A stretch of 64,000 nucleotides of DNA from Sclerodactyla briareus (taxonomy: Eukaryota; Echinodermata; Holothuroidea; Dendrochirotida; Sclerodactylidae), in contig JAODTK010005873.1 of assembly GCA_026419785.1 (NCBI GenBank), positions 62,001 to 126,000 of the forward strand. Direction: 5' to 3'. This document shows positions 1 through 64,000 of the stretch, in pieces. The notes beneath the pieces were generated by a model, which was given only the letters and a program-made list of their open reading frames with translations, did not search any database and had not been told where the DNA came from. Numbering within the stretch: position 1 is the first letter of the stretch; every line of letters starts with the position of its first letter. Made by a program: the position numbers and the translations under genes.

Positions 1-104
1 TTTTTTTTTTTTTGTTTTTTTTTGGGGGTTTGGGGGCTCCCGGTGAAGGAAACAAAATATTATACGACAGCTTTCGAAATGGATTCGGAAGCTCCGCTAC
101 TCTT

Positions 105-800
105 GTGAATACCATTTAGGTTGATACGCGTGGCCCCCGCTGCACGAGAAGCCTGAAAATACTCTCCGTGCATACACCGTAGTGACATTACAAAAACAAC
201 AACAGTGTGTATGTGTGTAACACAATTTATAGATGCGGTAACCTCACATTTCATCATCTCTCCACGCAACACTTAAAAACGTCTATGGGGTGTTCCCCGC
301 CTTAGTCCCCCGTGGTTAAGAAAGACCGAAACACTCGAGCGGTAGCGTTCGCCGATTCACCAAAATGGTTGCTGTGAATGGTAGACCTACGGTACTCAAA
401 TTCCATGGATGAATGAATTGGGTTTATTTCACCAATTTCTCACTGGGTGCAACGATGATAATTATTAGTTTTTCGCAATGATTTTAGGGCACATTCACAG
501 CAATTCCAGCCGTGTCTTGCTTCGGTATCCATGCCAAATCGAGGCAATGGTTATTTGGTAGCATATGCCATTCGTAGTTTGAGGGTCTCATGTTATATTG
601 TGCATGTATAGCGCGATGCACAGCATATAACCTAGTTATGCTATGGCTGAATGAACGATCGTTTGTGAGTTTTATTTTATTTTTCGGGGAGGCGGGTTTC
701 GGAGGGGGGGGGGGGGGAGCCCTGCTCATGTGGAAATTGCAAGACATTTTTGCTTCAACGGGGGTGGTATTTTGCAGTGTGTTTTACTGTACATAGTATT
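105..800 (+). mobile_element. Diverged copy of short DNA transposon (same family as 60588-61397)
   Basis: This stretch matches the interior of the element at 60588-61397 over most of its length. Shared blocks include the segment ending in gtatccatgccaaatcgagg, the tract around gcacagcatat, the G-run near 704-717 and the segment gcttcaac. The perfect terminal inverted repeats of the other copy are not visible here, so this copy is older or end-truncated. Short open frames in it are shadows with no protein similarity that I recognise. Confidence 0.7.
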
Positions 801-3370
801 CCAAAATTTTGAGCGGAAAATGTTGAAATTTCTTGCTGCCCATTGTTTATGGTAATCGGTATCTCGTGATCGGAACTAGATGAGCAAATGTTACCGATTC
901 GATTAGGCCATAATGGAGCCGATTTCCGATACCGATACCGATAATCGATTGAACACTACATAACTCTTCTAAATACTGTTGGCTATTGTACCAATTTTGG
1001 CAGAATAGAGAAGATTGCCTTTCATAAAAAAAAACACAAAAAAAAAAAACATTGTCTGTGACTACATGACTACATTAATATTACTGGGTAATTTTGTTCA
1101 ACAAGAAACCAACGTCCCATTCATCCTGCACTCAAGTTGTTTATACTCAAGATACTTATGTTCATTACCTCTAGCAGGGGGAATTTGGTGAGCATGGAAC
1201 CAGGCTCCATTTTGTGAGGACCTGAAAAATTCAGTGTACAATTTTTTCAACATTTATGACAGTTGCACAAAACAACACCAACAATGAACTTGCACAAAAC
1301 AGATGTTGATTAGCACCACTGAACGGCTGAATCTGGGATACAATAAGTTCACAATGTAGGGAGGACTTGCTGCAATTCCCCTCCTACATCATGCTTGTGT
1401 CACTATTAACACTAGGTTTAATACGGGCTTAGCTAGTTCTATTTATGAAACCATATCTGGAATCATATATCTGGACATACCTTCTTAGTTGTTACGGTTG
1501 GTCTTTGCCCCAGTCTCCCTCTGCCAGTTGCCTCCTGCAGGGCCAGCTAGTACAGCAGATCTGTATTCGCTGCCTTGTAAAGTACCAAGTATCAGGAAAA
1601 TTAAAATGTATTATGTGCTGTCACTGACGCGGGCAGAAGACGTAGAAGAATCCAGTGTTGTGATGAGGCCAATTGTGTTGCACTGTATATACAGCTATGA
1701 CACTCATCAGGCAACCTTTTATTGTGAGATGGCAGAGGGGAATGAGCCAATCATAAAATGTTACTGTGATTCACATCAAACCTACAAAAAAACATTGTAC
1801 TTTAAACCCTTTGGCTCCTGTAAAACAGGGGCATGAAAATTGCCCGATTCAGCAGGGCCTACCCCAAACCTATCCAATTTTGAGAACAATTAATAAACTC
1901 CTGGAAGAGGCAAATATACAAAACAAAACATAAACAGACAAGTACAGGATACAGGCCTGCGCCAATGAGGGCAGGGCTATAAATAGAAATGGGATTTGGG
2001 AGATTGCACAAGATGTTGTTGTGATAATTTTCTCCACGCCTGTATTGGTAACTCTGACAGTGAGTCATGGAGACCTGGGAGTTTAAGGGGGAGACGTCAC
2101 CAGAGGTTAAAATGTTTGAGGCTCTGACTGGGTAAACATAACTTCCTGTCAGTATTCCACTTGGTTGGTACTATGTGTGGGGTAGTCCCATGTGTAGGCC
2201 TATGACTATTTCCACCTCAGTGGGGACTTTGTCTTGAGGGGGAAGGGGGAGGGGGGTTACACATGGGGAGGACTCTCCCATAAATGGCATTATTGGTGAA
2301 TTCATGGCCCCCCTGGACATGTATTGTTGTAATGGGCTGTGTAAAAACAGCTGTTGAAGCACAATGACCAATATAACTTCCATTTGTGTGCTACTCAACA
2401 CTTGAGTCAGGGATAGAGCTAAGGGGGGGGGGGGGGGGGGAGAAGGGTTGAACTACAAACCCCCCTCATGTCCATGCCTCATCTGACCCCCATATACTGA
2501 TGAAACATGTCCACTTTGTCACACTTTCCCTTCTGGATAATTTTCTGAAACAAGGAGCATGCATTTGAAATATTTCTCATTAAGTGGGATCGGGATTGGG
2601 TGAACATGATCTGATTAGATTTTGGGCACGATAGTCACTACTTAAAGGCAATTAACACATTTCCACTAAACTTATACTTCTTTAGTAGACATGGTCACTT
2701 CAGTCCCTAAGGACTTGAAATTGGTCACTGATTAGATGATGCTTCTGGATTGTGTGAATTTCGCAACAACTTGAATTAACGTTGCATACTAGTATAACCA
2801 AAAGACTGCTGATAAAATCTACTGGCGATGCACTCGGACCGCCGTGTGCCATGCAAGTCTCTAGTGCAGTGCTGGAGTGCCAGGAGAGCCGGCTGCCTAG
2901 CGAGCTGGTTGGCCATAGACACTTACAGTGTTGAATGCATTGCCAATGGCACAGTGCACACATTACACCAATGTAGCGTTGTGTGTACAAAGCAGTGAAT
3001 CCTGCACCAGCGTGGCCACATGCGAACACTCATCATGGGGACACCATGCCTGGAAGGCTATTCGCCGCGTCCACCGGCCCGGCTTACAGTCACCGACCTC
3101 CTCTGGGCAAGCGACCAGGCATGGGCCTGACCCATCCCACTAACTTCATGGGTTGCCCGTGAAGTGCACAACACGAGCTACAAAGCCTCCTGGCATGCGG
3201 GCCCAACCCACGGGTACCGACAGACAGAATTCAGTGGAGCAGGATCGCCCGCCGAAAGGCGCACCGTATGCCTGAAGGAGCGCAGTTGTCGATCACGAAT
3301 CAGGCAGCAGACCCTCACCCCTCCTCGCCTCCCGAGCACCCTGGCATTGACACAAGGTCTTGCAGGGGTG
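801..3370. other. Intergenic or far-5' DNA without recognised genes
   Basis: No coding exon was recognised here. There is a small imperfect GATACCGATA-type simple repeat near 925-950 and an 18-base G run at 2423-2440. The segment at about 2590-2760 ends in the motif gaaattggtcactgattaga, which is shared with repeats near 7.9 kb and 9.0 kb. The open frames here are short and low in information. Confidence 0.5.
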
Positions 3371-3384
3371 ACCAGGGATGCGAC

Positions 3385-3540
3385 GAAGTGAGGTAGTCAA
3401 GAAGGAATCAAACCCATGCCTCAGCCTAGCAGTGAGCGTCCAAGCCGCTGGAATCAAGTAAGACTGGAAGCACAACATAGCCAAAACACGTAGCTTGATT
3501 CTTCTGCACACCCTGTCAGATGGCGTGGTCGCGCAACGCC
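3385..3540 (-). repeat. Possible tRNA-derived SINE
   Basis: Read on the minus strand, the segment contains an A-box-like stretch (agcggcttggacgc) followed about 30 bases later by gggtttgattcc, close to the pol III B-box consensus GGTTCGANTCC. The surrounding 2.9-3.5 kb is more GC-rich than its neighbours and may be the rest of the same repeat. No cloverleaf was folded, and a chance match is possible. Confidence 0.3.
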
Positions 3541-5520
3541 ACTATCCAGTGAGTTGAAGGTGTCTACTAACCTCAGGTTTGCAAGACCCAGAGCCACCTG
3601 ATGACACTGCCAAGGTGAAGGGAAAAGAAAAAAAAGATCTCAGTTTTTGACCTCAACCCTATCCCCCAAGCCCGGGATGACTCAACAGTGGAGTTCAAGA
3701 TGCTAATTCTGCGCCCAACAGGGCCAAGGCGTCTCCAAAGATGCTGGAAAACTTGACGTTTTTAAAATGCAATGGGGGCATGTCCTCAGCTTCTAAGGCC
3801 AATACTTGTGCACGTATGAAGAGAAACGGGTAGGCTGCGTCAACTACTGTATTACAACAGTATATTAAAGTAATCTTGTCTTTACATGCAGTCAGGGGCG
3901 TAATACGGGGGTGTGACACACCCTGAGATATTGAAAGTCGGTCCCGTAGCGTCAAAAAGGCGGTCTCTGAGCGGCCCAGAAGCCGATTTTGAAGGAACCT
4001 TGAATAGACTCCTGAAGATAGATGTTCGTGAACGAGGAATGCCATAAAAACTAACAAAAGGACCGTTGTTTCCCGAAAGCCACCTACGGAAAGAAAGATT
4101 GCAACCCCCCCCCGTGCGTGAAAAAGTAAAAAAAAAAAAAAACAACCGAATAAAACCAACATACAAAATAGTCAATCAAAAAAGTTCGTCCCAAAAGTTC
4201 ACACCCCCCTGAAAAAATCGTGTATTTACGCCCCTGAGTGCAGTCACATGATCAGATCATCCAGGTCTTGTTCAGTTTCCCCCCCCCCCCCCTTTGCGTT
4301 GAATGTGGCAAGTCCAAAATTGCAAACTCGTGCACATGCTATGGGTGTGATAAAATGATCCTCTTCCTGAAAAGTGACATCCTAGAAAAATCTACTGTAT
4401 CGATTCTCAGTAGGAGTTCTTCTTATTATGATCTGTCTCTGTTCTATTTTAGTGTCAAAGAAAGAGCAGTAGATACTGAAGAAAAGAAAAACAGGATTTG
4501 TTGATGTAATCTGGGGTCCATTTCTGATTATTGGGACAACAACTTGTTAGGCTCGCACCATCTTGCATGTGTTAGTTAGGTTGTGCGGTAACACCAAACA
4601 CAGGAAACGAAATAGATAATGAATCTTATCGGTTCTCGGACCGTGTTTCGCGTTCAGCGGGTGATTATGTCAGGGATTTAGTTTGTTTCAACCATCTTGA
4701 TCTGAGAGCAGATCAAACAGCTGAACAGCAGGTCGCTAGCAATTACATTGCCAGCCCCTCTACACGTCTATGCGGCTTCATCACAATCAAAGTGATCGCC
4801 AAGTCTCATTCTGAAATTCGTTAGGCGGGACTAAAACTGTTGAGGACCGGTGTATCGGTCAGGATCGGTTTATTCCCTCAAGTTACCTGGGTGGGTCCCA
4901 GGTGTTGTGTTATATATACAGTTAGTAACCCACCGGTTTCTCCTCATGTTAAAAAAGGTTTTTACTGTGGGAAGGAAACAAAAAATCGGTGACAACTATT
5001 TTGAAAAATCCGGGGCAATTACCAAGCAACCAATTTTCACTTCATCCTGTGCATTCGGAAATATTAAAGTGATGGATTTTCATTGAAACTGGTGCCGGGG
5101 GGATTGGTTTACCTTTAAGAGGTATGATTTAAAATTTTGCAACAGTGATTGTGCCTGATCGGTACACTTGAATCGGCTGCTCTGAAATTCTGTGTCTGGG
5201 TTTCGACTGTCATAATGTATATGAATAGAAGGTGGTACCAAAAGTCCTGTCTCATTTACATGATTGACCACTTGGGACTGTACATTTAAATACGGCCTGA
5301 CTGCCTTCTTCTCAAGGGAAGCCCACAAAAAAGGAACCTTTTATTTTCTTTACTAATGCCAATTACAGGAATGGGTTGTACTGACCATGGTCGTTATCGT
5401 TCACATATGTTTATGATTATGATTGTTTCACCAGTTGTTAATTGTGAACTTGTACAGTATTTATATATTTATCATATAATCTGTAATAGAAGTGCCCCCC
5501 CCCCCTTTTTTTTTGACATT
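3541..5520. other. Non-coding DNA with C-runs
   Basis: I recognise no gene here. A 14-base C run lies at 4279-4292 and an 11-base C run at 5495-5505. The short open frames show no motif. Confidence 0.4.
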
Positions 5521-5524
5521 CCAA

Positions 5525-5765
5525 TAAGGTTAGGAAGCATATTTCACCGAGTAACGACAAAAATTAGTCCTGAACAGTGTACACAAATGTATAGGTTTGG
5601 GAAGTAGCCTAAACAGTGTAGTATAGGAAAGTTTCGGAAGCCTATACCGCAAAATTGTATTTTTACCTTAGAAAATTACCCTCAAATATCCCCCCCCCCC
5701 CCCCTCGTTGAAAAATGTAAAATTGCCCACGGGGGTTTATTACAGATTATACAGTATGCTGAAAA
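5525..5765 (+). repeat. Dispersed 240-bp repeat, copy 1 (family A)
   Basis: The block begins near ggttaggaagcatatttcac and ends near attacagattatacagtatg, with a 15-base C run at 5690-5704. Two further copies in the same orientation lie at about 29745-29995 and 34005-34230, both inside KATNIP introns. All three have the same internal order: a gaagtagcctaa-like stretch, tactgcaaaatta-like text, a C run, then gaaaatgtaa. No coding capacity or terminal repeat was seen. Confidence 0.8.
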
Positions 5766-7430
5766 TATTACTTCGTCAAATTGGGGACATTTCCTCACTA
5801 TTCATGATTCCTTAAAACCTAATCTCAAATTTCTCAAAAAGCGTACAATTTCTAGCCAGGCACACCAGGGGAAATGCTATTAACATTTCTCGGCATCTGC
5901 AAATTAGGTACATTCTATAGGAGTTCTAAAGGAATTGAAACGAGAGTGTCCATGACACAGAGCTCACCTACCAGAAAATGTGGCAAAGTAATAGAATTTT
6001 GTGTGAAATTCACAAACACCAATGAAATTTTCATAGAGACTTCTGTTACACTTAATTGTACCATTAAACCTGTTCTGCATAAGTAACAAATTGACTATTT
6101 CGAACAAAATGACCCAATGCTGATGCATAGATGGATGACCTTTCACTTCAAATTCCCTGGAACCACAGATGGTACTACTGGTCATGATTATACTAACTGG
6201 TCATGATCGTTCCAATCAATAGGATGGAGCGGAAGACATTTGCAGTTCAAACCAAAAATGGTCAAATGACTCCTTTAGGCAACCTTTAACCTGAAAACTT
6301 TCAGACGTTTCCTCAAAATGATGATACATTTCAGGCACTGATTTGAACTGTATGAGAAGCCGCTTTGGGGACCATCGAACAAAAATGGCAAAATAAAGTG
6401 ATCATGTGAGTTTCATCATGATCGACCACGCAAGGTAGGAGAATTTGCAATTGATAAATTGTGAACAGATATATAGATAGGTAGATAGACATGCAGGATC
6501 ACAATAACTCCCCAGCACATTCTAGATGGCAATTCCACTATTTCAACCTTTAAGATCAGGTTGGTTGAAAATACCAAATGCAAAATGAAAACAACCATGA
6601 TAGCGAAAAAGGCGAGACTGGTGGTTCATCCAACCAACTGTCTACATAATCAACAGGAATGTTGAAAAATTTTTCCCTCTATGTGACAAGTGTGAAACCT
6701 CTTATTGTTAATCTGGCTATCTAAGGTTGACAGTACTTGTACCTTTTCGGTTTCTAGTTATGGTCTTACGGAAAGCCCAGACGCAAATAATGTTGTGTAC
6801 AGGCTTTTTGCCTGATGACATGAGTAGGCTCAACTGAAGAGTCTCTACAATGAGGGACACTTCAGGGGTAGACCATTCCATATCAATAAGCTGTGCGCAA
6901 GAATAATTCTCAAGTACAAAACTTTAACAGCATGTATTATTATTATTGGGCCCTACCACATATTAATTGGCTGGCAGTATGTATAATTTGTCTCCATTCT
7001 CTCGATAAACAGAACAACTCATACCAGGTTGCCCCTTAAGTATACACGGAATGAGCAGCTGACGACTGCACGCATGGGTGCTTGAGTCACTTAAAAAGTG
7101 TCGAGAACAGATAACATTAAACCCAAGCTGGCGGTGACATATGGATCCTCGTTCCATAATGAAATATACCGCTACTGGCTTACTGCATAGATGAACTATT
7201 CCTAACTGTTTAACGTGGGGATTAACTGTACTATGTGTAGCAATTAGTGTTCAAAATAGGCACTGAAATATTTTGAGATTAGCGATCAGTTAGGCGCGCA
7301 CACGGTGTGTAACACATTATGTAATTTATCAAGCTCGTTAGCAAGAGTGCGGATGAAGCGTTATACTGCTACAGTGATTTGGTTTGGCACATAGGGATTA
7401 GGTAAAGGATATATAAAGTAAATGAACTGA
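5766..7430. other. Non-coding DNA, nothing recognised
   Basis: No conserved coding segment, RNA gene or clear repeat boundary was seen. There is only a short agatag-type microsatellite near 6470-6490. Confidence 0.4.
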
Positions 7431-7439
7431 TTAATGTTC

Positions 7440-7945
7440 AGCACCCAAAATATGTTAATGAGGTCTAGTTTTAAGGTTGTCAAATTTTTATGAAAACTTA
7501 ATTGGTGCATATGGTCTACTTTAGGCCTGGGATTTTTTTAACATAAATTCGGGGTCACTGGAGGTCATGCAATATGTCCACTTTGCATAATTCATGCAGA
7601 ATTCAAAGTTCGTTAATTTCCTAGAATGAATGGCCATGGTCTACCTATAGCCCCCCTGTAGAATAGTATGACTGGGCGCCATTCAATGTGTCTAATTTGC
7701 AACTTCCCAAGTTTGTTGAATCTCCATGAAAGGTATTGAGTGCAGTCAATCTTCTTGGTCCTGAGATATTTGAAATTAGAAACATGGGTCACTGGAAGTC
7801 AAGTAATATGTCTAATTTACCTAATACCGGCGATTTTGCGATTGTTAGTCACTCATCCACAAACTTATTACTCCTTTTGTAGACATGTTCAACAATCAGT
7901 CCTAATGAATTCAAAATTGGTCACTGATTAGTGTCATTTTATAGT
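7440..7945 (+). repeat. Interspersed repeat (family B), copy near 7.4-7.9 kb
   Basis: The repeat consists of quasi-periodic blocks in which taatttgc or cataatt motifs alternate with gaaacttggt and ggtctac motifs. It ends in caaaattggtcactgattag. Similar blocks occur at about 2590-2760, 8540-9030, 41690-42080, 54470-54700 and 56500-56780. I see no open frame of note and cannot assign a transposon class. Confidence 0.6.
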
Positions 7946-7989
7946 AGCACACTTAGAGGTAGATATTGCCACCTCCATGTATGCTTTCA

Positions 7990-8240
7990 GATCTGTGCTT
8001 TTGTCTCGCCTGAACAAAGTTCAGGAAGAGACTAGCGAATCACTCGGTTGTTTGTTGTGTCGTGTGCGTGTGTGTCTCCCGCTTTCTCGTTAGCAGGATT
8101 CCTCCGAAACCATAAGACTGATTTTGATTTAATTTCGTATCTAGTATCGGGGTTTGGGTGAACACGATCTGATTATGGCACGAAAGTCATAATAAAGTAG
8201 GGTAATTAGCTATTTAGTAATCATTGTTTTCGAGTCATAG
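7990..8240 (+). repeat. Interspersed repeat (family C) with GT-rich core
   Basis: The copy starts near gtctcgcctgaac with a gttcaggaagagactagc motif, passes a tgtgtgcgtgtgtgtctc core and continues with gttagcaggattcctccgaa, then a gggtttgggtgaacacgatc stretch. Reverse-complement relatives lie at about 56820-57035 and 61676-61935, with a partial one at 58600-58760. Family C often abuts family B, so the two may be ends of one larger element. Confidence 0.6.
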
Positions 8241-8539
8241 CAAGATTAGATGACAACACGGTGCTATGGGGATTTTGTTTGGCACCACATAGGTGCAGGA
8301 ATGCTATAAGCAGGGTATGCCCAGCCAAATTCTTGTACTGGCTAACATTTGGAAACCATTTTCAGTAATTAGCTGATCAAGTGACACACACAAGACATTT
8401 AAGGCTGCTTTAGGGGTAATGATTAATGTTATACTGTACAACAGCTGAAAGATCCAACTCTCAGAGTGCGCGGTTTGGGAAAGCTGAGTGCCCGCTACCC
8501 CGGCCATTGCCGACCAGCAGTGGCAGAACCCGGATATGA

Positions 8540-9030
8540 GGTAGATGCAACTGGATCAGATTTCACTGGAAATTTGCTAATTGAGCAAAATTTCCAAGTT
8601 GATTGGATTTTACGAAACGTGGTGGAATATGGTCTACCTTCAGTCCCGAAACACTTTAACAAAGATTCAGGATCAAGGAAGGTCATCAATGTGTTAAATT
8701 CGCAAATTTATGAGCAAGTTGGTTTGATTTTCATGAAGCTTGAGGGGTATTGTCTTCCTTTAGTCCCCCAATTTTTAACATTGACTTGAGTCACTATTCA
8801 ATGTGTTCAATTTGCTTAATTTATGCAAATGTTCAAGTTTGCTGGATTCTGATGAAACATATCGAGTGTGGGACCACCGGTCGCTGAGATATTAAATTGT
8901 CAATACGTCAATATTGTGTCTAATTTGCGACTCTAGGAAAATTCGTCACATTTCCACCAAACTTATACTTCTTTGAAGACATAGTCAACAATCAGTACCA
9001 ATGAATTGAAATTGGCCACTGATTAATAAG
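8540..9030 (+). repeat. Interspersed repeat (family B), copy near 8.5-9.0 kb
   Basis: The block order matches the copy at 7440-7945, and it ends in gaaattggccactgattaa. The open frames at 8466-8789 and on the opposite strand fall inside this repeat and are therefore treated as shadows. Confidence 0.6.
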
Positions 9031-9289
9031 CTGTTTCTGTTGAATGCTAATGCCAAAATCTGAAAGCAATACAGGAATCTTATAATTGTTCCTTTGTGAC
9101 TGATGGGAGAAACCACTGTTCGTGCTACCAGGTGGAAGTTCCTAACTCTTTGTGCTAGCATAGCTGAAACCAACTAATGTTTCAATCTGACATATTCATG
9201 ATCTTTCAATTATCAAGGGGTCAAAGGTTGGTTCTGGTATTTTTCGGGAATAGCATTGGGTGTGTGAACAGGTAACTGATTATGTATTA

Positions 9290-9800
9290 TAGGACTTGGT
9301 GTATCCCATCAAGGTGAAATGCTTTCACATGAAAACCATCATGTCATCAAATCAAAGGTCGTTGGAATTGAATAGACTGCTAAATGATAACACTTCCTGC
9401 AACAGCTGCTAGTGACTCTATGCGATATGGCTGATATTTTTAGACTGGTGCAATTACCATGGGACTTCTTCCTAAAAGCAATATGTCTTCAAAGGTAATT
9501 CAATGTCACTTATGGACAGAAAATGCCAAAAAATACATTTTCTGCACAACCTCATACACCCTCATGGGAAACCCACATACCAAGTAGGATCAATCCAGGT
9601 GGGGTTGAGTTATTGTGTTCATAAGCTCAAATTGGCTAAAGTATTAGCATTCCATACTCACATGGATCACTCGTAACGATATGGCTGATATATCGAGATA
9701 TGGTGGTTATTTATTGATTGGGAACCATTTTTCATAAGAACTGTTATGTCATCAAGGTCATTCAAGGCCAATTATCAAATGTTGATTAAATCTTGAAAAT
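9290..9800 (+). repeat. Interspersed repeat (family D), diverged copy
   Basis: The segment contains the motif cccacataccaagtaggatc followed by aatccaggtggggttgagtt, which recurs at about 57780-58480 and 59930-60440. It is old and diverged, and no coding potential was seen. Confidence 0.5.
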
Positions 9801-10034
9801 TATTCCCATTAGTTTTCTATAGGATCAGTCAAACTAGACCTGGTTCACAAACCTGTCTAGATCTAATATTTCCTTGCCAACAGAGAGGCCTAGTAGTGGA
9901 GGGAAATAAAATTTGTCACTTGAGCCATGTCAACAGATTTCTTCCGGCTCCTGGGGGGGGCGGGGGGGGGGTTGAAATAGACTTGTACTTATATAAAGGG
10001 GAGCCATATGCTTGGTGTGCATAGACTTCAACTG

Positions 10035-11560
10035 AACAACTAGAAAATGTTGGGCGGTAAACCGCCTACGTATATATCCCCGCACTTCTTATTCAGAAAT
10101 TTGGTGAACCTGAAACCGGACAAATCTTCGTGGAAAGAAGACATTTTAATAGACTTGTTTTGTGGAGCGACAACGTGTACAGATAAATGAGTCATTCCAT
10201 AATGTACTTGTTAATTGTACGAGGCACCCCTAACAGCCCCTGGACAAGGTCGTCCTTAAATAATGCACATTTATTCAGATTCGACCTTTAACCACATGGC
10301 CACCTGACAGAGGTCAAATTCAGGTCAGGTCACACAACCTGCAGGTCAACATTATATAGCAATGGTGAACCATCCAGCCTTCGCGATATTCAATTCTCCG
10401 ATTATAGCCAAAAAACAGTTTTTGACCCCTAAGTGACCCCGAATGACCTTTAATTATTTGACAGTTTTTATGAGAATTGTTACTCTCCATGTGATACATC
10501 CACTCCTGGAGTATTTCGCATTCTAAGGACACACCCATTGCTATGGCGAAAAAGTAGCTAAACTCAGTTTTTTGACCCCTAAGTGACCTTTAACGCTTCA
10601 ATGACATGGCGGCTCTTATAAAAATTGTTACACTCCATGTGATGCATCCACTCCTAGAAGCATATGCATTCCAATGAACATGTCCGATGTTATTGCGAAA
10701 AAAGTATTAAACTCATCATTTTGACTGATCGGAACAACTAATATGCAATTTAGTCTCACAAATTTACCCTAAGTGATCTGATGCTATTGATAAATTTATC
10801 AGGACTGGTAGTAGCGGGTCCTATTCACAAAGTTTCGTCGAATACCTAAAAGTTGAGATAAGAATTGCATTAAATTCTAATTATGCTAACGAATATGTAA
10901 ATTAAACACACATAATGACCTTCAGTGATTTCAACGCAATTGAATAAATATATCGGGACTGTAAGAAGGTCCTGCTCACAAAGTTCGTGAGAATCAACAA
11001 AGTTTATAAAATTGCCTAATTGATAATTGGCCCTACTGTTAGGCAAATTAGTCAGGCAAGATGACCTCCAGTGACCTCGGCCACATTAGGAAAATTCATC
11101 GGCACTGATAGTTGGCCCTATTCACCAAGTTTCATGAAAATCCGATGAAGTTTGAAATATCACATACATTATGCTTATAATTTAGGGTTGCTCCTCTGGC
11201 GACTGGCTAAAGAAATGCAAACTTGACCTCGGATGACCTTGAAAGTGTGCCCATGTTTTTCGGGGCCAACAACTACCGACAAACCACACGTTTCGTGTAA
11301 AATCGCACACGAACTTGAAATTTTTGCGAAAAACCTGCAAAATAGAGGGCAACAAATATACGATATAGCCCATTTTCGAACTTATCCGAGATTTTACTCT
11401 ACGGACATGTGTACCAAGTTTTGGGTCAACGGATAAAGTGTTAAAGAATGAGAGCGCTAATGCTAAAGTTTCCGGCGGCGGCGGAGACGGCGGGCACACG
11501 GCCAAAACCATAATACCCCCGAAAACGTACAGTGTTGCTGTGATATAGGGGGATTATAAT
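10035..11560 (-). repeat. Long dispersed repeat (family E), reverse-oriented copy
   Basis: On the minus strand this copy starts with a gggggtattatggttttggc-like stretch, followed by a GC-rich gccgccgccg block, cattctttaacactttatcc and cttggtacacatgtc. It ends at the plus-strand segment 10037-10072 (aactaga...gggcggtaaaccgccta). Plus-strand relatives lie at 13370-13635, 14205-14780 and 63242-63850. The interior near 10400-10730 contains two tandem copies of a block with gacccctaagtgacc and ccatgtgat. The transposon class is unknown. Confidence 0.65.
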
Positions 11561-12100
11561 TATGAAATATCTTGACCAACACAGGTTTACTAACACAATG
11601 TGCAGACTACCAATGTGATGAAAGCAGGGTGACATTGCTTTGTTGTCACATATTGCTGTATTCTTGTTGTTAAAAGTTTTAATGGTTTCAGTTGATGAAT
11701 TCAGAACAATACATGGTGGGGGAGGGGGCTTCAACCGTTAGCCCATCAGCTCAAGGGGGAGAATAAGGCTGGGAGCCACGGCATAGTTTATGGTTTTAAA
11801 AACTATCGATCATGCAGCCCAAGGAGAGACACATATGGCGATCACCTTATATGATCGCCATATGGAGCTTGCTCTGGACTTACATAAGTCTAGACAGACA
11901 TCAGTAAGAAGCTAGCCACCATAAAGATGATTTTGTGGAGCAATAACAATATAAGAATAAGCAAGGATCATCTTTGAAGAAAACTACGGAGGGGAATTTG
12001 TGGAGCTGTGTCCTGCAATCTGATCAAAATGTATGTCCATCACATGAGCTTGAGCATAATAAAGATCAACAGTGATAAAACTAACAAATGGTGCTAATAT
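11561..12100. other. Diverged tandem units preceding candidate KATNIP exon
   Basis: About 11915-12370 looks like three weakly similar units of 150-200 bp. Each has an ataaagat or acaataaat segment followed by a cttgaaaga-type segment. Only the middle-to-third unit junction, described separately, shows KATNIP-like coding. A perfect short inverted repeat, tatggcgatcacctt with its complement, lies near 11835-11860. Confidence 0.3.
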
Positions 12101-12104
12101 CTTG

Positions 12105-12254
12105 AAAGACTACTAGAGAGAGAACATGGGAGTAGCAGCTGCACCCTGGACTCTGACCAAGCTATCGTCCTTCACTTCAAAGTCAGGATGGATGGTGAAG
12201 AGGTCGAGGCAGCCACTCTAACAATAAATTTGGAACTACAACAAGAGTCTGAGC
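12105..12254 (+). CDS. KATNIP: Candidate KATNIP exon: WNYN segment of first module
   Basis: One frame reads LDSDQAIVLHF...EEVEAATLTI, and the next frame at 12228-12251 reads IWNYNKSLS. The gene's other modules have D-hydrophobic-D strands followed by [RK][IL]WNYN[KH] at the same spacing (39634-39799, 46949-47050). A donor-like gtatgt follows at 12255. Joined to DLNVGVK at 20685, the distance from W to GVK is 13 residues, the same as in modules 2 and 3. The switch of frame at an A run near 12226 and an extra G at the donor resemble the small indels in the confirmed exons. The acceptor is unclear and no pyrimidine tract is obvious. This is an inference and could be coincidence within diverged tandem units. 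Confidence 0.4.
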
Positions 12255-13369
12255 GGTATGTAGAGAATATCAAGTTATTCCATAGTGTTTGCTACTTATA
12301 ATAGGCAAAATGTGATAAATGCATTCCATATTTCCTTCGAAAGACTGCCGGAGGGAAGGGGCAGCATAAATTATGTAATAGTTAAACGCAACGGCATGCA
12401 TGGGTGGATGTATCTTGCGTAAGTGAAATAGAGTTTGATGAGTGTGCAGCTACCTAAAAAAAAAAAAATCAGGGTATGTAAATAATTCAATATTTTATCT
12501 TGGTGTAAAGGGGGGGGGGCATAAGCCATGTAAATCCTCCATATTTTTTGAAAAAAAGACTTCCAGGAAAGCCTCTTATTCATGGAAATCTCAAGATTTA
12601 TTATTTGAAAAAAAGCATCTCCAGATAAACAAGAGAAGCCTAACATTTGATATCTCGTCAAGTATTCCCCTAAAGCCTGCAGGACCACAGGCATGAAAAT
12701 CTACTGATGCACGGCTTGTGGTCTGTGCAAAGTCGATAGGTATATGCCAATGAGTTAATGCAGGACAATAGCCACCCCAACTTATCTCAACTGATGCACC
12801 TTGAGTAATGTGACCATATTTCTGAAGTTCAAAAACTTGGGAGTTTGCAGTTATGTTATGCCAAATATTGCTTTCCACATGAAGATGAATACGAAGTCAC
12901 TGGATCACGATCCAAATTCTCTGAAGTCACTCATATTGATCAGAGTGTGTGATGCAAGTACGGATCGTCATTATGCTGGTAACATGAGTGTAACTATCTC
13001 AGTGGGTATCTGCCAGGAGGAGGGGGAGGTAAAGAGAGCAAATCGGTTCCAACGAGAGAGACAATCTGACAGTTTCAGAGATGCTGACAGTGGCAAAGAG
13101 GGAGATAAAGAAGGGAAACAAATGAGTGAGTGTTATTAAAGTGTTGTTTTTGGTGCGTCTATATGTTGTTCTCATGCGAACAATAGGTGACAATGGGGGG
13201 GCCACAGAATGTTTATCAAGTCACCGCATGTGCAGTCGACTACAGGCGTTCACAAGCACCAATTGCAGTATCGATTGCAATGCCGGGAAGATTGCAGGCA
13301 TTGGAATGGTGGGGTTAAGCATCATAAAAATCTGGTGCTATGAGCATTCGCAAATTTGAATTATTATTG

Positions 13370-13635
13370 TAATTATATCCCTGCAACACGGGGAGTGTCC
13401 GGGAATGGGAATATTATGGGGGGGGGATTTTGGGTGTGGTGCCGCCGCTGTCCAGGCCGCCCCTGCCGCCACGCTGCCGGAAACTTTAGGCGTTAGGCGT
13501 CTGCGCAATAACTCTTTAACACGTTATCCGAGATCTGAAACTGAGTTGGAACACAGTCAGGCCTAGTGAAAATTCCCCAAAAGAGATATACACGTGGGCG
13601 GTTTACCCGCCTACACCTGTCTAGTTCTAAAGGCA
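13370..13635 (+). repeat. Family E repeat, short copy
   Basis: The copy runs from attatatccctgcaacacg through a GC-rich gccgcc block and ataactctttaacacg, to the end motif cacgtgggcggtttacccgc at 13592-13611, followed by ctgtctagtt. It lacks most of the interior present in the copy at 10035-11560. Confidence 0.65.
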
Positions 13636-14204
13636 TGCTGCCCACCCAAACTGAAGAAAATAGCACTGGAGGATAGCAGGACCATTCCCTGGTGGGATGT
13701 TGCCAAATTTACAATACTCTCGATGTACGTCGTATTCCACATAGCTGGAATACGGGAATGACAATTTGGACACCAGAAGGTAAAAATGGAAAAGTGAACT
13801 GTCTGAATGCTAAATGCCTTAACTGCATGATGAGGAAATGGTTGTAAGTGGTGGATTGTGGATAAGGAAAGGAGGAGAGTTGGGGGAATGTTGCAGAAGA
13901 GACTGTGATACCGACACCTCAGCCTAGCCTTTCAGCTTGAAGTCTGATGACAGGGCCAGGGCTGCTGGACAGCAGTTTCCTTCCCAGGCGAACACCAGAT
14001 GCTCATTACAGCTGAGTGGGTTGAAACGCACCAGCAGCCGAGATTGACTGTGTGATGGTCACACCCAACTGAACTTCCCCGATTTAATCAGGGCTACATA
14101 GAGCCAAATAGATTCGTCCTGCCTTGAGAGAACCCAATACTCCTCTGTGATCCAAACCCTTTGGATTCCAAGCATTATCACCAGCCCAAAAACAGTGGTT
14201 CGTT

Positions 14205-14780
14205 TGCCCATTATATCCCCCGTAACACTGGGATATTTTGGTTTTGGGTGTGTAGCCGCTGCCACCACCGCCGTCCCCGTCTCGGCCGTCCCAGTCTCCG
14301 CCGCCGCAAACCTTTAGGCGTTAGCGCAATAACTCTCTAACGCTTTATCCTTGATTGAACTGAAAAGCTTGGTACACATGTCAGCTCTAGAGAAATCTGG
14401 GATGAGTTCGAAAGTGGACTTCACTGCAATGCTGGGGGCCGCTAATTTGCATAATTTACACAAAATTTATAGGTTAGTCGGATTTGAACGAAACTTGGTG
14501 GGTAGGGACTTAGTTGATCCCGAGAAATGTGGAGGGTCATTTCAAGGTCATCGGAGGTCAATATTGTATAATTTATGCGATTTTCCAAACTTGAAGATTT
14601 GAACGGAACTTGGTGGATGGGGGCTACATTTGTTTCTGACAAAGTGAAGATATTTCAAGGCCATCGTGGGTCAGATTTGCATATTTTATGTTACTTCTTT
14701 GTAACTTCCATGGATTACAACAAAACTTAGTGGATGAAGGCTATCCTGGTTTCTGATCGAAATGGAGGTCTTTACACTAC
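14205..14780 (+). repeat. Family E repeat, plus-strand copy
   Basis: The copy starts at the ttatatcccccgtaacactg motif and continues with ggttttgggtgtgtagccgc, ttaggcgttagcgcaataac and gcttggtacacatgtc. Blocks of gaacttggtgga with aggtcatcggaggtca follow. It is close in sequence to the copy at 63242-63850. The open frame at 14351-14602 is a repeat shadow. Confidence 0.7.
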
Positions 14781-15690
14781 TCCTGCAGATTAGGTCCAAT
14801 TGCCATGATACATGACAGTATAATAATCAAATAGGGATCTCTATGGGTCCCACAAGAATGCAGGTGAGAGGTTCATAAAGGAGTAGTAGGCAATTCTGTT
14901 CTGCAACTTGTAGAATAAAATCCAAAGGCATGTTTCTGGTTCTTAAATACTCGCCAAAGTTGGAATAACATCATTGACTGAGGGTAACCTCTGACCACTG
15001 AAGTCAGATAAAATTGCATTAGAGTGGCACTATGGGTCATTATGTGGAAAGCTATATGTATCTCCTGTTACGTTACAAATAAGGTTGGATTTTCATGATG
15101 TCATCCTTGGAAGTGGGTAGTTGCTTTTGGGAATTTCAGGTCGAGGGAAATAATGGGCAATTATGTGAGAAAGTTGCCCCAAATTTTAAATGCTGCTTCT
15201 GCATCAGAGTTGACTACATTGCCATTGATATTGCTTGGTCAATGTAATCATTAACTAGTGTTACATGTAGGGTGTCCAAGAATCGGAGGTCATTGAGGGG
15301 TCCTGCGAGCTTATTTTATGTGAAATTGTAAAGCATGTCTCCTCCCATAAATGTTGCTCACAGATATATGAAAATTATATCAGAATCTTCCTTGGACAGT
15401 GCTTGTTTGTATCGAGGTTTTTTTTTTTTTCTCCAGAGATCATTACAGGCCAAAAAGGGATAGAAACCTCTAGCACTGCAACATGTTAAATAACCGAATC
15501 TCCCAGTCTGTGTGGACAGTGACCTTGTGCCCTCCAAGCAGTGCAGAGAAGGTTGATTGTTAAAGGGATTGTTCAGTCAGACATACTTTACTACATCATG
15601 CTTCTTAGCTTCAGTCAACAAGTTACAGTTAACAAGAAATTCCAGAATTGTTTACACAGAATCAACCTGGATGGCAGTGCTGAAGGACTC
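14781..15690. other. Non-coding DNA, nothing recognised
   Basis: No gene or RNA was recognised. If the candidate exon at 12.1-12.25 kb is real, this is intron. A palindromic ggactcgag / ctcgaggtcc stretch with nested gagaccggtctc lies just downstream, at 15687-15727. Confidence 0.4.
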
Positions 15691-15723
15691 GAGTCCGGTC
15701 TCGGTATCGAGACCGGTCTCGAG

Positions 15724-16363
15724 GTCCTTTTTTTCAGTCCATCGCCCTTCTCTTTTTGCCAGGCTAGTTGTCTAGTTGGTTGAGTTTTTGGCTCTTAAGA
15801 TATTCGCCCAAAAAATCGTTCCTAGTAGCGTTTTTCTGGCTTTCTATCATCCTTCTTACGTTCGCTGGAATTTGTCAGCGTTTCGTCACCTTTCGTTCAA
15901 GTATCTCTTCACTTACGTGAGTTTTGAAAGGTTTCGAGTCCCTTTTTTCAGCCCATCGCCCTTCTCTTTTTGCCAGGCTAGTTGTCTAGTTCGTCGAGTT
16001 TTTGGCTCTTAAGATATTCGCCCAAAAAATCGTTCCTAGTAGCGTTCTTCTGGCTTTCTATCATCCTTCTTACGTTCGCTGGAATTTGTCAGCGTTTCGT
16101 CACCTTTCGTTCAAGTATCTCTTCACTTACGTGAGTTTTGAAAAGTTTCGAGTCCCTTTTTTCAGTCCATCGCCCTTCTCTTTTTGCCAGGCTAGTTGTC
16201 TAGTTCGTCGAGTTTTTGGCTCTTAAGATATTCGCCCAAAAAATCGTTCCTAGTAGCGTTTTTCTGGCTTTCTATCATCCTTCTTACGTTCGCTGGAATT
16301 TGTCAGCGTTTCGTCACCTTTCGTTCAAGTATCTCTTCACTTACGTGAGTTTTGAAAGGTTTT
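15724..16363 (+). repeat. Three tandem 214-bp subrepeats
   Basis: Three nearly identical units begin at about 15724, 15937 and 16151. They are recognised by repeated atcgcccttctctttttgcc (spacing 213 and 214), gctcttaagatattcgccc and ggaatttgtcagcgtttcg. A single diverged unit recurs at 37050-37250. Tandem subrepeats followed by a short leader are typical of promoter or untranslated regions of retroelements, but no transcript start can be read here. Confidence 0.85.
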
Positions 16364-17194
16364 TATTCTCTCTCTACCGCCTTTTCCTGCGCGAGCGTTA
16401 GCCTAGCTTCTTACCTCGCTGTAGTGTTTTGCGTACTACAGCTAGCCTAGCGCCTGTACCACGTGGCTTCTCTGTCTTTCGGGTTCTTCGAGGCCTAGTG
16501 GTTTCCTGGCAGGACACCACAGAGGTTATGGCTCCTCCGGCGCGATTTGGCGTTAGACGTGGTCTCGTGCTCATGGAGTCCATGAAGGCCATACTCCAGG
16601 AGCTGCCCCCTCTGTCCGGGTCCGACCTCGTCGCGGTGAGGTACGACAATATCTCTGGAGAAGAATCCCCCGAAAGCGTCCTCATCCGTTCCCGACAGCG
16701 CGACGGCCGCCGAAACCATGGGCCACGACGCAACGGTCTCTTTTCCAAGTCCCCGGGAGGCCCAGCGGCTCGGGTATGGCACAAGCAGCGACCCTAGGGA
16801 TGCCCACTTAACCGGTAGTTACCGACCGGTGGGAGGAGACTGCCTCACTTCCGGTGGCATGGTCGGTAGGGTACCAGAGCCCACCGGATCACGTTCCCCT
16901 CGTGCCATGGGCGTCGACACGAGCCCCTGCCTCAGGACCACCGGGAGATGTTCGTTTCAGGCTCTTCCTGGCCCGGCAGTACTGGCCCGACGTCGCCCTT
17001 CACCTTCGGCGCCTCGCGGCGACCAGCGTTTGGGCTGGTCGTCGACGGGGACTGTGGCTCCCACGAGGACTCATGTTCGGGATGTCCGGCGGAGTGGCGC
17101 GGCTCCATGGCTTTGTGGCTTCGCAGTTCTGGCATTCCAGGCTTCGAGGCAACGTGGGCTCCGACCCGCCGGTCTTCGTGACTCCCGGCTTTGT

Positions 17195-18355
17195 GGCTCG
17201 CGGCTCTGGAAATCTGGGCTTCGTTGTTCCGCGGTTCGCACCTCTGAACTTTGTGGCTCCGGGCCTCGTGGCCCGCGGCTCCAGGCCTCACGGCGCCGGA
17301 TGTTCGGGCCTCGTGGCCTCGCGGCTCCGAGCCTTCGGCCCTGGCATCATGGCTCCGCAGTTCCACACCTCTTGGCTTCGCGGCCCGGGCTTTGTGGCTC
17401 TGCGGCTCGGGGGATCCGGACTTTGTGGTTACGGTTCTGGGCATCATGGCTCCGGGCGTGATAGATCCGCGGCTCCGCACCTCGTGGCTTCGCGGCACCG
17501 GGTTTCATGGCTCGCTGCTCAGTCCTCCGCGTCTCCGGCCCCTGTGGCTCCGGCCTCTGCGGTTCCGTCCTCCGCGGCTCCGCTTTTCCGGCATCAGTGA
17601 CTCTGGGCTCCATGGTTCATGCCTTCGTGGCTCAGGTTTCTGCGGCTCAGGGCTCCGCGGCCCCAGCCTTCTGCGGCTCCGGCCTCTGCGGTTCCGGACT
17701 CGGCGGAGACCGCGGTTCTGGCCTCCGCGGTTCCGGCCTCCGTGGCTCCGCTGTTCCGGGTTCCGCGGCTCTGGCCTCCGGACCTCATGGCCCCAGACCT
17801 GGTGGCCTCAGGTGCCGCACCTGCAGGCTCCTCGACTCCGGCCTCCGTGGTTCCAGCCTCCGCGGCTCAGGTCTCCGCGGCTCCGGCCCCGGCGGTTCCG
17901 GCTCCGGTTTACACAACCCGGGGATCTGGCCTCCGGACCTCATGGCCCCAGGCATTGTGGCCTCAGTTGCCGCAGCTGCGGGCTCCTCGGCTCCAGCCTC
18001 CGCGGCTCCGGATTCTGTGGTTCCGGGCTCCGCCCTCTGCGGTTCGGCAAGTCCAGCCTCGGCAGTTCCGGCCCCCGCGGGTCTGCGGTTCAGGGCTCCA
18101 CCCTCTGCAGATCCGCAGTTCCGGCCTCTGCGGATCTGCGGTTCCGGTCGATGCGCTCCGCGGTTTCCGGCCTCCTCGATTCCGGCCTCCGTGGGTCTGC
18201 GATTCCGGGCTCTGCGGTTCCGGCCTCCACGGGTCTGCGATTCCGGGCTCTGCGGTTCCGGCCTCCGTGGGTCTGCGATTCCGGGCTCTGCGGTTCCGGC
18301 CTCCGTGGTTCCAGCCTCCGCGGCTCCGGATTCTGTGGTTCCGGGCTCCGCGACT
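17195..18355 (+). repeat. GC-rich minisatellite, about 15-bp unit
   Basis: Degenerate head-to-tail copies of a 15-base unit near ggcctccgcggttcc fill this stretch. Between about 18183 and 18300 three copies of a higher-order unit of about 38 bases (ggcctccgtgggtctgcgat...) occur in a row. The unit length is a multiple of three and the unit is poor in T-A-purine triplets, so several frames on both strands stay open over hundreds of codons. These frames translate into Gly-Ser-Leu-Arg or Pro-Arg-Glu repeats. I regard them as composition artefacts rather than genes. Confidence 0.85.
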
Positions 18356-18633
18356 CGGCTGGGTGTCTCCAGGGGGGCACCTCCCCCGTCGCTGCTCTTT
18401 CTGCCTCCCGGTACGATCACGCCTACTCTGGGGCAGACCACCCAAGCGGCGGTGTTTTTGGTCGGAGCTGCATCAGCATGTCGCTGTGGACTCCTTCTCC
18501 ATTACGGTTGGCCACCCCTCAGACTAACCAGCGTGATGGCATTCACCCGCCTCCGGTTTCCCTGTGCTAATCTGGTGCATAGTCCATGTGGGGTTAAGTT
18601 GAATAAATGCGTAGATCGCCAAACAGAACGGGT

Positions 18634-18895
18634 TTGGGAATCTGTGAATTTATGAATACTTACCCCACATGGGATGTTCCCGCCCTTCACTTCCCCGTTC
18701 CGGGCCATCACTGCGTCACCCTTTGGCTCCGAAGCCGTCTCCGGTTGACACCTAGCCTGGAAAAAGTGAAGGGCGATGTGGTGGCCAACCCACATTTGTG
18801 TTATTGCCAGAAGCTCGACATGGCACTGGGGTGGGTGCATAGTCCATGTGGGGTAAGTATTCAAAATTCACAGATTCCCAAACCCGTTCTGTTTT
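18634..18895. repeat. Inverted repeat pair at end of the 15.7-18.9 kb unit
   Basis: The arm at about 18634-18690 (cagaacgggtttgggaatct, then gaatacttaccccacatgg) is the reverse complement of the arm at about 18840-18895 (gtccatgtggggtaagtatt, then cacagattcccaaacccgtt). Between them, agcctggaaaaagtgaaggg followed by cgatgtggtggcc is a reverse-oriented relative of the subrepeat start at 15738-15765. The end therefore contains inverted pieces of the left side. Confidence 0.8.
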
Positions 18896-18905
18896 GGAGA
18901 TTCTC

Positions 18906-19970
18906 ACACGCTCGCAAGTTTTACGGTCACATGTGATCAATTATGGGATAACAGATACTGCAACGAAAACTATGGCCATTTTGCCGAAAATTTGCTAGTT
19001 AGAAAAAACTGTTTGCATTATAAATCAGCATGGACAATTTTTTTTTTCTTTAATCGAATCAAATGATGTTATACCTGCTAACCGACCGAACATTACGCAT
19101 TATTCCTGTTCATACTGATACATAACACGAACATTAACACAACCTGGAAATACTGTTTTCGGGAAGATTTATAGCCTAGCTCTCACCTCAACTTGTGCCA
19201 ATGTATGTTAGGATACGTTCTTAACCATGTGCTTCTCATATTCTGTTATCGTAACTGACAGTGAGTATTCTACTTTTCTGCCTACATGGTAAATCAATGT
19301 GAATAGATCATGACGGCAGTTACTGGCAGGCGGTGTAATTCTCTATAACTCATTGGGGTGCAATTGCTTTTGCCCCCGCGAACATTTGCAGTAACACTTT
19401 CGATATCTCTTGATCGATATGCGTCAGCTCATTTTATTCATGTGACATGCCATACATAACGAATAGTGAGGTACCTGTGGGGATATGATAATGTATGTGA
19501 ATTAAAAGAGTGATTTACAGGGAGGGGGGGGAATGGGTTCAATGATGATGAAAGCTCCTATAAAAAAGTGATGAATGTGGAAGAGAGCAATTTCATTCTC
19601 TTTGCTTTTCAATGATAGTTACTGTGGCAATCGATTTTACAAATTTGATTTTCAAACTCATAATGTCATATTTTTCATTGGAATGTGCCTGTATGCCAGG
19701 GAGTCCAGGCCTACCAGACAACTCATGCACCCAAAGTATAGTCATTATTGCCCTGTACATCTCAGCTATCAGATTAAAATCATTAGACCTCCGATATTCG
19801 GCATGAGTATGACCAGCCCAGCAGTCCAGCAGCCCTCTTTCAAAGTTCTCGTTATGTCAGTATATTGTCGATCAGTAGCCGCGGCTGCATTCAAAACATT
19901 GCCCGATATATAGCAATATTCGTTAAGTTTTGCCCAAAATTTGTAAAATAGTACAGGTCAAATTTGCATT
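18906..19970. other. Non-coding DNA, nothing recognised
   Basis: I see no exon, RNA gene or repeat boundary here. If the 12-kb exon is genuine this lies in the same intron. Confidence 0.4.
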
Positions 19971-19973
19971 TTG

Positions 19974-20085
19974 ACTCGAGGACTCGGACTCGGACACTAT
20001 GACTCGGACTCGGACACTATGACTCGGACTCGGAAGCCGATGACTCGGACTCGGAACTGATGACTCAGACTCGGATTGAGAGGAT
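19974..20085 (+). repeat. GACTCG minisatellite
   Basis: Four to five imperfect copies of a unit of about 20 bases near gactcggactcggacactat lie in tandem. The same gactcg word recurs in the palindrome at 15687-15727 and near 56232. Confidence 0.85.
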
Positions 20086-20684
20086 TCGACTCCAGCACTG
20101 CTGGATGGTTTTGTTAAGCCCATTGTAGAGAGAATTGCTGTGATTCATATAGTTCTCATGTGATTTTGTTGCTTGTTCTTGAGATTGGTTTCAACGGTCA
20201 AGCAGCCTCTACAGGATACATTGTATGATCAGGTAATTTGGTCGGTATTAACATTGGACCAATTGTGTCAATATTGGGTGTTCATTTATGGGCATTTAAT
20301 GATTTTGCAAATTGCAGTTCTACTCAAGTTTCTCACACTGATCCGCTACAAAATGCAGATGCAGGTGAGATACTTGTTGGACCGTATTATGACAGCTAAA
20401 TATCTGCTACACCATCAGGATCTACCAAGATGAGACAGCGCTTTACAACATACATGTGATTCACTATTTTAGCTCTCAACACAACTCGTCTGAACCAAAT
20501 AAATTATAACAAATGAACCGTTGTGTAGCAGGATAACTGAAACCAATGCACAGAAGTTTGATATTAAATATTTTTCCGGTTTGAGCTTCTGAACCATTGG
20601 TTCTCTAGTTTTATATATATGTTAGAGTGTCACAGTAAAAGTAATTTCAGCTAGATTGATTGTCGAACTCCTCCTTTGTTTCAG

Positions 20685-21634
20685 GACCTCAATGTTGGTG
20701 TCAAGAATGCCCGACTGTTACTGGACAAAGACATGATCTGGGAGGGTGTCGTGGAGAAGGGCTGTGGAAACCAAGTCTTTGATTATTCTTCAACTGTTGA
20801 GGTACCTGCCTCCACCAGACTTCAAGCCCTGGACCATCACCAAAGGTCTGATCCAATCGGTTCAAATTATGGTCCACCCCCAGTATCTCAGAACCCAGAG
20901 AACCATCAAACAGTGGTTAGTGGAAAGACAGATTTGCAAGATTCCCAGCAGGTATTGTCCAGTTGCTCGGGCAGTTCTGTGACAGCGGACAAACAAGGCA
21001 TACTGATACAGGGGTATCAGTAGATCGTTCAGACGTCCATAGTCGATCCATAGATGATCCAATCATGGACCACCCTGCCGGAAATTTGATTCGATCCAAA
21101 ACGAAAATCCTCAAACGGGGTGCCCTACAGACTGAAGACAGCATTGAAGAGATAACAGGTACTTCAAAAGCTGATCAAGAAGGTAATTCTCAAATTGGCA
21201 TCTCATCAACTGAATTGAACAAGTCAACAGTGAATACAGCTGTGATGCCATCTGCTGCAAGGACTAAACTCAGGGATTCCGATCACCTCGAAAATCTTAT
21301 TAGAGGTGGTTTCGGACATGTCCCATCCAGACAATCACCAGAGGAGGGTCTAGGTGGGAAAGGTTTCTCGAGAGGGAAACAAGGACCTGGTTTCCCTAAG
21401 CGATCTGCCAAGCTACCGTCTGGTAGTAAAGAAGCTGCTAGCTACAGCTACAGTGAGAGCCTGCTGAGCAGTGACCTGGGAGAGCTGGCGCAGTCAAGCA
21501 ACGATGACAGCCAGGTCTTGAACGCTGCAAGACGAGAATTCTGAAGGCGTCAACGGACAATCTCTCAATACCATCAGTTGACGACTCCATTCAGATCTTT
21601 GTGAGTCCTCGAGTATCTATGGAGACTTCTCAAG
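20685..21634 (+). CDS. KATNIP: KATNIP exon: end of first module and disordered linker
   Basis: The acceptor is tttgtttcag at 20684 and the donor caag|gtatga. The exon opens in phase 0 with DLNVGVKNARLLL...MIWEG...KGCGNQVFDYSST, the post-WNYN half of a KATNIP module. Ser/Gln/Asp-rich text of disordered type follows, through LQTEDSIEEITGTSKADQ and SYSYSESLLSSDLGELAQ, ending KASTDNLSIPSVDDSIQIF...METSQ. The reading frame changes twice (between about 20960 and 21025, and at about 21515-21535), while protein-like text continues on each side. The alternative frame at 20746-20982 is open too but has no module similarity. The exon ends in phase 1. Confidence 0.85.
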
Positions 21635-24600
21635 GTATGATCTCAGTACTTGAGCAGGGTTGTGGAAATAGGAGAGCTACGATTGTCACGGGGACATTGG
21701 CTGGATAGGTCCAGATACTTCAGATGTAACCTATTGGCTACAAATTCCTTGGAAATGTCACCATGCATGCCACTTCAATATTTCAACTGAATCACCATCC
21801 CTTGGAGTTTCTAACACAATGAACATTGTAGGATGTGTTCGCATTGTATTTTTCATTTTTTCAATTGTCCACTTTGGGAATATTTGGCTGCCAAATATGC
21901 ATTGCTATCCACCTCTATTGTACACGGTGTACTTCAGAGAGGCTCAGAGAAGAGAAAACAATCCCTTGACTCACAAGTGCCGTCAATCAGACTGAAAAAT
22001 AAGGATTTATACAAAAAACCCTCATGTACATCTAAGTTAAAGATGTTGAGCTGGGCTCAAAGCAGCAAGCAGTCTTGAAGATGGAAGAAAAGAACAATAG
22101 CGATTATACAGTAGCGATTATAATAATGATTTTGATTTTCACAGTACCTTCTGTGTTGGGCCTCAAAGTGGTTCGCATTCATTCTACCACCCTCCCAGTT
22201 ATTGGTGCTCTTGACATATTGGACAGTTATACCATATTTTTGTACCCTGAATGACTGGATCAGTTGCACACATCACTATATAGGTTACCTCGCAAGAACT
22301 CCATTTACACCTGGGTGGAGGTAACGAATGGTCTCAAACCCACAACCACGGATTACCTGCCTTGAAGAATAACCTACAGTTTCCATTTCAGTACTAGACA
22401 ACTACATGCTTTGCTTACTGGAAGCATTTTGCAGCATTCTGTGACCCCCCTGCCATAAAGGTGGACGAACAAGTTCATGTCCAATGGTCATGTGAAGTTT
22501 TGACCTCCTGATGATTATAATATAAAAGTAATCAAACACTTAGACCAAGTTTCAGCCAATACGAGCATGTAAATTGGACACAATTTACAATTACAGGTTT
22601 GCCTCTTGTTTAATACAAAGTCAATGCAAGACAAGTAATTTTCAGAACCCTGTGACGAATGAACAATGATTGGTGAAAAAAAACTTACAAACTGTTCACA
22701 AGTTTGAAATGAAAAATCTAATTCATTTCTATGTTAATACCACTACTTACCTCTTCCTGTTATCAATGTGCACACTTTACCTTGTGAAGTCTCGAGGTGT
22801 TCTGTCCATGACTCATCGTTGGTGCCTCAAAATTCAGCAAAAATAATTCAAACCATCACAACCAGGAAGCATGCTAGAACCTCCAAATTTTGGCTGTTGA
22901 GTTTTGATGAGACCTCTTTCCCCCTGTGCTCTTTTAGAGAGAATCTGCCAAATTCTACATTTTGTTGCCAGAGTTGATTTTAATCTTGCCACCAGACTGA
23001 CCAGTTTTTTTTCTGGACTAGGGAACCTCTGGCCCAGTGAACCCCTCTGGGTATGCACCTGAATCCAGTTTGACAAGGCCTTCTCACTGACTATTTACTC
23101 ATACATTTTCATACAAGCAGGCAGCAGTACCAATCAGTGGTGCCATCTGGAGCCTATCCTCAGAGACGGGAGGCGAGATAAAGGCAGTGGCTGAGTCAGA
23201 GGACTTCAGCCAAGAGGAGATGTCAATGCTGCAGCAGCTGCAGAACCTTAATGTGTAAGTCTGTCTCATTGTAGCCAGTTAGTCATCCCCAGGGACAACC
23301 TCTCCCTTCTGGGCAATGCCCAACTTTCAACTATTTTCTAACCTCTTACAATTCCAAAAAATGAGAATTATATTCAAGAATGATGCATTCAAAGCCTAAA
23401 ATGAATCGATTGCTGCCCGCTGTTTTAGCTCTACGTAGGCGTATGCCGCTTGTTTGGTATCGCCGCTCGGGTTCAGAAAAATTGGAATCCTCCAAATTGG
23501 AAATTAAAAGAAGAATATCCATTTCATTGTATGTCAAAATTAGGTGGAGGTTGTCAGAACAATTCCAGATCAGATCAATGGAGTGCTTCTTCTGCAGGTT
23601 TGGCTGTTTCCCGTAATTTAGGGAAAAGGAAAATGGTCCATTGCACAATCAACATTAACTTTGCACCGCCCACTAGTCCAGCCCATAATTCAGTTCGACA
23701 GCAAGCGGAACAAAGTCGTACGCAATTCACCATGTCCATTTAGACATGATGCTTTCGAAACCTTTCAATAATTGAAGGATTCTTCATGGGGAGGGGGACA
23801 ACCTCTCCTTGACTCCTCCCCAGGGACTGCAAAGTTCCAAGGAATGCCCCCTCTCAGCGAAGCCACTTTATCCATGACACAAAGCTATAGACACATATCT
23901 TATTACCCTACTATGCCTGTCTATGCCATCTCCCAAAGAACTCAACCCACCCACTGATTTTCTACAACATTATCTGTAGTAAAATGTAGTTTCCTGTTAA
24001 ACGGTTACCCAAACATAAAATAGTCAAACAAGCAACCATGTTTTTATCGGAGGTAATTTTGGTTTTGTGACCTGTGTTGTCCTTGGCCTTCTTCCTGTAG
24101 CAGTAACTGTCCAGTGACCAGGGATCGAAATATGGGATCAGAGTCCAGCGGTTACAGAATGGCCCCTGGTTTGTACAATTTCATCTGGACCTGGGGTCAT
24201 TGATGTATTTAGGGGGTTAATAGCCCCTGGGCCCCCACTCGTTGTGAACCCTGCCAGTTACATCCTTCTTCGTCTGATGTTTCGTCAATAAATGTCAGCA
24301 AACTTTTGTTCTGCAAGTTCCAATCAATGTCGAGGGCTGATCAGATCACTCTTGTAGTATCCATGAAGCTTGTTTGGTGGTCATTCAATAAGTGATTTTC
24401 CTTGTTTCACAGCCATGGAGCCACTAATTCGTCAAAGAAATTACTTTTCTCCTCGCAGTACACCAAAGAATCCCACATTTCTCTGGTTCTGTCATTTGCT
24501 CTCCATGCTTGCACTCCCCTTGTATTATGGATGCCCGGAATGATAAATCATTCTTGGATAGCTTCAAAGGCAAGAAAATGAGAAGCAATTTCTCTCTTTC

Positions 24601-27600
24601 TTTCAGGGCAAAGAGAGAGACCTCCAAACCTTCCTGGCTGATGAATGAGAAATGTAAGGAACCTGAACAAAAGTGAGTATATCGTTAGAATTACATATCT
24701 GATACCTGTATGTGCTGTTTTTCCACATTTTATCCCATTTCATTTCTATGGGTTTAGGAAGCCAATCAAGGAACTCTGGCCCTATGGTTTTGTTGACCAA
24801 TCACACTGCTCCCAGGACTCCAGTTTTATGTCCCTATTTGAAATGACTAACTGAATGACATTCATTGGACTCCCAAGATCCGACCACTTCCATAGAACTG
24901 GAGGATCGGAAGATTAAACATAACTGCTTATATACTGCTGTCGACAAGTATTATGCAAATGTCTGAACGAACAAATTCTAGAATCAACAATTATCTCAGT
25001 ACCATTGATGAAACTGACACTGTAACATAAATACCAAGTATCTCGCAATCAAAGATACAGGTACAGTAACAAAGTGGAGAAAATGCGGCCAGGGAAGGAT
25101 GGAACTTAATATTTACTGGTTAAAGCTCAATGATATCTATTGTTATTACAGTTTGGACCCTTCTAAAAGTCATCCTCTTTTACAAAACTCTCATTTCAGC
25201 TGAATACCCCAGCTGTTTTAGCTGTTGTAATTGTGCATGTTCATCTAATTTTCTGTCTGTCAACAATTGAATCAAATTGCAACTCTTCCAACATCCTTGA
25301 GGATATGGATACCACTTTGTCACATGATGCTATTAGTGAAGGCCATCTGGGAATATTGTAAAGGTCAGGGTACCCTGTAATAGGAATTATTCACTCCTCA
25401 TGCCACGGCAAATGCCAAAATCGAATACCAATGTATCCTCCGACCTCTTGGTACTGACAACATAATCACCCATGCGGGGGTGGAAATAGGACAGTCGGAA
25501 CGACAAACAGACAGACACTCATCTGACAGAGTGACCTCTCTGTTTGGGACATTCTACTGTAGTGCAGCTGTATCAAAGTGCAAAATAGTAGTGATTACTG
25601 TGTAGTCAATTGGCGGCTGGCCTCCATACTCTTTGTCATCAAAACTGAAGTAATGATAACTAAAAAACATTGCGGACATGCTGCTCTACCTAGGAATTGG
25701 AAAATTTGAAATGTGGGGTTTTAGTATAGTCCTCTTTTTACCTGTGCTAGCTTAAAAAAAAACATGTTTCATGACTATTCAACGACCTTCACCCCTCAAA
25801 CCTACCTTGCAGCCCACTTTTGGAAGATTAGACTGTATGGAGGTTAATGGTCAACCAGATACTGTATTGAATGTTATGGTCAATCACATCCCAAAACCAT
25901 AATTTCACCAGCCACTCATAGCACAGTGGATAAAAATACACCTTTGTTTGCTCCCATTCTATGCAGTGAAGAGTCTTTGTTTGGGATGGAGACCTTCCCA
26001 CCAAAGTCCTCCACCGGGTCAATCAGGGAAGGTAAGAAACCCATTCAGTTGTGTCTTTGATATAGTATACTGGAAATAATATGCAACATTTGTATATAGC
26101 ACCCTGAAGTGCTTCACAGGATATCACGATGGCCAATTCCCTACACACGCATATTGGTATTAGTGTATATATAATCCCAACAAATATACTATTAATAAAG
26201 ATTGGCAGTTCCTTCCTTTGCTCAGATTAGTCAAGCTTCAAAAATACTTGGACCTTCCCCCTTATTATAACAATTTGTATGTAACTCAAATAAAATCTGC
26301 TAATGAGTAAGAACTAGCAGCAACTTTGATTTGATCAGATGAAATGGATCAGGAGACACACTGAATACTCAACACATTCATGTGCGACGTTTAATAGGAC
26401 CGATCATGTAGGCTACATGTAGCGAGCCAGGGCCTGGTGCGGTTGTGTTGTGATCAGACGTTTATTTTATTATAATTCAGAAGTGTCCTTCAGACTGTGA
26501 ATGTGTAGTACATTGTTGGGTTAAAATTACTGAAGTCAAGTTTCCAGGGCGTTTAGGTGGACAGGTCATAGGTTTCACAGATCAGGAGGCGTATTATCAA
26601 AGCAGGGACAGTGGGGGGGGGGGGACTAGTGTGGGGGGGACTAGTGGGGGTATCATCATGCAACTATCTGCCAAAACACCCATACAGAGGGGGCTAAGGT
26701 AATTGGAACTTGACATGTCTCCACAACGAACCTAGAGAGTAACTTCTGTTATCACACAGAAAGCAATTCAGTTGTGCTCTGGTTCCTGACAGGTCCTAGT
26801 CTAGCGTTACAAGGTTAATATTGTTCCGCTTGGGTTCTCTATGCTGATTGGGTGGCCACATTGTTTGTTCTCCCCGCATAACACTTTGACAGGTTCCTGT
26901 CGAATATAGCGATGAACAAGGTGATTGTTGTTGAACTATTTTCAATATGATGGGATCAATTCATGAATAATCCCTGATTGATCACTGTTTGAAGGTACAC
27001 CTGTCGCGGATGACTTCGAGGATGCCCTGGAGAAGGGGTCCCAGGGGCCAGCAGACGGCCAGGATGCCACCTACACTCGGCTGAGCCAGTAGACGATCCC
27101 AGTGGAGGCCCAGCGCCAGCTCAGCCTTGAAGATCCTGGACCTCCTATCCATGTTGCATAAATCGTCAGAAGGTTCCCGCTTACTGGTAACATGAAATAG
27201 AAATGCGGTTGGTTCTTACCTTTTACCAAAATGCAATGAAACTTTTGTGGTATTGGGGAATTAAGAAAAACAACGGTCCAAAGCAGCAAACTAGATAATG
27301 ACTTGAAAATAGCATTGTAATAAGTGTAATGTACTGGAATGATTATGTTTAGTTTAATATGATTTTTTTCGTCCTTTTCCATGGCTCGTCTCAGGTAGAT
27401 TGTCTTGATGACTATCTTAATCAGAGACATTCTTTGAAGTCCAGTGTGATCCCAAAGAATGATAGCAGGTAAGGTTGTTTTACGGTTCCCTCAAAATCCT
27501 CTCAACACTGAGAGCCTGGGTGCCAATTACGACAGATTTGAAGAACATTGATTGTTGTTGTTCCCGTTTCAGATTGCTCAAAATATATACTTTCTAAATG

Positions 27601-30600
27601 TTTTATTAGTCCGTTGCCGGTCAAATCATGCCCCACAATTCAAGAAAAGTGACACACCCCATAGTCAATCTGAAGAGACCACCGACCATAACTCCCAAAA
27701 CAACTGACTGATGATGATTGCCTCACCCCACTATCACAATTAGTGACTGAGAACACTGGTACAATGACAGGTAGTCACATGGCTACTGGACAAGACCCTA
27801 CAGTGACTCAACTGTCTTGATGGGCAGCTGTAGGATCCACTACAATGAGAACAAGAGGCAATCCCGGAGTGCAGATCTCATCAGCAAATGTGGAACTAAT
27901 AATTTGTTTCTACTTGGCTACCTTTTTGCGAGTTGCAAAAGGACAAAATTTATCAAAATATGCTGAAAACAGCCATTTTCCCGCAAAAATATTCATATTC
28001 ATGGAAATTTCAGAAAATTTACAGCTTAAAGTTGGGGAACCCTTTGTTTTGATACTTGGTACCTTCTTCTGAAATTTGAAATCATTGATCATTCGTCCTC
28101 CAATCTCTAAATATTCCCAAAATTGAACAGATTTCAGAAAATCTCAAATTTGATCCAAAATCTATTTTTCCCCCTGAATGAAATTGACATTTTTGGTAAT
28201 TTTGGGCTGATTGCATGGGAAAAGTTGTTATTTGTGCCTTTTACATTGCTACAAAAAAAATTTGAAATCCCCTTAAGCAATCTGGAATAGAGAATATCTT
28301 GAAAAATAGTGAAAACTTGTAAAAATGAGGAATTGCCCCAAAATTTGTCTTTTGCCTCCTAAATTCCCCAATTTGGATAGTTTCCGTCTAATTTTGAGAG
28401 CAACCATGTGTTCAGTGACTATTCAAGCGTGTGCGAAATCTCACTTTGTTCAGCCACTCCAAAATGGAGATATTTGCGAAAACCATCAAAAATCTGACGG
28501 ACCACGCAAACGCACACACACACACATACCTGTGTAGGGCGCCAGACGGGGACGCACAAACGGACATTGATCTTTCACCTATGGAAATGGGGACATCAGT
28601 GCAAAACCTACATAGGGGTACCCCTACCCACTACAAGTATCATTTTTAAGCAGTTTTAAGGGAAACACAGGAACCGGGGATATCCCCCATTCCGTTTTTT
28701 TTGTGGAGCGTTTTCCTATGGAAACGGGGACAAACAAACGGGGATATCCCCGTTGCGCGGCGTTGTCCCCCAGTTACGTGGAAAGGATCCGTGTGTGTCC
28801 CCGTTCTACTGGATCCACAAACGCACACACACACACGCACACACACAAACGGACACTTTGCGAGTGCACCTCATTGCTGGATCACCCAGCACCCATGGGT
28901 ACCCCACCAAGGGTTACCCCTCAGTGGATAGTTCCAAACCACCACGATGGTTACCATAGCAACCATTGCTATGGCAACCAGCAACAGTAAATATAGGTGA
29001 GATGGCAAAGTGACTACAATTTCTCATCCGGCCCTTCGGGACCGTTGAGATAATAATAGAAGCCTAAGACCCCATCCGATTTCCTTGGAGAGTTTGATTG
29101 CTCAGGTTGAGGTGGTGCAGACTACTCGAGCATACACACCTACAAAATTCATTCATCTTCACAGATGTGTAGGTGAACTCTTTTACTGATCAACCTTTTA
29201 AATAGAGAACTTCTTTCATATATAACTCTTCATAAATGGGTGTGTCGAAGCTTTCATTCTGAAATGTTCTGCCGTAAACGGTATTTAAAGGCAATGGCTT
29301 TTTAGTGTTTCAACTTGAGAGTACTACATGAGGTCTCATGTTGGTGAATTTCATCAACCTAATAAAACCCACAAAAGAGTATGTGTGATGTGTTGAAGTC
29401 CTGTGGAAACCTGATAATATTGACTGATTTGGCACTTGTTTGCCCACTCTTTTCTATTTCAGTGAAGAGTTTGAGATCCCTGTCTTACCTTATGGCCAGC
29501 AAGTGAGGATACTCATCAAGACATCGTGGGGTGACAAGCACTATGTGGGACTGAATGGCATAGAGGTCTTCCTCAACAATGGCCAGCTTGCCCCTATAAG
29601 AGCCCCATGTACGCTCAACATACAAGTCCTCACTTGAGTTTGTTCATTGGAGAGCAAGCATGGAACTTCTGATCAATCCCATTTACTTTTTGAGGTCAGA
29701 GGTCATCCTTGGCAGCGGTCACAAAATTCCTTAGGAATGTTTCAGTAAAGGTTAGGAAGCATATTTCACCAAGTACGATAAAACAATCAGCCTTGAACTG
29801 CTGCATGCGAAAATGTGTATTTGGGGTTAGCCCTAACACAGTGTAGTATATGAAATTTTGGAAGCCTATGCTGCAGAATTATATTTCTGCCTCATAAGTT
29901 TACCCTCAAATAATTCCCCCCCCCCCACCCTATTTTGAAAATGTAAGTCCCCTTCTTCTCCAGGGCATTTATGACAGGTTATACAGTGTTATATTTTCAT
30001 CCTTCATAGATCACTGCTGATCCTCCCGACATTAACACCCTAGAGGAGTATGATGCTGACCCCAGGGTGGTCAGTAATCTGATAGACGGTGTCAATCGCA
30101 CCAGGGATGACATCCACATGTGGCTGGCCCCCTACATCCCCGGACAGAACTCACTGGAGATCACTTTCTCCCACCCTGTCAAGGTCGCAATGATAAGGAT
30201 ATGGGTAAGTGACAGGGCCAGGCAGAAGGCACATGGCAGACTCATAGTAATAGCCGCCTCAGCATTGGTCAATATTTGTGCTCCCTTCATGATAAAAATA
30301 CTCCAGAGGGTTGTTTAAAGTGGATAACAATATCTGAGTTCAACTGAAAGCAGAAAGACTTGTTGCTGCTTCAGATTAGGATTATTTATATGCAGTTTGC
30401 TCGGCCCTCTCTCACAAAGACAGTTTGTATTGTTTGCACAGTGGTCACTGAAAAAACAGAATGAAACATGTAGATATATCACCATATACATTTCAGTGTC
30501 TAATGTTATTTTGATGCTATAGAGACTAAATGGAATTTCACGTAATTCAAGATTCGATTTCAATGTCTGTTCTCTATGTTAATATGAGTGGTAGAGCAAC

Positions 30601-33600
30601 ATGTGGTTCTCATCTAGATACACTGTTCCTATCAAGATTATTGCACCGCGCTCAAGTTATTCTCTTCATATATCCTGATCTCAAGACTTTCCAGGCCTAC
30701 CCCAGCCTCGAGTTCCCAACCATCTTCGATCATTCCAGTTGTCATAATCCATTCTCTCAAGGTGGCCTCTTTTGGTCGTTGCCAGTTTAAATACAATCTT
30801 CTGCATGGCACTTGACTTTCAACACCCACGTGGAGGGCATGATTTGAGGATATTTAAGGTCGCATAATCCTGCAGTGGTAACAGTGTGTTTACTCATCTA
30901 AATACCCCACAAAAGAGGGTGTCAGTAGCCCAGTTCAAAACAGTCTGCTGCATGACACTTGACTTCCAACAACCACATGGAGGGGGGGGGGGGGGGGGAA
31001 ATTCAATGACACATAATCCTGCAGTGTTAACAGTGGCTCCCTGGTCAAAATTACCACCCCAAGAAAAAGTTTTGGTAGCCAGTAGAAAGTCAATCTCCTG
31101 CATGACACTTGACATTTAATACCTAAATGATGAACAAGCAATGAAAATTATGGTTTTGGTAGCCTGTTCAAAGACAATCTGCTGCATGTTACTTTAACTT
31201 CTGCACCCAAATGGGGTGAGAAATTGAGAGATATTTAAGGTCACATATTCTTGCAGTGGTAACATTGCGTTACTGGTTAGAACTAGACATCTTCAGTTGG
31301 ATCAACTGCAGAGTGAAAATAGCCCCACAACAGTTATTCAGTGGGGTGATGATGTCAAATCTCCATGGATTACTGGAAAGGACCTCTGTGACCCAGAGAG
31401 AACATTCTCAAGTTTCGTTCAAATTCTGAAGAGGTTTACAAATTCTTGCATTAACTATGCAAAATTAGAGAGGCATTCATTCTTAATGCTGCAACTTTCA
31501 AAGTGGATTAGTCATTTACATTGGGTAACAATGTATTCACCATAATTTCCAACCTCGGACATCCTGAACAGATGAAACTACTTGATGTCACCCAAATGAC
31601 AATGGTGGCAATGCAACATGATGAAAATCCCCCTTCAAAATTTGTGACTTCGAAAATGACCTTCAACTCCGTCAGGGATCAAATGAATCTACAGTACCAA
31701 GTTGTTTTCAAAATCTGACAACTTCGAAATCCTGCAAATTTGACCTTAGAATGACCATGTTATGGCAGGGTCAGATGGAGCCTGTATCCACCAAAAGATT
31801 TTGAAATCCAGCGACTTTGCAAATACATACAAGTAAGCGGGCCAGCCCATCAGTACATCGTCCACTTTCCCATTCGAGATTTTACTATGACAGACAGTGT
31901 GCCAAGTTTCTGCCCAATCAGACAGTATTTACGAGGTAATATGCATATTATAATACCCCCAGAGGAGGATTAGTTGCTTCCCTCCATAAAGACGGTTTTT
32001 GGTAGCCATTCTACCAGAAGGTACCCCATCATCATCACATCAAATCACCGGCTTAGCATCCACATCAGTGGGTGGAGATGGTTCATGACAGCTTCCACGC
32101 CACTCTTCCACTTGGTTCATTGTAGCAGCAGGATTTCCAGACTTAAGATCTGTCAAAAGGGTACTGGACAGGTCCTTTCTTGTCCCACAAGTTTCTGTTC
32201 AGGCAATTTCCCATGTCAGTATAACCTTATGATTCAGCCTTCACAATGCTGCACTATGTCCATACCAGCCAAGTCTTCCCACATATAGACTAGACTACAA
32301 GCATGGGGGTTCATTTATTCATAAATGCTGTCAAGAGTTCCCTTTTTCACCATCCTCTGGTTTCCAGCACATACATCTCAGCATTAAAGTGCATTTCACT
32401 TCATTCTCCTAATGTCTCCCATCTTAGGTTGCTCAACATAATGGGCAATTGAATCCGGTAATATTTGCACAGCGCAAGTAGAAACATTACATTTGTGTTC
32501 TTCTCCTCTTTGTTGCAGAACTACACAAGTCCTCGAATCCACTCCTTCAGAGGTGCCAAGGACATTGAGATGTACATGGGAGAGCGATGTATATTCAAGG
32601 GAGACATTGACAGTGAATGCTAACTGAAATTCTCCACGGGGGGCAATCATCAAACTCTCAGGCAATGCTTGCAGCAGCTCAGCCCCAGAATCATTGTAAC
32701 ATTTAATGGCACTTCCCATTGTTGCAACTTCTAAGTTATTGTTGCTTAATTACTCTATATCAATGGAATGTTCCAGAGTTTCCCCCCACTTTTTCCCCAT
32801 TGGGGGTAGTGAGATAGAAATCTGACTCCCACTTCCGCACTGGTGGTCGCAACTAATGTACAAATGGAGTGCCCATCCAAAGGTTGGTAGTATTTCCAGG
32901 CAAATGTTGAAAAGGTTCTAATTTGAGGCCTCAGATTTGTAGTCTATTCATTTCTGTATGACCTCGTTATTTCATTGATGGTATATTTGTTTTTTTTTGT
33001 TTTTTTTCTCTTTTTGTAGGGCATCAGGCCTAGAGAGGGAGACATGGAGCATTTGTGATGTAGTTCTAAGCGTTTTTCCTCATTATGAACGTAGATATTA
33101 TTACATCACAGCTCCTTTATTTAGGAGTGGATTTTGGGAGAGACACTTCAATTTTCAAAGAAAACGGACAGCGGCCAGGGTAGTCCCCTGGAGATGGGGG
33201 TCCCAACCATCCTAGTTTTGCTGGGCTCCCTCACTACAGAGGATCTATTTCACTTAATCCACTTACCCCATATTGTTACTTTTCATTCACCCCACCCGCA
33301 CACCCGTGAACATTTGTTTTCTTTCACAGTAGTCCAGGCTGGCAACCATATCGTTCGTTCTTTTTAGTTTGCCAGTTGAACGTTAAATTTCATGAGCATC
33401 TTGGCTAAGAATATCCTCATTTTTTTTATCGCTGAAAATCACCCTCTTCTTGCAGAGTAGTCAGGAAATAATGACAACACTGAATATGATGAAATGAATC
33501 TCATTCTTGTACAAATTAGGTCTTCAGCACGTTTATGAACTTTGGGCTCATCACCTAGGAATGGGGTCCCAATCCTACTTTTGTTATGCTCTTGGATCCA

Positions 33601-36600
33601 GAGTTTATGGGAGGCGTTACTACAAAGATTTTACCAATGACCGCCCTGTTTTCCCTAACTCAAATTGAGGATTAGAGATTAGGCAGAGATTAGAGTCACC
33701 TCAACCAAACAGGAGTACCGGCGCATTGATCCCAAAATACTGTTGGGCGTTAATGGCTTTCTGTCCTGCGGGTGACTTACCCCCTCCCCCCACCTCCATG
33801 TTGAGATACCTTCATGAAGCATGGCCTAGATTACTCCTTGTACCTGGGTGTGAGATCGGAAGCTGAGAAGAAGTGAAGATCCAGGTTTGCAGTCTTGTAG
33901 AAACCCTTGTAGGAAATACCCATGCACAATCTGAGAATATTACCTATAATCACCAATGAGTGTCCTATTCTACTAAATACCTCCTCTCTCCCCCTTTGGA
34001 ATGTTTTAATAAAGGTTCAGAAGCATGTTTCACCAAGTAACAATGCAAAAACAGCCCAGAACTGATGCACACACACACATTTATAGTATTTAGGAAGTAG
34101 CCTAACACATTGTAGTGGATGAATTTTTGGGAGCCTATACTGCAAAATTATAATTTTGCCTCAGAAAATTACTCTGATGGCTTTGAAAATGTAAGGCTCC
34201 TGGGGCACTTATTACAGATTATATATATAAATAACTTGCACCTCATATAATCGTTTACATTTCTGATTTAATTTCTGTTTGTTTGCAGACCATACTCTTC
34301 ACAGAGGATGAAGATATCCTGGAGCTGATCTCCAAACATGATGAAGCATACATCTCCCAGACCGAGACTGGTTCAGCTCGAGCATGGAGGATGATCTCAT
34401 ACCAGAGAGACCTAGGATTGTCGATGAGGGCGAGGTAAGCATTCAATAGGTTAACCTCTTACATTCTGAAGCTCATATCGAGGCATGATGAGGCATACAT
34501 CTCCCAGACCGAGACTGGTTCAGCTCGAGCATGGAGGATGACCTCATACCAGAGAGACCTAGGATTGTCGATGAGGGCGAGGTAAGCATTCAATAGGTTA
34601 ACCTCTTACATTCTGGAGCTGATCTTGAGGCACGCTGAGGCATACATCTCCCAGGCTGAGGACTGGTGATGAAGCATGTAGGATGACCTAATACCAGAGA
34701 GACCTTGGACTGTCGATGAGGGCTAGGTAAGCATTCAATAGGTTAACCTCTACATTGTGGAGCTGATCTTGAGGCACGATGAGGCATACATCTCCCAGAC
34801 CGAGGACTGGTTCAGCTCGAGCATGGAGGATGACCTCATACCAGAGAACCTAAGATTACCGATGAGGGCGAGGTAAGCATTCAGTAGGTTATGGTGGTAA
34901 CCTCTTACATTCTGGAGCTGATCTTGAGGCACGATGAGGCATACATCTCCCAGACCAAGGACTGGTTCAGCTCGAGCATGGAGGATGACCTCATACCAGA
35001 GAGACCTAGGATTGCTGATGAGGGCGATGTAAGCATTCAATAGGCTATAGTGTTAACTTGTTACAATCTGGAGGTGATCTTTGAGGCACAATAAGGCATA
35101 CATCTCCCAGACTGAGGACTGGCTCATATCCATCATGGAGGATGACATCATACCCAGAGAGACCTAGGATTGTCGATGAGGGCGAGGTAAGCATTCAATA
35201 GGTTAACCTCTTACATTCTGGAGCTGATCTTGAGGCCGCTGAGGCATACATCTCCCAGGCTGAGGACTGGTGATGAAGCATGTAGGATGACCTAATACCA
35301 GAGAGACCTTGGACTGTCGATGAGGGCTAGGTAAGCATTCAATAGGTTAACCTCTTACATTCTGGAGCTGATCTTGAGGCACGATGAGGCATACATCTCC
35401 CAGACCAAGGACTGGTTCAGCTCGAGCATGGAGGATGACCTCATACCAGAGAACCTAAGATTACCGATGAGGGCGAGGTAAGCATTCAGTAGGTTATGGT
35501 GGTAACCTCTTACATTCTGGAGCTGATCTTGAGGCACGATGAGGCATACATCTCCAGGCCAAGGACTGGTTTAGCTCGAACAGGGAGGATGACCTCATAC
35601 CGAGAGACCTAGGGACCCTGCTGAACAGACCCCCCGGCCCGACCCACTTGTCCAATGGCAACGCCCTTCACAACGGACAAACCGCCTCCTATAGTTTTTT
35701 ACGAGAGTGGTGTATTGTTTTTTCTGCGTACACAGATAAGGACCCGGTGGATCCTTTGAGTGCCACACCCTAAGGCATACCTCTCCCAGCCTGCGGACTG
35801 GCTCATATCCATCATGGAGATGCCATCATTATACCCGGAGAACCCTGAGGGTCTCGTATGGGGTGTTATTGTTTGTTGTGGAGTGGCTTGTATGCGGTTT
35901 TGGTAAAATAGACGTAAGCATTCACTAGGTTATGGGGTTAACCTCTTACATTCTGGAGCTGATTTTGAGGCACGCTGAGGCATACATCTCCCAGACTGAG
36001 GACTGGATCATCTCAATTCGCTTTCTTTCAACCTCTTAGATCAGGTTGTTCGAAAACGTACACTTCATGAGTCAACAGCATTCGAACCAAATAGAAAATC
36101 AGGCATATTTTCCTATTTAGGAACCCAGAAATTGCATCCAAAATCCACTTAGGAAACGAGTGACGATGTTGAAACTCTGTGGAATATTGACGGAACGTTA
36201 CACATAAGAAGCTACAACATCGTGCTCATTTCAACCAAGTTTACCGATACTCGCTACGTTGTCCACCGAATCAGGATTATACTACTGAAGATTGAAGGCA
36301 GAATATTTTCAGAAATATGTACATGCTAAGGAAAGAAACAGTCAGAATAGGGACGGCCACTCCCAGAAATATCTAGGTGATTGAAATCACTCATGATGGT
36401 AGTAATTTTCGCTGGAAAATTTGTTAAGCATATCAAAGAAGGTGAGTTGTTGCCTCCAGATCTCTTAGGAGAACAATAAACAACTGCCTAAATTCCTTTT
36501 ACACAATTATACACCACACAGAATTGACAGGATTACCACTTACATCTTCCTACTTCTATTCAAGTCAGACCTGACGTACAACAAAAACTTCAGCAATCCT

Positions 36601-39600
36601 GTTGCGTGATTCATCTGTGAATGAGGCGATATTCACACTCAGTTTGTGGTGCACATCCACGGGATCCTACTGCATGAAAAAATATGTATTGCTCGATACC
36701 GATTGACACTCACACACACTCATGGAACGCACACTATAACTTGCTCAAATTCACAACGTGAACTCGAACCCACAACCAGTGGATTGTTAGCTCAACAGCT
36801 CACCAAATAATCAGCATGCAATTAGCTACCTGCTGATTGGCTACTCATCAAAGTGAGCAATCACTATGAAGTACCAATGGCACAACCTCAAAACCTGCAA
36901 CCGGTGTATTCAAAAATGTGAAGAGATGTGATGTATTGAGGAAATACAGCAATCTATTTCATCATTAACATTACCTCCCATGGACTATGACACCCACCCA
37001 ATGTCACGTTAGCTTCTGGCAATTGCACAAATCCCGGGTGGCCACCCCATTGCCCTTCTCATTTTGCCATGCTAGTCGTCCAGCTTGTCAAGTTTTTGGC
37101 TCTGAGATTTCCACCTGAAATTGTTTCTTATTAGCATTTTCCCTCGCTTTCATTCATTGTTGCATGTGTTTGCTGGAATTTGTCAGCGTTTACTACCCCT
37201 TTCATTCAAGTATCCTTTGATTTGCATGAGTTTTTAAGGGTTTTTATTCTCTCTCCACCGCAGTTCCCTGCGCGGTGTTAGCCTAGCTTCTTGCCTCGCT
37301 GTAGTGCTGTGCGTACTGCAGTATCCATAATTCACAGATTCCCAAACTGGTTCGGTTTGGTGATTTTATCATCGTCATCATTTTACCTTCACTCTGTTTC
37401 CAGGAGAGACCATTCACCACTGCCCGCAAGTTCAGAAAGAAGAAGAGCGTTGATGAGCGGGGCATGCCCAAGGCCAGGTCTGACTCTGCACTGCTTGAGG
37501 CGACATTCACCTCCCGTCCTGGAAGAGCGCTACATTCCCAGCGCTATGGAAAGGCCAGTCACTGGTGCTGTGGCAGGCTTACGGGTAGAGGTTAAGTTGC
37601 TTTGATGTTGTTGCCTAGGATGAAAAGTGAAGAATATCTAAGGGTGATATCGTCAAACAGGTAGGTATGTAATGTGTCATTACAATTGACTCATTCATGT
37701 TATGATTTCAAAATTTCTGGGAATTCGCTTCGGTTTTATCTGGAAATGGAAGAGTTGACAGAGAGGAACCAGAGTCATTGATGATTCGAGCAGCAGTAGT
37801 TGTAATGCATCCATAGATACATATATAACACTTCATTAGGTCATCCATAGAATGGAACTACAAGTCTGCAATGGAATGATATGACGATTACTAAAACACA
37901 GATGAACATGAGAACAGCTGGTCAGTTTGAAATTACAAATAGGTTGAGTGGACCATGTATAATGAACATGTGAAATAGTTAAGAGAGTGTGAAATGTAGC
38001 TGGTGGGGAGGGAGATGAAACTTCCTGGTAAATCTGCATTGTAAAGCCTAATTGCATCACTTATGAATGTAGAGCATCCTGTGTTAGTACGAGACACTAC
38101 AACCCTCAGTGGACCACTATGACGGATAAGATGTTCAAAAAGGTGCTGCATGGTCATTCCAAAATGACTTCAATGTTGCCATTCAGAATCAGGTATTGCT
38201 TTAAAACATTCACAACATTGTTCACAACATTCACTCCACATCAAAGCGATGTGTCCTGACTGGTTATGTCTATTAAACAAAATTCACCTTTTGAGAACCA
38301 TAGCTGGAAATATACATCTCTGTTTCAGACAATTCGGCTGATTCTGACACCTACCTTTACACTTGTAGAACATTCTCAAATATGTACTGCCGTCTATAAT
38401 AAATCAGTCTGGTTTCTTTCATTTCATCTTTCTATTTACAAAAGAAAAATATATATTAAGAAAACAGAACAATTAAAATAATGTCATAATCTTCTTTCCA
38501 ATAGATTTGAAGTTGGTTTTTACTGCTACCTGGGGTGACTATTACTATCTAGGGCTGACAGGACTAGAAGTGATGGACTCGGACGGTGGGGCCCATAGCC
38601 TTCAACTTAGACCAGATGAATGCAGACCCAAGGGACCTGAACATATTACCAGAGTATGGGTCAGATGACAGGACTCTAGACAAGTAAGTGTATACTCGAG
38701 CCATCGTCTTATATACTGTATTCATTGTCTTACATATTGTAGTCATTTTCTCATATGCTTCATCCATTTGGTCTTATACTGCAATCGTCTCATAAACTGT
38801 ATTCGTTGTCACATATACTGTATTTATGTCTCACATTCTGTATTCGTTGTTCTATATACTGTAATCGTTGTCTTACATACTGTATTTGTGGTCTCATAAA
38901 CTGTATGCACTGCCTTATATATTGTATTTGTTGGCCTATATATTGTATTTGTTGCCTTGTCTCTTGTCTGCTCATTGTATTCCAACCAAGGGTGATCTGG
39001 AAACATGAGCAGTGAGTCATTTTTGCATACATGCATTTCTGCTTCCTTGCAAACAGTACCTGAATGCCGCCTCGCTGGACACAGCGTGAGTGACTGGAAC
39101 AAAGAAAAACCCAGGCACCTTCCACCCCAACCTCCGCATCAAGGTTCCACCATACCATAGAGGCATGGCCAAATTTGCAGCTGACACCTTGTGTACATCC
39201 AGGTCTGCACCCTAGCCAGTGCTTGCATTAGTTTGAGACTGTATGCCAAAAGGTGGCAGATTGGCTCAGTCGGTAGAGCTGCGAAGATCAATTGATCGAG
39301 TTCAGACCCGATCGCACACAAAGGGCTTATTCTGTGCTGGTGTTGGAAAAGGCCATGTACCATCTTGATATGCCTTACACTCAGATTCATGTGGATTGGA
39401 GTTTGAACCCATTAATGATATCAATAAAAATACTACTCATGTAGTGCTGCACAGGAAATCTGGAACATACGAAAACAAGTATGAATATAAACCTATGAAT
39501 CCCATAATGTAAGTACATAGACCTCTCAAGTTAAAACAAATAAAAAATTCCTCATTTTGAATTTCAACAGTTTTATCAATGTGTAGACATGAGATTTACC

Positions 39601-42600
39601 ATCTCAATTTTGTTCAATTTCTAATTGATCCAGGGTCATTGATGGTGAAAATATCACACGTCAGATGAGCACATGTGGATGATACCATTCTCTGAGGGGG
39701 AGGATCATACTCTGACAATCGACTTGAGAGACAAGGTGCAGATATCTGGGCTCCGCATATGGAACTACAACCACAAACCCTGAGGATACGTACAGAGGTG
39801 TAAGTATCACTTACAGTCATGTTGTTCCTGAATTGAACAAAGGTAGTGAAGTTTGGTATGGATTATACGTTACTTCACACAAACGGAGCGAAACAGGCCT
39901 GCCCTGCTGTAGGTGTGGTGTCCCATCCCTTCGTGTTCAGGCTGTCAGGACCAACCTTTGCATGCTTTAAAATATGAGGCTAGTATGTGCCGCATTGCAA
40001 CTTGGAATTAATAATTGTCGTGGCTGCTACGCCCCAACCTATAGTGGCACTCCGCCTTGTTCTGGTGACGACAGTGCCACTGTCTTAGTTTGAGTCTGGT
40101 GATGCCACTGCCAATACTCTGCGATTCCGAAACTGGGGCTTTGGGAAATGACGAAATGTCAAATCAGGAAAAATTGGCCTTGATAGAGGGATTCCATGCA
40201 GCCACCTTAAGAGAGGGGGTTCCATGCAGCCACTTCGATGAATGGGTGGCACACAAGCCACCTTAGTAGATGGGTTCTTTGCAGCCACCTTAAGAGAGGG
40301 GGTTCCATGCAGCCAACTTTGTAGATGGGTTGTATGTAACCACTTTAATAAATGGGCTCCATGCAGCCACCTTTGTAGATGGGTTGTATGCAACCACTTC
40401 AATAAATGGGTTCCATGCAGCCACCTTTGTAGATGGGTTGTATGCAACCACTTTAATAAATGGTTCCATGCAGCCACCTTTGTAGATGGGTTGTATGCAA
40501 CCACTTTAATAAATGGGTTCCATGCAGCCACCTTTGTAGAGGGTTGTATGCAACCACTTAATAAATGGGTTCATGCAGCACCTTTGTAGATGGGTTGTAT
40601 GCGACCACTTCAATAAATGGGTTCCATGCAGCCACCTTTGTAGAGGGTTGTATGCAACCACTTTAATGAATGGGTTCCATGCAGCCACCTTTGTAGATGG
40701 GTTGTATGCAACCACTTAATAAATGGGTTCCATGCAGCACCTTTGTAGATTGGTTGTATGCAACCACTTTAATAAATGGGTTCATGCAGCCACTTTGTAG
40801 ATGGGTTGTATGCAACCACTTTAATAAATGGGTTCCATGCAGCCACCTTTGTAGATGGGTTGTATGCAACCACTTTAATGAATGGGTTCCATGCAGCCAC
40901 CTTGGTAGATGGGTTGTATGCAACCACTTAATAAATGGGTTCCATGCAGCCACCTGTGTAGATGGGTTGTATGCAACCACTTTAATAAATGGGTTCCATG
41001 CAGCCACCTTTGTAGAGGGTTGTATGCAACCACTTAATGAATGTATTGCGTGCAGCCACCTCGTTAGATGGGTTGTATGCAACCACTTTAATGAATGGGT
41101 TCCATGCAGCCACCTTGTAGATGGGTGTATGCAGCCACCTCATTAGATGGGTTGCATGTAGCCATTGTAATAGATAGGTCGCTTGCAGCTCTCCTAAAAG
41201 ATGGGTTCCATGCAGTCACTTTAATAGATGGGTTGTATGCAGCCACTCTAATAGATGGGTTGCTTGCAGCCCTCCCAAAAAATGGGTTCCATGCATCCAC
41301 CTTAATAGATGGGTTGTATGCAGCCACCTCGTTAGATGGGTTGTATGCAGCCACCTCGTTAGATGGGTTGTATGCAGCCACCTCGTTAGATGGGTTGTAT
41401 GCAGCCACCTCGTTAGATGGGTGTATGCAGCCACCTCGTTAGATGGGTTGCATGTAGCCACTGTAATAAATGGGTTACATGCAGCCACCTCAATAGGTGG
41501 GTTGCAGGCAGCCATTGTAATAGATGGGTCACTTGCAGCCCTCCTAAAAGATGGGTTCCATGCAGTCACTTTAATAGATGGGTTGTATGCAGCCACTCTA
41601 TTAGATGGGTTGCTTGCAGCCCTCCCAAAAAATGGGTTCCATGCTTCCACCTTAATAGATGGGTTGTAAAGGTGTTGTAAAGTTTATTGTCTTACCATCC
41701 TACATTTTTAACAAAGAGTCAGGATCATTGGAGATCATTCAATGGTGTCTAATTTACAAAGACTGTGCACATTGAATTTGGTAGGCTTGGTTTATCCTTA
41801 GTCTTGAGAATTTTCAAGGTCTCTGGAGGTCATTAAACTTGTCTAATTTCCATAATTTATGCAGAACGTTTGTCAGATTTTCATGGAACTTCGTGGGGTA
41901 TGTATACCTTTAGTCCTACAAAATGTTAGCATATATTTGGGTCATCAAATGTGTTGAATTTGCATAATTTAGACAATTTTCAAATTAACATTTCTACAAA
42001 ACTTGGTTCTCCATGGTGTAGACAACAATCACACTGATGAATTTGAAAAATTGGTCGCTGTCAAACTATAACCACCCCTGTAAGGCTTTGGATTTGCTGA
42101 ATATTATCTGGTAACTGGTAAACTCCAGGATTAGGTTGTTGAAATCACTGATCGCGGAAAAAAGGCGAGACTAGCAATTCATGAACCCATTTGTTGAGAA
42201 TTTATTGTGTTTTTCAGGTCATTAGATGCTGTGATCATCAATATTTCTTTTGTGGTAGTGTCAGAAAGAGGTTTCGAATATTAATTTAAAAAAATTAATC
42301 ATGCATACTTTTTGTTACCTCTGTAATGTATCAATAATGATATGTTCTTCTCTCTCTCAATGGTGGTTAAAATAAATAACTTATGCTAGATTCAGTATGT
42401 TGTGGTGTTTCAAGTTGTGTTTTGACCTTTCGGCATATTTGCACATGCAGGCCAAGACGATGCATGTGTTCCTAGACAACCGTCAGCTGTCCCCCAAGAA
42501 CGGATTCCTGATCCGGAAGGGGCCGGGAAACTGCTGCTTTGATTTTGCCCAGGAGATAACCTTCACAGCTGACAGGAGGGCAGAGCAGCAGTGAATCGAG

Positions 42601-45600
42601 CTATGCCTAATGCTATTCAAGAGTCATTGAGGTAAGACATGCAGGGTTATGGCATCAAATCCCGACACTGCATTCCAGCTGGTAGGACTGTAAAGATGAT
42701 GCATAATCTGCATTCAGCATGGTTAGCATATATTGAATTGCATCTGAATGTTGGGGATCAAACAGACTGATTCGCAGAGTTCAGGTCTTGAAAATGGATT
42801 AAGGGCCCCGGGTGGGTGAACATATGATGCAGGAACCAGCATGCAGCATATGGATTTGGACCCCATTTTCAAGTGTTCACGTTTCACATTCATTGAGGCG
42901 GAGGATGGGGGGGGGGGTAGGTGGGGACCATGTGAACCTCTGTAGTACAAATTTAATGCAAAAGATGCCGTAGTTTGTGCTACAAAAATCATTACTATTG
43001 CACCATGAATAATTTCAAAAGAACTCTTCATTCTATTGATTATTCAATCAGATTTTGAGTTTGTTGTCTTCTTGTTTTGTTTTATCAGGAGCAGTATTGT
43101 TGCCTCAGAGGAACCCAGCCAGGAGTATATTCCAATGCATATGCCCTGTGGCTGTATCCTTTCATTTATGTAGGCTGATGAAAACAAATTAAAAAACAAA
43201 GCTCTATGCACTTTTCATTTATTATACTTGAGAAAAGCCTTCCCCATCTTGGAAAAAGGTAGGAGAATGTTACAGAAGGTTTGTCTTGGGACCGAACATA
43301 CAATTAGTTCATCCACTAGTTCATGATTACTTGTGTAAGATTTCCTCCCTTGTAGTACCATGGAATTTGGGGGATATGTTTCAGGTGAAAAATCAGGGAA
43401 TTTGTTTTCCCGATGGCATAGAACTCTCCATCCCCAATTCATTTCTTTAACTGGTCAATGGATTAGACAGCTTCCATAAGTTACAGTTGTTCATTGAATG
43501 ACCTTGACCTATCATTTTAAGGACGACTGCAGGGTGAATGAAGAGGCTAATATATCAGCTGGAAAAAAACTGAATGCATCAGTCCAAATCCATCAGTTCG
43601 TACAACTTTCTGTTACGGAGTTACAGTTACAGTGCAATAATAAATGATGTCATTCTTGCACAACCTGCAAACAGTCTTTGTTTTGTATTGAAATTCACAC
43701 ATTTATTCACTTCGAAAAGCATTTAGTTTATGGGAGAAGATTGCTGTAGTGGGTTGGTAGGTGTTGATGTTAACTTCCGTGAGAAAAAGACAACAGAACT
43801 ACTGCTAAATGTTGACTTATCCATCAAAATGAAACAATGAAATACATGACAAACTTCCTGGGTTGTCTTAGTGTGACGTCATGCGTTATTGCACAATTGG
43901 GATTCTCCCCAATTTCTGGTGCATAGTTGACAGAACTTTGAAAGCCAATAACTCCACATAGGAAAATCGTATTGAAATGGGGTTTGGACCTATAGATACA
44001 GTTTTCCATTCTCCATGATATAACCTCTGTTGTATCTCAGTTGTCCTTTAATGCACTGAAATGAGGTATATCATTTCTTGACTCTTATTGACCAGTTGTA
44101 TTCCAGTTCCAACTTTTGTGTACCTGGGGTGACCAGTACTATGTCGGTCTTAACGGAATTGAGTTCTTCGATGAAACGGGCAAGAAGATTGGCCTCACTG
44201 AAACAAGTAAGTGATGCTCCCTTAAATTTGTTGATGATATTGTGTGAAGCCCTCTGATCGTTTGTTTTTTATTTTGATAATAACGTACATACACAGTCCA
44301 TTAATTGGAGGTAATCAATGTTTAATTATTATGATGTTCATATCTCACAGAATCATGCACCACTTGGGTTAATTCATGCAATGGACAAGTGCCCAGCCCA
44401 AGTGCATCTGGCTATAGAATTACCCACCAGGAATTGCATGATCATGTGGATATGAATGCAATAGACTATTAATTAACCCTGTTCATTTTTAACTGCGGGT
44501 GAGCAGCTCTACAAGTCATCATGTCTCTCCGTCCGTTCGTTCGTTCGTTTGTCTATTCTGTTCATCATGTTCATTCGTAACTTCTGAACTGTACATGCGA
44601 TCAGGTTGAAACTTGGTGGGTGGATGAAGCATGCCCCTGGCTAGGCTGAGTAACATTTCCATTTGCACAGTGTGACTAGATTTCAATTAAATTCAATTAA
44701 TTACCCCAATTTGTCTACCCACAACCCTTCCCATTGAACTCTCTGTGAGAGTGGTTTGTTTACATTATTCCCTCGAGCTGCAGGCATGACTGCTGGAATT
44801 GGGGGACTGTTTAATTTGTCTGTCAGCACTGAGGTGGCTGGAATACACTGATCCACTGTTCACTGCTACAGGCTTAGGAGTTGTGCTGGGTACACATATA
44901 AAGTTTTGTTGGGTACATATAGCTAATATACAGGCCTAGGAATGAGTTAGTTGGGTACTTTGTGCTGGGCACTAATAGCAATTATTAGGCTAATGTAGTA
45001 GACATGTTCCAAGCCATTCCAAGGTTATGACAGATGCCAGTAAAGGTCAATTAATGTGAACAAACAATAAATGTGGATTGGTGAAGAACATATGCAGTGT
45101 ATTCGCCACAGGAATTTGCCATCCGCAGCTATCAAGACGTTCCGACTTGCGCTTGTTATCACACATTTTATGCTAGAAATGGAAGTTCCACAGTTGACCT
45201 GGATTGCCTCACTGAACACGCACACCAGCTCACAAACTGGTATACACCAGACCTTTAAGCAAAGTGTAATTTATTTGTCCTGAAGAACCCTGGAGGTCAT
45301 AAATCCATGCTGTAGATATGAGTGTATGATACAGACAAGGGCCGTGGGTTGGTAATCAGTTGTAACTTCACAGTAAGCTACACACTATTTGCCGTTGGCA
45401 GTATGTACAAATAAACAAGTTTTTGGTTGATTTCGCTGGAATCTGATAATGCTATGTCCGCCAGATAATGATACAGTAAGTAGGAGACTCTGGGTATTAT
45501 GCTGCTAGGCTATTGGGCTTCATGGAAAGTACCAGTCATGAAATCGTTAAGAGGGTGGAATAGTCAGATTTCAAGTATATTACATAACTGCTCGCCAAAG

Positions 45601-48600
45601 TACAATGGTCATGTATGTTTTACCCAACCTTTGGTACTTGCTATTTACTATATTATGGAAGCGATTGAAACCCACAGTTTTACAACATTTTACAAGTTCT
45701 ACAAAATGCAAAATTACCCTTGTGATGTATTGTGTAATCATCTGTAAATACAAAGTCAGTGTGGAACATGTACTTTTGAAAACCTTGTGAAAAACAAACT
45801 ATAGGTGTGACCTGGAAAAAAAAACTTACGAAGTTGTAATAATATAAATGATATAAAGATCATTCTCATTCATTTCTATGTACAGACTATTCTCATTGCT
45901 GACTTCATGTTATGGCACAAAATGCATTCACTGTGTAGGGTCTGTGCATGGCAGCCTTTCCACCCCTCCCCCTTCCCTGTCTGTTGATGTCATAGATTCC
46001 CCATCATTGAATTGAATCAACTTCTCATGGCAACATGATAAAACTTCCAAATTGAGGTGTGGGGTGTCTGGGGTTTTTTTGTGTGTGTGTCCTCCTTACA
46101 CCTGTGCTAGCTTTAGAATGTCTGTTACTTGACCATTGGACTTCAGAATATTTCAGGGAAACGTCAATCGTCTCACTTTCAGATGTGGCGCATACCCACC
46201 GAGTATCAATGTGCTTGAAGGAGTGGATGGCGATCATCGTACTCCAGATAAGCTGATAGATGGCATCAGTGACTCTAAGGATGGGAGGCACACCTGGCTG
46301 GCTCCAATACTACCAGGAGTGGTAAGCAGCCATGAAAAAAAATATATTTAGCTGGGCATGTTTGTTTCTGTTTATGTTTATTCATGCTCCATATGTTCAA
46401 AACACAAGTGGGAAAACAAACGAATAATATGTAGTGGCAAAACGAAAGACAGATTGTATGATGAGTCACAGGGGCAACACCCATAAGGCTAAAGGATGGC
46501 CCTTTAGGATAGGGCTCCACATAAATAATTGCACAATCAAAAGCACACAACAAAAGCTCAGCAAACACCTGGTGTCACTGAGAGAGGTCAATGATTTAAT
46601 GAGCTATCAATCAAAACACCAAGATATGTTACTATCTTTCTAACAGAAAAATTGTAGTTGCTGCTAGTAGTTATCCTAAATTCATCAATGTTTTTTCAAG
46701 TTTGTGGTTTGCATTCATCCTGCTACATCCTCGAAAAAATCCAAGGAAATGGTAGTCTGAATGAACAGTAATTAGACTCTTCTTCGTAGGTTTTTGTCTT
46801 CCTGCATCACCATGGTGACATTGTATGACAAACACCAATTTTGGACTATGGAGCATCATGAAATGCTATCTACCTACCCACCTCACATTCTCCCCTGATC
46901 ATCAGGGCTGGAAATATCCTTCTCACATTTATAGTTTCTCCATTACAGATCAACAAAGTGTTTGTTATCTTTGATGAGCCAGTGACGGTGTCGATGATCA
47001 AGCTCTGGAACTACAGCAAGACACCCTGGAGGGGAGTCAAAGAATTTGGGGTAAGACCACCACTTCCTTATCTATTCACATTTGTTGGTTCAGATGGTTG
47101 AATTCACAACAAGATTGTAATCATTTGCCCATTTGGGAAACTGAGTTCAATGGATTCAGAGAGCCACTCTCAGCTAAGGGACATGTAGGGGCTAACTCAA
47201 AAAGTGATGAGGATTTAAGCATATTAATTCAATCAAGTGGTTGGAACCACACTTGGCAGCATTTACAGGCTGTGCAGTCTAGCAGAGAACTGGCATCCAG
47301 GTTCTTTCGGCACAAGAGTTCAGCCAGGTGTCGTTATTCCCTTGAGATTATCCCCCCCCCCCCCCTCCTCCTACCGCCTCCTCCCCAGCTGCCAGCTCAA
47401 CGCTGCTCACAGCATGTGTCCCACACTTTCCTTTCTTTCCTTTTCCTCTCAACTGGGGGCCCAGCATTCACTGGCATACATCATGATTCTTTGTATAGGG
47501 GTGTGTGCTATTGCTTTACCTGAGAATTAGAAAATCATACCCAATGCCATTATGCATGGTGCTCTGCAGGAGCACAAAGTAGGGAAACAACTAGATGATG
47601 GTGCTGCTAGGCAAAATCTAGCAAAAATTCAGTCAAATACTAATTAATGTTAATAAGAGTGAATTTGATAACGGCTCTATGTATCTGCTTTGCAGCTCTA
47701 CCTAGATGACTTGCTGATCTACAACGGGATACTAGGCCAGGTGTCGACAGGAGCCCGGGGGATACTCCCGACGATAGAGCTACCAGCTATACCATAACAT
47801 ACGTTCACAGATGACCTAGAACTGGTACAGCAGGAGAAACATACCATTATACAGTGAGTATTGGTTGGCAACCCAACCGCTGATGCATACTGCTGATGCA
47901 CCATTCTGTTTACCGTTGTTCTGAAACTTGCTCCAAGAGGATCAAAGCAGATCGTGGAATTGAATGGATGAGGCTGCGATTCCGTAAATGCAGATGTTGT
48001 ATGCAGTAGGACACGATAAATGGTGGATTCATGCGAGTACGAACAGGGAACATGAGCTGCAGTTGGTTTGCAGAGACAGAGATAGAGACAAGTTCTGTTA
48101 CAGCAAAAATTCATCCAAATAGAGTGAAACAAACACAGAGTAGGCAATATTGTCATGTGTATGGATGCAGCAGGAACGCAGCATCACGCATATTGATTCT
48201 ATGGAATATCTTCCTAATAGAGCAATTCATCGTCTATTTTCAATGCTTGCTAGATATTTATGGCCCTTAGTTTAATGAATGAAAATATCAACCTCCCTCG
48301 CAAAAATTAGATTTTCACATTCATACCACATCTGTATCTATGGAATCCCAGCCTGAGGTGTATCAGTTTTAGTTGTCATGTTGAAATAGTGCCACATGCA
48401 GCAGCTCCATTTGAAAGTCCCCTTCAGTGCACATGAAGTAACACGCTTAGATGGTGTGTCAAGGAGTGGAGAGCAAGAGCAGCAGACTAATATAGTATGG
48501 ATGTGACAACTATGTTAGTAATGATCAGGGCCAGGGGTAAATCTGTTAGGCGATTTGAGACTGTTTTTTCATTGTAAAGTGCTTATAAAAATTTGTTCTG

Positions 48601-51600
48601 ATTATAACCACTCTTTCTGTTTCTGACAGCATCAGAATATAGATTAAAGTTTGCCTTTTTGGGTCACAACTAGTGGTACTGACTTTGTTGCGCATTATAG
48701 GCATGACTCTATAAAATGTTACATTCTCAGGAATGCAGACAAGATTATTTTTGGGGATATGTGTATTTGGTTGCAGAGATAAATGTAGGTTCCATAGAGG
48801 CAACTAATTCTGAAGAATAAGTAGAAGGCACAGGACAAGGCAAAGTGTTAGCGTTTTGTCACTGCAAATGGATTCTATCTCCCTCATTGATCCAAATTAC
48901 GTCATGCATAAGCTGGTCCAACTTCTATGGTCTTTCAGCATTGACATACAGTTTATCCTCTCCTAGTCTTCTATACTGTACCCTTCTGCAACCTATGGAA
49001 GCCTAGCCAAAGATGTTTTACAAACTCTGCCCCTGTGTGGAGACAACAAACATGATGGAAGTTCTATGCTCAAGTCTTCAGAAAATCCTGACATGGAGTT
49101 AAATTTCAGTTTAGCATGGAGTGTGGGATCCCAAGATTGAGTATATGAGCTCTATTGTTTTGGAGTCAGTCAAGGTCACCTGAGGTCAATGGAAGAAAAA
49201 GCGTTTGAAAAACAATTGTAACTCAAGAATGAGTGGTGTCAATCTTGATGAAATTGCGATGCAAGCTCTCTTATGAACCCTGTTGTTTTTAGTGTGAATA
49301 AGGGTCGTTTTATATTGTGGTTATTGTTTGCTTGTGAACATGATGACTTGACCATAGCTGGATGGGATGAAGCAATACCCGGTGTTGGGTTTCCCCGTAA
49401 TCATGAGTACATGCACCCCATTGTTTTGGGGTCATTGAGGTCTGGAATGCTCAGAATCAGTCAAGGAATCACTGGGGAGCCTCTTGCTTTCCTGTTTTCT
49501 TTTTCGTGTATGCTCAGGGTCAACACTCTGTGGCCTTCTTGCTAGCATGTCCATGCCCCCTTCCCTTCATTGTCTTGCTACACTGCTTAACAGGAAGCTA
49601 GGCAGTATAACTGGGGGCACATTGAGCACCCATCATGGGTAAATAAGATGCGAAATGCAACTTTATTTTTTTCTTCTTCTTTCTCTGTTCCCATTCAGAA
49701 TCGCTCACCCGGACAGGACGTGCAATGCCAACGACAGTGAGGTCGTGAGAAACACAGCACACGAAGGCTGCAACAACGGTTGACCAAGGTAGGGCCGACA
49801 CTGTGTAGATGCTTTGTAATATGTTACTTGTGTGGGCAGGCGTCAAAAGTATTTTACATTTAGGCAAAAAAGGAGTAGAAGAAATGATTCCATTAATGCA
49901 GTAAGGTACCATAACATGAGATCCTAGAAATAAACTGTGTTGATTAAAAAAAAGGTTAGTGGTTTGCTTTCAAATCTGTGAGCCTGCATTTTCAGTGCTA
50001 TGTTGATATTCTTACATTTAATGCATAGCATTCCCTGTTGATTGAACCTAAACCCTATTTTTGTTAGCTTTCTAGTAATGAGAACAAACCCGTCTGTCTT
50101 TCCTTTATTTGAGCGATTGAATTCTAGAAATCTTCTTTTCACTGTCTACAGTATATAGGTCAGTCTATAGGTGGCACTTCGCCTCATTCTCCCCATGTCC
50201 TCATCAGGTCTGTGATGTTTGTCCAGTAAATATTAAAGTTTGTATGAAGTAATATGAACACCAATACCCAAAAGAGACAGCCCTTTTTAGGTGTGGTAGC
50301 AAAAGAAACCTATGAAGTCAGGTTGGCGTAATTGTTTCTGTGACAATGCTTGGGGACACTGTAACTTAATCAATGGTGGGAAAATGAATACGAGAAACCG
50401 CAACGTGGTATAAAGGTCTGCCATGTGAGGTGTGCCCTATTTTTTGTTGCTGTGCCTATTTAATATTCATGAGTGGGCGGGGCTCAAGCAAAAATATAAA
50501 ACATTCAATATCTTGAACAACCTTTGGTCCAATTGTTTGGGTGACATCATGAGGAGTGCAACAATACAGTATTGTGCTGTTGGTCCTATATAAATTCATG
50601 AGGGAAGATGTTTAAATTAGTTTCGTTGAGAATTATCCTGTGAACACAATAAAGTGAAAGATGAAAGAGGTGTTACTCCCCTACTTAGTGTTTTATGCTC
50701 CATAGTGAGTAGATGGTTCCTGTTGTCGTGGTGTCTAATTTAATAATATTCATGAGTAGGTGGGGCTTAGAATCCGCGTCTAAATGTCAATATCTGGACA
50801 AGTGTAGGTCTGATTGTCATCCAACTTGTTTTAATGGTAGCATATAGGCTTGTTCAGATGAATTATTGAATTTGTCAAAGTCTGAGCACAATGACACGTA
50901 TCAATCACAACGTGTAACTTAACCGTGGTAACTGATTTGGGTGCCAACTTAATTACCCCAACATCTTGGGAAACAATCGTGCGATCAGCGAGGAGGAAAA
51001 CAAACCTTATTCGCACATGATGCAGTGTACGCGCACATACACCATTTGGGTTGTTGTTCCCCCATTGAGGGCCCGCATGTCCAACATCCTGAATCGCATA
51101 GGCAAGGAACCAGTGTCCTTGGGCTCTCTTGTTGTTATAGAAAGTACATATTACCGACGATGCTGGTTCTTTACCACAATAGTCTAACAGTTTGGTGTTT
51201 TCCTTGTTAGTAGTACTTGAGTCCCTAGGTTTTTGGGATGGTTAACTTATCTGATCCTAACCCAACAGTCAGTTAGTCACAAAGCAGACTCATGGACGTG
51301 TTATTTTGCTCAGATTTGGTAGAAGATTACAGCAAAGGTTGGCTTACTAGTGGGTTGTTTCCAAATAATTGTAGGTCATCTGACTGAGGGGTACTAAGGT
51401 GTACAAGAATTGTATGATCCACCTCTGACACTGGCTGCATTTTAGTTGATGTTAGGGTTAGATAAATCACGTCATAGCCTCAATTAAGGACCTGATTGGA
51501 TGACGAGTCATGTGACACGATTACATAATCTAACAGAGCTAAAAGTCCCAAGAGACTGGATAGTTAGCACGCCACTGCTACACTGATTTTTGTATCCAAA

Positions 51601-52325
51601 ATTCAAGCCCCCTTGCATGACACAGCTTATACTGACCACGCTGACCCTTTTGTCGTTCGAGTTGTCTGTGCAAATTGCCTATCACTATCAGTCGACAAAA
51701 ACGCAGCCATTGGCTCACCCTGTCTGTGGGGGTGCATCATACAAAATGACGAGTGCATTAGTCCATTTGCTAGTAGTATGAAAAGTTCCAGTAACTTCTG
51801 TCCATTGAGCAGTTTGGTAGGAACTTGTTTTTCTCAAGTAAACATAAATGGACTGAATCAACTAGGCAGAATGCTGGTAACTTTCAGGATTTTAACATGC
51901 CCCTTTAATTCTGTGCCAACTCTGTCTTAAGCCTTTTCACAGTAGCAAGTGCATGCTCACACTGAAACAGTTGTCAGGTATAAACAAGCGATAACATTAC
52001 GTTGTATCTTTGAAATGCTACTACCCTTCGGAAACGAATCCGATCCATCCCAGTGTGTTATTAAACTGCAGTGTGGGGATATTTACCAAATTTTGTCTTT
52101 AAGGTAAGTGCTATTGGGAGTTTTTCCAAAGACTGTTCTCACTGTTCGCTATACAAGCAGTGCATGTCTACCTGACTGATCTTCGACACCACATTTAATT
52201 ATCATAAAATTATAATGCAACCATGAACAGGCTTATTTGTTGCATGACTATTGTGCTCATACCCATATCTTTCCTTTCATTTTCAGTCAGCCCCTGAGCG
52301 CCCCAAACCAGCATATTCTGGGTGA
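20685..52325 (+). CDS. KATNIP: KATNIP (katanin-interacting protein) gene body, partial
   Basis: This entry spans the confidently recognised exons, listed one by one below. KATNIP (KIAA0556) binds the microtubule-severing ATPase katanin, acts at basal bodies and ciliary axonemes, and is mutated in a form of Joubert syndrome (known for the human family). Identification rests on many consecutive exons that match the vertebrate protein as I remember it, for example [45 protein letters not shown] and LIYNGILGQVS. They are in the correct order, with conserved intron positions and mostly compatible phases. Modules of the KATNIP or DUF4457 type repeat at least three times, plus half a module at the start. 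The human protein is about 1,600 residues. The exons found here cover roughly the C-terminal two thirds, and the N-terminus was not located. Small frame changes in many exons are discussed under findings. Confidence 0.93.
21635..23124 (+). other. KATNIP intron
   Basis: The intron lies between caag|gtatga and the acceptor at 23124. I see no further exon in it, and the phases on the two sides match if the acceptor at 23124 is used. Confidence 0.7.
23125..23254 (+). CDS. KATNIP: KATNIP exon (linker, QEEMSMLQQLQNLNV)
   Basis: With the previous exon's last G it reads A-VPISGAIWSLSSETGGE, then IKAVAESEDFSQEEMSML and QQLQNLNV. The donor is aatgt|gtaagt and the exon ends in phase 2. Three consecutive acceptor-like CAGs occur at 23118-23127 (cag-gcag-cag). 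Only the middle one restores the frame from the upstream exon. The text is helical and acidic, as expected for the linker before the first full DUF4457 module. No domain name applies. Confidence 0.8.
24607..24672 (+). CDS. KATNIP: KATNIP exon (AKRETSKPSWLMNEKCKE)
   Basis: A strong pyrimidine-rich acceptor (tctttctttcag) and the donor aa|gtgagt bound 66 bases. The phase is 2 on both sides: gt|g gives V, then AKRETSKPSWLMNEKCKE-PEQ. The P-S-W-L word resembles the human linker as I recall it. No frame problems are visible. Confidence 0.75.
25967..26031 (+). CDS. KATNIP: KATNIP exon (EESLFGMETFPPKSSTG)
   Basis: The acceptor is attctatgcag and the donor gaag|gtaaga. The phase-2 aa from the previous exon plus t gives N, followed by EESLFGMETFPPKSSTGSIR-E. 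The exon ends in phase 1 and joins GTPVADDFEDALEKG at 26995. It is short, and support comes mainly from phase agreement on both sides and good splice sites. Confidence 0.7.
26995..27172 (+). CDS. KATNIP: KATNIP exon (TPVADDFEDALEKG)
   Basis: It starts after ctgtttgaag at 26994 and reads (G)TPVADDFEDALEKGSQGP, then ADGQDATYTRLSQ. After that frame closes, two other frames remain open over the next 80 bases (TIPVEAQRQLSLEDPGPP and SALKILDLLSMLHKSSE). The 3' part and the donor (tentatively agaag|gttccc) are therefore not settled, and an internal one-base change is likely. Confidence 0.55.
27173..29462 (+). other. KATNIP intron with CA-rich and palindromic simple sequence
   Basis: The stretch at 28500-28870 holds cacacac runs and repeated words such as acggggac and ggggatatccccg, which is self-complementary, plus gcaaccattgctatggcaac near 28960. 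No exon was recognised. A small missed exon joining 27172 to 29463 cannot be excluded, because the phase at 27172 is unsure. Confidence 0.5.
29463..29608 (+). CDS. KATNIP: KATNIP exon: start of module 1 ([15 protein letters not shown])
   Basis: The acceptor is ctatttcag at 29462. The exon reads [40 protein letters not shown] and QLAPI. This matches the opening strands of the DUF4457 module, in human FEIPxLPxGQ...[13 protein letters not shown]. It enters in phase 2. No GT donor sits where the next exon requires a phase-0 end after LAPI. The nearest GT is at 29609 (cccat|gtacgc), so the exact 3' end is uncertain and a small indel is suspected. Confidence 0.9.
29745..29995 (+). repeat. Dispersed 240-bp repeat, copy 2 (family A)
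   Basis: This copy is collinear with 5525-5765, including ggttaggaagcatatttcac and the C run at about 29919-29928. It ends 15 bases before the acceptor of the next exon (30009), so its T-rich tail may supply part of that exon's splicing context. Confidence 0.8.
30010..30204 (+). CDS. KATNIP: KATNIP exon: module 1 core (LIDGVNRTRDDIHMWLAP)
   Basis: The exon is exactly 65 codons, phase 0 on both sides, with acceptor cttcatag and donor atatgg|gtaagt. It reads ITADPPDINTLEEYDADPRV, VSNLIDGVNRTRDDIHMWLA, PYIPGQNSLEITFSHPVKVA, MIRIW. This is among the best-conserved KATNIP segments (human ADPPDIN...NLIDGVNRT...HVWLAPF). There is no frame disturbance here. Confidence 0.95.
30785..31275 (+). repeat. 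Intronic tandem repeat, four units
   Basis: Four units carry the word caatctgctgcatgacactt (with variants) at about 30793, 30943, 31089 and 31172. Three of them are followed by a cctgcagtggtaacagtg variant. Spacing is about 150, 146 and 83 bases, so the last unit is shortened. A G run of about 17 lies at 30981-30998. The open frames on both strands here are repeat shadows. Confidence 0.75.
31276..32518 (+). other. KATNIP intron, nothing recognised
   Basis: No exon or dated repeat was recognised. The segment near 31550-31760 (gaccttcaactccgtcaggg-type text) resembles the B/E repeat style but has no clear boundary. Confidence 0.4.
32519..32613 (+). CDS. KATNIP: KATNIP exon: module 1 end (NYTSPRIHSFRGAKDIEM)
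   Basis: The acceptor is ctttgttgcag. With the upstream W it completes WNYTSPRIHSFRGAKDIEMY, followed by MGERCIFKGDID. This matches the human segment WNYNKSRIHSFRGxKDI...CIFEGEI. The frame into the next exon requires an ending ag|g. The sequence reads gacag|tgaatg, which becomes a normal donor (gacag|gtgaat) and the correct phase if one G is missing. Confidence 0.9.
33020..33059 (+). CDS. KATNIP: KATNIP micro-exon (ASGLERETWSICD)
   Basis: The acceptor is ctctttttgtag and the donor gat|gtagtt. It reads (R)ASGLERETWSICD and ends in phase 0 exactly where the human protein has ...FGD before TILF. At about 40 bases it is the smallest internal exon found. Confidence rests on the conserved ASG and final D and on phase agreement with 34289. 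Confidence 0.75.
34005..34230 (+). repeat. Dispersed 240-bp repeat, copy 3 (family A)
   Basis: This copy is collinear with 5525-5765 and 29745-29995 but lacks the long C run. It lies 60 bases upstream of the exon at 34289, the second case of a family-A copy sitting just before a KATNIP acceptor. Confidence 0.75.
34289..34434 (+). CDS. KATNIP: KATNIP exon: TILFTEDEDILELIS...ERPRIVDEGE
   Basis: The acceptor is gtttgcag and the donor gcgag|gtaagc. It reads TILFTEDEDILELISKHDEA, YISQTE-WFSSSMEDDLIPE, RPRIVDEGE. The human counterpart starts TILFTxDDDILE. The exon is 146 bases; 147 would give phase 0 on both sides. The repeated copies downstream have accgaggactgg where this one has accgagactgg, so the downstream array itself shows the likely missing G. 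The 3' 120 bases of this exon seed the tandem array that follows. Confidence 0.9.
34435..36010 (+). repeat. Tandem array derived from the 34289-34434 exon and its donor
   Basis: About ten units of 144-157 bases (a longer gap before the last two) begin near 34466, 34613, 34757, 34911, 35068, 35218, 35363, 35517, 35760 and 35955. Each contains exon-derived text (gaggcatacatctcccagac, ggatgacctcataccagaga), and most keep gtaagcattcaataggttaa, meaning the splice donor and the intron start. The duplicated unit begins at ctggagctgatc inside the exon, so the copies lack the true acceptor. Units near 34613-35040 and 35218-35570 match at an offset of about 605, a higher-order duplication. Unit subtypes differ by runs of substitutions. 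Confidence 0.9.
36011..37007 (+). other. KATNIP intron; possible SINE-like segment
   Basis: No exon was recognised. On the minus strand near 36765-36810, gagctgttgagctaac-like text is followed by gtgggttcgagttc, a good B-box (GGTTCGANTC), which suggests a diverged tRNA-derived SINE. The remainder is unassigned. Confidence 0.35.
37008..37365 (+). mobile_element. Short internally deleted copy of the 15.7-18.9 kb unit (fossil)
   Basis: The copy starts with gcttctggcaattgcacaaa, the reverse complement of text near 18785-18815. It continues with one 214-bp-type subrepeat (ttctcattttgccatgctag through ggaatttgtcagcgttta) and the leader (ttttattctctctccaccgc to gtactgcag). It then passes directly to the terminal segment ttcacagattcccaaactgg. 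The whole middle of the longer copy is absent. It sits 38 bases upstream of a KATNIP acceptor. Confidence 0.75.
37404..37584 (+). CDS. KATNIP: KATNIP exon: ERPFTTARKF linker between modules 1 and 2
   Basis: The acceptor is tgtttccag in phase 0, continuing ...VDEGE into ERPFTTARKFRKKKSVDERG and MPKARSDSALLEATFTS. Human KATNIP has ERPFT at the same place. A second frame then carries VLEERYIPSAMERPVTGAVA, so a one-base change near 37515 is likely. The tentative donor is acgg|gtagag. A phase mismatch with the exon at 38505 suggests a missed small exon or another indel. Confidence 0.75.
38505..38683 (+). CDS. KATNIP: KATNIP exon: module 2 start (TWGDYYYLGLTGLEV)
   Basis: The acceptor is ttccaatag and the donor gacaa|gtaagt. 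It reads LKLVFTATWGDYYYLGLTGL, EVMDSDGGA, then in the next frame IAFNLDQMNADPRDLNILPE, YGSDDRTLD. Human has the same order: TASWGDLHYLGLTGLEV...SPRDLNELPEY..DDSRTLDK. The frame change falls in the ggggccc run near 38590. It ends with aa, completed to Lys by the next exon. Confidence 0.93.
38700..38965 (+). repeat. Short-unit tandem repeat just after a KATNIP donor
   Basis: There are about ten imperfect copies of a unit of 22-26 bases near tatactgtattcgttgtctt, starting 17 bases after the splice donor at 38684. The minus-strand open frames with repeated QYI or YRTTNT words are shadows of this array. Confidence 0.85.
39252..39335 (+). repeat. tRNA-derived SINE head
   Basis: The segment ggcagattggctcagtcggt, followed by agagctgcgaag, is a clear pol III A-box in a tRNA-like 5' half. 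The stretch gatcgagttcagacccgatc about 30 bases on is a degenerate B-box. The body then runs on through gggcttattctgtgctggtg to about 39395. The 3' half does not form a convincing tRNA, so this is a SINE or pseudo-tRNA and not a functional tRNA gene. Confidence 0.7.
39634..39799 (+). CDS. KATNIP: KATNIP exon: module 2 core (DEHMWMIPF...WNYNHKPED)
   Basis: The acceptor is ttgatccag and the donor agaggt|gtaagt. It reads (K)VIDGENIT, then DEHMWMIPFSEGEDHTLTID, LRDKVQISGLRIWNYNHK, PEDTYRG. Human has LIDGTNITMEDEHMWLIPF...LRFWNYNKSPEDTYRG. One base appears lost near 39660 and one gained in the accctg run near 39780. The two cancel, so the exon keeps its expected length of 166. Confidence 0.93.
40180..41667 (+). 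repeat. 27-bp minisatellite array, about 1.5 kb
   Basis: There are roughly 50 head-to-tail copies of a 27-base unit near atgggttccatgcagccacc plus tttgtag. Over 40310-41040 the copies alternate in two types (ccatgcagccacctttgtag and gtatgcaaccactttaataa), giving a 54-base higher-order unit. After 41100 the composition shifts to other variants (cctcgttag, ccctcccaaaaa). Several frames are open because 27 is divisible by three. The array lies wholly within the intron between module 2 exons, so I treat the repetitive open frames as non-genic. Confidence 0.95.
41690..42190 (+). repeat. Interspersed repeat (family B) in KATNIP intron
   Basis: The block order resembles 7440-7945: aggatcattggagatcattc, gtctaatttccataattt, then gaaaaattggtcgctg near 42045. 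It directly follows the 27-bp array. The end is indistinct. Confidence 0.55.
42451..42631 (+). CDS. KATNIP: KATNIP exon: module 2 end ([18 protein letters not shown])
   Basis: The acceptor is gcacatgcag and the donor ttgag|gtaaga. It reads [45 protein letters not shown]. Human has [18 protein letters not shown] at this place. After one frame closes at QQ, the other frame reads VNRAMPNAIQESL, pointing to a one-base change near 42580. It ends in phase 2 and joins R-SSIVASEEPSQ. Confidence 0.95.
43089..43153 (+). CDS. KATNIP: KATNIP exon (SSIVASEEPSQEYIPMHMPC)
   Basis: The acceptor is ttttatcag and the donor ggct|gtatcc. It reads (R)SSIVASEEPSQEYIPMHMPC plus G, aligning with human ...YEAPLMPCG before FIFQFQLL. 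It ends in phase 1, and t|tt across the intron restores the conserved Phe. No frame problem is visible. Confidence 0.9.
44096..44206 (+). CDS. KATNIP: KATNIP exon: module 3 start ([16 protein letters not shown])
   Basis: The acceptor is cttattgaccag and the donor acaa|gtaagt; 111 bases fit exactly (2 + 36 codons + 1). It reads [36 protein letters not shown]. An alternative AG ten bases on (ttccag) would break the phase, so the upstream acceptor is preferred. There is no frame disturbance. Confidence 0.95.
44207..46182 (+). other. KATNIP intron
   Basis: No exon was recognised. A gttcgttcgttcg microsatellite lies at 44534-44548, and the text after it (gaactgtacatgcgatcagg, gaaacttggtgggtggatga) is in the style of the dispersed repeats. 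Confidence 0.5.
46183..46321 (+). CDS. KATNIP: KATNIP exon: module 3 core (SINVLEGVDGDHRTPDKLID)
   Basis: The acceptor is tcactttcag and the donor gagtg|gtaagc. The first codons read (N)V-A, then in the adjacent frame AYPPSINVLEGVDGDHRTPD, KLIDGISDSKDGRHTWLAPI, LPGV. Human has NIAAFPDSVNSLEG...RTPDKLID...DGRHMWLAPILPG. One missing base near 46190 explains the switch. Phase 0 at the end is correct. Confidence 0.93.
46949..47050 (+). CDS. KATNIP: KATNIP exon: module 3 ([20 protein letters not shown])
   Basis: Exactly 34 codons, phase 0 on both sides, with acceptor ctccattacag and donor ttggg|gtaaga. It reads [34 protein letters not shown]. This is nearly identical in pattern to human [30 protein letters not shown]. 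It is undisturbed. Confidence 0.96.
47696..47853 (+). CDS. KATNIP: KATNIP exon: module 3 end (DDLLIYNGILGQVS)
   Basis: The acceptor is ctgctttgcag. It reads LYLDDLLIYNGILGQVSTGA, RGILPTIELPAIP, then an in-frame taa, then HTFTDDLELVQQEKHTIIQ. Human continues GGILPT...YHTILFTEDRDIRHQEKHTTIS, so coding-like sequence clearly resumes after the taa. The human Tyr position corresponds to that codon. The donor reads acag|tgagta; as at 32613, one additional G would give a consensus donor and phase 0. Confidence 0.92.
47854..49698 (+). other. KATNIP intron
   Basis: No exon was recognised. The segment 49040-49560 contains blocks such as ggagttaaatttcagtttag and ttgttttggagtcagtcaag with a second variant near 49420, probably a dispersed repeat. 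Confidence 0.5.
49699..49788 (+). CDS. KATNIP: KATNIP exon: diverged C-terminal tail
   Basis: The acceptor is gttcccattcag and the donor caag|gtaggg; 90 bases. The phase-0 frame starts NRSPGQDVQ, resembling human SNQAEDQDVQ directly after HTTI. It then meets a stop and continues with basic text (KHSTRRLQQRLTK). Another frame is open throughout (IAHPDRTCNANDSEVV...). The exon position is well supported by splice sites and the QDVQ match. The exact peptide after QDVQ is not. Confidence 0.65.
52287..52325 (+). CDS. KATNIP: KATNIP terminal exon (SAPERPKPAYSG-stop)
   Basis: The acceptor is ttcattttcag. In phase 0 it reads SAPERPKPAYSG followed by tga at 52323-52325. The human tail has VVDPALRPKTCIS in this position, so a proline-rich basic end is expected, but the similarity is weak. 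It is placed mainly by the acceptor, the phase and the absence of better candidates downstream. Confidence 0.5.
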   Translation, partial: SAPERPKPAYSG

Positions 52326-54380
52326 GATCTAGCAGCCCTCAAGAGGTGACCCTCGCCACCAGTGGCTCGTGGCTATTCCATTTTCTTGCCTTATATGCTG
52401 TGGCCATCTTGCTAATCAGGGATATGGAGAATGTCTCCAGTAGTGTGAACCTGAACTTGCTCTCATTTCTGTGACCCATCAAAGTCTGAGACTTCTGCTG
52501 GAGTGGAGTGGTGACCACACTGATGAACTTAGCTATGAATTCCTCCTCTCCTTGCCCCTCGGACTCATCCCGTTTGAAAGTCTTTTGGAAGAGTTTTCAA
52601 AGAGGAAAATGGAATAATGGTTTCAGGGGGAAGGGCAGTAAGAGAATAAACCCTTTCACAGGTATAAGTGTGCATGCTCACCACTGAACAGCTTGAGGGT
52701 ATAGACAAGATTCTCCCCATAGCTCTATCATTACGGCTTAATTTCAAACTGTCACCACTCTTTGAGAACGCAACCAATCCATGCCATCTTTTCAGATGTT
52801 ATTGTTGATAAGTATGGGGGGGGGGTCTGAAAATTTTGTACTGGTAGGCTGTGGAGTTTTTGTCGGAGGAGTTTCCAAGAATTGCTTTGCCCACTGTTCG
52901 TGCAATTCAGGCAGTGTACCTTGGAAAGGCTTATTGTACCAGCACAGGAAACATCATACATCTCTTCTTCAAAAAGGTCTTGTTTACCAAGCCCCCTTCA
53001 TATCCATTTTTGAACTGTAAAGTGTATATAGTATATTCTGTATGTAATGTTAGTTATTGTATCATATTGAACTTATTTATTGATGTGGCTTTATGAATCC
53101 TGCACTTGTCTTTCAATCATTACTATTATTTCTAGCTGTGTGTCAATTTTTGCATCCACTGCTTTTTATGAATGAAATTACCTACCATCTATAAAATACC
53201 TTGACTGGTTTAAGGAAATAGGGAGATTGTGAAAAATAGCAGTCTTGGTTGCATGGTATTCTGTCACCCCATGTCCCGAGGATGGGTGGGGGGGGGGGGG
53301 GGAGGTTGGAGAAGAGGTGAGATGAGTCCATGTTTCCCACCTATCCTAACAGTACATTCTCTAGATAATCCAAGTAAAATTGGTAGAATAAACAGTGTAT
53401 TGGATGGATTAAACATGCTATACTAATGAATTGGTCCAATTCTCCAGAAACTGCGGCCTTTGGGGGGAAAATGTCCATATTGTGCCAGGGGGAGGGGACT
53501 TGTAAGTATGAGCGAACCTGTACTCTGTGCGGCATTGCACATCATCCTATTTAATTTATATAGAAGCACACTTGCATTTTCTACCAACGCTGTGATTTTT
53601 GTGTTCAAATAGTAGGACATTAAAATTAGAATGGAGTTTTAGGCAATCAGAGTGCGCTCTCATTGTTTGCTCTGCGCCTCGAGCATTAGTGTGTCATTCA
53701 GACATATGCTCGTTCCGCAATTAATATTCTGATAACCGTGCATGCTCATCATGCAGTCATCGTTTCTATTAGAATGAATATGTGGGTCAAACTGCGTGGA
53801 CAACTAGTTACCAGTTGCTGGGATCATGACTAGTTTCTGTGGATTCAGGTCAATATTTATTTTCGATTTATATGTAGAATTCAAACATTTTGTATTCTGT
53901 ACAGCAGCGAAAGGCTTCAGAAAGACCACCTTGCTTATACTTTTTTTTCTGTCATGTATGCTATTAACACCTTGAACTTGTTTTATTGCTGCCAGTCGAT
54001 GAAATGCTTTCACTAGCCCCAACCTGCACGCCTTGAGAAATATGAGACACCAAATGTTGTCAATATTGTATTATTTCATATGTTTTTGGAATTAATACAT
54101 GGAGCTATAATATCAACATGTAGACTTACTGTTGAATTTATTGAGCGATATGTTCGATCGTTCAACTATAGAGACGGGTCAGTGAACCCTACAGTAGTGT
54201 GCTATTGCCCTATATTGTTATGTAACAATGAAGTGAATGCACATCCAGCCTTTGTTGCGTCCCAATAGAAATGAGTGTTGTATGAACTAGTATTGATGCA
54301 TTGTGTTAGACAGTGGAATGCTGTACTCTATTCATATGCCTTGGAACTGATACTGCAAATAAAATGTTTTGCAAGATAGC
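52326..54380 (+). other. Probable KATNIP 3' UTR
   Basis: The stretch after the terminal stop has no coding similarity and ends with a consensus polyadenylation signal at 54358-54363. It contains a G run at 53287-53301. A segment repeated twice within the region (ttcacaggtataagtgtgca near 52659 and ttcacagtagcaagtgcatg near 51940, each with tgctcac, actgaa and acagttg-type text) suggests a local duplication spanning the last intron and this region. Confidence 0.45.
54358..54363 (+). terminator. Polyadenylation signal AATAAA
   Basis: aataaa lies in the context actgcaaataaaatg, followed 20-30 bases on by the T/G-rich stretch gtgttttctttatt, a typical downstream element. It is the most convincing signal downstream of the last recognised KATNIP exon. 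Confidence 0.45.
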
Positions 54381-54399
54381 CGAGTGTTTTCTTTATTCA

Positions 54400-55160
54400 G
54401 ACAAACTGCAGGTTTGTATTTCCTTAAAATTCAAGTGGGGATACAGAAAAATAAGGTTGATGACTGATTAGAATTTCAGTGTAAAACATGCTATTAAATC
54501 GTCTAATCTGCATGATTTACTTACCGTCTGTCGGATCTTCACTTGGTGAATATGGCATACCTCAGTCCCGAAACCTATGTAATTTATGCAAAATGAATAT
54601 TTCATCTACCTGCTATCCTGGACCCTAATAACCATACACCTACTGTTCTTCTGTAACACTACATTTCATGGAAACTTACCTTTTTGGAGTACTGCTTACA
54701 AGAAAGTGTGATAAACATACTACACACACACACCGAAGTGAAGAGTTCAGGTGACTGAGGTGAGACAAACTTGTCCGGTACCTAAGATAGTGCTCTGAAA
54801 CTCTCCAAGCATCGATCCTTCTCTACATTGGTAACCGCTAGCCCTGTCCCGAGAAAATACCGGCTCCATCAATGCATTGTCAGATTTTGTGGACTTGTTC
54901 CGTCTTACTGTAGCACAGGTACTCCATAACATGGGTATCTAAATCCTCCGTCCCAAGGTAAGTCGTGCGAGTTGCACGAGAAATCTGCTGCTGAGGTAAT
55001 ACTATGTACCAGGCAATCAAAAAAGGGGGAAAGCTTTCATCACTACGCCTCTCAAAGGAGAGCTGCCTGTCAGTGACATCCCTCCATGAAATCCCAGTAT
55101 AACCAGGAATCTGGTAGAGCTTAAACCCTACAGGTGTATGCCACAACCTTGCTTGATAGG
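54400..55160. other. Intergenic; family B fragment near 54470-54720
   Basis: cgtctaatctgcatgattta and gaatatggcatacctcagtc match the family B style, ending near a cacacacaca tract at 54722. The minus-strand stretch 54880-55146 is discussed with 55195-55500. Confidence 0.45.
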
Positions 55161-55500
55161 GCTCTCGCCTATATGAGGTTTCACGCCAGCAGTCTCAACT
55201 CCAATGGAATGCAGAGAGAAGTCTGGAGAGTTGTCCCTTTAAATCTATCGATACTGCGGGGGACAAGTCCGTGAGGCCGGCCAGAGAAAAACCCGGGAGG
55301 TGTGTTATGTCTGGTAAATCGCTTAAAATAACCTTCAACCCCGCAGCATGGGCACCTACGGCCAGGATTTCCAGGCATGCAGACTGGTTGATGAGCCAAC
55401 ACCACCTATGTGCCGTCTGATACTCGTCTACCTCGGCTACTGTAGGCCCACACATATCTGGCTCCCAAACAAACAGGAAGCCAAAAGGCCTAGCGATTCC
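54880..55500 (-). other. Protein-like minus-strand region, unidentified
   Basis: Read on the minus strand, an open stretch of about 100 codons (through RPFGFLFVWEPDMCG, LAVGAHAAGLKVILSDLPD and THLPGFSLAGLTDLSPA) is followed 3' by another in a different frame (HTPVGFKLYQIPGYTGISW, FPPFLIAWYIVLP, RTTYLGTEDLDTHVMEYLCY). Composition and residue order look like real protein rather than repeat shadow, but I recognise no family. It could be exon pieces of a neighbouring gene or an old mobile-element remnant. No splice sites were convincing. Confidence 0.3.
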
Positions 55501-56499
55501 TCGGGCATTCTAGAGCTGCATATCAAATGCAGACTATTCTCAGACTGTCTTGGGAGTCCATTTACCAAGTATGGGCTTGATCCATCTGGGTGAGGATCTT
55601 GTTCACAAGCTAGACATCACATACAAGCACAAACTGTCAGCCGTTTGGAAGAATCTAGCTCTGTCTGGAGAGGATGAGGACTCAGACAGCAAATCAATTA
55701 CTCAAGACTCGGCCCAGGTTCAAGACTGCACAGAAACATCCTTGGCAAAAATCTAACATTGTTATATGATGAACTACTGTGCTGTCTTTTTTGTCAATGG
55801 ATTTGGTCATACCAAATTCAGAGCTGTGCCTGTGGAAATGGCAGTCAGCAGAGGTGTAACATTGTCGCACTCGCCTCCCGGTCTGCAAAGTTAGTGGATA
55901 TTGGGATGTTCTTGGAATGCATTGAAGGAATACTAATACAATATGCCTCACTGCTGTCGGTTAAATTATCATGGTCTCCAAATGGCAGGTAGGGAGATCT
56001 ACACGGGGTTATATGGATTGTTTGGGTCATTTTGGCACTGCTACGAGCGTCCAGCTTTGGCTAGGATTATGTGGGAACTCTATCGTTTATGATTTTCGCA
56101 TTTATGAATTTTTGCCCATTGTGCAATATTATCATATTTTCGGGAATGCAATATCCAATGGCAATAACTTGATATTTTTAATCCAATTCACTTCTGCTTG
56201 ATGTTTCAATAGGAACTCAGACAAAAGGACTCGGACTCAGATTGGCTGGAAACATCCAACACTTACATATCATGACTGCATAGATCGTCAAGGAATAAAA
56301 CAAGGCGATCGCCCCCAGTGTCTCGCCTGGTTGCACGATCAGTGTTTACTTCTATTAGTCACCATGCAAACAATTACAAGGCATTTCCATGTGGTCGCTT
56401 GAAGATTTCGGTATCAGCAATTGTAAACAGAAAACAGCCACTAGTGTCAGGACAAATTGTTTGCAATGTCTACTAAAGGAGTGAAAGTTTGTGGGAATG

Positions 56500-57035
56500 T
56501 GACAAATTTTTTTTCCCTAAATTATTGCAAATTTAGGCAAGTTTCATGAAAATCCGGCAAACTTTAAATTACACATAAATTATGCAAATTGGACATGTTT
56601 GAATGACCTCCAGTGACTCTGAATCCATGATGAAAAAATTGGAACTAATACCCACCGAGAATCGTGAAAATCCGACAAACTTTTTAATTTTGCATAAATT
56701 ATGCAAATTAGCCAACTTAATTACCATATTTCACGCTGAAAATCTAATCATTCCATCTACCTTAGTTCCCGCATCTATGTGCCAAACCGAGTCCCCATAG
56801 CACCTATGGTTCATCCGTAATCTTGCTAACGAGGCTGAATTACCTTACTTAAATAGTGACTTTTGTGCTCAAAATCCAATCAGATCGTGATCACCCAACC
56901 CGATGCTACCCTGAAGATTTTGTCGCAATTTGCTTACCGTTAGAAGATATCCTTCTAAAGATAAGTGTGACACCACCCCCCATAGGTGAACCACTAAGTC
57001 TCCTCCTGAATTTCATTCAGTCAAGACAAAAAAGT
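56500..57035 (-). repeat. Interspersed repeats (families B and C), minus-oriented
   Basis: At 56580-56710, two tandem taaattatgcaaatt... blocks separated by gtgaccc-style text match family B. At 56820-57035, aatcttgctaacgaggctga ... ctgaatttcattcagtcaag, then acaaaaaag, is the reverse complement of the copy at 7990-8240. Confidence 0.6.
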
Positions 57036-57770
57036 TAATCATGCCTGTTCTTGAAATCGTGGAAACAATTGGGAATTGAACCATTGAATTAATATGTGAA
57101 CTCTTATGATGTTTGCTACTATCAGGTATAATCAATACAGACATACACCCGCCTGCATTTACTATTGAATTTTTCCTTGCAGTGCAGAATTAGAATGAAT
57201 AGACTAGTGCGTCTTTTTGATAGGATTTGATTCAATGGTGAAAACATTGACCATGAAACCACATCTTGTATCCTTTCTACCAGAGTGCCCTAAAACATTG
57301 GCGATTTGGCACCAGGCAAGCAGGCGACTCTGTGGTTCCTCCCAGGTCGCCATTCCCTGGTGAGTGTGAACTTTGCCAATGGCACACTGAACAAGTTTTT
57401 GTTTTCTCACCCATTTCGCGATCAGTGTTGTTATCTCGTATGGTAATTAGTGTTTCAATCATGCTGATTTGATTTGCTAGTTACAAAATCATATTCAGCA
57501 GAATCTAGAAGCATCATAGAGGTGGCTGTAGTCTACCAGTCACTGAGTGCAAATGAATGGCACTAACCAGTGACCAAACTCATTGGGACTGAAGTTTTCC
57601 ATGTTCTCCAAGTTTGCAAAAATGTGACTGAATTCATAATTTGCGCAAATTAGACACAGTATGTGACTTCCAAATACTCCTCTCAAGTTTTTCCCCTTCA
57701 AATACTTTGGAACCAATCTTAATTTCCACATAAACCAGAAAGCCTTAGTGATTCCTTGACAATGGGATAA
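57036..57770. other. Intergenic, little recognised
   Basis: A short reverse family-B-like end lies near 57538-57660 (ccagtgaccaaactcattgg). There is no gene signal. Confidence 0.4.
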
Positions 57771-57779
57771 ATGGGACAT

Positions 57780-58480
57780 TGTACCAGCTCCTTATAGGCA
57801 GAATATGACATTTCTCACAAAAATTGACACCATTTCGACAAAACAGTAGGGTTCCTGTACCCTTGATGAGAAAACTAAACACTAAAGTTCAACTTGATCA
57901 GATCAAGCATTCTGGACTGTTTACCTCTGACCTGACCCCAAAACAACAGGGTTCTTGTACTCCCCATAAGAAAGCCACACACCAAATTTCAGCTTGACCA
58001 GACCAACCGTTCCTGACTTATCGTGTTTACAAGGATTTCAGACTTTGACCTCTGGTGACCTTTGACCTGACCCCAAAACAATAGGGTTCATGTACTCATT
58101 ATGGGAAACACACATACCAAGTATGAGCTTAATCCATCCAGGTGGGTCGAGTTAGTGTGTTTACAAGCCAAAATATCAATTTTTGACTATTTCCCAATTT
58201 CTCTCAAAAATGACCCCCAATCAGCACCCAAACAATAGGGTTCTCGTACTCCCCATAAGAAAGCTACACACCAAATTTCAGCTTGACCAGACCAACCGTT
58301 CCTGACTTATCGTGTTTACAAGGATTCCAGACTTGACCTTTGGTGACCTCAGATGGCCGTTGACCTGACCCCAAAACAATAGGGTTCATGTACTCATTAT
58401 GGGAAACACACATACCAAGTATGAGCTTAATCCATCCAGGTGGGGTCGAGTCATGGTGTTAACAAGCAAAGCGTCACACA
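57780..58480 (+). repeat. Family D repeat, two tandem units
   Basis: Two units of about 350 bases share cagcttgaccagaccaaccg, ttcctgacttatcgtgttta and tgtactcattatgggaaaca (first unit at about 57840-58190, second at 58230-58480). The motif taccaagtatgagcttaatc occurs at the end of both. Relatives lie at 9290-9800 and 59930-60440. Confidence 0.75.
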
Positions 58481-58760
58481 CATACATACGACATGACTAC
58501 ATAGATGCCTCGTCTTTTGTCAAGGAATCAATTATACAAATCAACCTAATTAGCATCACTCATGCTGAAACTATATTCAGTTCATGCTGCTATCTGGCTT
58601 GAGCATAAAACAAGCTAATTATTGCCTTTCATGGGAAAATCTAAACAGATCGTGTTCACCAAACACTGTCTGTGACCATATATCTAATCAAAGTGGGTCT
58701 TGCAGTTTCTGAGGAATTCTGCTGACAATCAAAGCACGCATGACACACACACACCTAATA
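58481..58760 (-). repeat. Partial family C repeat
   Basis: aacagatcgtgttcaccaaa and tgaggaattctgctgacaat, followed by a cacacacac stretch, match the minus orientation of family C. The following 58760-58880, on the minus strand, contains gggttgaatccc, a possible B-box of a SINE. Confidence 0.45.
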
Positions 58761-58880
58761 AAGTGATCGCTAAGTCTATTTCTGGAGCTAATTGGATTCC
58801 AGTGGGATTCAACCCCTAATTTGTTGATCACTAGATCAGAGCTCTGCCCAGCAGAGGAGTCTTGTGAACCGACTGACAAT

Positions 58881-59929
58881 ATAACTATGCTGGAGATGAC
58901 ACATTCTCAACTATTGTACAAATAAAAGGTATGGAAGAAGGAGAAGAACTCAAAAGAACAAAATTAATCTTTATCTTTTGTGTCACTAATATTTTCTGAT
59001 CGTATTGACAGATATTCAAAACATCACGCACTGAGAACTATATTCCTGAACATGAACATTTTTTGCTCTCTAAACAGTTTTGAAGACGGCCATGCTCCAT
59101 CGGACCTGAAATTCCCAATATTTGAAAAAATCATTGGCAGTTTCCTGAAAGAAAACACTGCACAAGTCACACCAACGACACGGGTATAATATCCAGAGTG
59201 AACCTAGTTTTAGACCCGGTGGTGTATTATCTGCTTGAGTTGAATGAAGGATGAAGTGATCTCTGTAGAGTCTCAATCAATGCAGCTCTCCCCCCAGTTC
59301 TTCTACAATTAGGGTGAATTCTTTGAGAGGCCATCTTCAAACTGGATTGTCGAGGCAGGATCTTCTAAGGAGTCAGTCATCATATTTTTTGCTGGAAAGT
59401 TGCCCTCCTCTATTTGGGAATTCCAGTTTTCCACCTGAAATATAAAGATGAAGAAAAATCTAGTCAGGAAGGAGTTGTCAAAGGCTTTTTGAATCATAAG
59501 TAGAAATGTTGATTTTTTTCCTAGAGCACCAATGGTGCTGTGGCTCGAACCACACAAATGCAATTATTTCATTGCAAACAAAATAACTTTTTATGGCTCA
59601 AAATGACAACCGACTTCAAATTCTTGAACACCCACCCTATACAGTACCAATGGTCACTGATAACAATCACCAAAACCAAATCAAATTTGCAGATGATGTT
59701 CAGTCAGATACAAGGGGGCAGTTGGGGAGCAGTTGTTGCAGAGACCACTTTAACAGCAAACAAAGAATAGGTTCCTGTGTAGTGAGTTCATGCTATGAAA
59801 ACTAAGTGGGGGGGGGGGGGGATGAACAGAAGGTGTTCTACAACTAGAAAAAGTCAAAAAGCCTTAGTGATTCTTTGACTGATCCTGACTTGGTCAAGCT
59901 ACAGTAAGAATTGTCAATTACACATGCTC
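58881..59929. other. Intergenic, nothing recognised
   Basis: No gene was found. A G run of about 14 lies at 59808-59821. Confidence 0.4.
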
Positions 59930-60440
59930 ACAAGATTACAATGGGGATCATGAATTACTAATTATGGGGAACCCACATAACAAGTATGAACTCCATCCAT
60001 GCAGATGAGGTCTTGCTAACAAGCTTGAACTTAACCAAAATATCAATTTTTGCAATATCCCCATTTTTCCCCCGAACTAGCCCTGGTCATCCATTCCCCA
60101 TAAGGAAGATATACACCAAATTTCAACATGATCAAACCAGGCATTCTGGACTTACTGTGTTAAGAAGATTTTTAGACTTTGATCTCCTCTGACCTCAGTT
60201 CTGACTACAAAACAACAGGGATTATGTACGCTCTATGGAGAAGCCAGATACCAAGTATGAGCTTCCTCCATGTTAACAAACTAAAATTGGCCCAAATATC
60301 AATTTTTCACAATTTTCCCATTTTATCCCCTGGTCTCCACCAAAAACCATGGTTCTTCCCTTAAGAAAGATGCAAACCAATTTTCAACTTGATCAGACCA
60401 GGCATTCTGGACTTATTGGTCTGGTAACATACCCATGGGC
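59930..60440 (+). repeat. Family D repeat, diverged copy
   Basis: acccacataacaagtatgaa, ccataaggaagatatacacc and aggcattctggacttac occur in family D order. A second partial unit follows near 60220-60420. Confidence 0.65.
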
Positions 60441-60587
60441 CTATCAGTGAATATATAATCAGCTGGACATCCTACGCATAGGGCAACTCATAGTTGTTCA
60501 TTCCATTAAAACCCATTCGGACTGACACATTAAATGTAAGTGTTTTGTGCTCTCCATTGCTTAGGAACACCGAACACATAAACAAAG

Positions 60588-61397
60588 TACCGTATTCATT
60601 CCGCTAACCGCCCCTCTCCGTAAGCGCCCACCCAACTTTTGCAAAGTCTTGTGAATATAAAGTCGTTATGTGCGGCCGATAAGCCTGAAATTATTTTCCG
60701 TTTGCATGCCAGCAGTAGCACAGCACTATTGCTCGATTCACTGCGAGTACATACAGCCATACACCATAAACAAACAACGTGGTATTAAAACCGAATCGCT
60801 CGAGCACTATAGCCATCGCCGCTCCGCGATAACGATGTTGTGGCCTGTGACTCGCGTAGACTTACATATACGGTACTCAATTCCATAAATTATTCGAGTG
60901 GTTCAACAATTACACTGGATACAACGATTATAATAAATAATAATTTCAGCAATGATTTTAGCACTTCACAATCAAATTCCAAGCCTTGTCTTGCTTCGGT
61001 ATCCATGCCAAATCGAGGCAATGGTTAGGTGGCATGCAGTTATGTCCGTGTATTACCATATGCCCAATCGTAGCTTGAGCGTGTTATATGTATAGCGCAG
61101 ATGCACAGCATATCAACTAGTTATGTTACGGCTGAATAACGATCATTTCTGTGAGTTTTATTTATCGGGAAGGGGGGGGGGGGAGGGTAGGGAGGGGGAG
61201 GATACACTGCTTGTAGAAATAGCAAGACATTGTTTGCTTCAACCTGTCCGATATTTTGAATGTGTGTTTACGTTACAGTCTCAGTCCCGCAAAAATACAC
61301 CCAAAACAAATACAAATCAGTTGTAAAGTTATACTCTCGTAAGCGCCCATCCTGAAATTCGCAAGCGCCCTGGGCGCTTAGCGGAATGAATACGGTA
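60588..61397 (+). mobile_element. Short non-autonomous DNA transposon with perfect 20-bp terminal inverted repeats
   Basis: The ends read taccgtattcattccgctaa at 60588-60607 and its exact reverse complement at 61378-61397. The outer TA on each side would fit a TA target duplication, with termini ccgtattc. The inner termini also share gcgccc words (gtaagcgccc at 60616, gcgccctgggcgctta at 61365). At 810 bases with no transposase-like frame it is non-autonomous. A diverged relative sits at 105-800. The superfamily is not assigned; TA-targeting mariner-like is one option. Confidence 0.85.
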
Positions 61398-61539
61398 GGC
61401 CAACATTGGCCTGGATGGCTAACCATTTCGTACACGTTTGAGCTCACGAGAAAGCTTGGGCACAAACTGGCTGCGTCTTCTAGGAAATTTGTTGAAATCA
61501 AGAACTCACAACTTTTGCAAGTATTTTGTTACTGATTTC

Positions 61540-61660
61540 GAAGTAGACTTGTCCGGCCTCAGCCCGGCCTCGACCAAATTTCTGAGGCCGGAAGCCACAA
61601 GGCCAAGCCGAGGCCAGGAAAAATCGCAGGCTGGCCTCGAGTCCTCAAACACTGACTTAA
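61540..61660. repeat. GGCC-rich imperfect palindromic stretch
   Basis: Repeated ggcctc and gaggcc words (gtccggcctcagcccggcct, gccgaggccagg, gctggcctcgagtcctc) form a dense self-complementary region. It shares ctcgagtcc with the palindrome at 15687-15727. Confidence 0.5.
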
Positions 61661-61675
61661 CCAAAGCATCTTGTC

Positions 61676-61935
61676 CATAATCTTGCTAACAGGCTCAAAC
61701 AATGAAATACCTAAAAATATGCTGATTACCCTACCTAACTAGCGACTCCTAATTAGCGACTTCCAAAATCTATTCAGATCGTATTCACCCAAACACCGAT
61801 ACAAAGAACATTTCCTCAAAATTGATCTTACGATTTGGGAAAATCCTGCTAACAAGAAAGTATGACACACACACACACGCCACAGGATCTCTGAGAGTCT
61901 TTTTCTTAACTTCATTCAGGCAAGACAAAAACCCC
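61676..61935 (-). repeat. Family C repeat, minus-oriented
   Basis: taatcttgctaacaggctca, cagatcgtattcacccaaac and the gtatgacacacacacacacg tract, ending cttcattcaggcaagacaaa, are the reverse complement of the arrangement at 7990-8240. Confidence 0.65.
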
Positions 61936-63235
61936 ATACAAGCTGATCCCTCCTGCATTTAGCACTCATTGCATCAGTACTGCTTTTGTAAATGTGAAAC
62001 CGTTTTCACTCACTCATCTGATAATCCGATTACTGTATGATTGGGTATAATTTTTTTAGGCGAAAGGAAAACAGTTGTGTTCATTTCCTGTCGTACTTCA
62101 GTGACATTTTAAATCTAACATCATATCCTTTATGGTCTCAATATCAGAACTGTGACCTGGCTTATCAACACGTGAGAGATGTACAGTACTAACCCATGAT
62201 TTGGGCAAAGAGATTTGTCGACCCTCTGAACCACTCGCATGGTTCGTAGTCTGTCCCCCGGGCCTTCTGGCATTTGTGAAAGTCGACATAGTTCTGCCAG
62301 CAGTCTTGTCTGGTTCTGGTTGGGGACCTTGCGTCGAACGGAGCTGTCGTGTAGTTTTCAAGCGCTTGCTTTACCTCAGCATGTGTTCAGGCTGGGGGAA
62401 ACAAAGCCAAGAAGAGAGGGACTTCATTCTTCAGTTACCCATTCCCCCACCAACGTAATAGAGACTGAAGATATATCATATGAAAGAGATGCTCAGGACT
62501 CAACACATGACCTTGACACTATGAACCGCTGCATCATCTGGGAGCATAAAGAAGCAACATGAGCGGGCTGCCAAAAGGCACTGTTGGAGACCTGAGTCCA
62601 GTCTTTTGTACAACAAAGGCCGATGACTCAGGACTGTTCGTACATGGGGACTTGGCTCAAGACTGCACAAAAAAGTCTTCACAGGAAAATCCTAAAACTC
62701 CGGAGGAAAAATACTGCAGAAATTATGACAACCACATTGATAATCATAAATGTGATGTCCTCAGTGTTTATGCTAAGGTGCGGGATTGCGCCATCTGCCA
62801 CACAAACTCAAAATCCCGCAACAAAATAATTTATAATCGGAAATCCCGCATTGGTTTCCCACAAAAGGAATAGTAAATTTTGCACTGTTTTCAACTAGTC
62901 AGGATCTCGGTACTTCAAGGCACAATGTATGCATACTTCATATCAAATTGTGTCAGACAATCCTAACACTGCAGGGCATGAGAGGAAACAGTATTTTTAT
63001 GTTTACTACGAAGTTCACACATCATAACTTTCGATCATAGTGAATGTTTCTTTCCAGGCTAAATTGTATTTTGTGTGAATAAAAAGAAAACGAAAATGAA
63101 AATTTTCAATGGCTCTAGTAATTTTCAATAGGCCTAAACTACTGACTACTTTCTACTAGATCAGAAAAGACACCTTGCAATACATGGATTCAATCTATTA
63201 TGAAATGTGTTTGTATTAAACCCATCTACATGCCT
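61936..63235. other. Intergenic, nothing recognised
   Basis: Overlapping open frames on both strands near 62098-62873 have no motif, repeat or splice support. Confidence 0.35.
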
Positions 63236-63241
63236 GTTTCA

Positions 63242-63850
63242 TTATATTCCCCTGACACTGGAGTGTCCGGGAATATTATGGTTTTGGGTGTGTATTCGCC
63301 GCCGTCTCAGGCTCCGCCGCCGAACTCTTAGGCATTACACAATAACTCTTCAATGGTTTTTATCCGATTGATCTGAAACTTGGTACACCTGTCCGCCCTA
63401 GTGAATCTCGATGAGTTCAAAAGTTGGGCACACTGCAATGCTGGGGGCCGCTAATTTGGCATAATTACCCGGAAATTTTTAATTCGTCGGACTTCTGAAA
63501 GGAAAATGTTAGGTCATTTCAAGGTCATCGGAGGTCAAATTTGCAAAGTTTATGCGATTTTCCGAGCTTTGTCAGATTCGACGAAACTGGTTGATGGGGG
63601 CTTACTTTGTTCCTCACAGAAAGTTAGAAGTCATTTGTAAGCCATCGTGGTCAAATTTGCATATTCATGTTCCTATTAACTTCCATGGATTACAACAAAA
63701 CTTGGTGGATGAAGTTTTTCTTGGTTTCTGACCAAAATGGGGGGTCTTTATGGGTGTTAGATGTTAGATACTTCTTCTCAATGATTGCTCAAACGGGGGA
63801 TTACACATGGGCGGTTTAACCAGCCCTACACTACACATGTCTAGTTATTT
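63242..63850 (+). repeat. Family E repeat, plus-strand copy
   Basis: The copy begins tatattcccctgacactgga and ggttttgggtgtgtattcgc, and runs through cttggtacacctgtccgccc. It ends acatgggcggtttaaccagc followed by acatgtctagtt at about 63850. It is close to 14205-14780 but retains the right end, so it defines both ends of the family. Confidence 0.75.
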
Positions 63851-64000
63851 GATGATCTTTGAAAGTTTCAGATCGCAGATTTTAACATTATTTCACAGAA
63901 TTTGGTCCATTCCCACAGGTTAAACATAAATGTGTAACATCACCATTGTGCCGAATCATGTCAACGGAATCTTCATGTGCTGGGCTGCTGGATTCGTAGT

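Follow-up and report, generated by a model that had tools for sequence, protein, structure and literature searches.

Duplications that cross an exon-intron boundary can carry splice signals with them. In the case described in PMC4974935, as far as that account goes, the duplicated segment contained a functional 3' splice site, and a new intron resulted. Tandem exon duplication, in the form treated in part of PMC9013439, sets a copied exon beside its parent in its own gene, while mutually exclusive exon clusters consist of similar exon-like units that adjoin one another. The locus analysed here resembles each of these systems, since its duplication likewise spans an exon-intron boundary with splice signals carried along, lies beside the parent exon in the same gene and consists of adjoining exon-like units. 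With intronic minisatellites (VNTRs) it shares imperfect head-to-tail units of 144-156 nt, a second-order duplication and one decayed edge. The window, meaning the whole stretch of 64,000 nucleotides of Sclerodactyla briareus that was analysed, is read here as containing an intronic minisatellite, born by tandem duplication of the 3' part of an exon with its donor and normally spliced out. The probability of this reading was put at roughly 0.7.

The gene around the array is well supported by its sequence as KATNIP-like, and for the exon of the array itself this assignment is less direct. A genome-wide profile search with PF14652 (DUF4457) gave eight matches in the assembly, all of them inside the window and on the plus strand, which places the gene among the DUF4457 proteins and agrees with the KATNIP identity proposed in the first-pass annotation. 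Six of seven peptides cut from the window scored above the cut-off of this profile, and the peptide of the array exon matched nothing. A stretch of human KATNIP used as query could be aligned collinearly with the window (e.g. 74% over 46940-47053), but matched the array exon only weakly (62% over 21 residues, E 0.10). The two exons that flank the intron are the following.

34289..34434, plus strand: parent exon of the KATNIP-like gene; assembled length 146 nt, with the acceptor tttgcag before it and the donor gtaagc after it
37404..37580 (end approximate), plus strand: next exon, reading ERPFTTARKFRKKK, with one match in the assembly

The single match of exon 37404 indicates that the assembly contains no second haplotype of the locus.

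Tandem repeats finder (TRF) reported the array at 34319-35613 with a period of 147, 8.7 copies, 86% matches and a score of 1810, and a direct-repeat family search agreed with it. When the exon was used as query against the assembly (319,486,128 bases, 3,171 contigs), 10 matches were obtained, all at window positions 34289-36014. Both the TRF score and the ten matches at one locus place head-to-tail repetition above chance. Eleven units, whole or partial, could be placed, of which all except the degenerate U10 were matched by the exon query; the partial ones are U9 and U11.

34319..34465, plus strand: U1, exon 3' part with 31 nt of intron; carries a one-G gap in common with U2
34466..34612, plus strand: U2, 94.6% identical to U1
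34613..34756, plus strand: U3, four in-frame stops
34757..34911, plus strand: U4, linker 8 nt longer; one-base gap close to the end of the exon part
34912..35067, plus strand: U5, the sole complete unit open from CTG to the donor; donor context GAT/GTAAGC
35068..35217, plus strand: U6, of the CTCATATCCATCATGGAG type; two one-base insertions
35218..35361, plus strand: U7, no mismatches and two one-base gaps against U3
35362..35516, plus strand: U8, two mismatches against U4
35517..35613, plus strand: U9, shortened, ending near 35613; six mismatches against U5
35614..35754, no strand: non-unit stretch inside the array; query 35604-35765 matches itself alone in the assembly
about 35755..35952, plus strand: U10, degenerate, U6 type; 46-column insertion before the donor
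35953..~36018, plus strand: U11, partial; the array stops midway through its exon-like part

The unit starts at CTGGAGCTGATC, 30 nt into the exon, in agreement with the first-pass annotation, and is made up of 117 nt of exon-like sequence (as measured in U5) and a linker of at most 39 aligned columns. The copies are without the first 30 nt of the exon and without its acceptor. The linkers are either short or, in U4, U5, U8 and U10, 8 nt longer. GTAAGCATTC, which includes the GTAAGC donor, was found at nine places, the original donor counted. These results confirm what had been noticed on first reading, namely a tandem array of about ten copies, a unit formed of the exon's 3' portion and the first bases of the intron, a gtaagc donor kept in most units and the loss of the original acceptor from the copies. 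Clustered substitutions divide the units into three types: U3 with U7, U6 with U10, and the remainder.

The array also contains a second-order duplication with an offset of 605 bp, including a direct repeat of 200 nt at 99%. Mismatches between the paired units rise rightwards, from 0 (U3/U7) to 2 (U4/U8), 6 (U5/U9) and 31 (U6/U10). The first-pass annotation had described units 3-5 as duplicated in units 7-9 at an offset of about 605; the duplication and its offset stand, but because U6 and U10 have CTCATATCCATCATGGAG in common, the duplicated block was probably U3-U6, four units rather than three. The mismatch series suggests that a block of four units was duplicated once and has decayed or been disrupted toward its right end, where the non-unit stretch lies.

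From this arrangement we infer both how the array expanded and how it is handled in splicing. A tandem duplication would have taken the 3' 117 nt of the KATNIP exon together with about 30 nt of intron, so that the donor was included and the acceptor left out. Unequal exchange or slippage may then have grown the array to about ten units, and later a block of about four units would have been duplicated once more. The original donor (34435) would join exon 37404, and the array is likely removed with the intron because its units have no proper 3' splice site.

Other repeats were also seen in the window and in the assembly. Another KATNIP intron (40178-41668) holds a 1.5-kb array of 27/54-nt units, with 27.6 copies of 54. 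The stretches 15715-16362 and 17524-18352 contain three copies of a 214-nt unit (97%) and a series of G+C-rich arrays with units of 15/23/38 nt. Among five sampled 10-kb stretches (period of at least 10, at least 3 copies), one contained two large minisatellites (4584-5906 and 8897-9852 of L044, periods 58 and 16), another (L047) one 31-bp array, and the other three none; in this small sample, minisatellites are thus not rare in the assembly. A dispersed repeat was present at 33990-34230, 29729-29906 and 5526-5682; a query that covers it had at least 41 matches in the assembly, where 40 of 148 candidates were scored. Copies of it lie close to the exons at 34289 and 30010, shortly upstream of their acceptors.

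The putative acceptors of the linkers are weak. They read GAG in eight of nine units and AAG in one, versus CAG in seven and TAG in two of nine KATNIP acceptors, which were picked by eye for comparison among about a dozen likely exons. The sequence preceding the pseudo-acceptors has a pyrimidine content (0.59-0.71) that overlaps with that of the real acceptors (0.53-0.88), and this overlap counts against reading the array as inert. So do the donors, which nine units retain (in five cases as GAG/GTAAGC) and which could be recognised by the spliceosome. A copy with its own 3' and 5' splice sites, as in tandem exon duplication, was not found among the units, where nine donors are accompanied by GAG or AAG acceptors only. 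Splicing between neighbouring copies would imply introns of 36-45 nt, and an in-frame TAG is present in all nine linkers. The proposal that the final AG of the linker could act as an acceptor is not supported, given G (8/9) or A (1/9) at position -3 and introns of only this length.

Variable columns were distributed over the three codon positions as 13, 9 and 13 of 39 each (chi-square p 0.63; a small sample of eight complete units). The third position shows no excess, so that these units give no indication of coding constraint. Variation in the linker does not exceed that in the exon part (7/39 versus 35/117 columns, p 0.21). By eye, the differences between the U6 and U11 types are partly synonymous, which counts against an inert repeat. 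Only U5 among the eight complete units has an open frame, a count for which the indel rate of the assembly (about 10 per kb) could by itself account. The suggestion that the protein gains variable copies of an acidic segment is not supported, with a single unit open as assembled and no third-position excess.

The accuracy of the assembly was checked on tubulin genes. Frameshift-aware alignment of four tubulin loci (L036, L037, L039 and L040; L038, L041 and L042 were left out of the seven matches) gave 13, 4, 12 and 15 frameshifts, 44 in total in 4,604 nt, which corresponds to 3.5 to 13.4 per kb by locus and about 10 per kb overall, although some of the scored loci could be pseudogenes. L036, however, agrees with alpha-tubulin in 355 of 376 residues and carries 4 frameshifts. 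Stops were also found in at least 6 of 14 rows of HSP70 matches. The tubulin frameshifts point to an unpolished assembly with poor base accuracy, and at such rates it was computed that error alone leaves a 117-nt unit with an in-frame length 40-69% of the time. A G present in U3-U9 and U11, overlooked in the first-pass annotation, is missing from U1 and U2, and its loss in U1 leaves the parent exon frameshifted as assembled. Given the tubulin rate, both this missing base and the open or closed state of the units carry little weight, and single-base indels at the locus, including that of the parent exon, cannot be taken as biology; for the G loss common to U1 and U2, the same chance error twice is less likely. 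The second half of exon 37404 reads well in another frame. A rescue of the frame, in which the one-base loss in U1 is offset by a one-base gain in exon 37404, is not claimed, as both may be errors. Several KATNIP exons shift frame as assembled (judged by eye), and two of the eight PF14652 matches contain a stop; the gene was nevertheless not taken for a pseudogene, since tubulin exons of the same assembly change frame likewise.

Such base accuracy raises the question of whether the array itself was made or distorted in assembly, i.e. whether a real but shorter repeat had its copy number or its second-order block inflated by an error-prone assembler. The lack of mismatches between U3 and U7 would fit this, but read errors do not create clearly distinct unit types, and identity among U1-U8 is about 87-95% outside the duplicated pairs. 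The window and the loci contain zero N, and with its 1.7 kb the array would fit within a typical long read, provided that such reads were used; an assembly origin is considered unlikely. The nine preserved donors, five in a GAG/GTAAGC context, bring in a different possibility, in which the eight extra GTAAGC sites act as decoys for U1 snRNP and by this competition make correct splicing of the exon less efficient or more variable. This appears improbable, as the original donor comes first after the true acceptor, and splicing from one further on would cut the protein short through the in-frame stop of every linker.

Splicing of the units as alternative exons that add variable copies of the acidic segment is very improbable. 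U5 is open and phase-symmetric, and U6 would be open apart from its two one-base insertions, which could be errors; against this stand the absence of a normal-type acceptor, the short distance between copies, the in-frame stops in U3 and U7 and the absence of codon-position bias. It would be a long shot that U5, and perhaps U6, enters a fraction of transcripts through a weak linker acceptor, so that the number of TEDWFSSSMEDDLIPERPRIVDEGE-like acidic segments is set by the length of the minisatellite. The intronic minisatellite is supported by the array with its unit boundaries, its occurrence at one locus only, the even spread over codon positions, the similar variability of linker and exon part, G or A at -3 in all nine units against C or T in all nine KATNIP acceptors, the TAG in each linker, the rightward rise in mismatches and the similar minisatellites at 40178-41668 and in L044. 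A functional reading of the array gains no support from these results, which are most simply explained by an intronic minisatellite that arose within an exon.

If real, the locus would be a clean example of a minisatellite that starts inside an exon and seeds the intron with donors that have no acceptors. A more useful lesson concerns draft genomes: before the reads have been seen, neither reading frames nor one-base gaps of this assembly can serve as biological evidence. The array departs from each of the described systems. In an intronic minisatellite (VNTR) the unit is plain intron, whereas here it is recognisably exon plus donor. Compared with tandem exon duplication as covered in that part of PMC9013439, the 3' part alone was copied, without the acceptor and about ten times. 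Mutually exclusive exon clusters differ from the present array, in which no unit has its own acceptor and 36-45 nt separate one copy from the next. As opposed to the new intron of PMC4974935, to the extent that the case is described there, the duplication at this locus copied the donor, and a good acceptor is absent.
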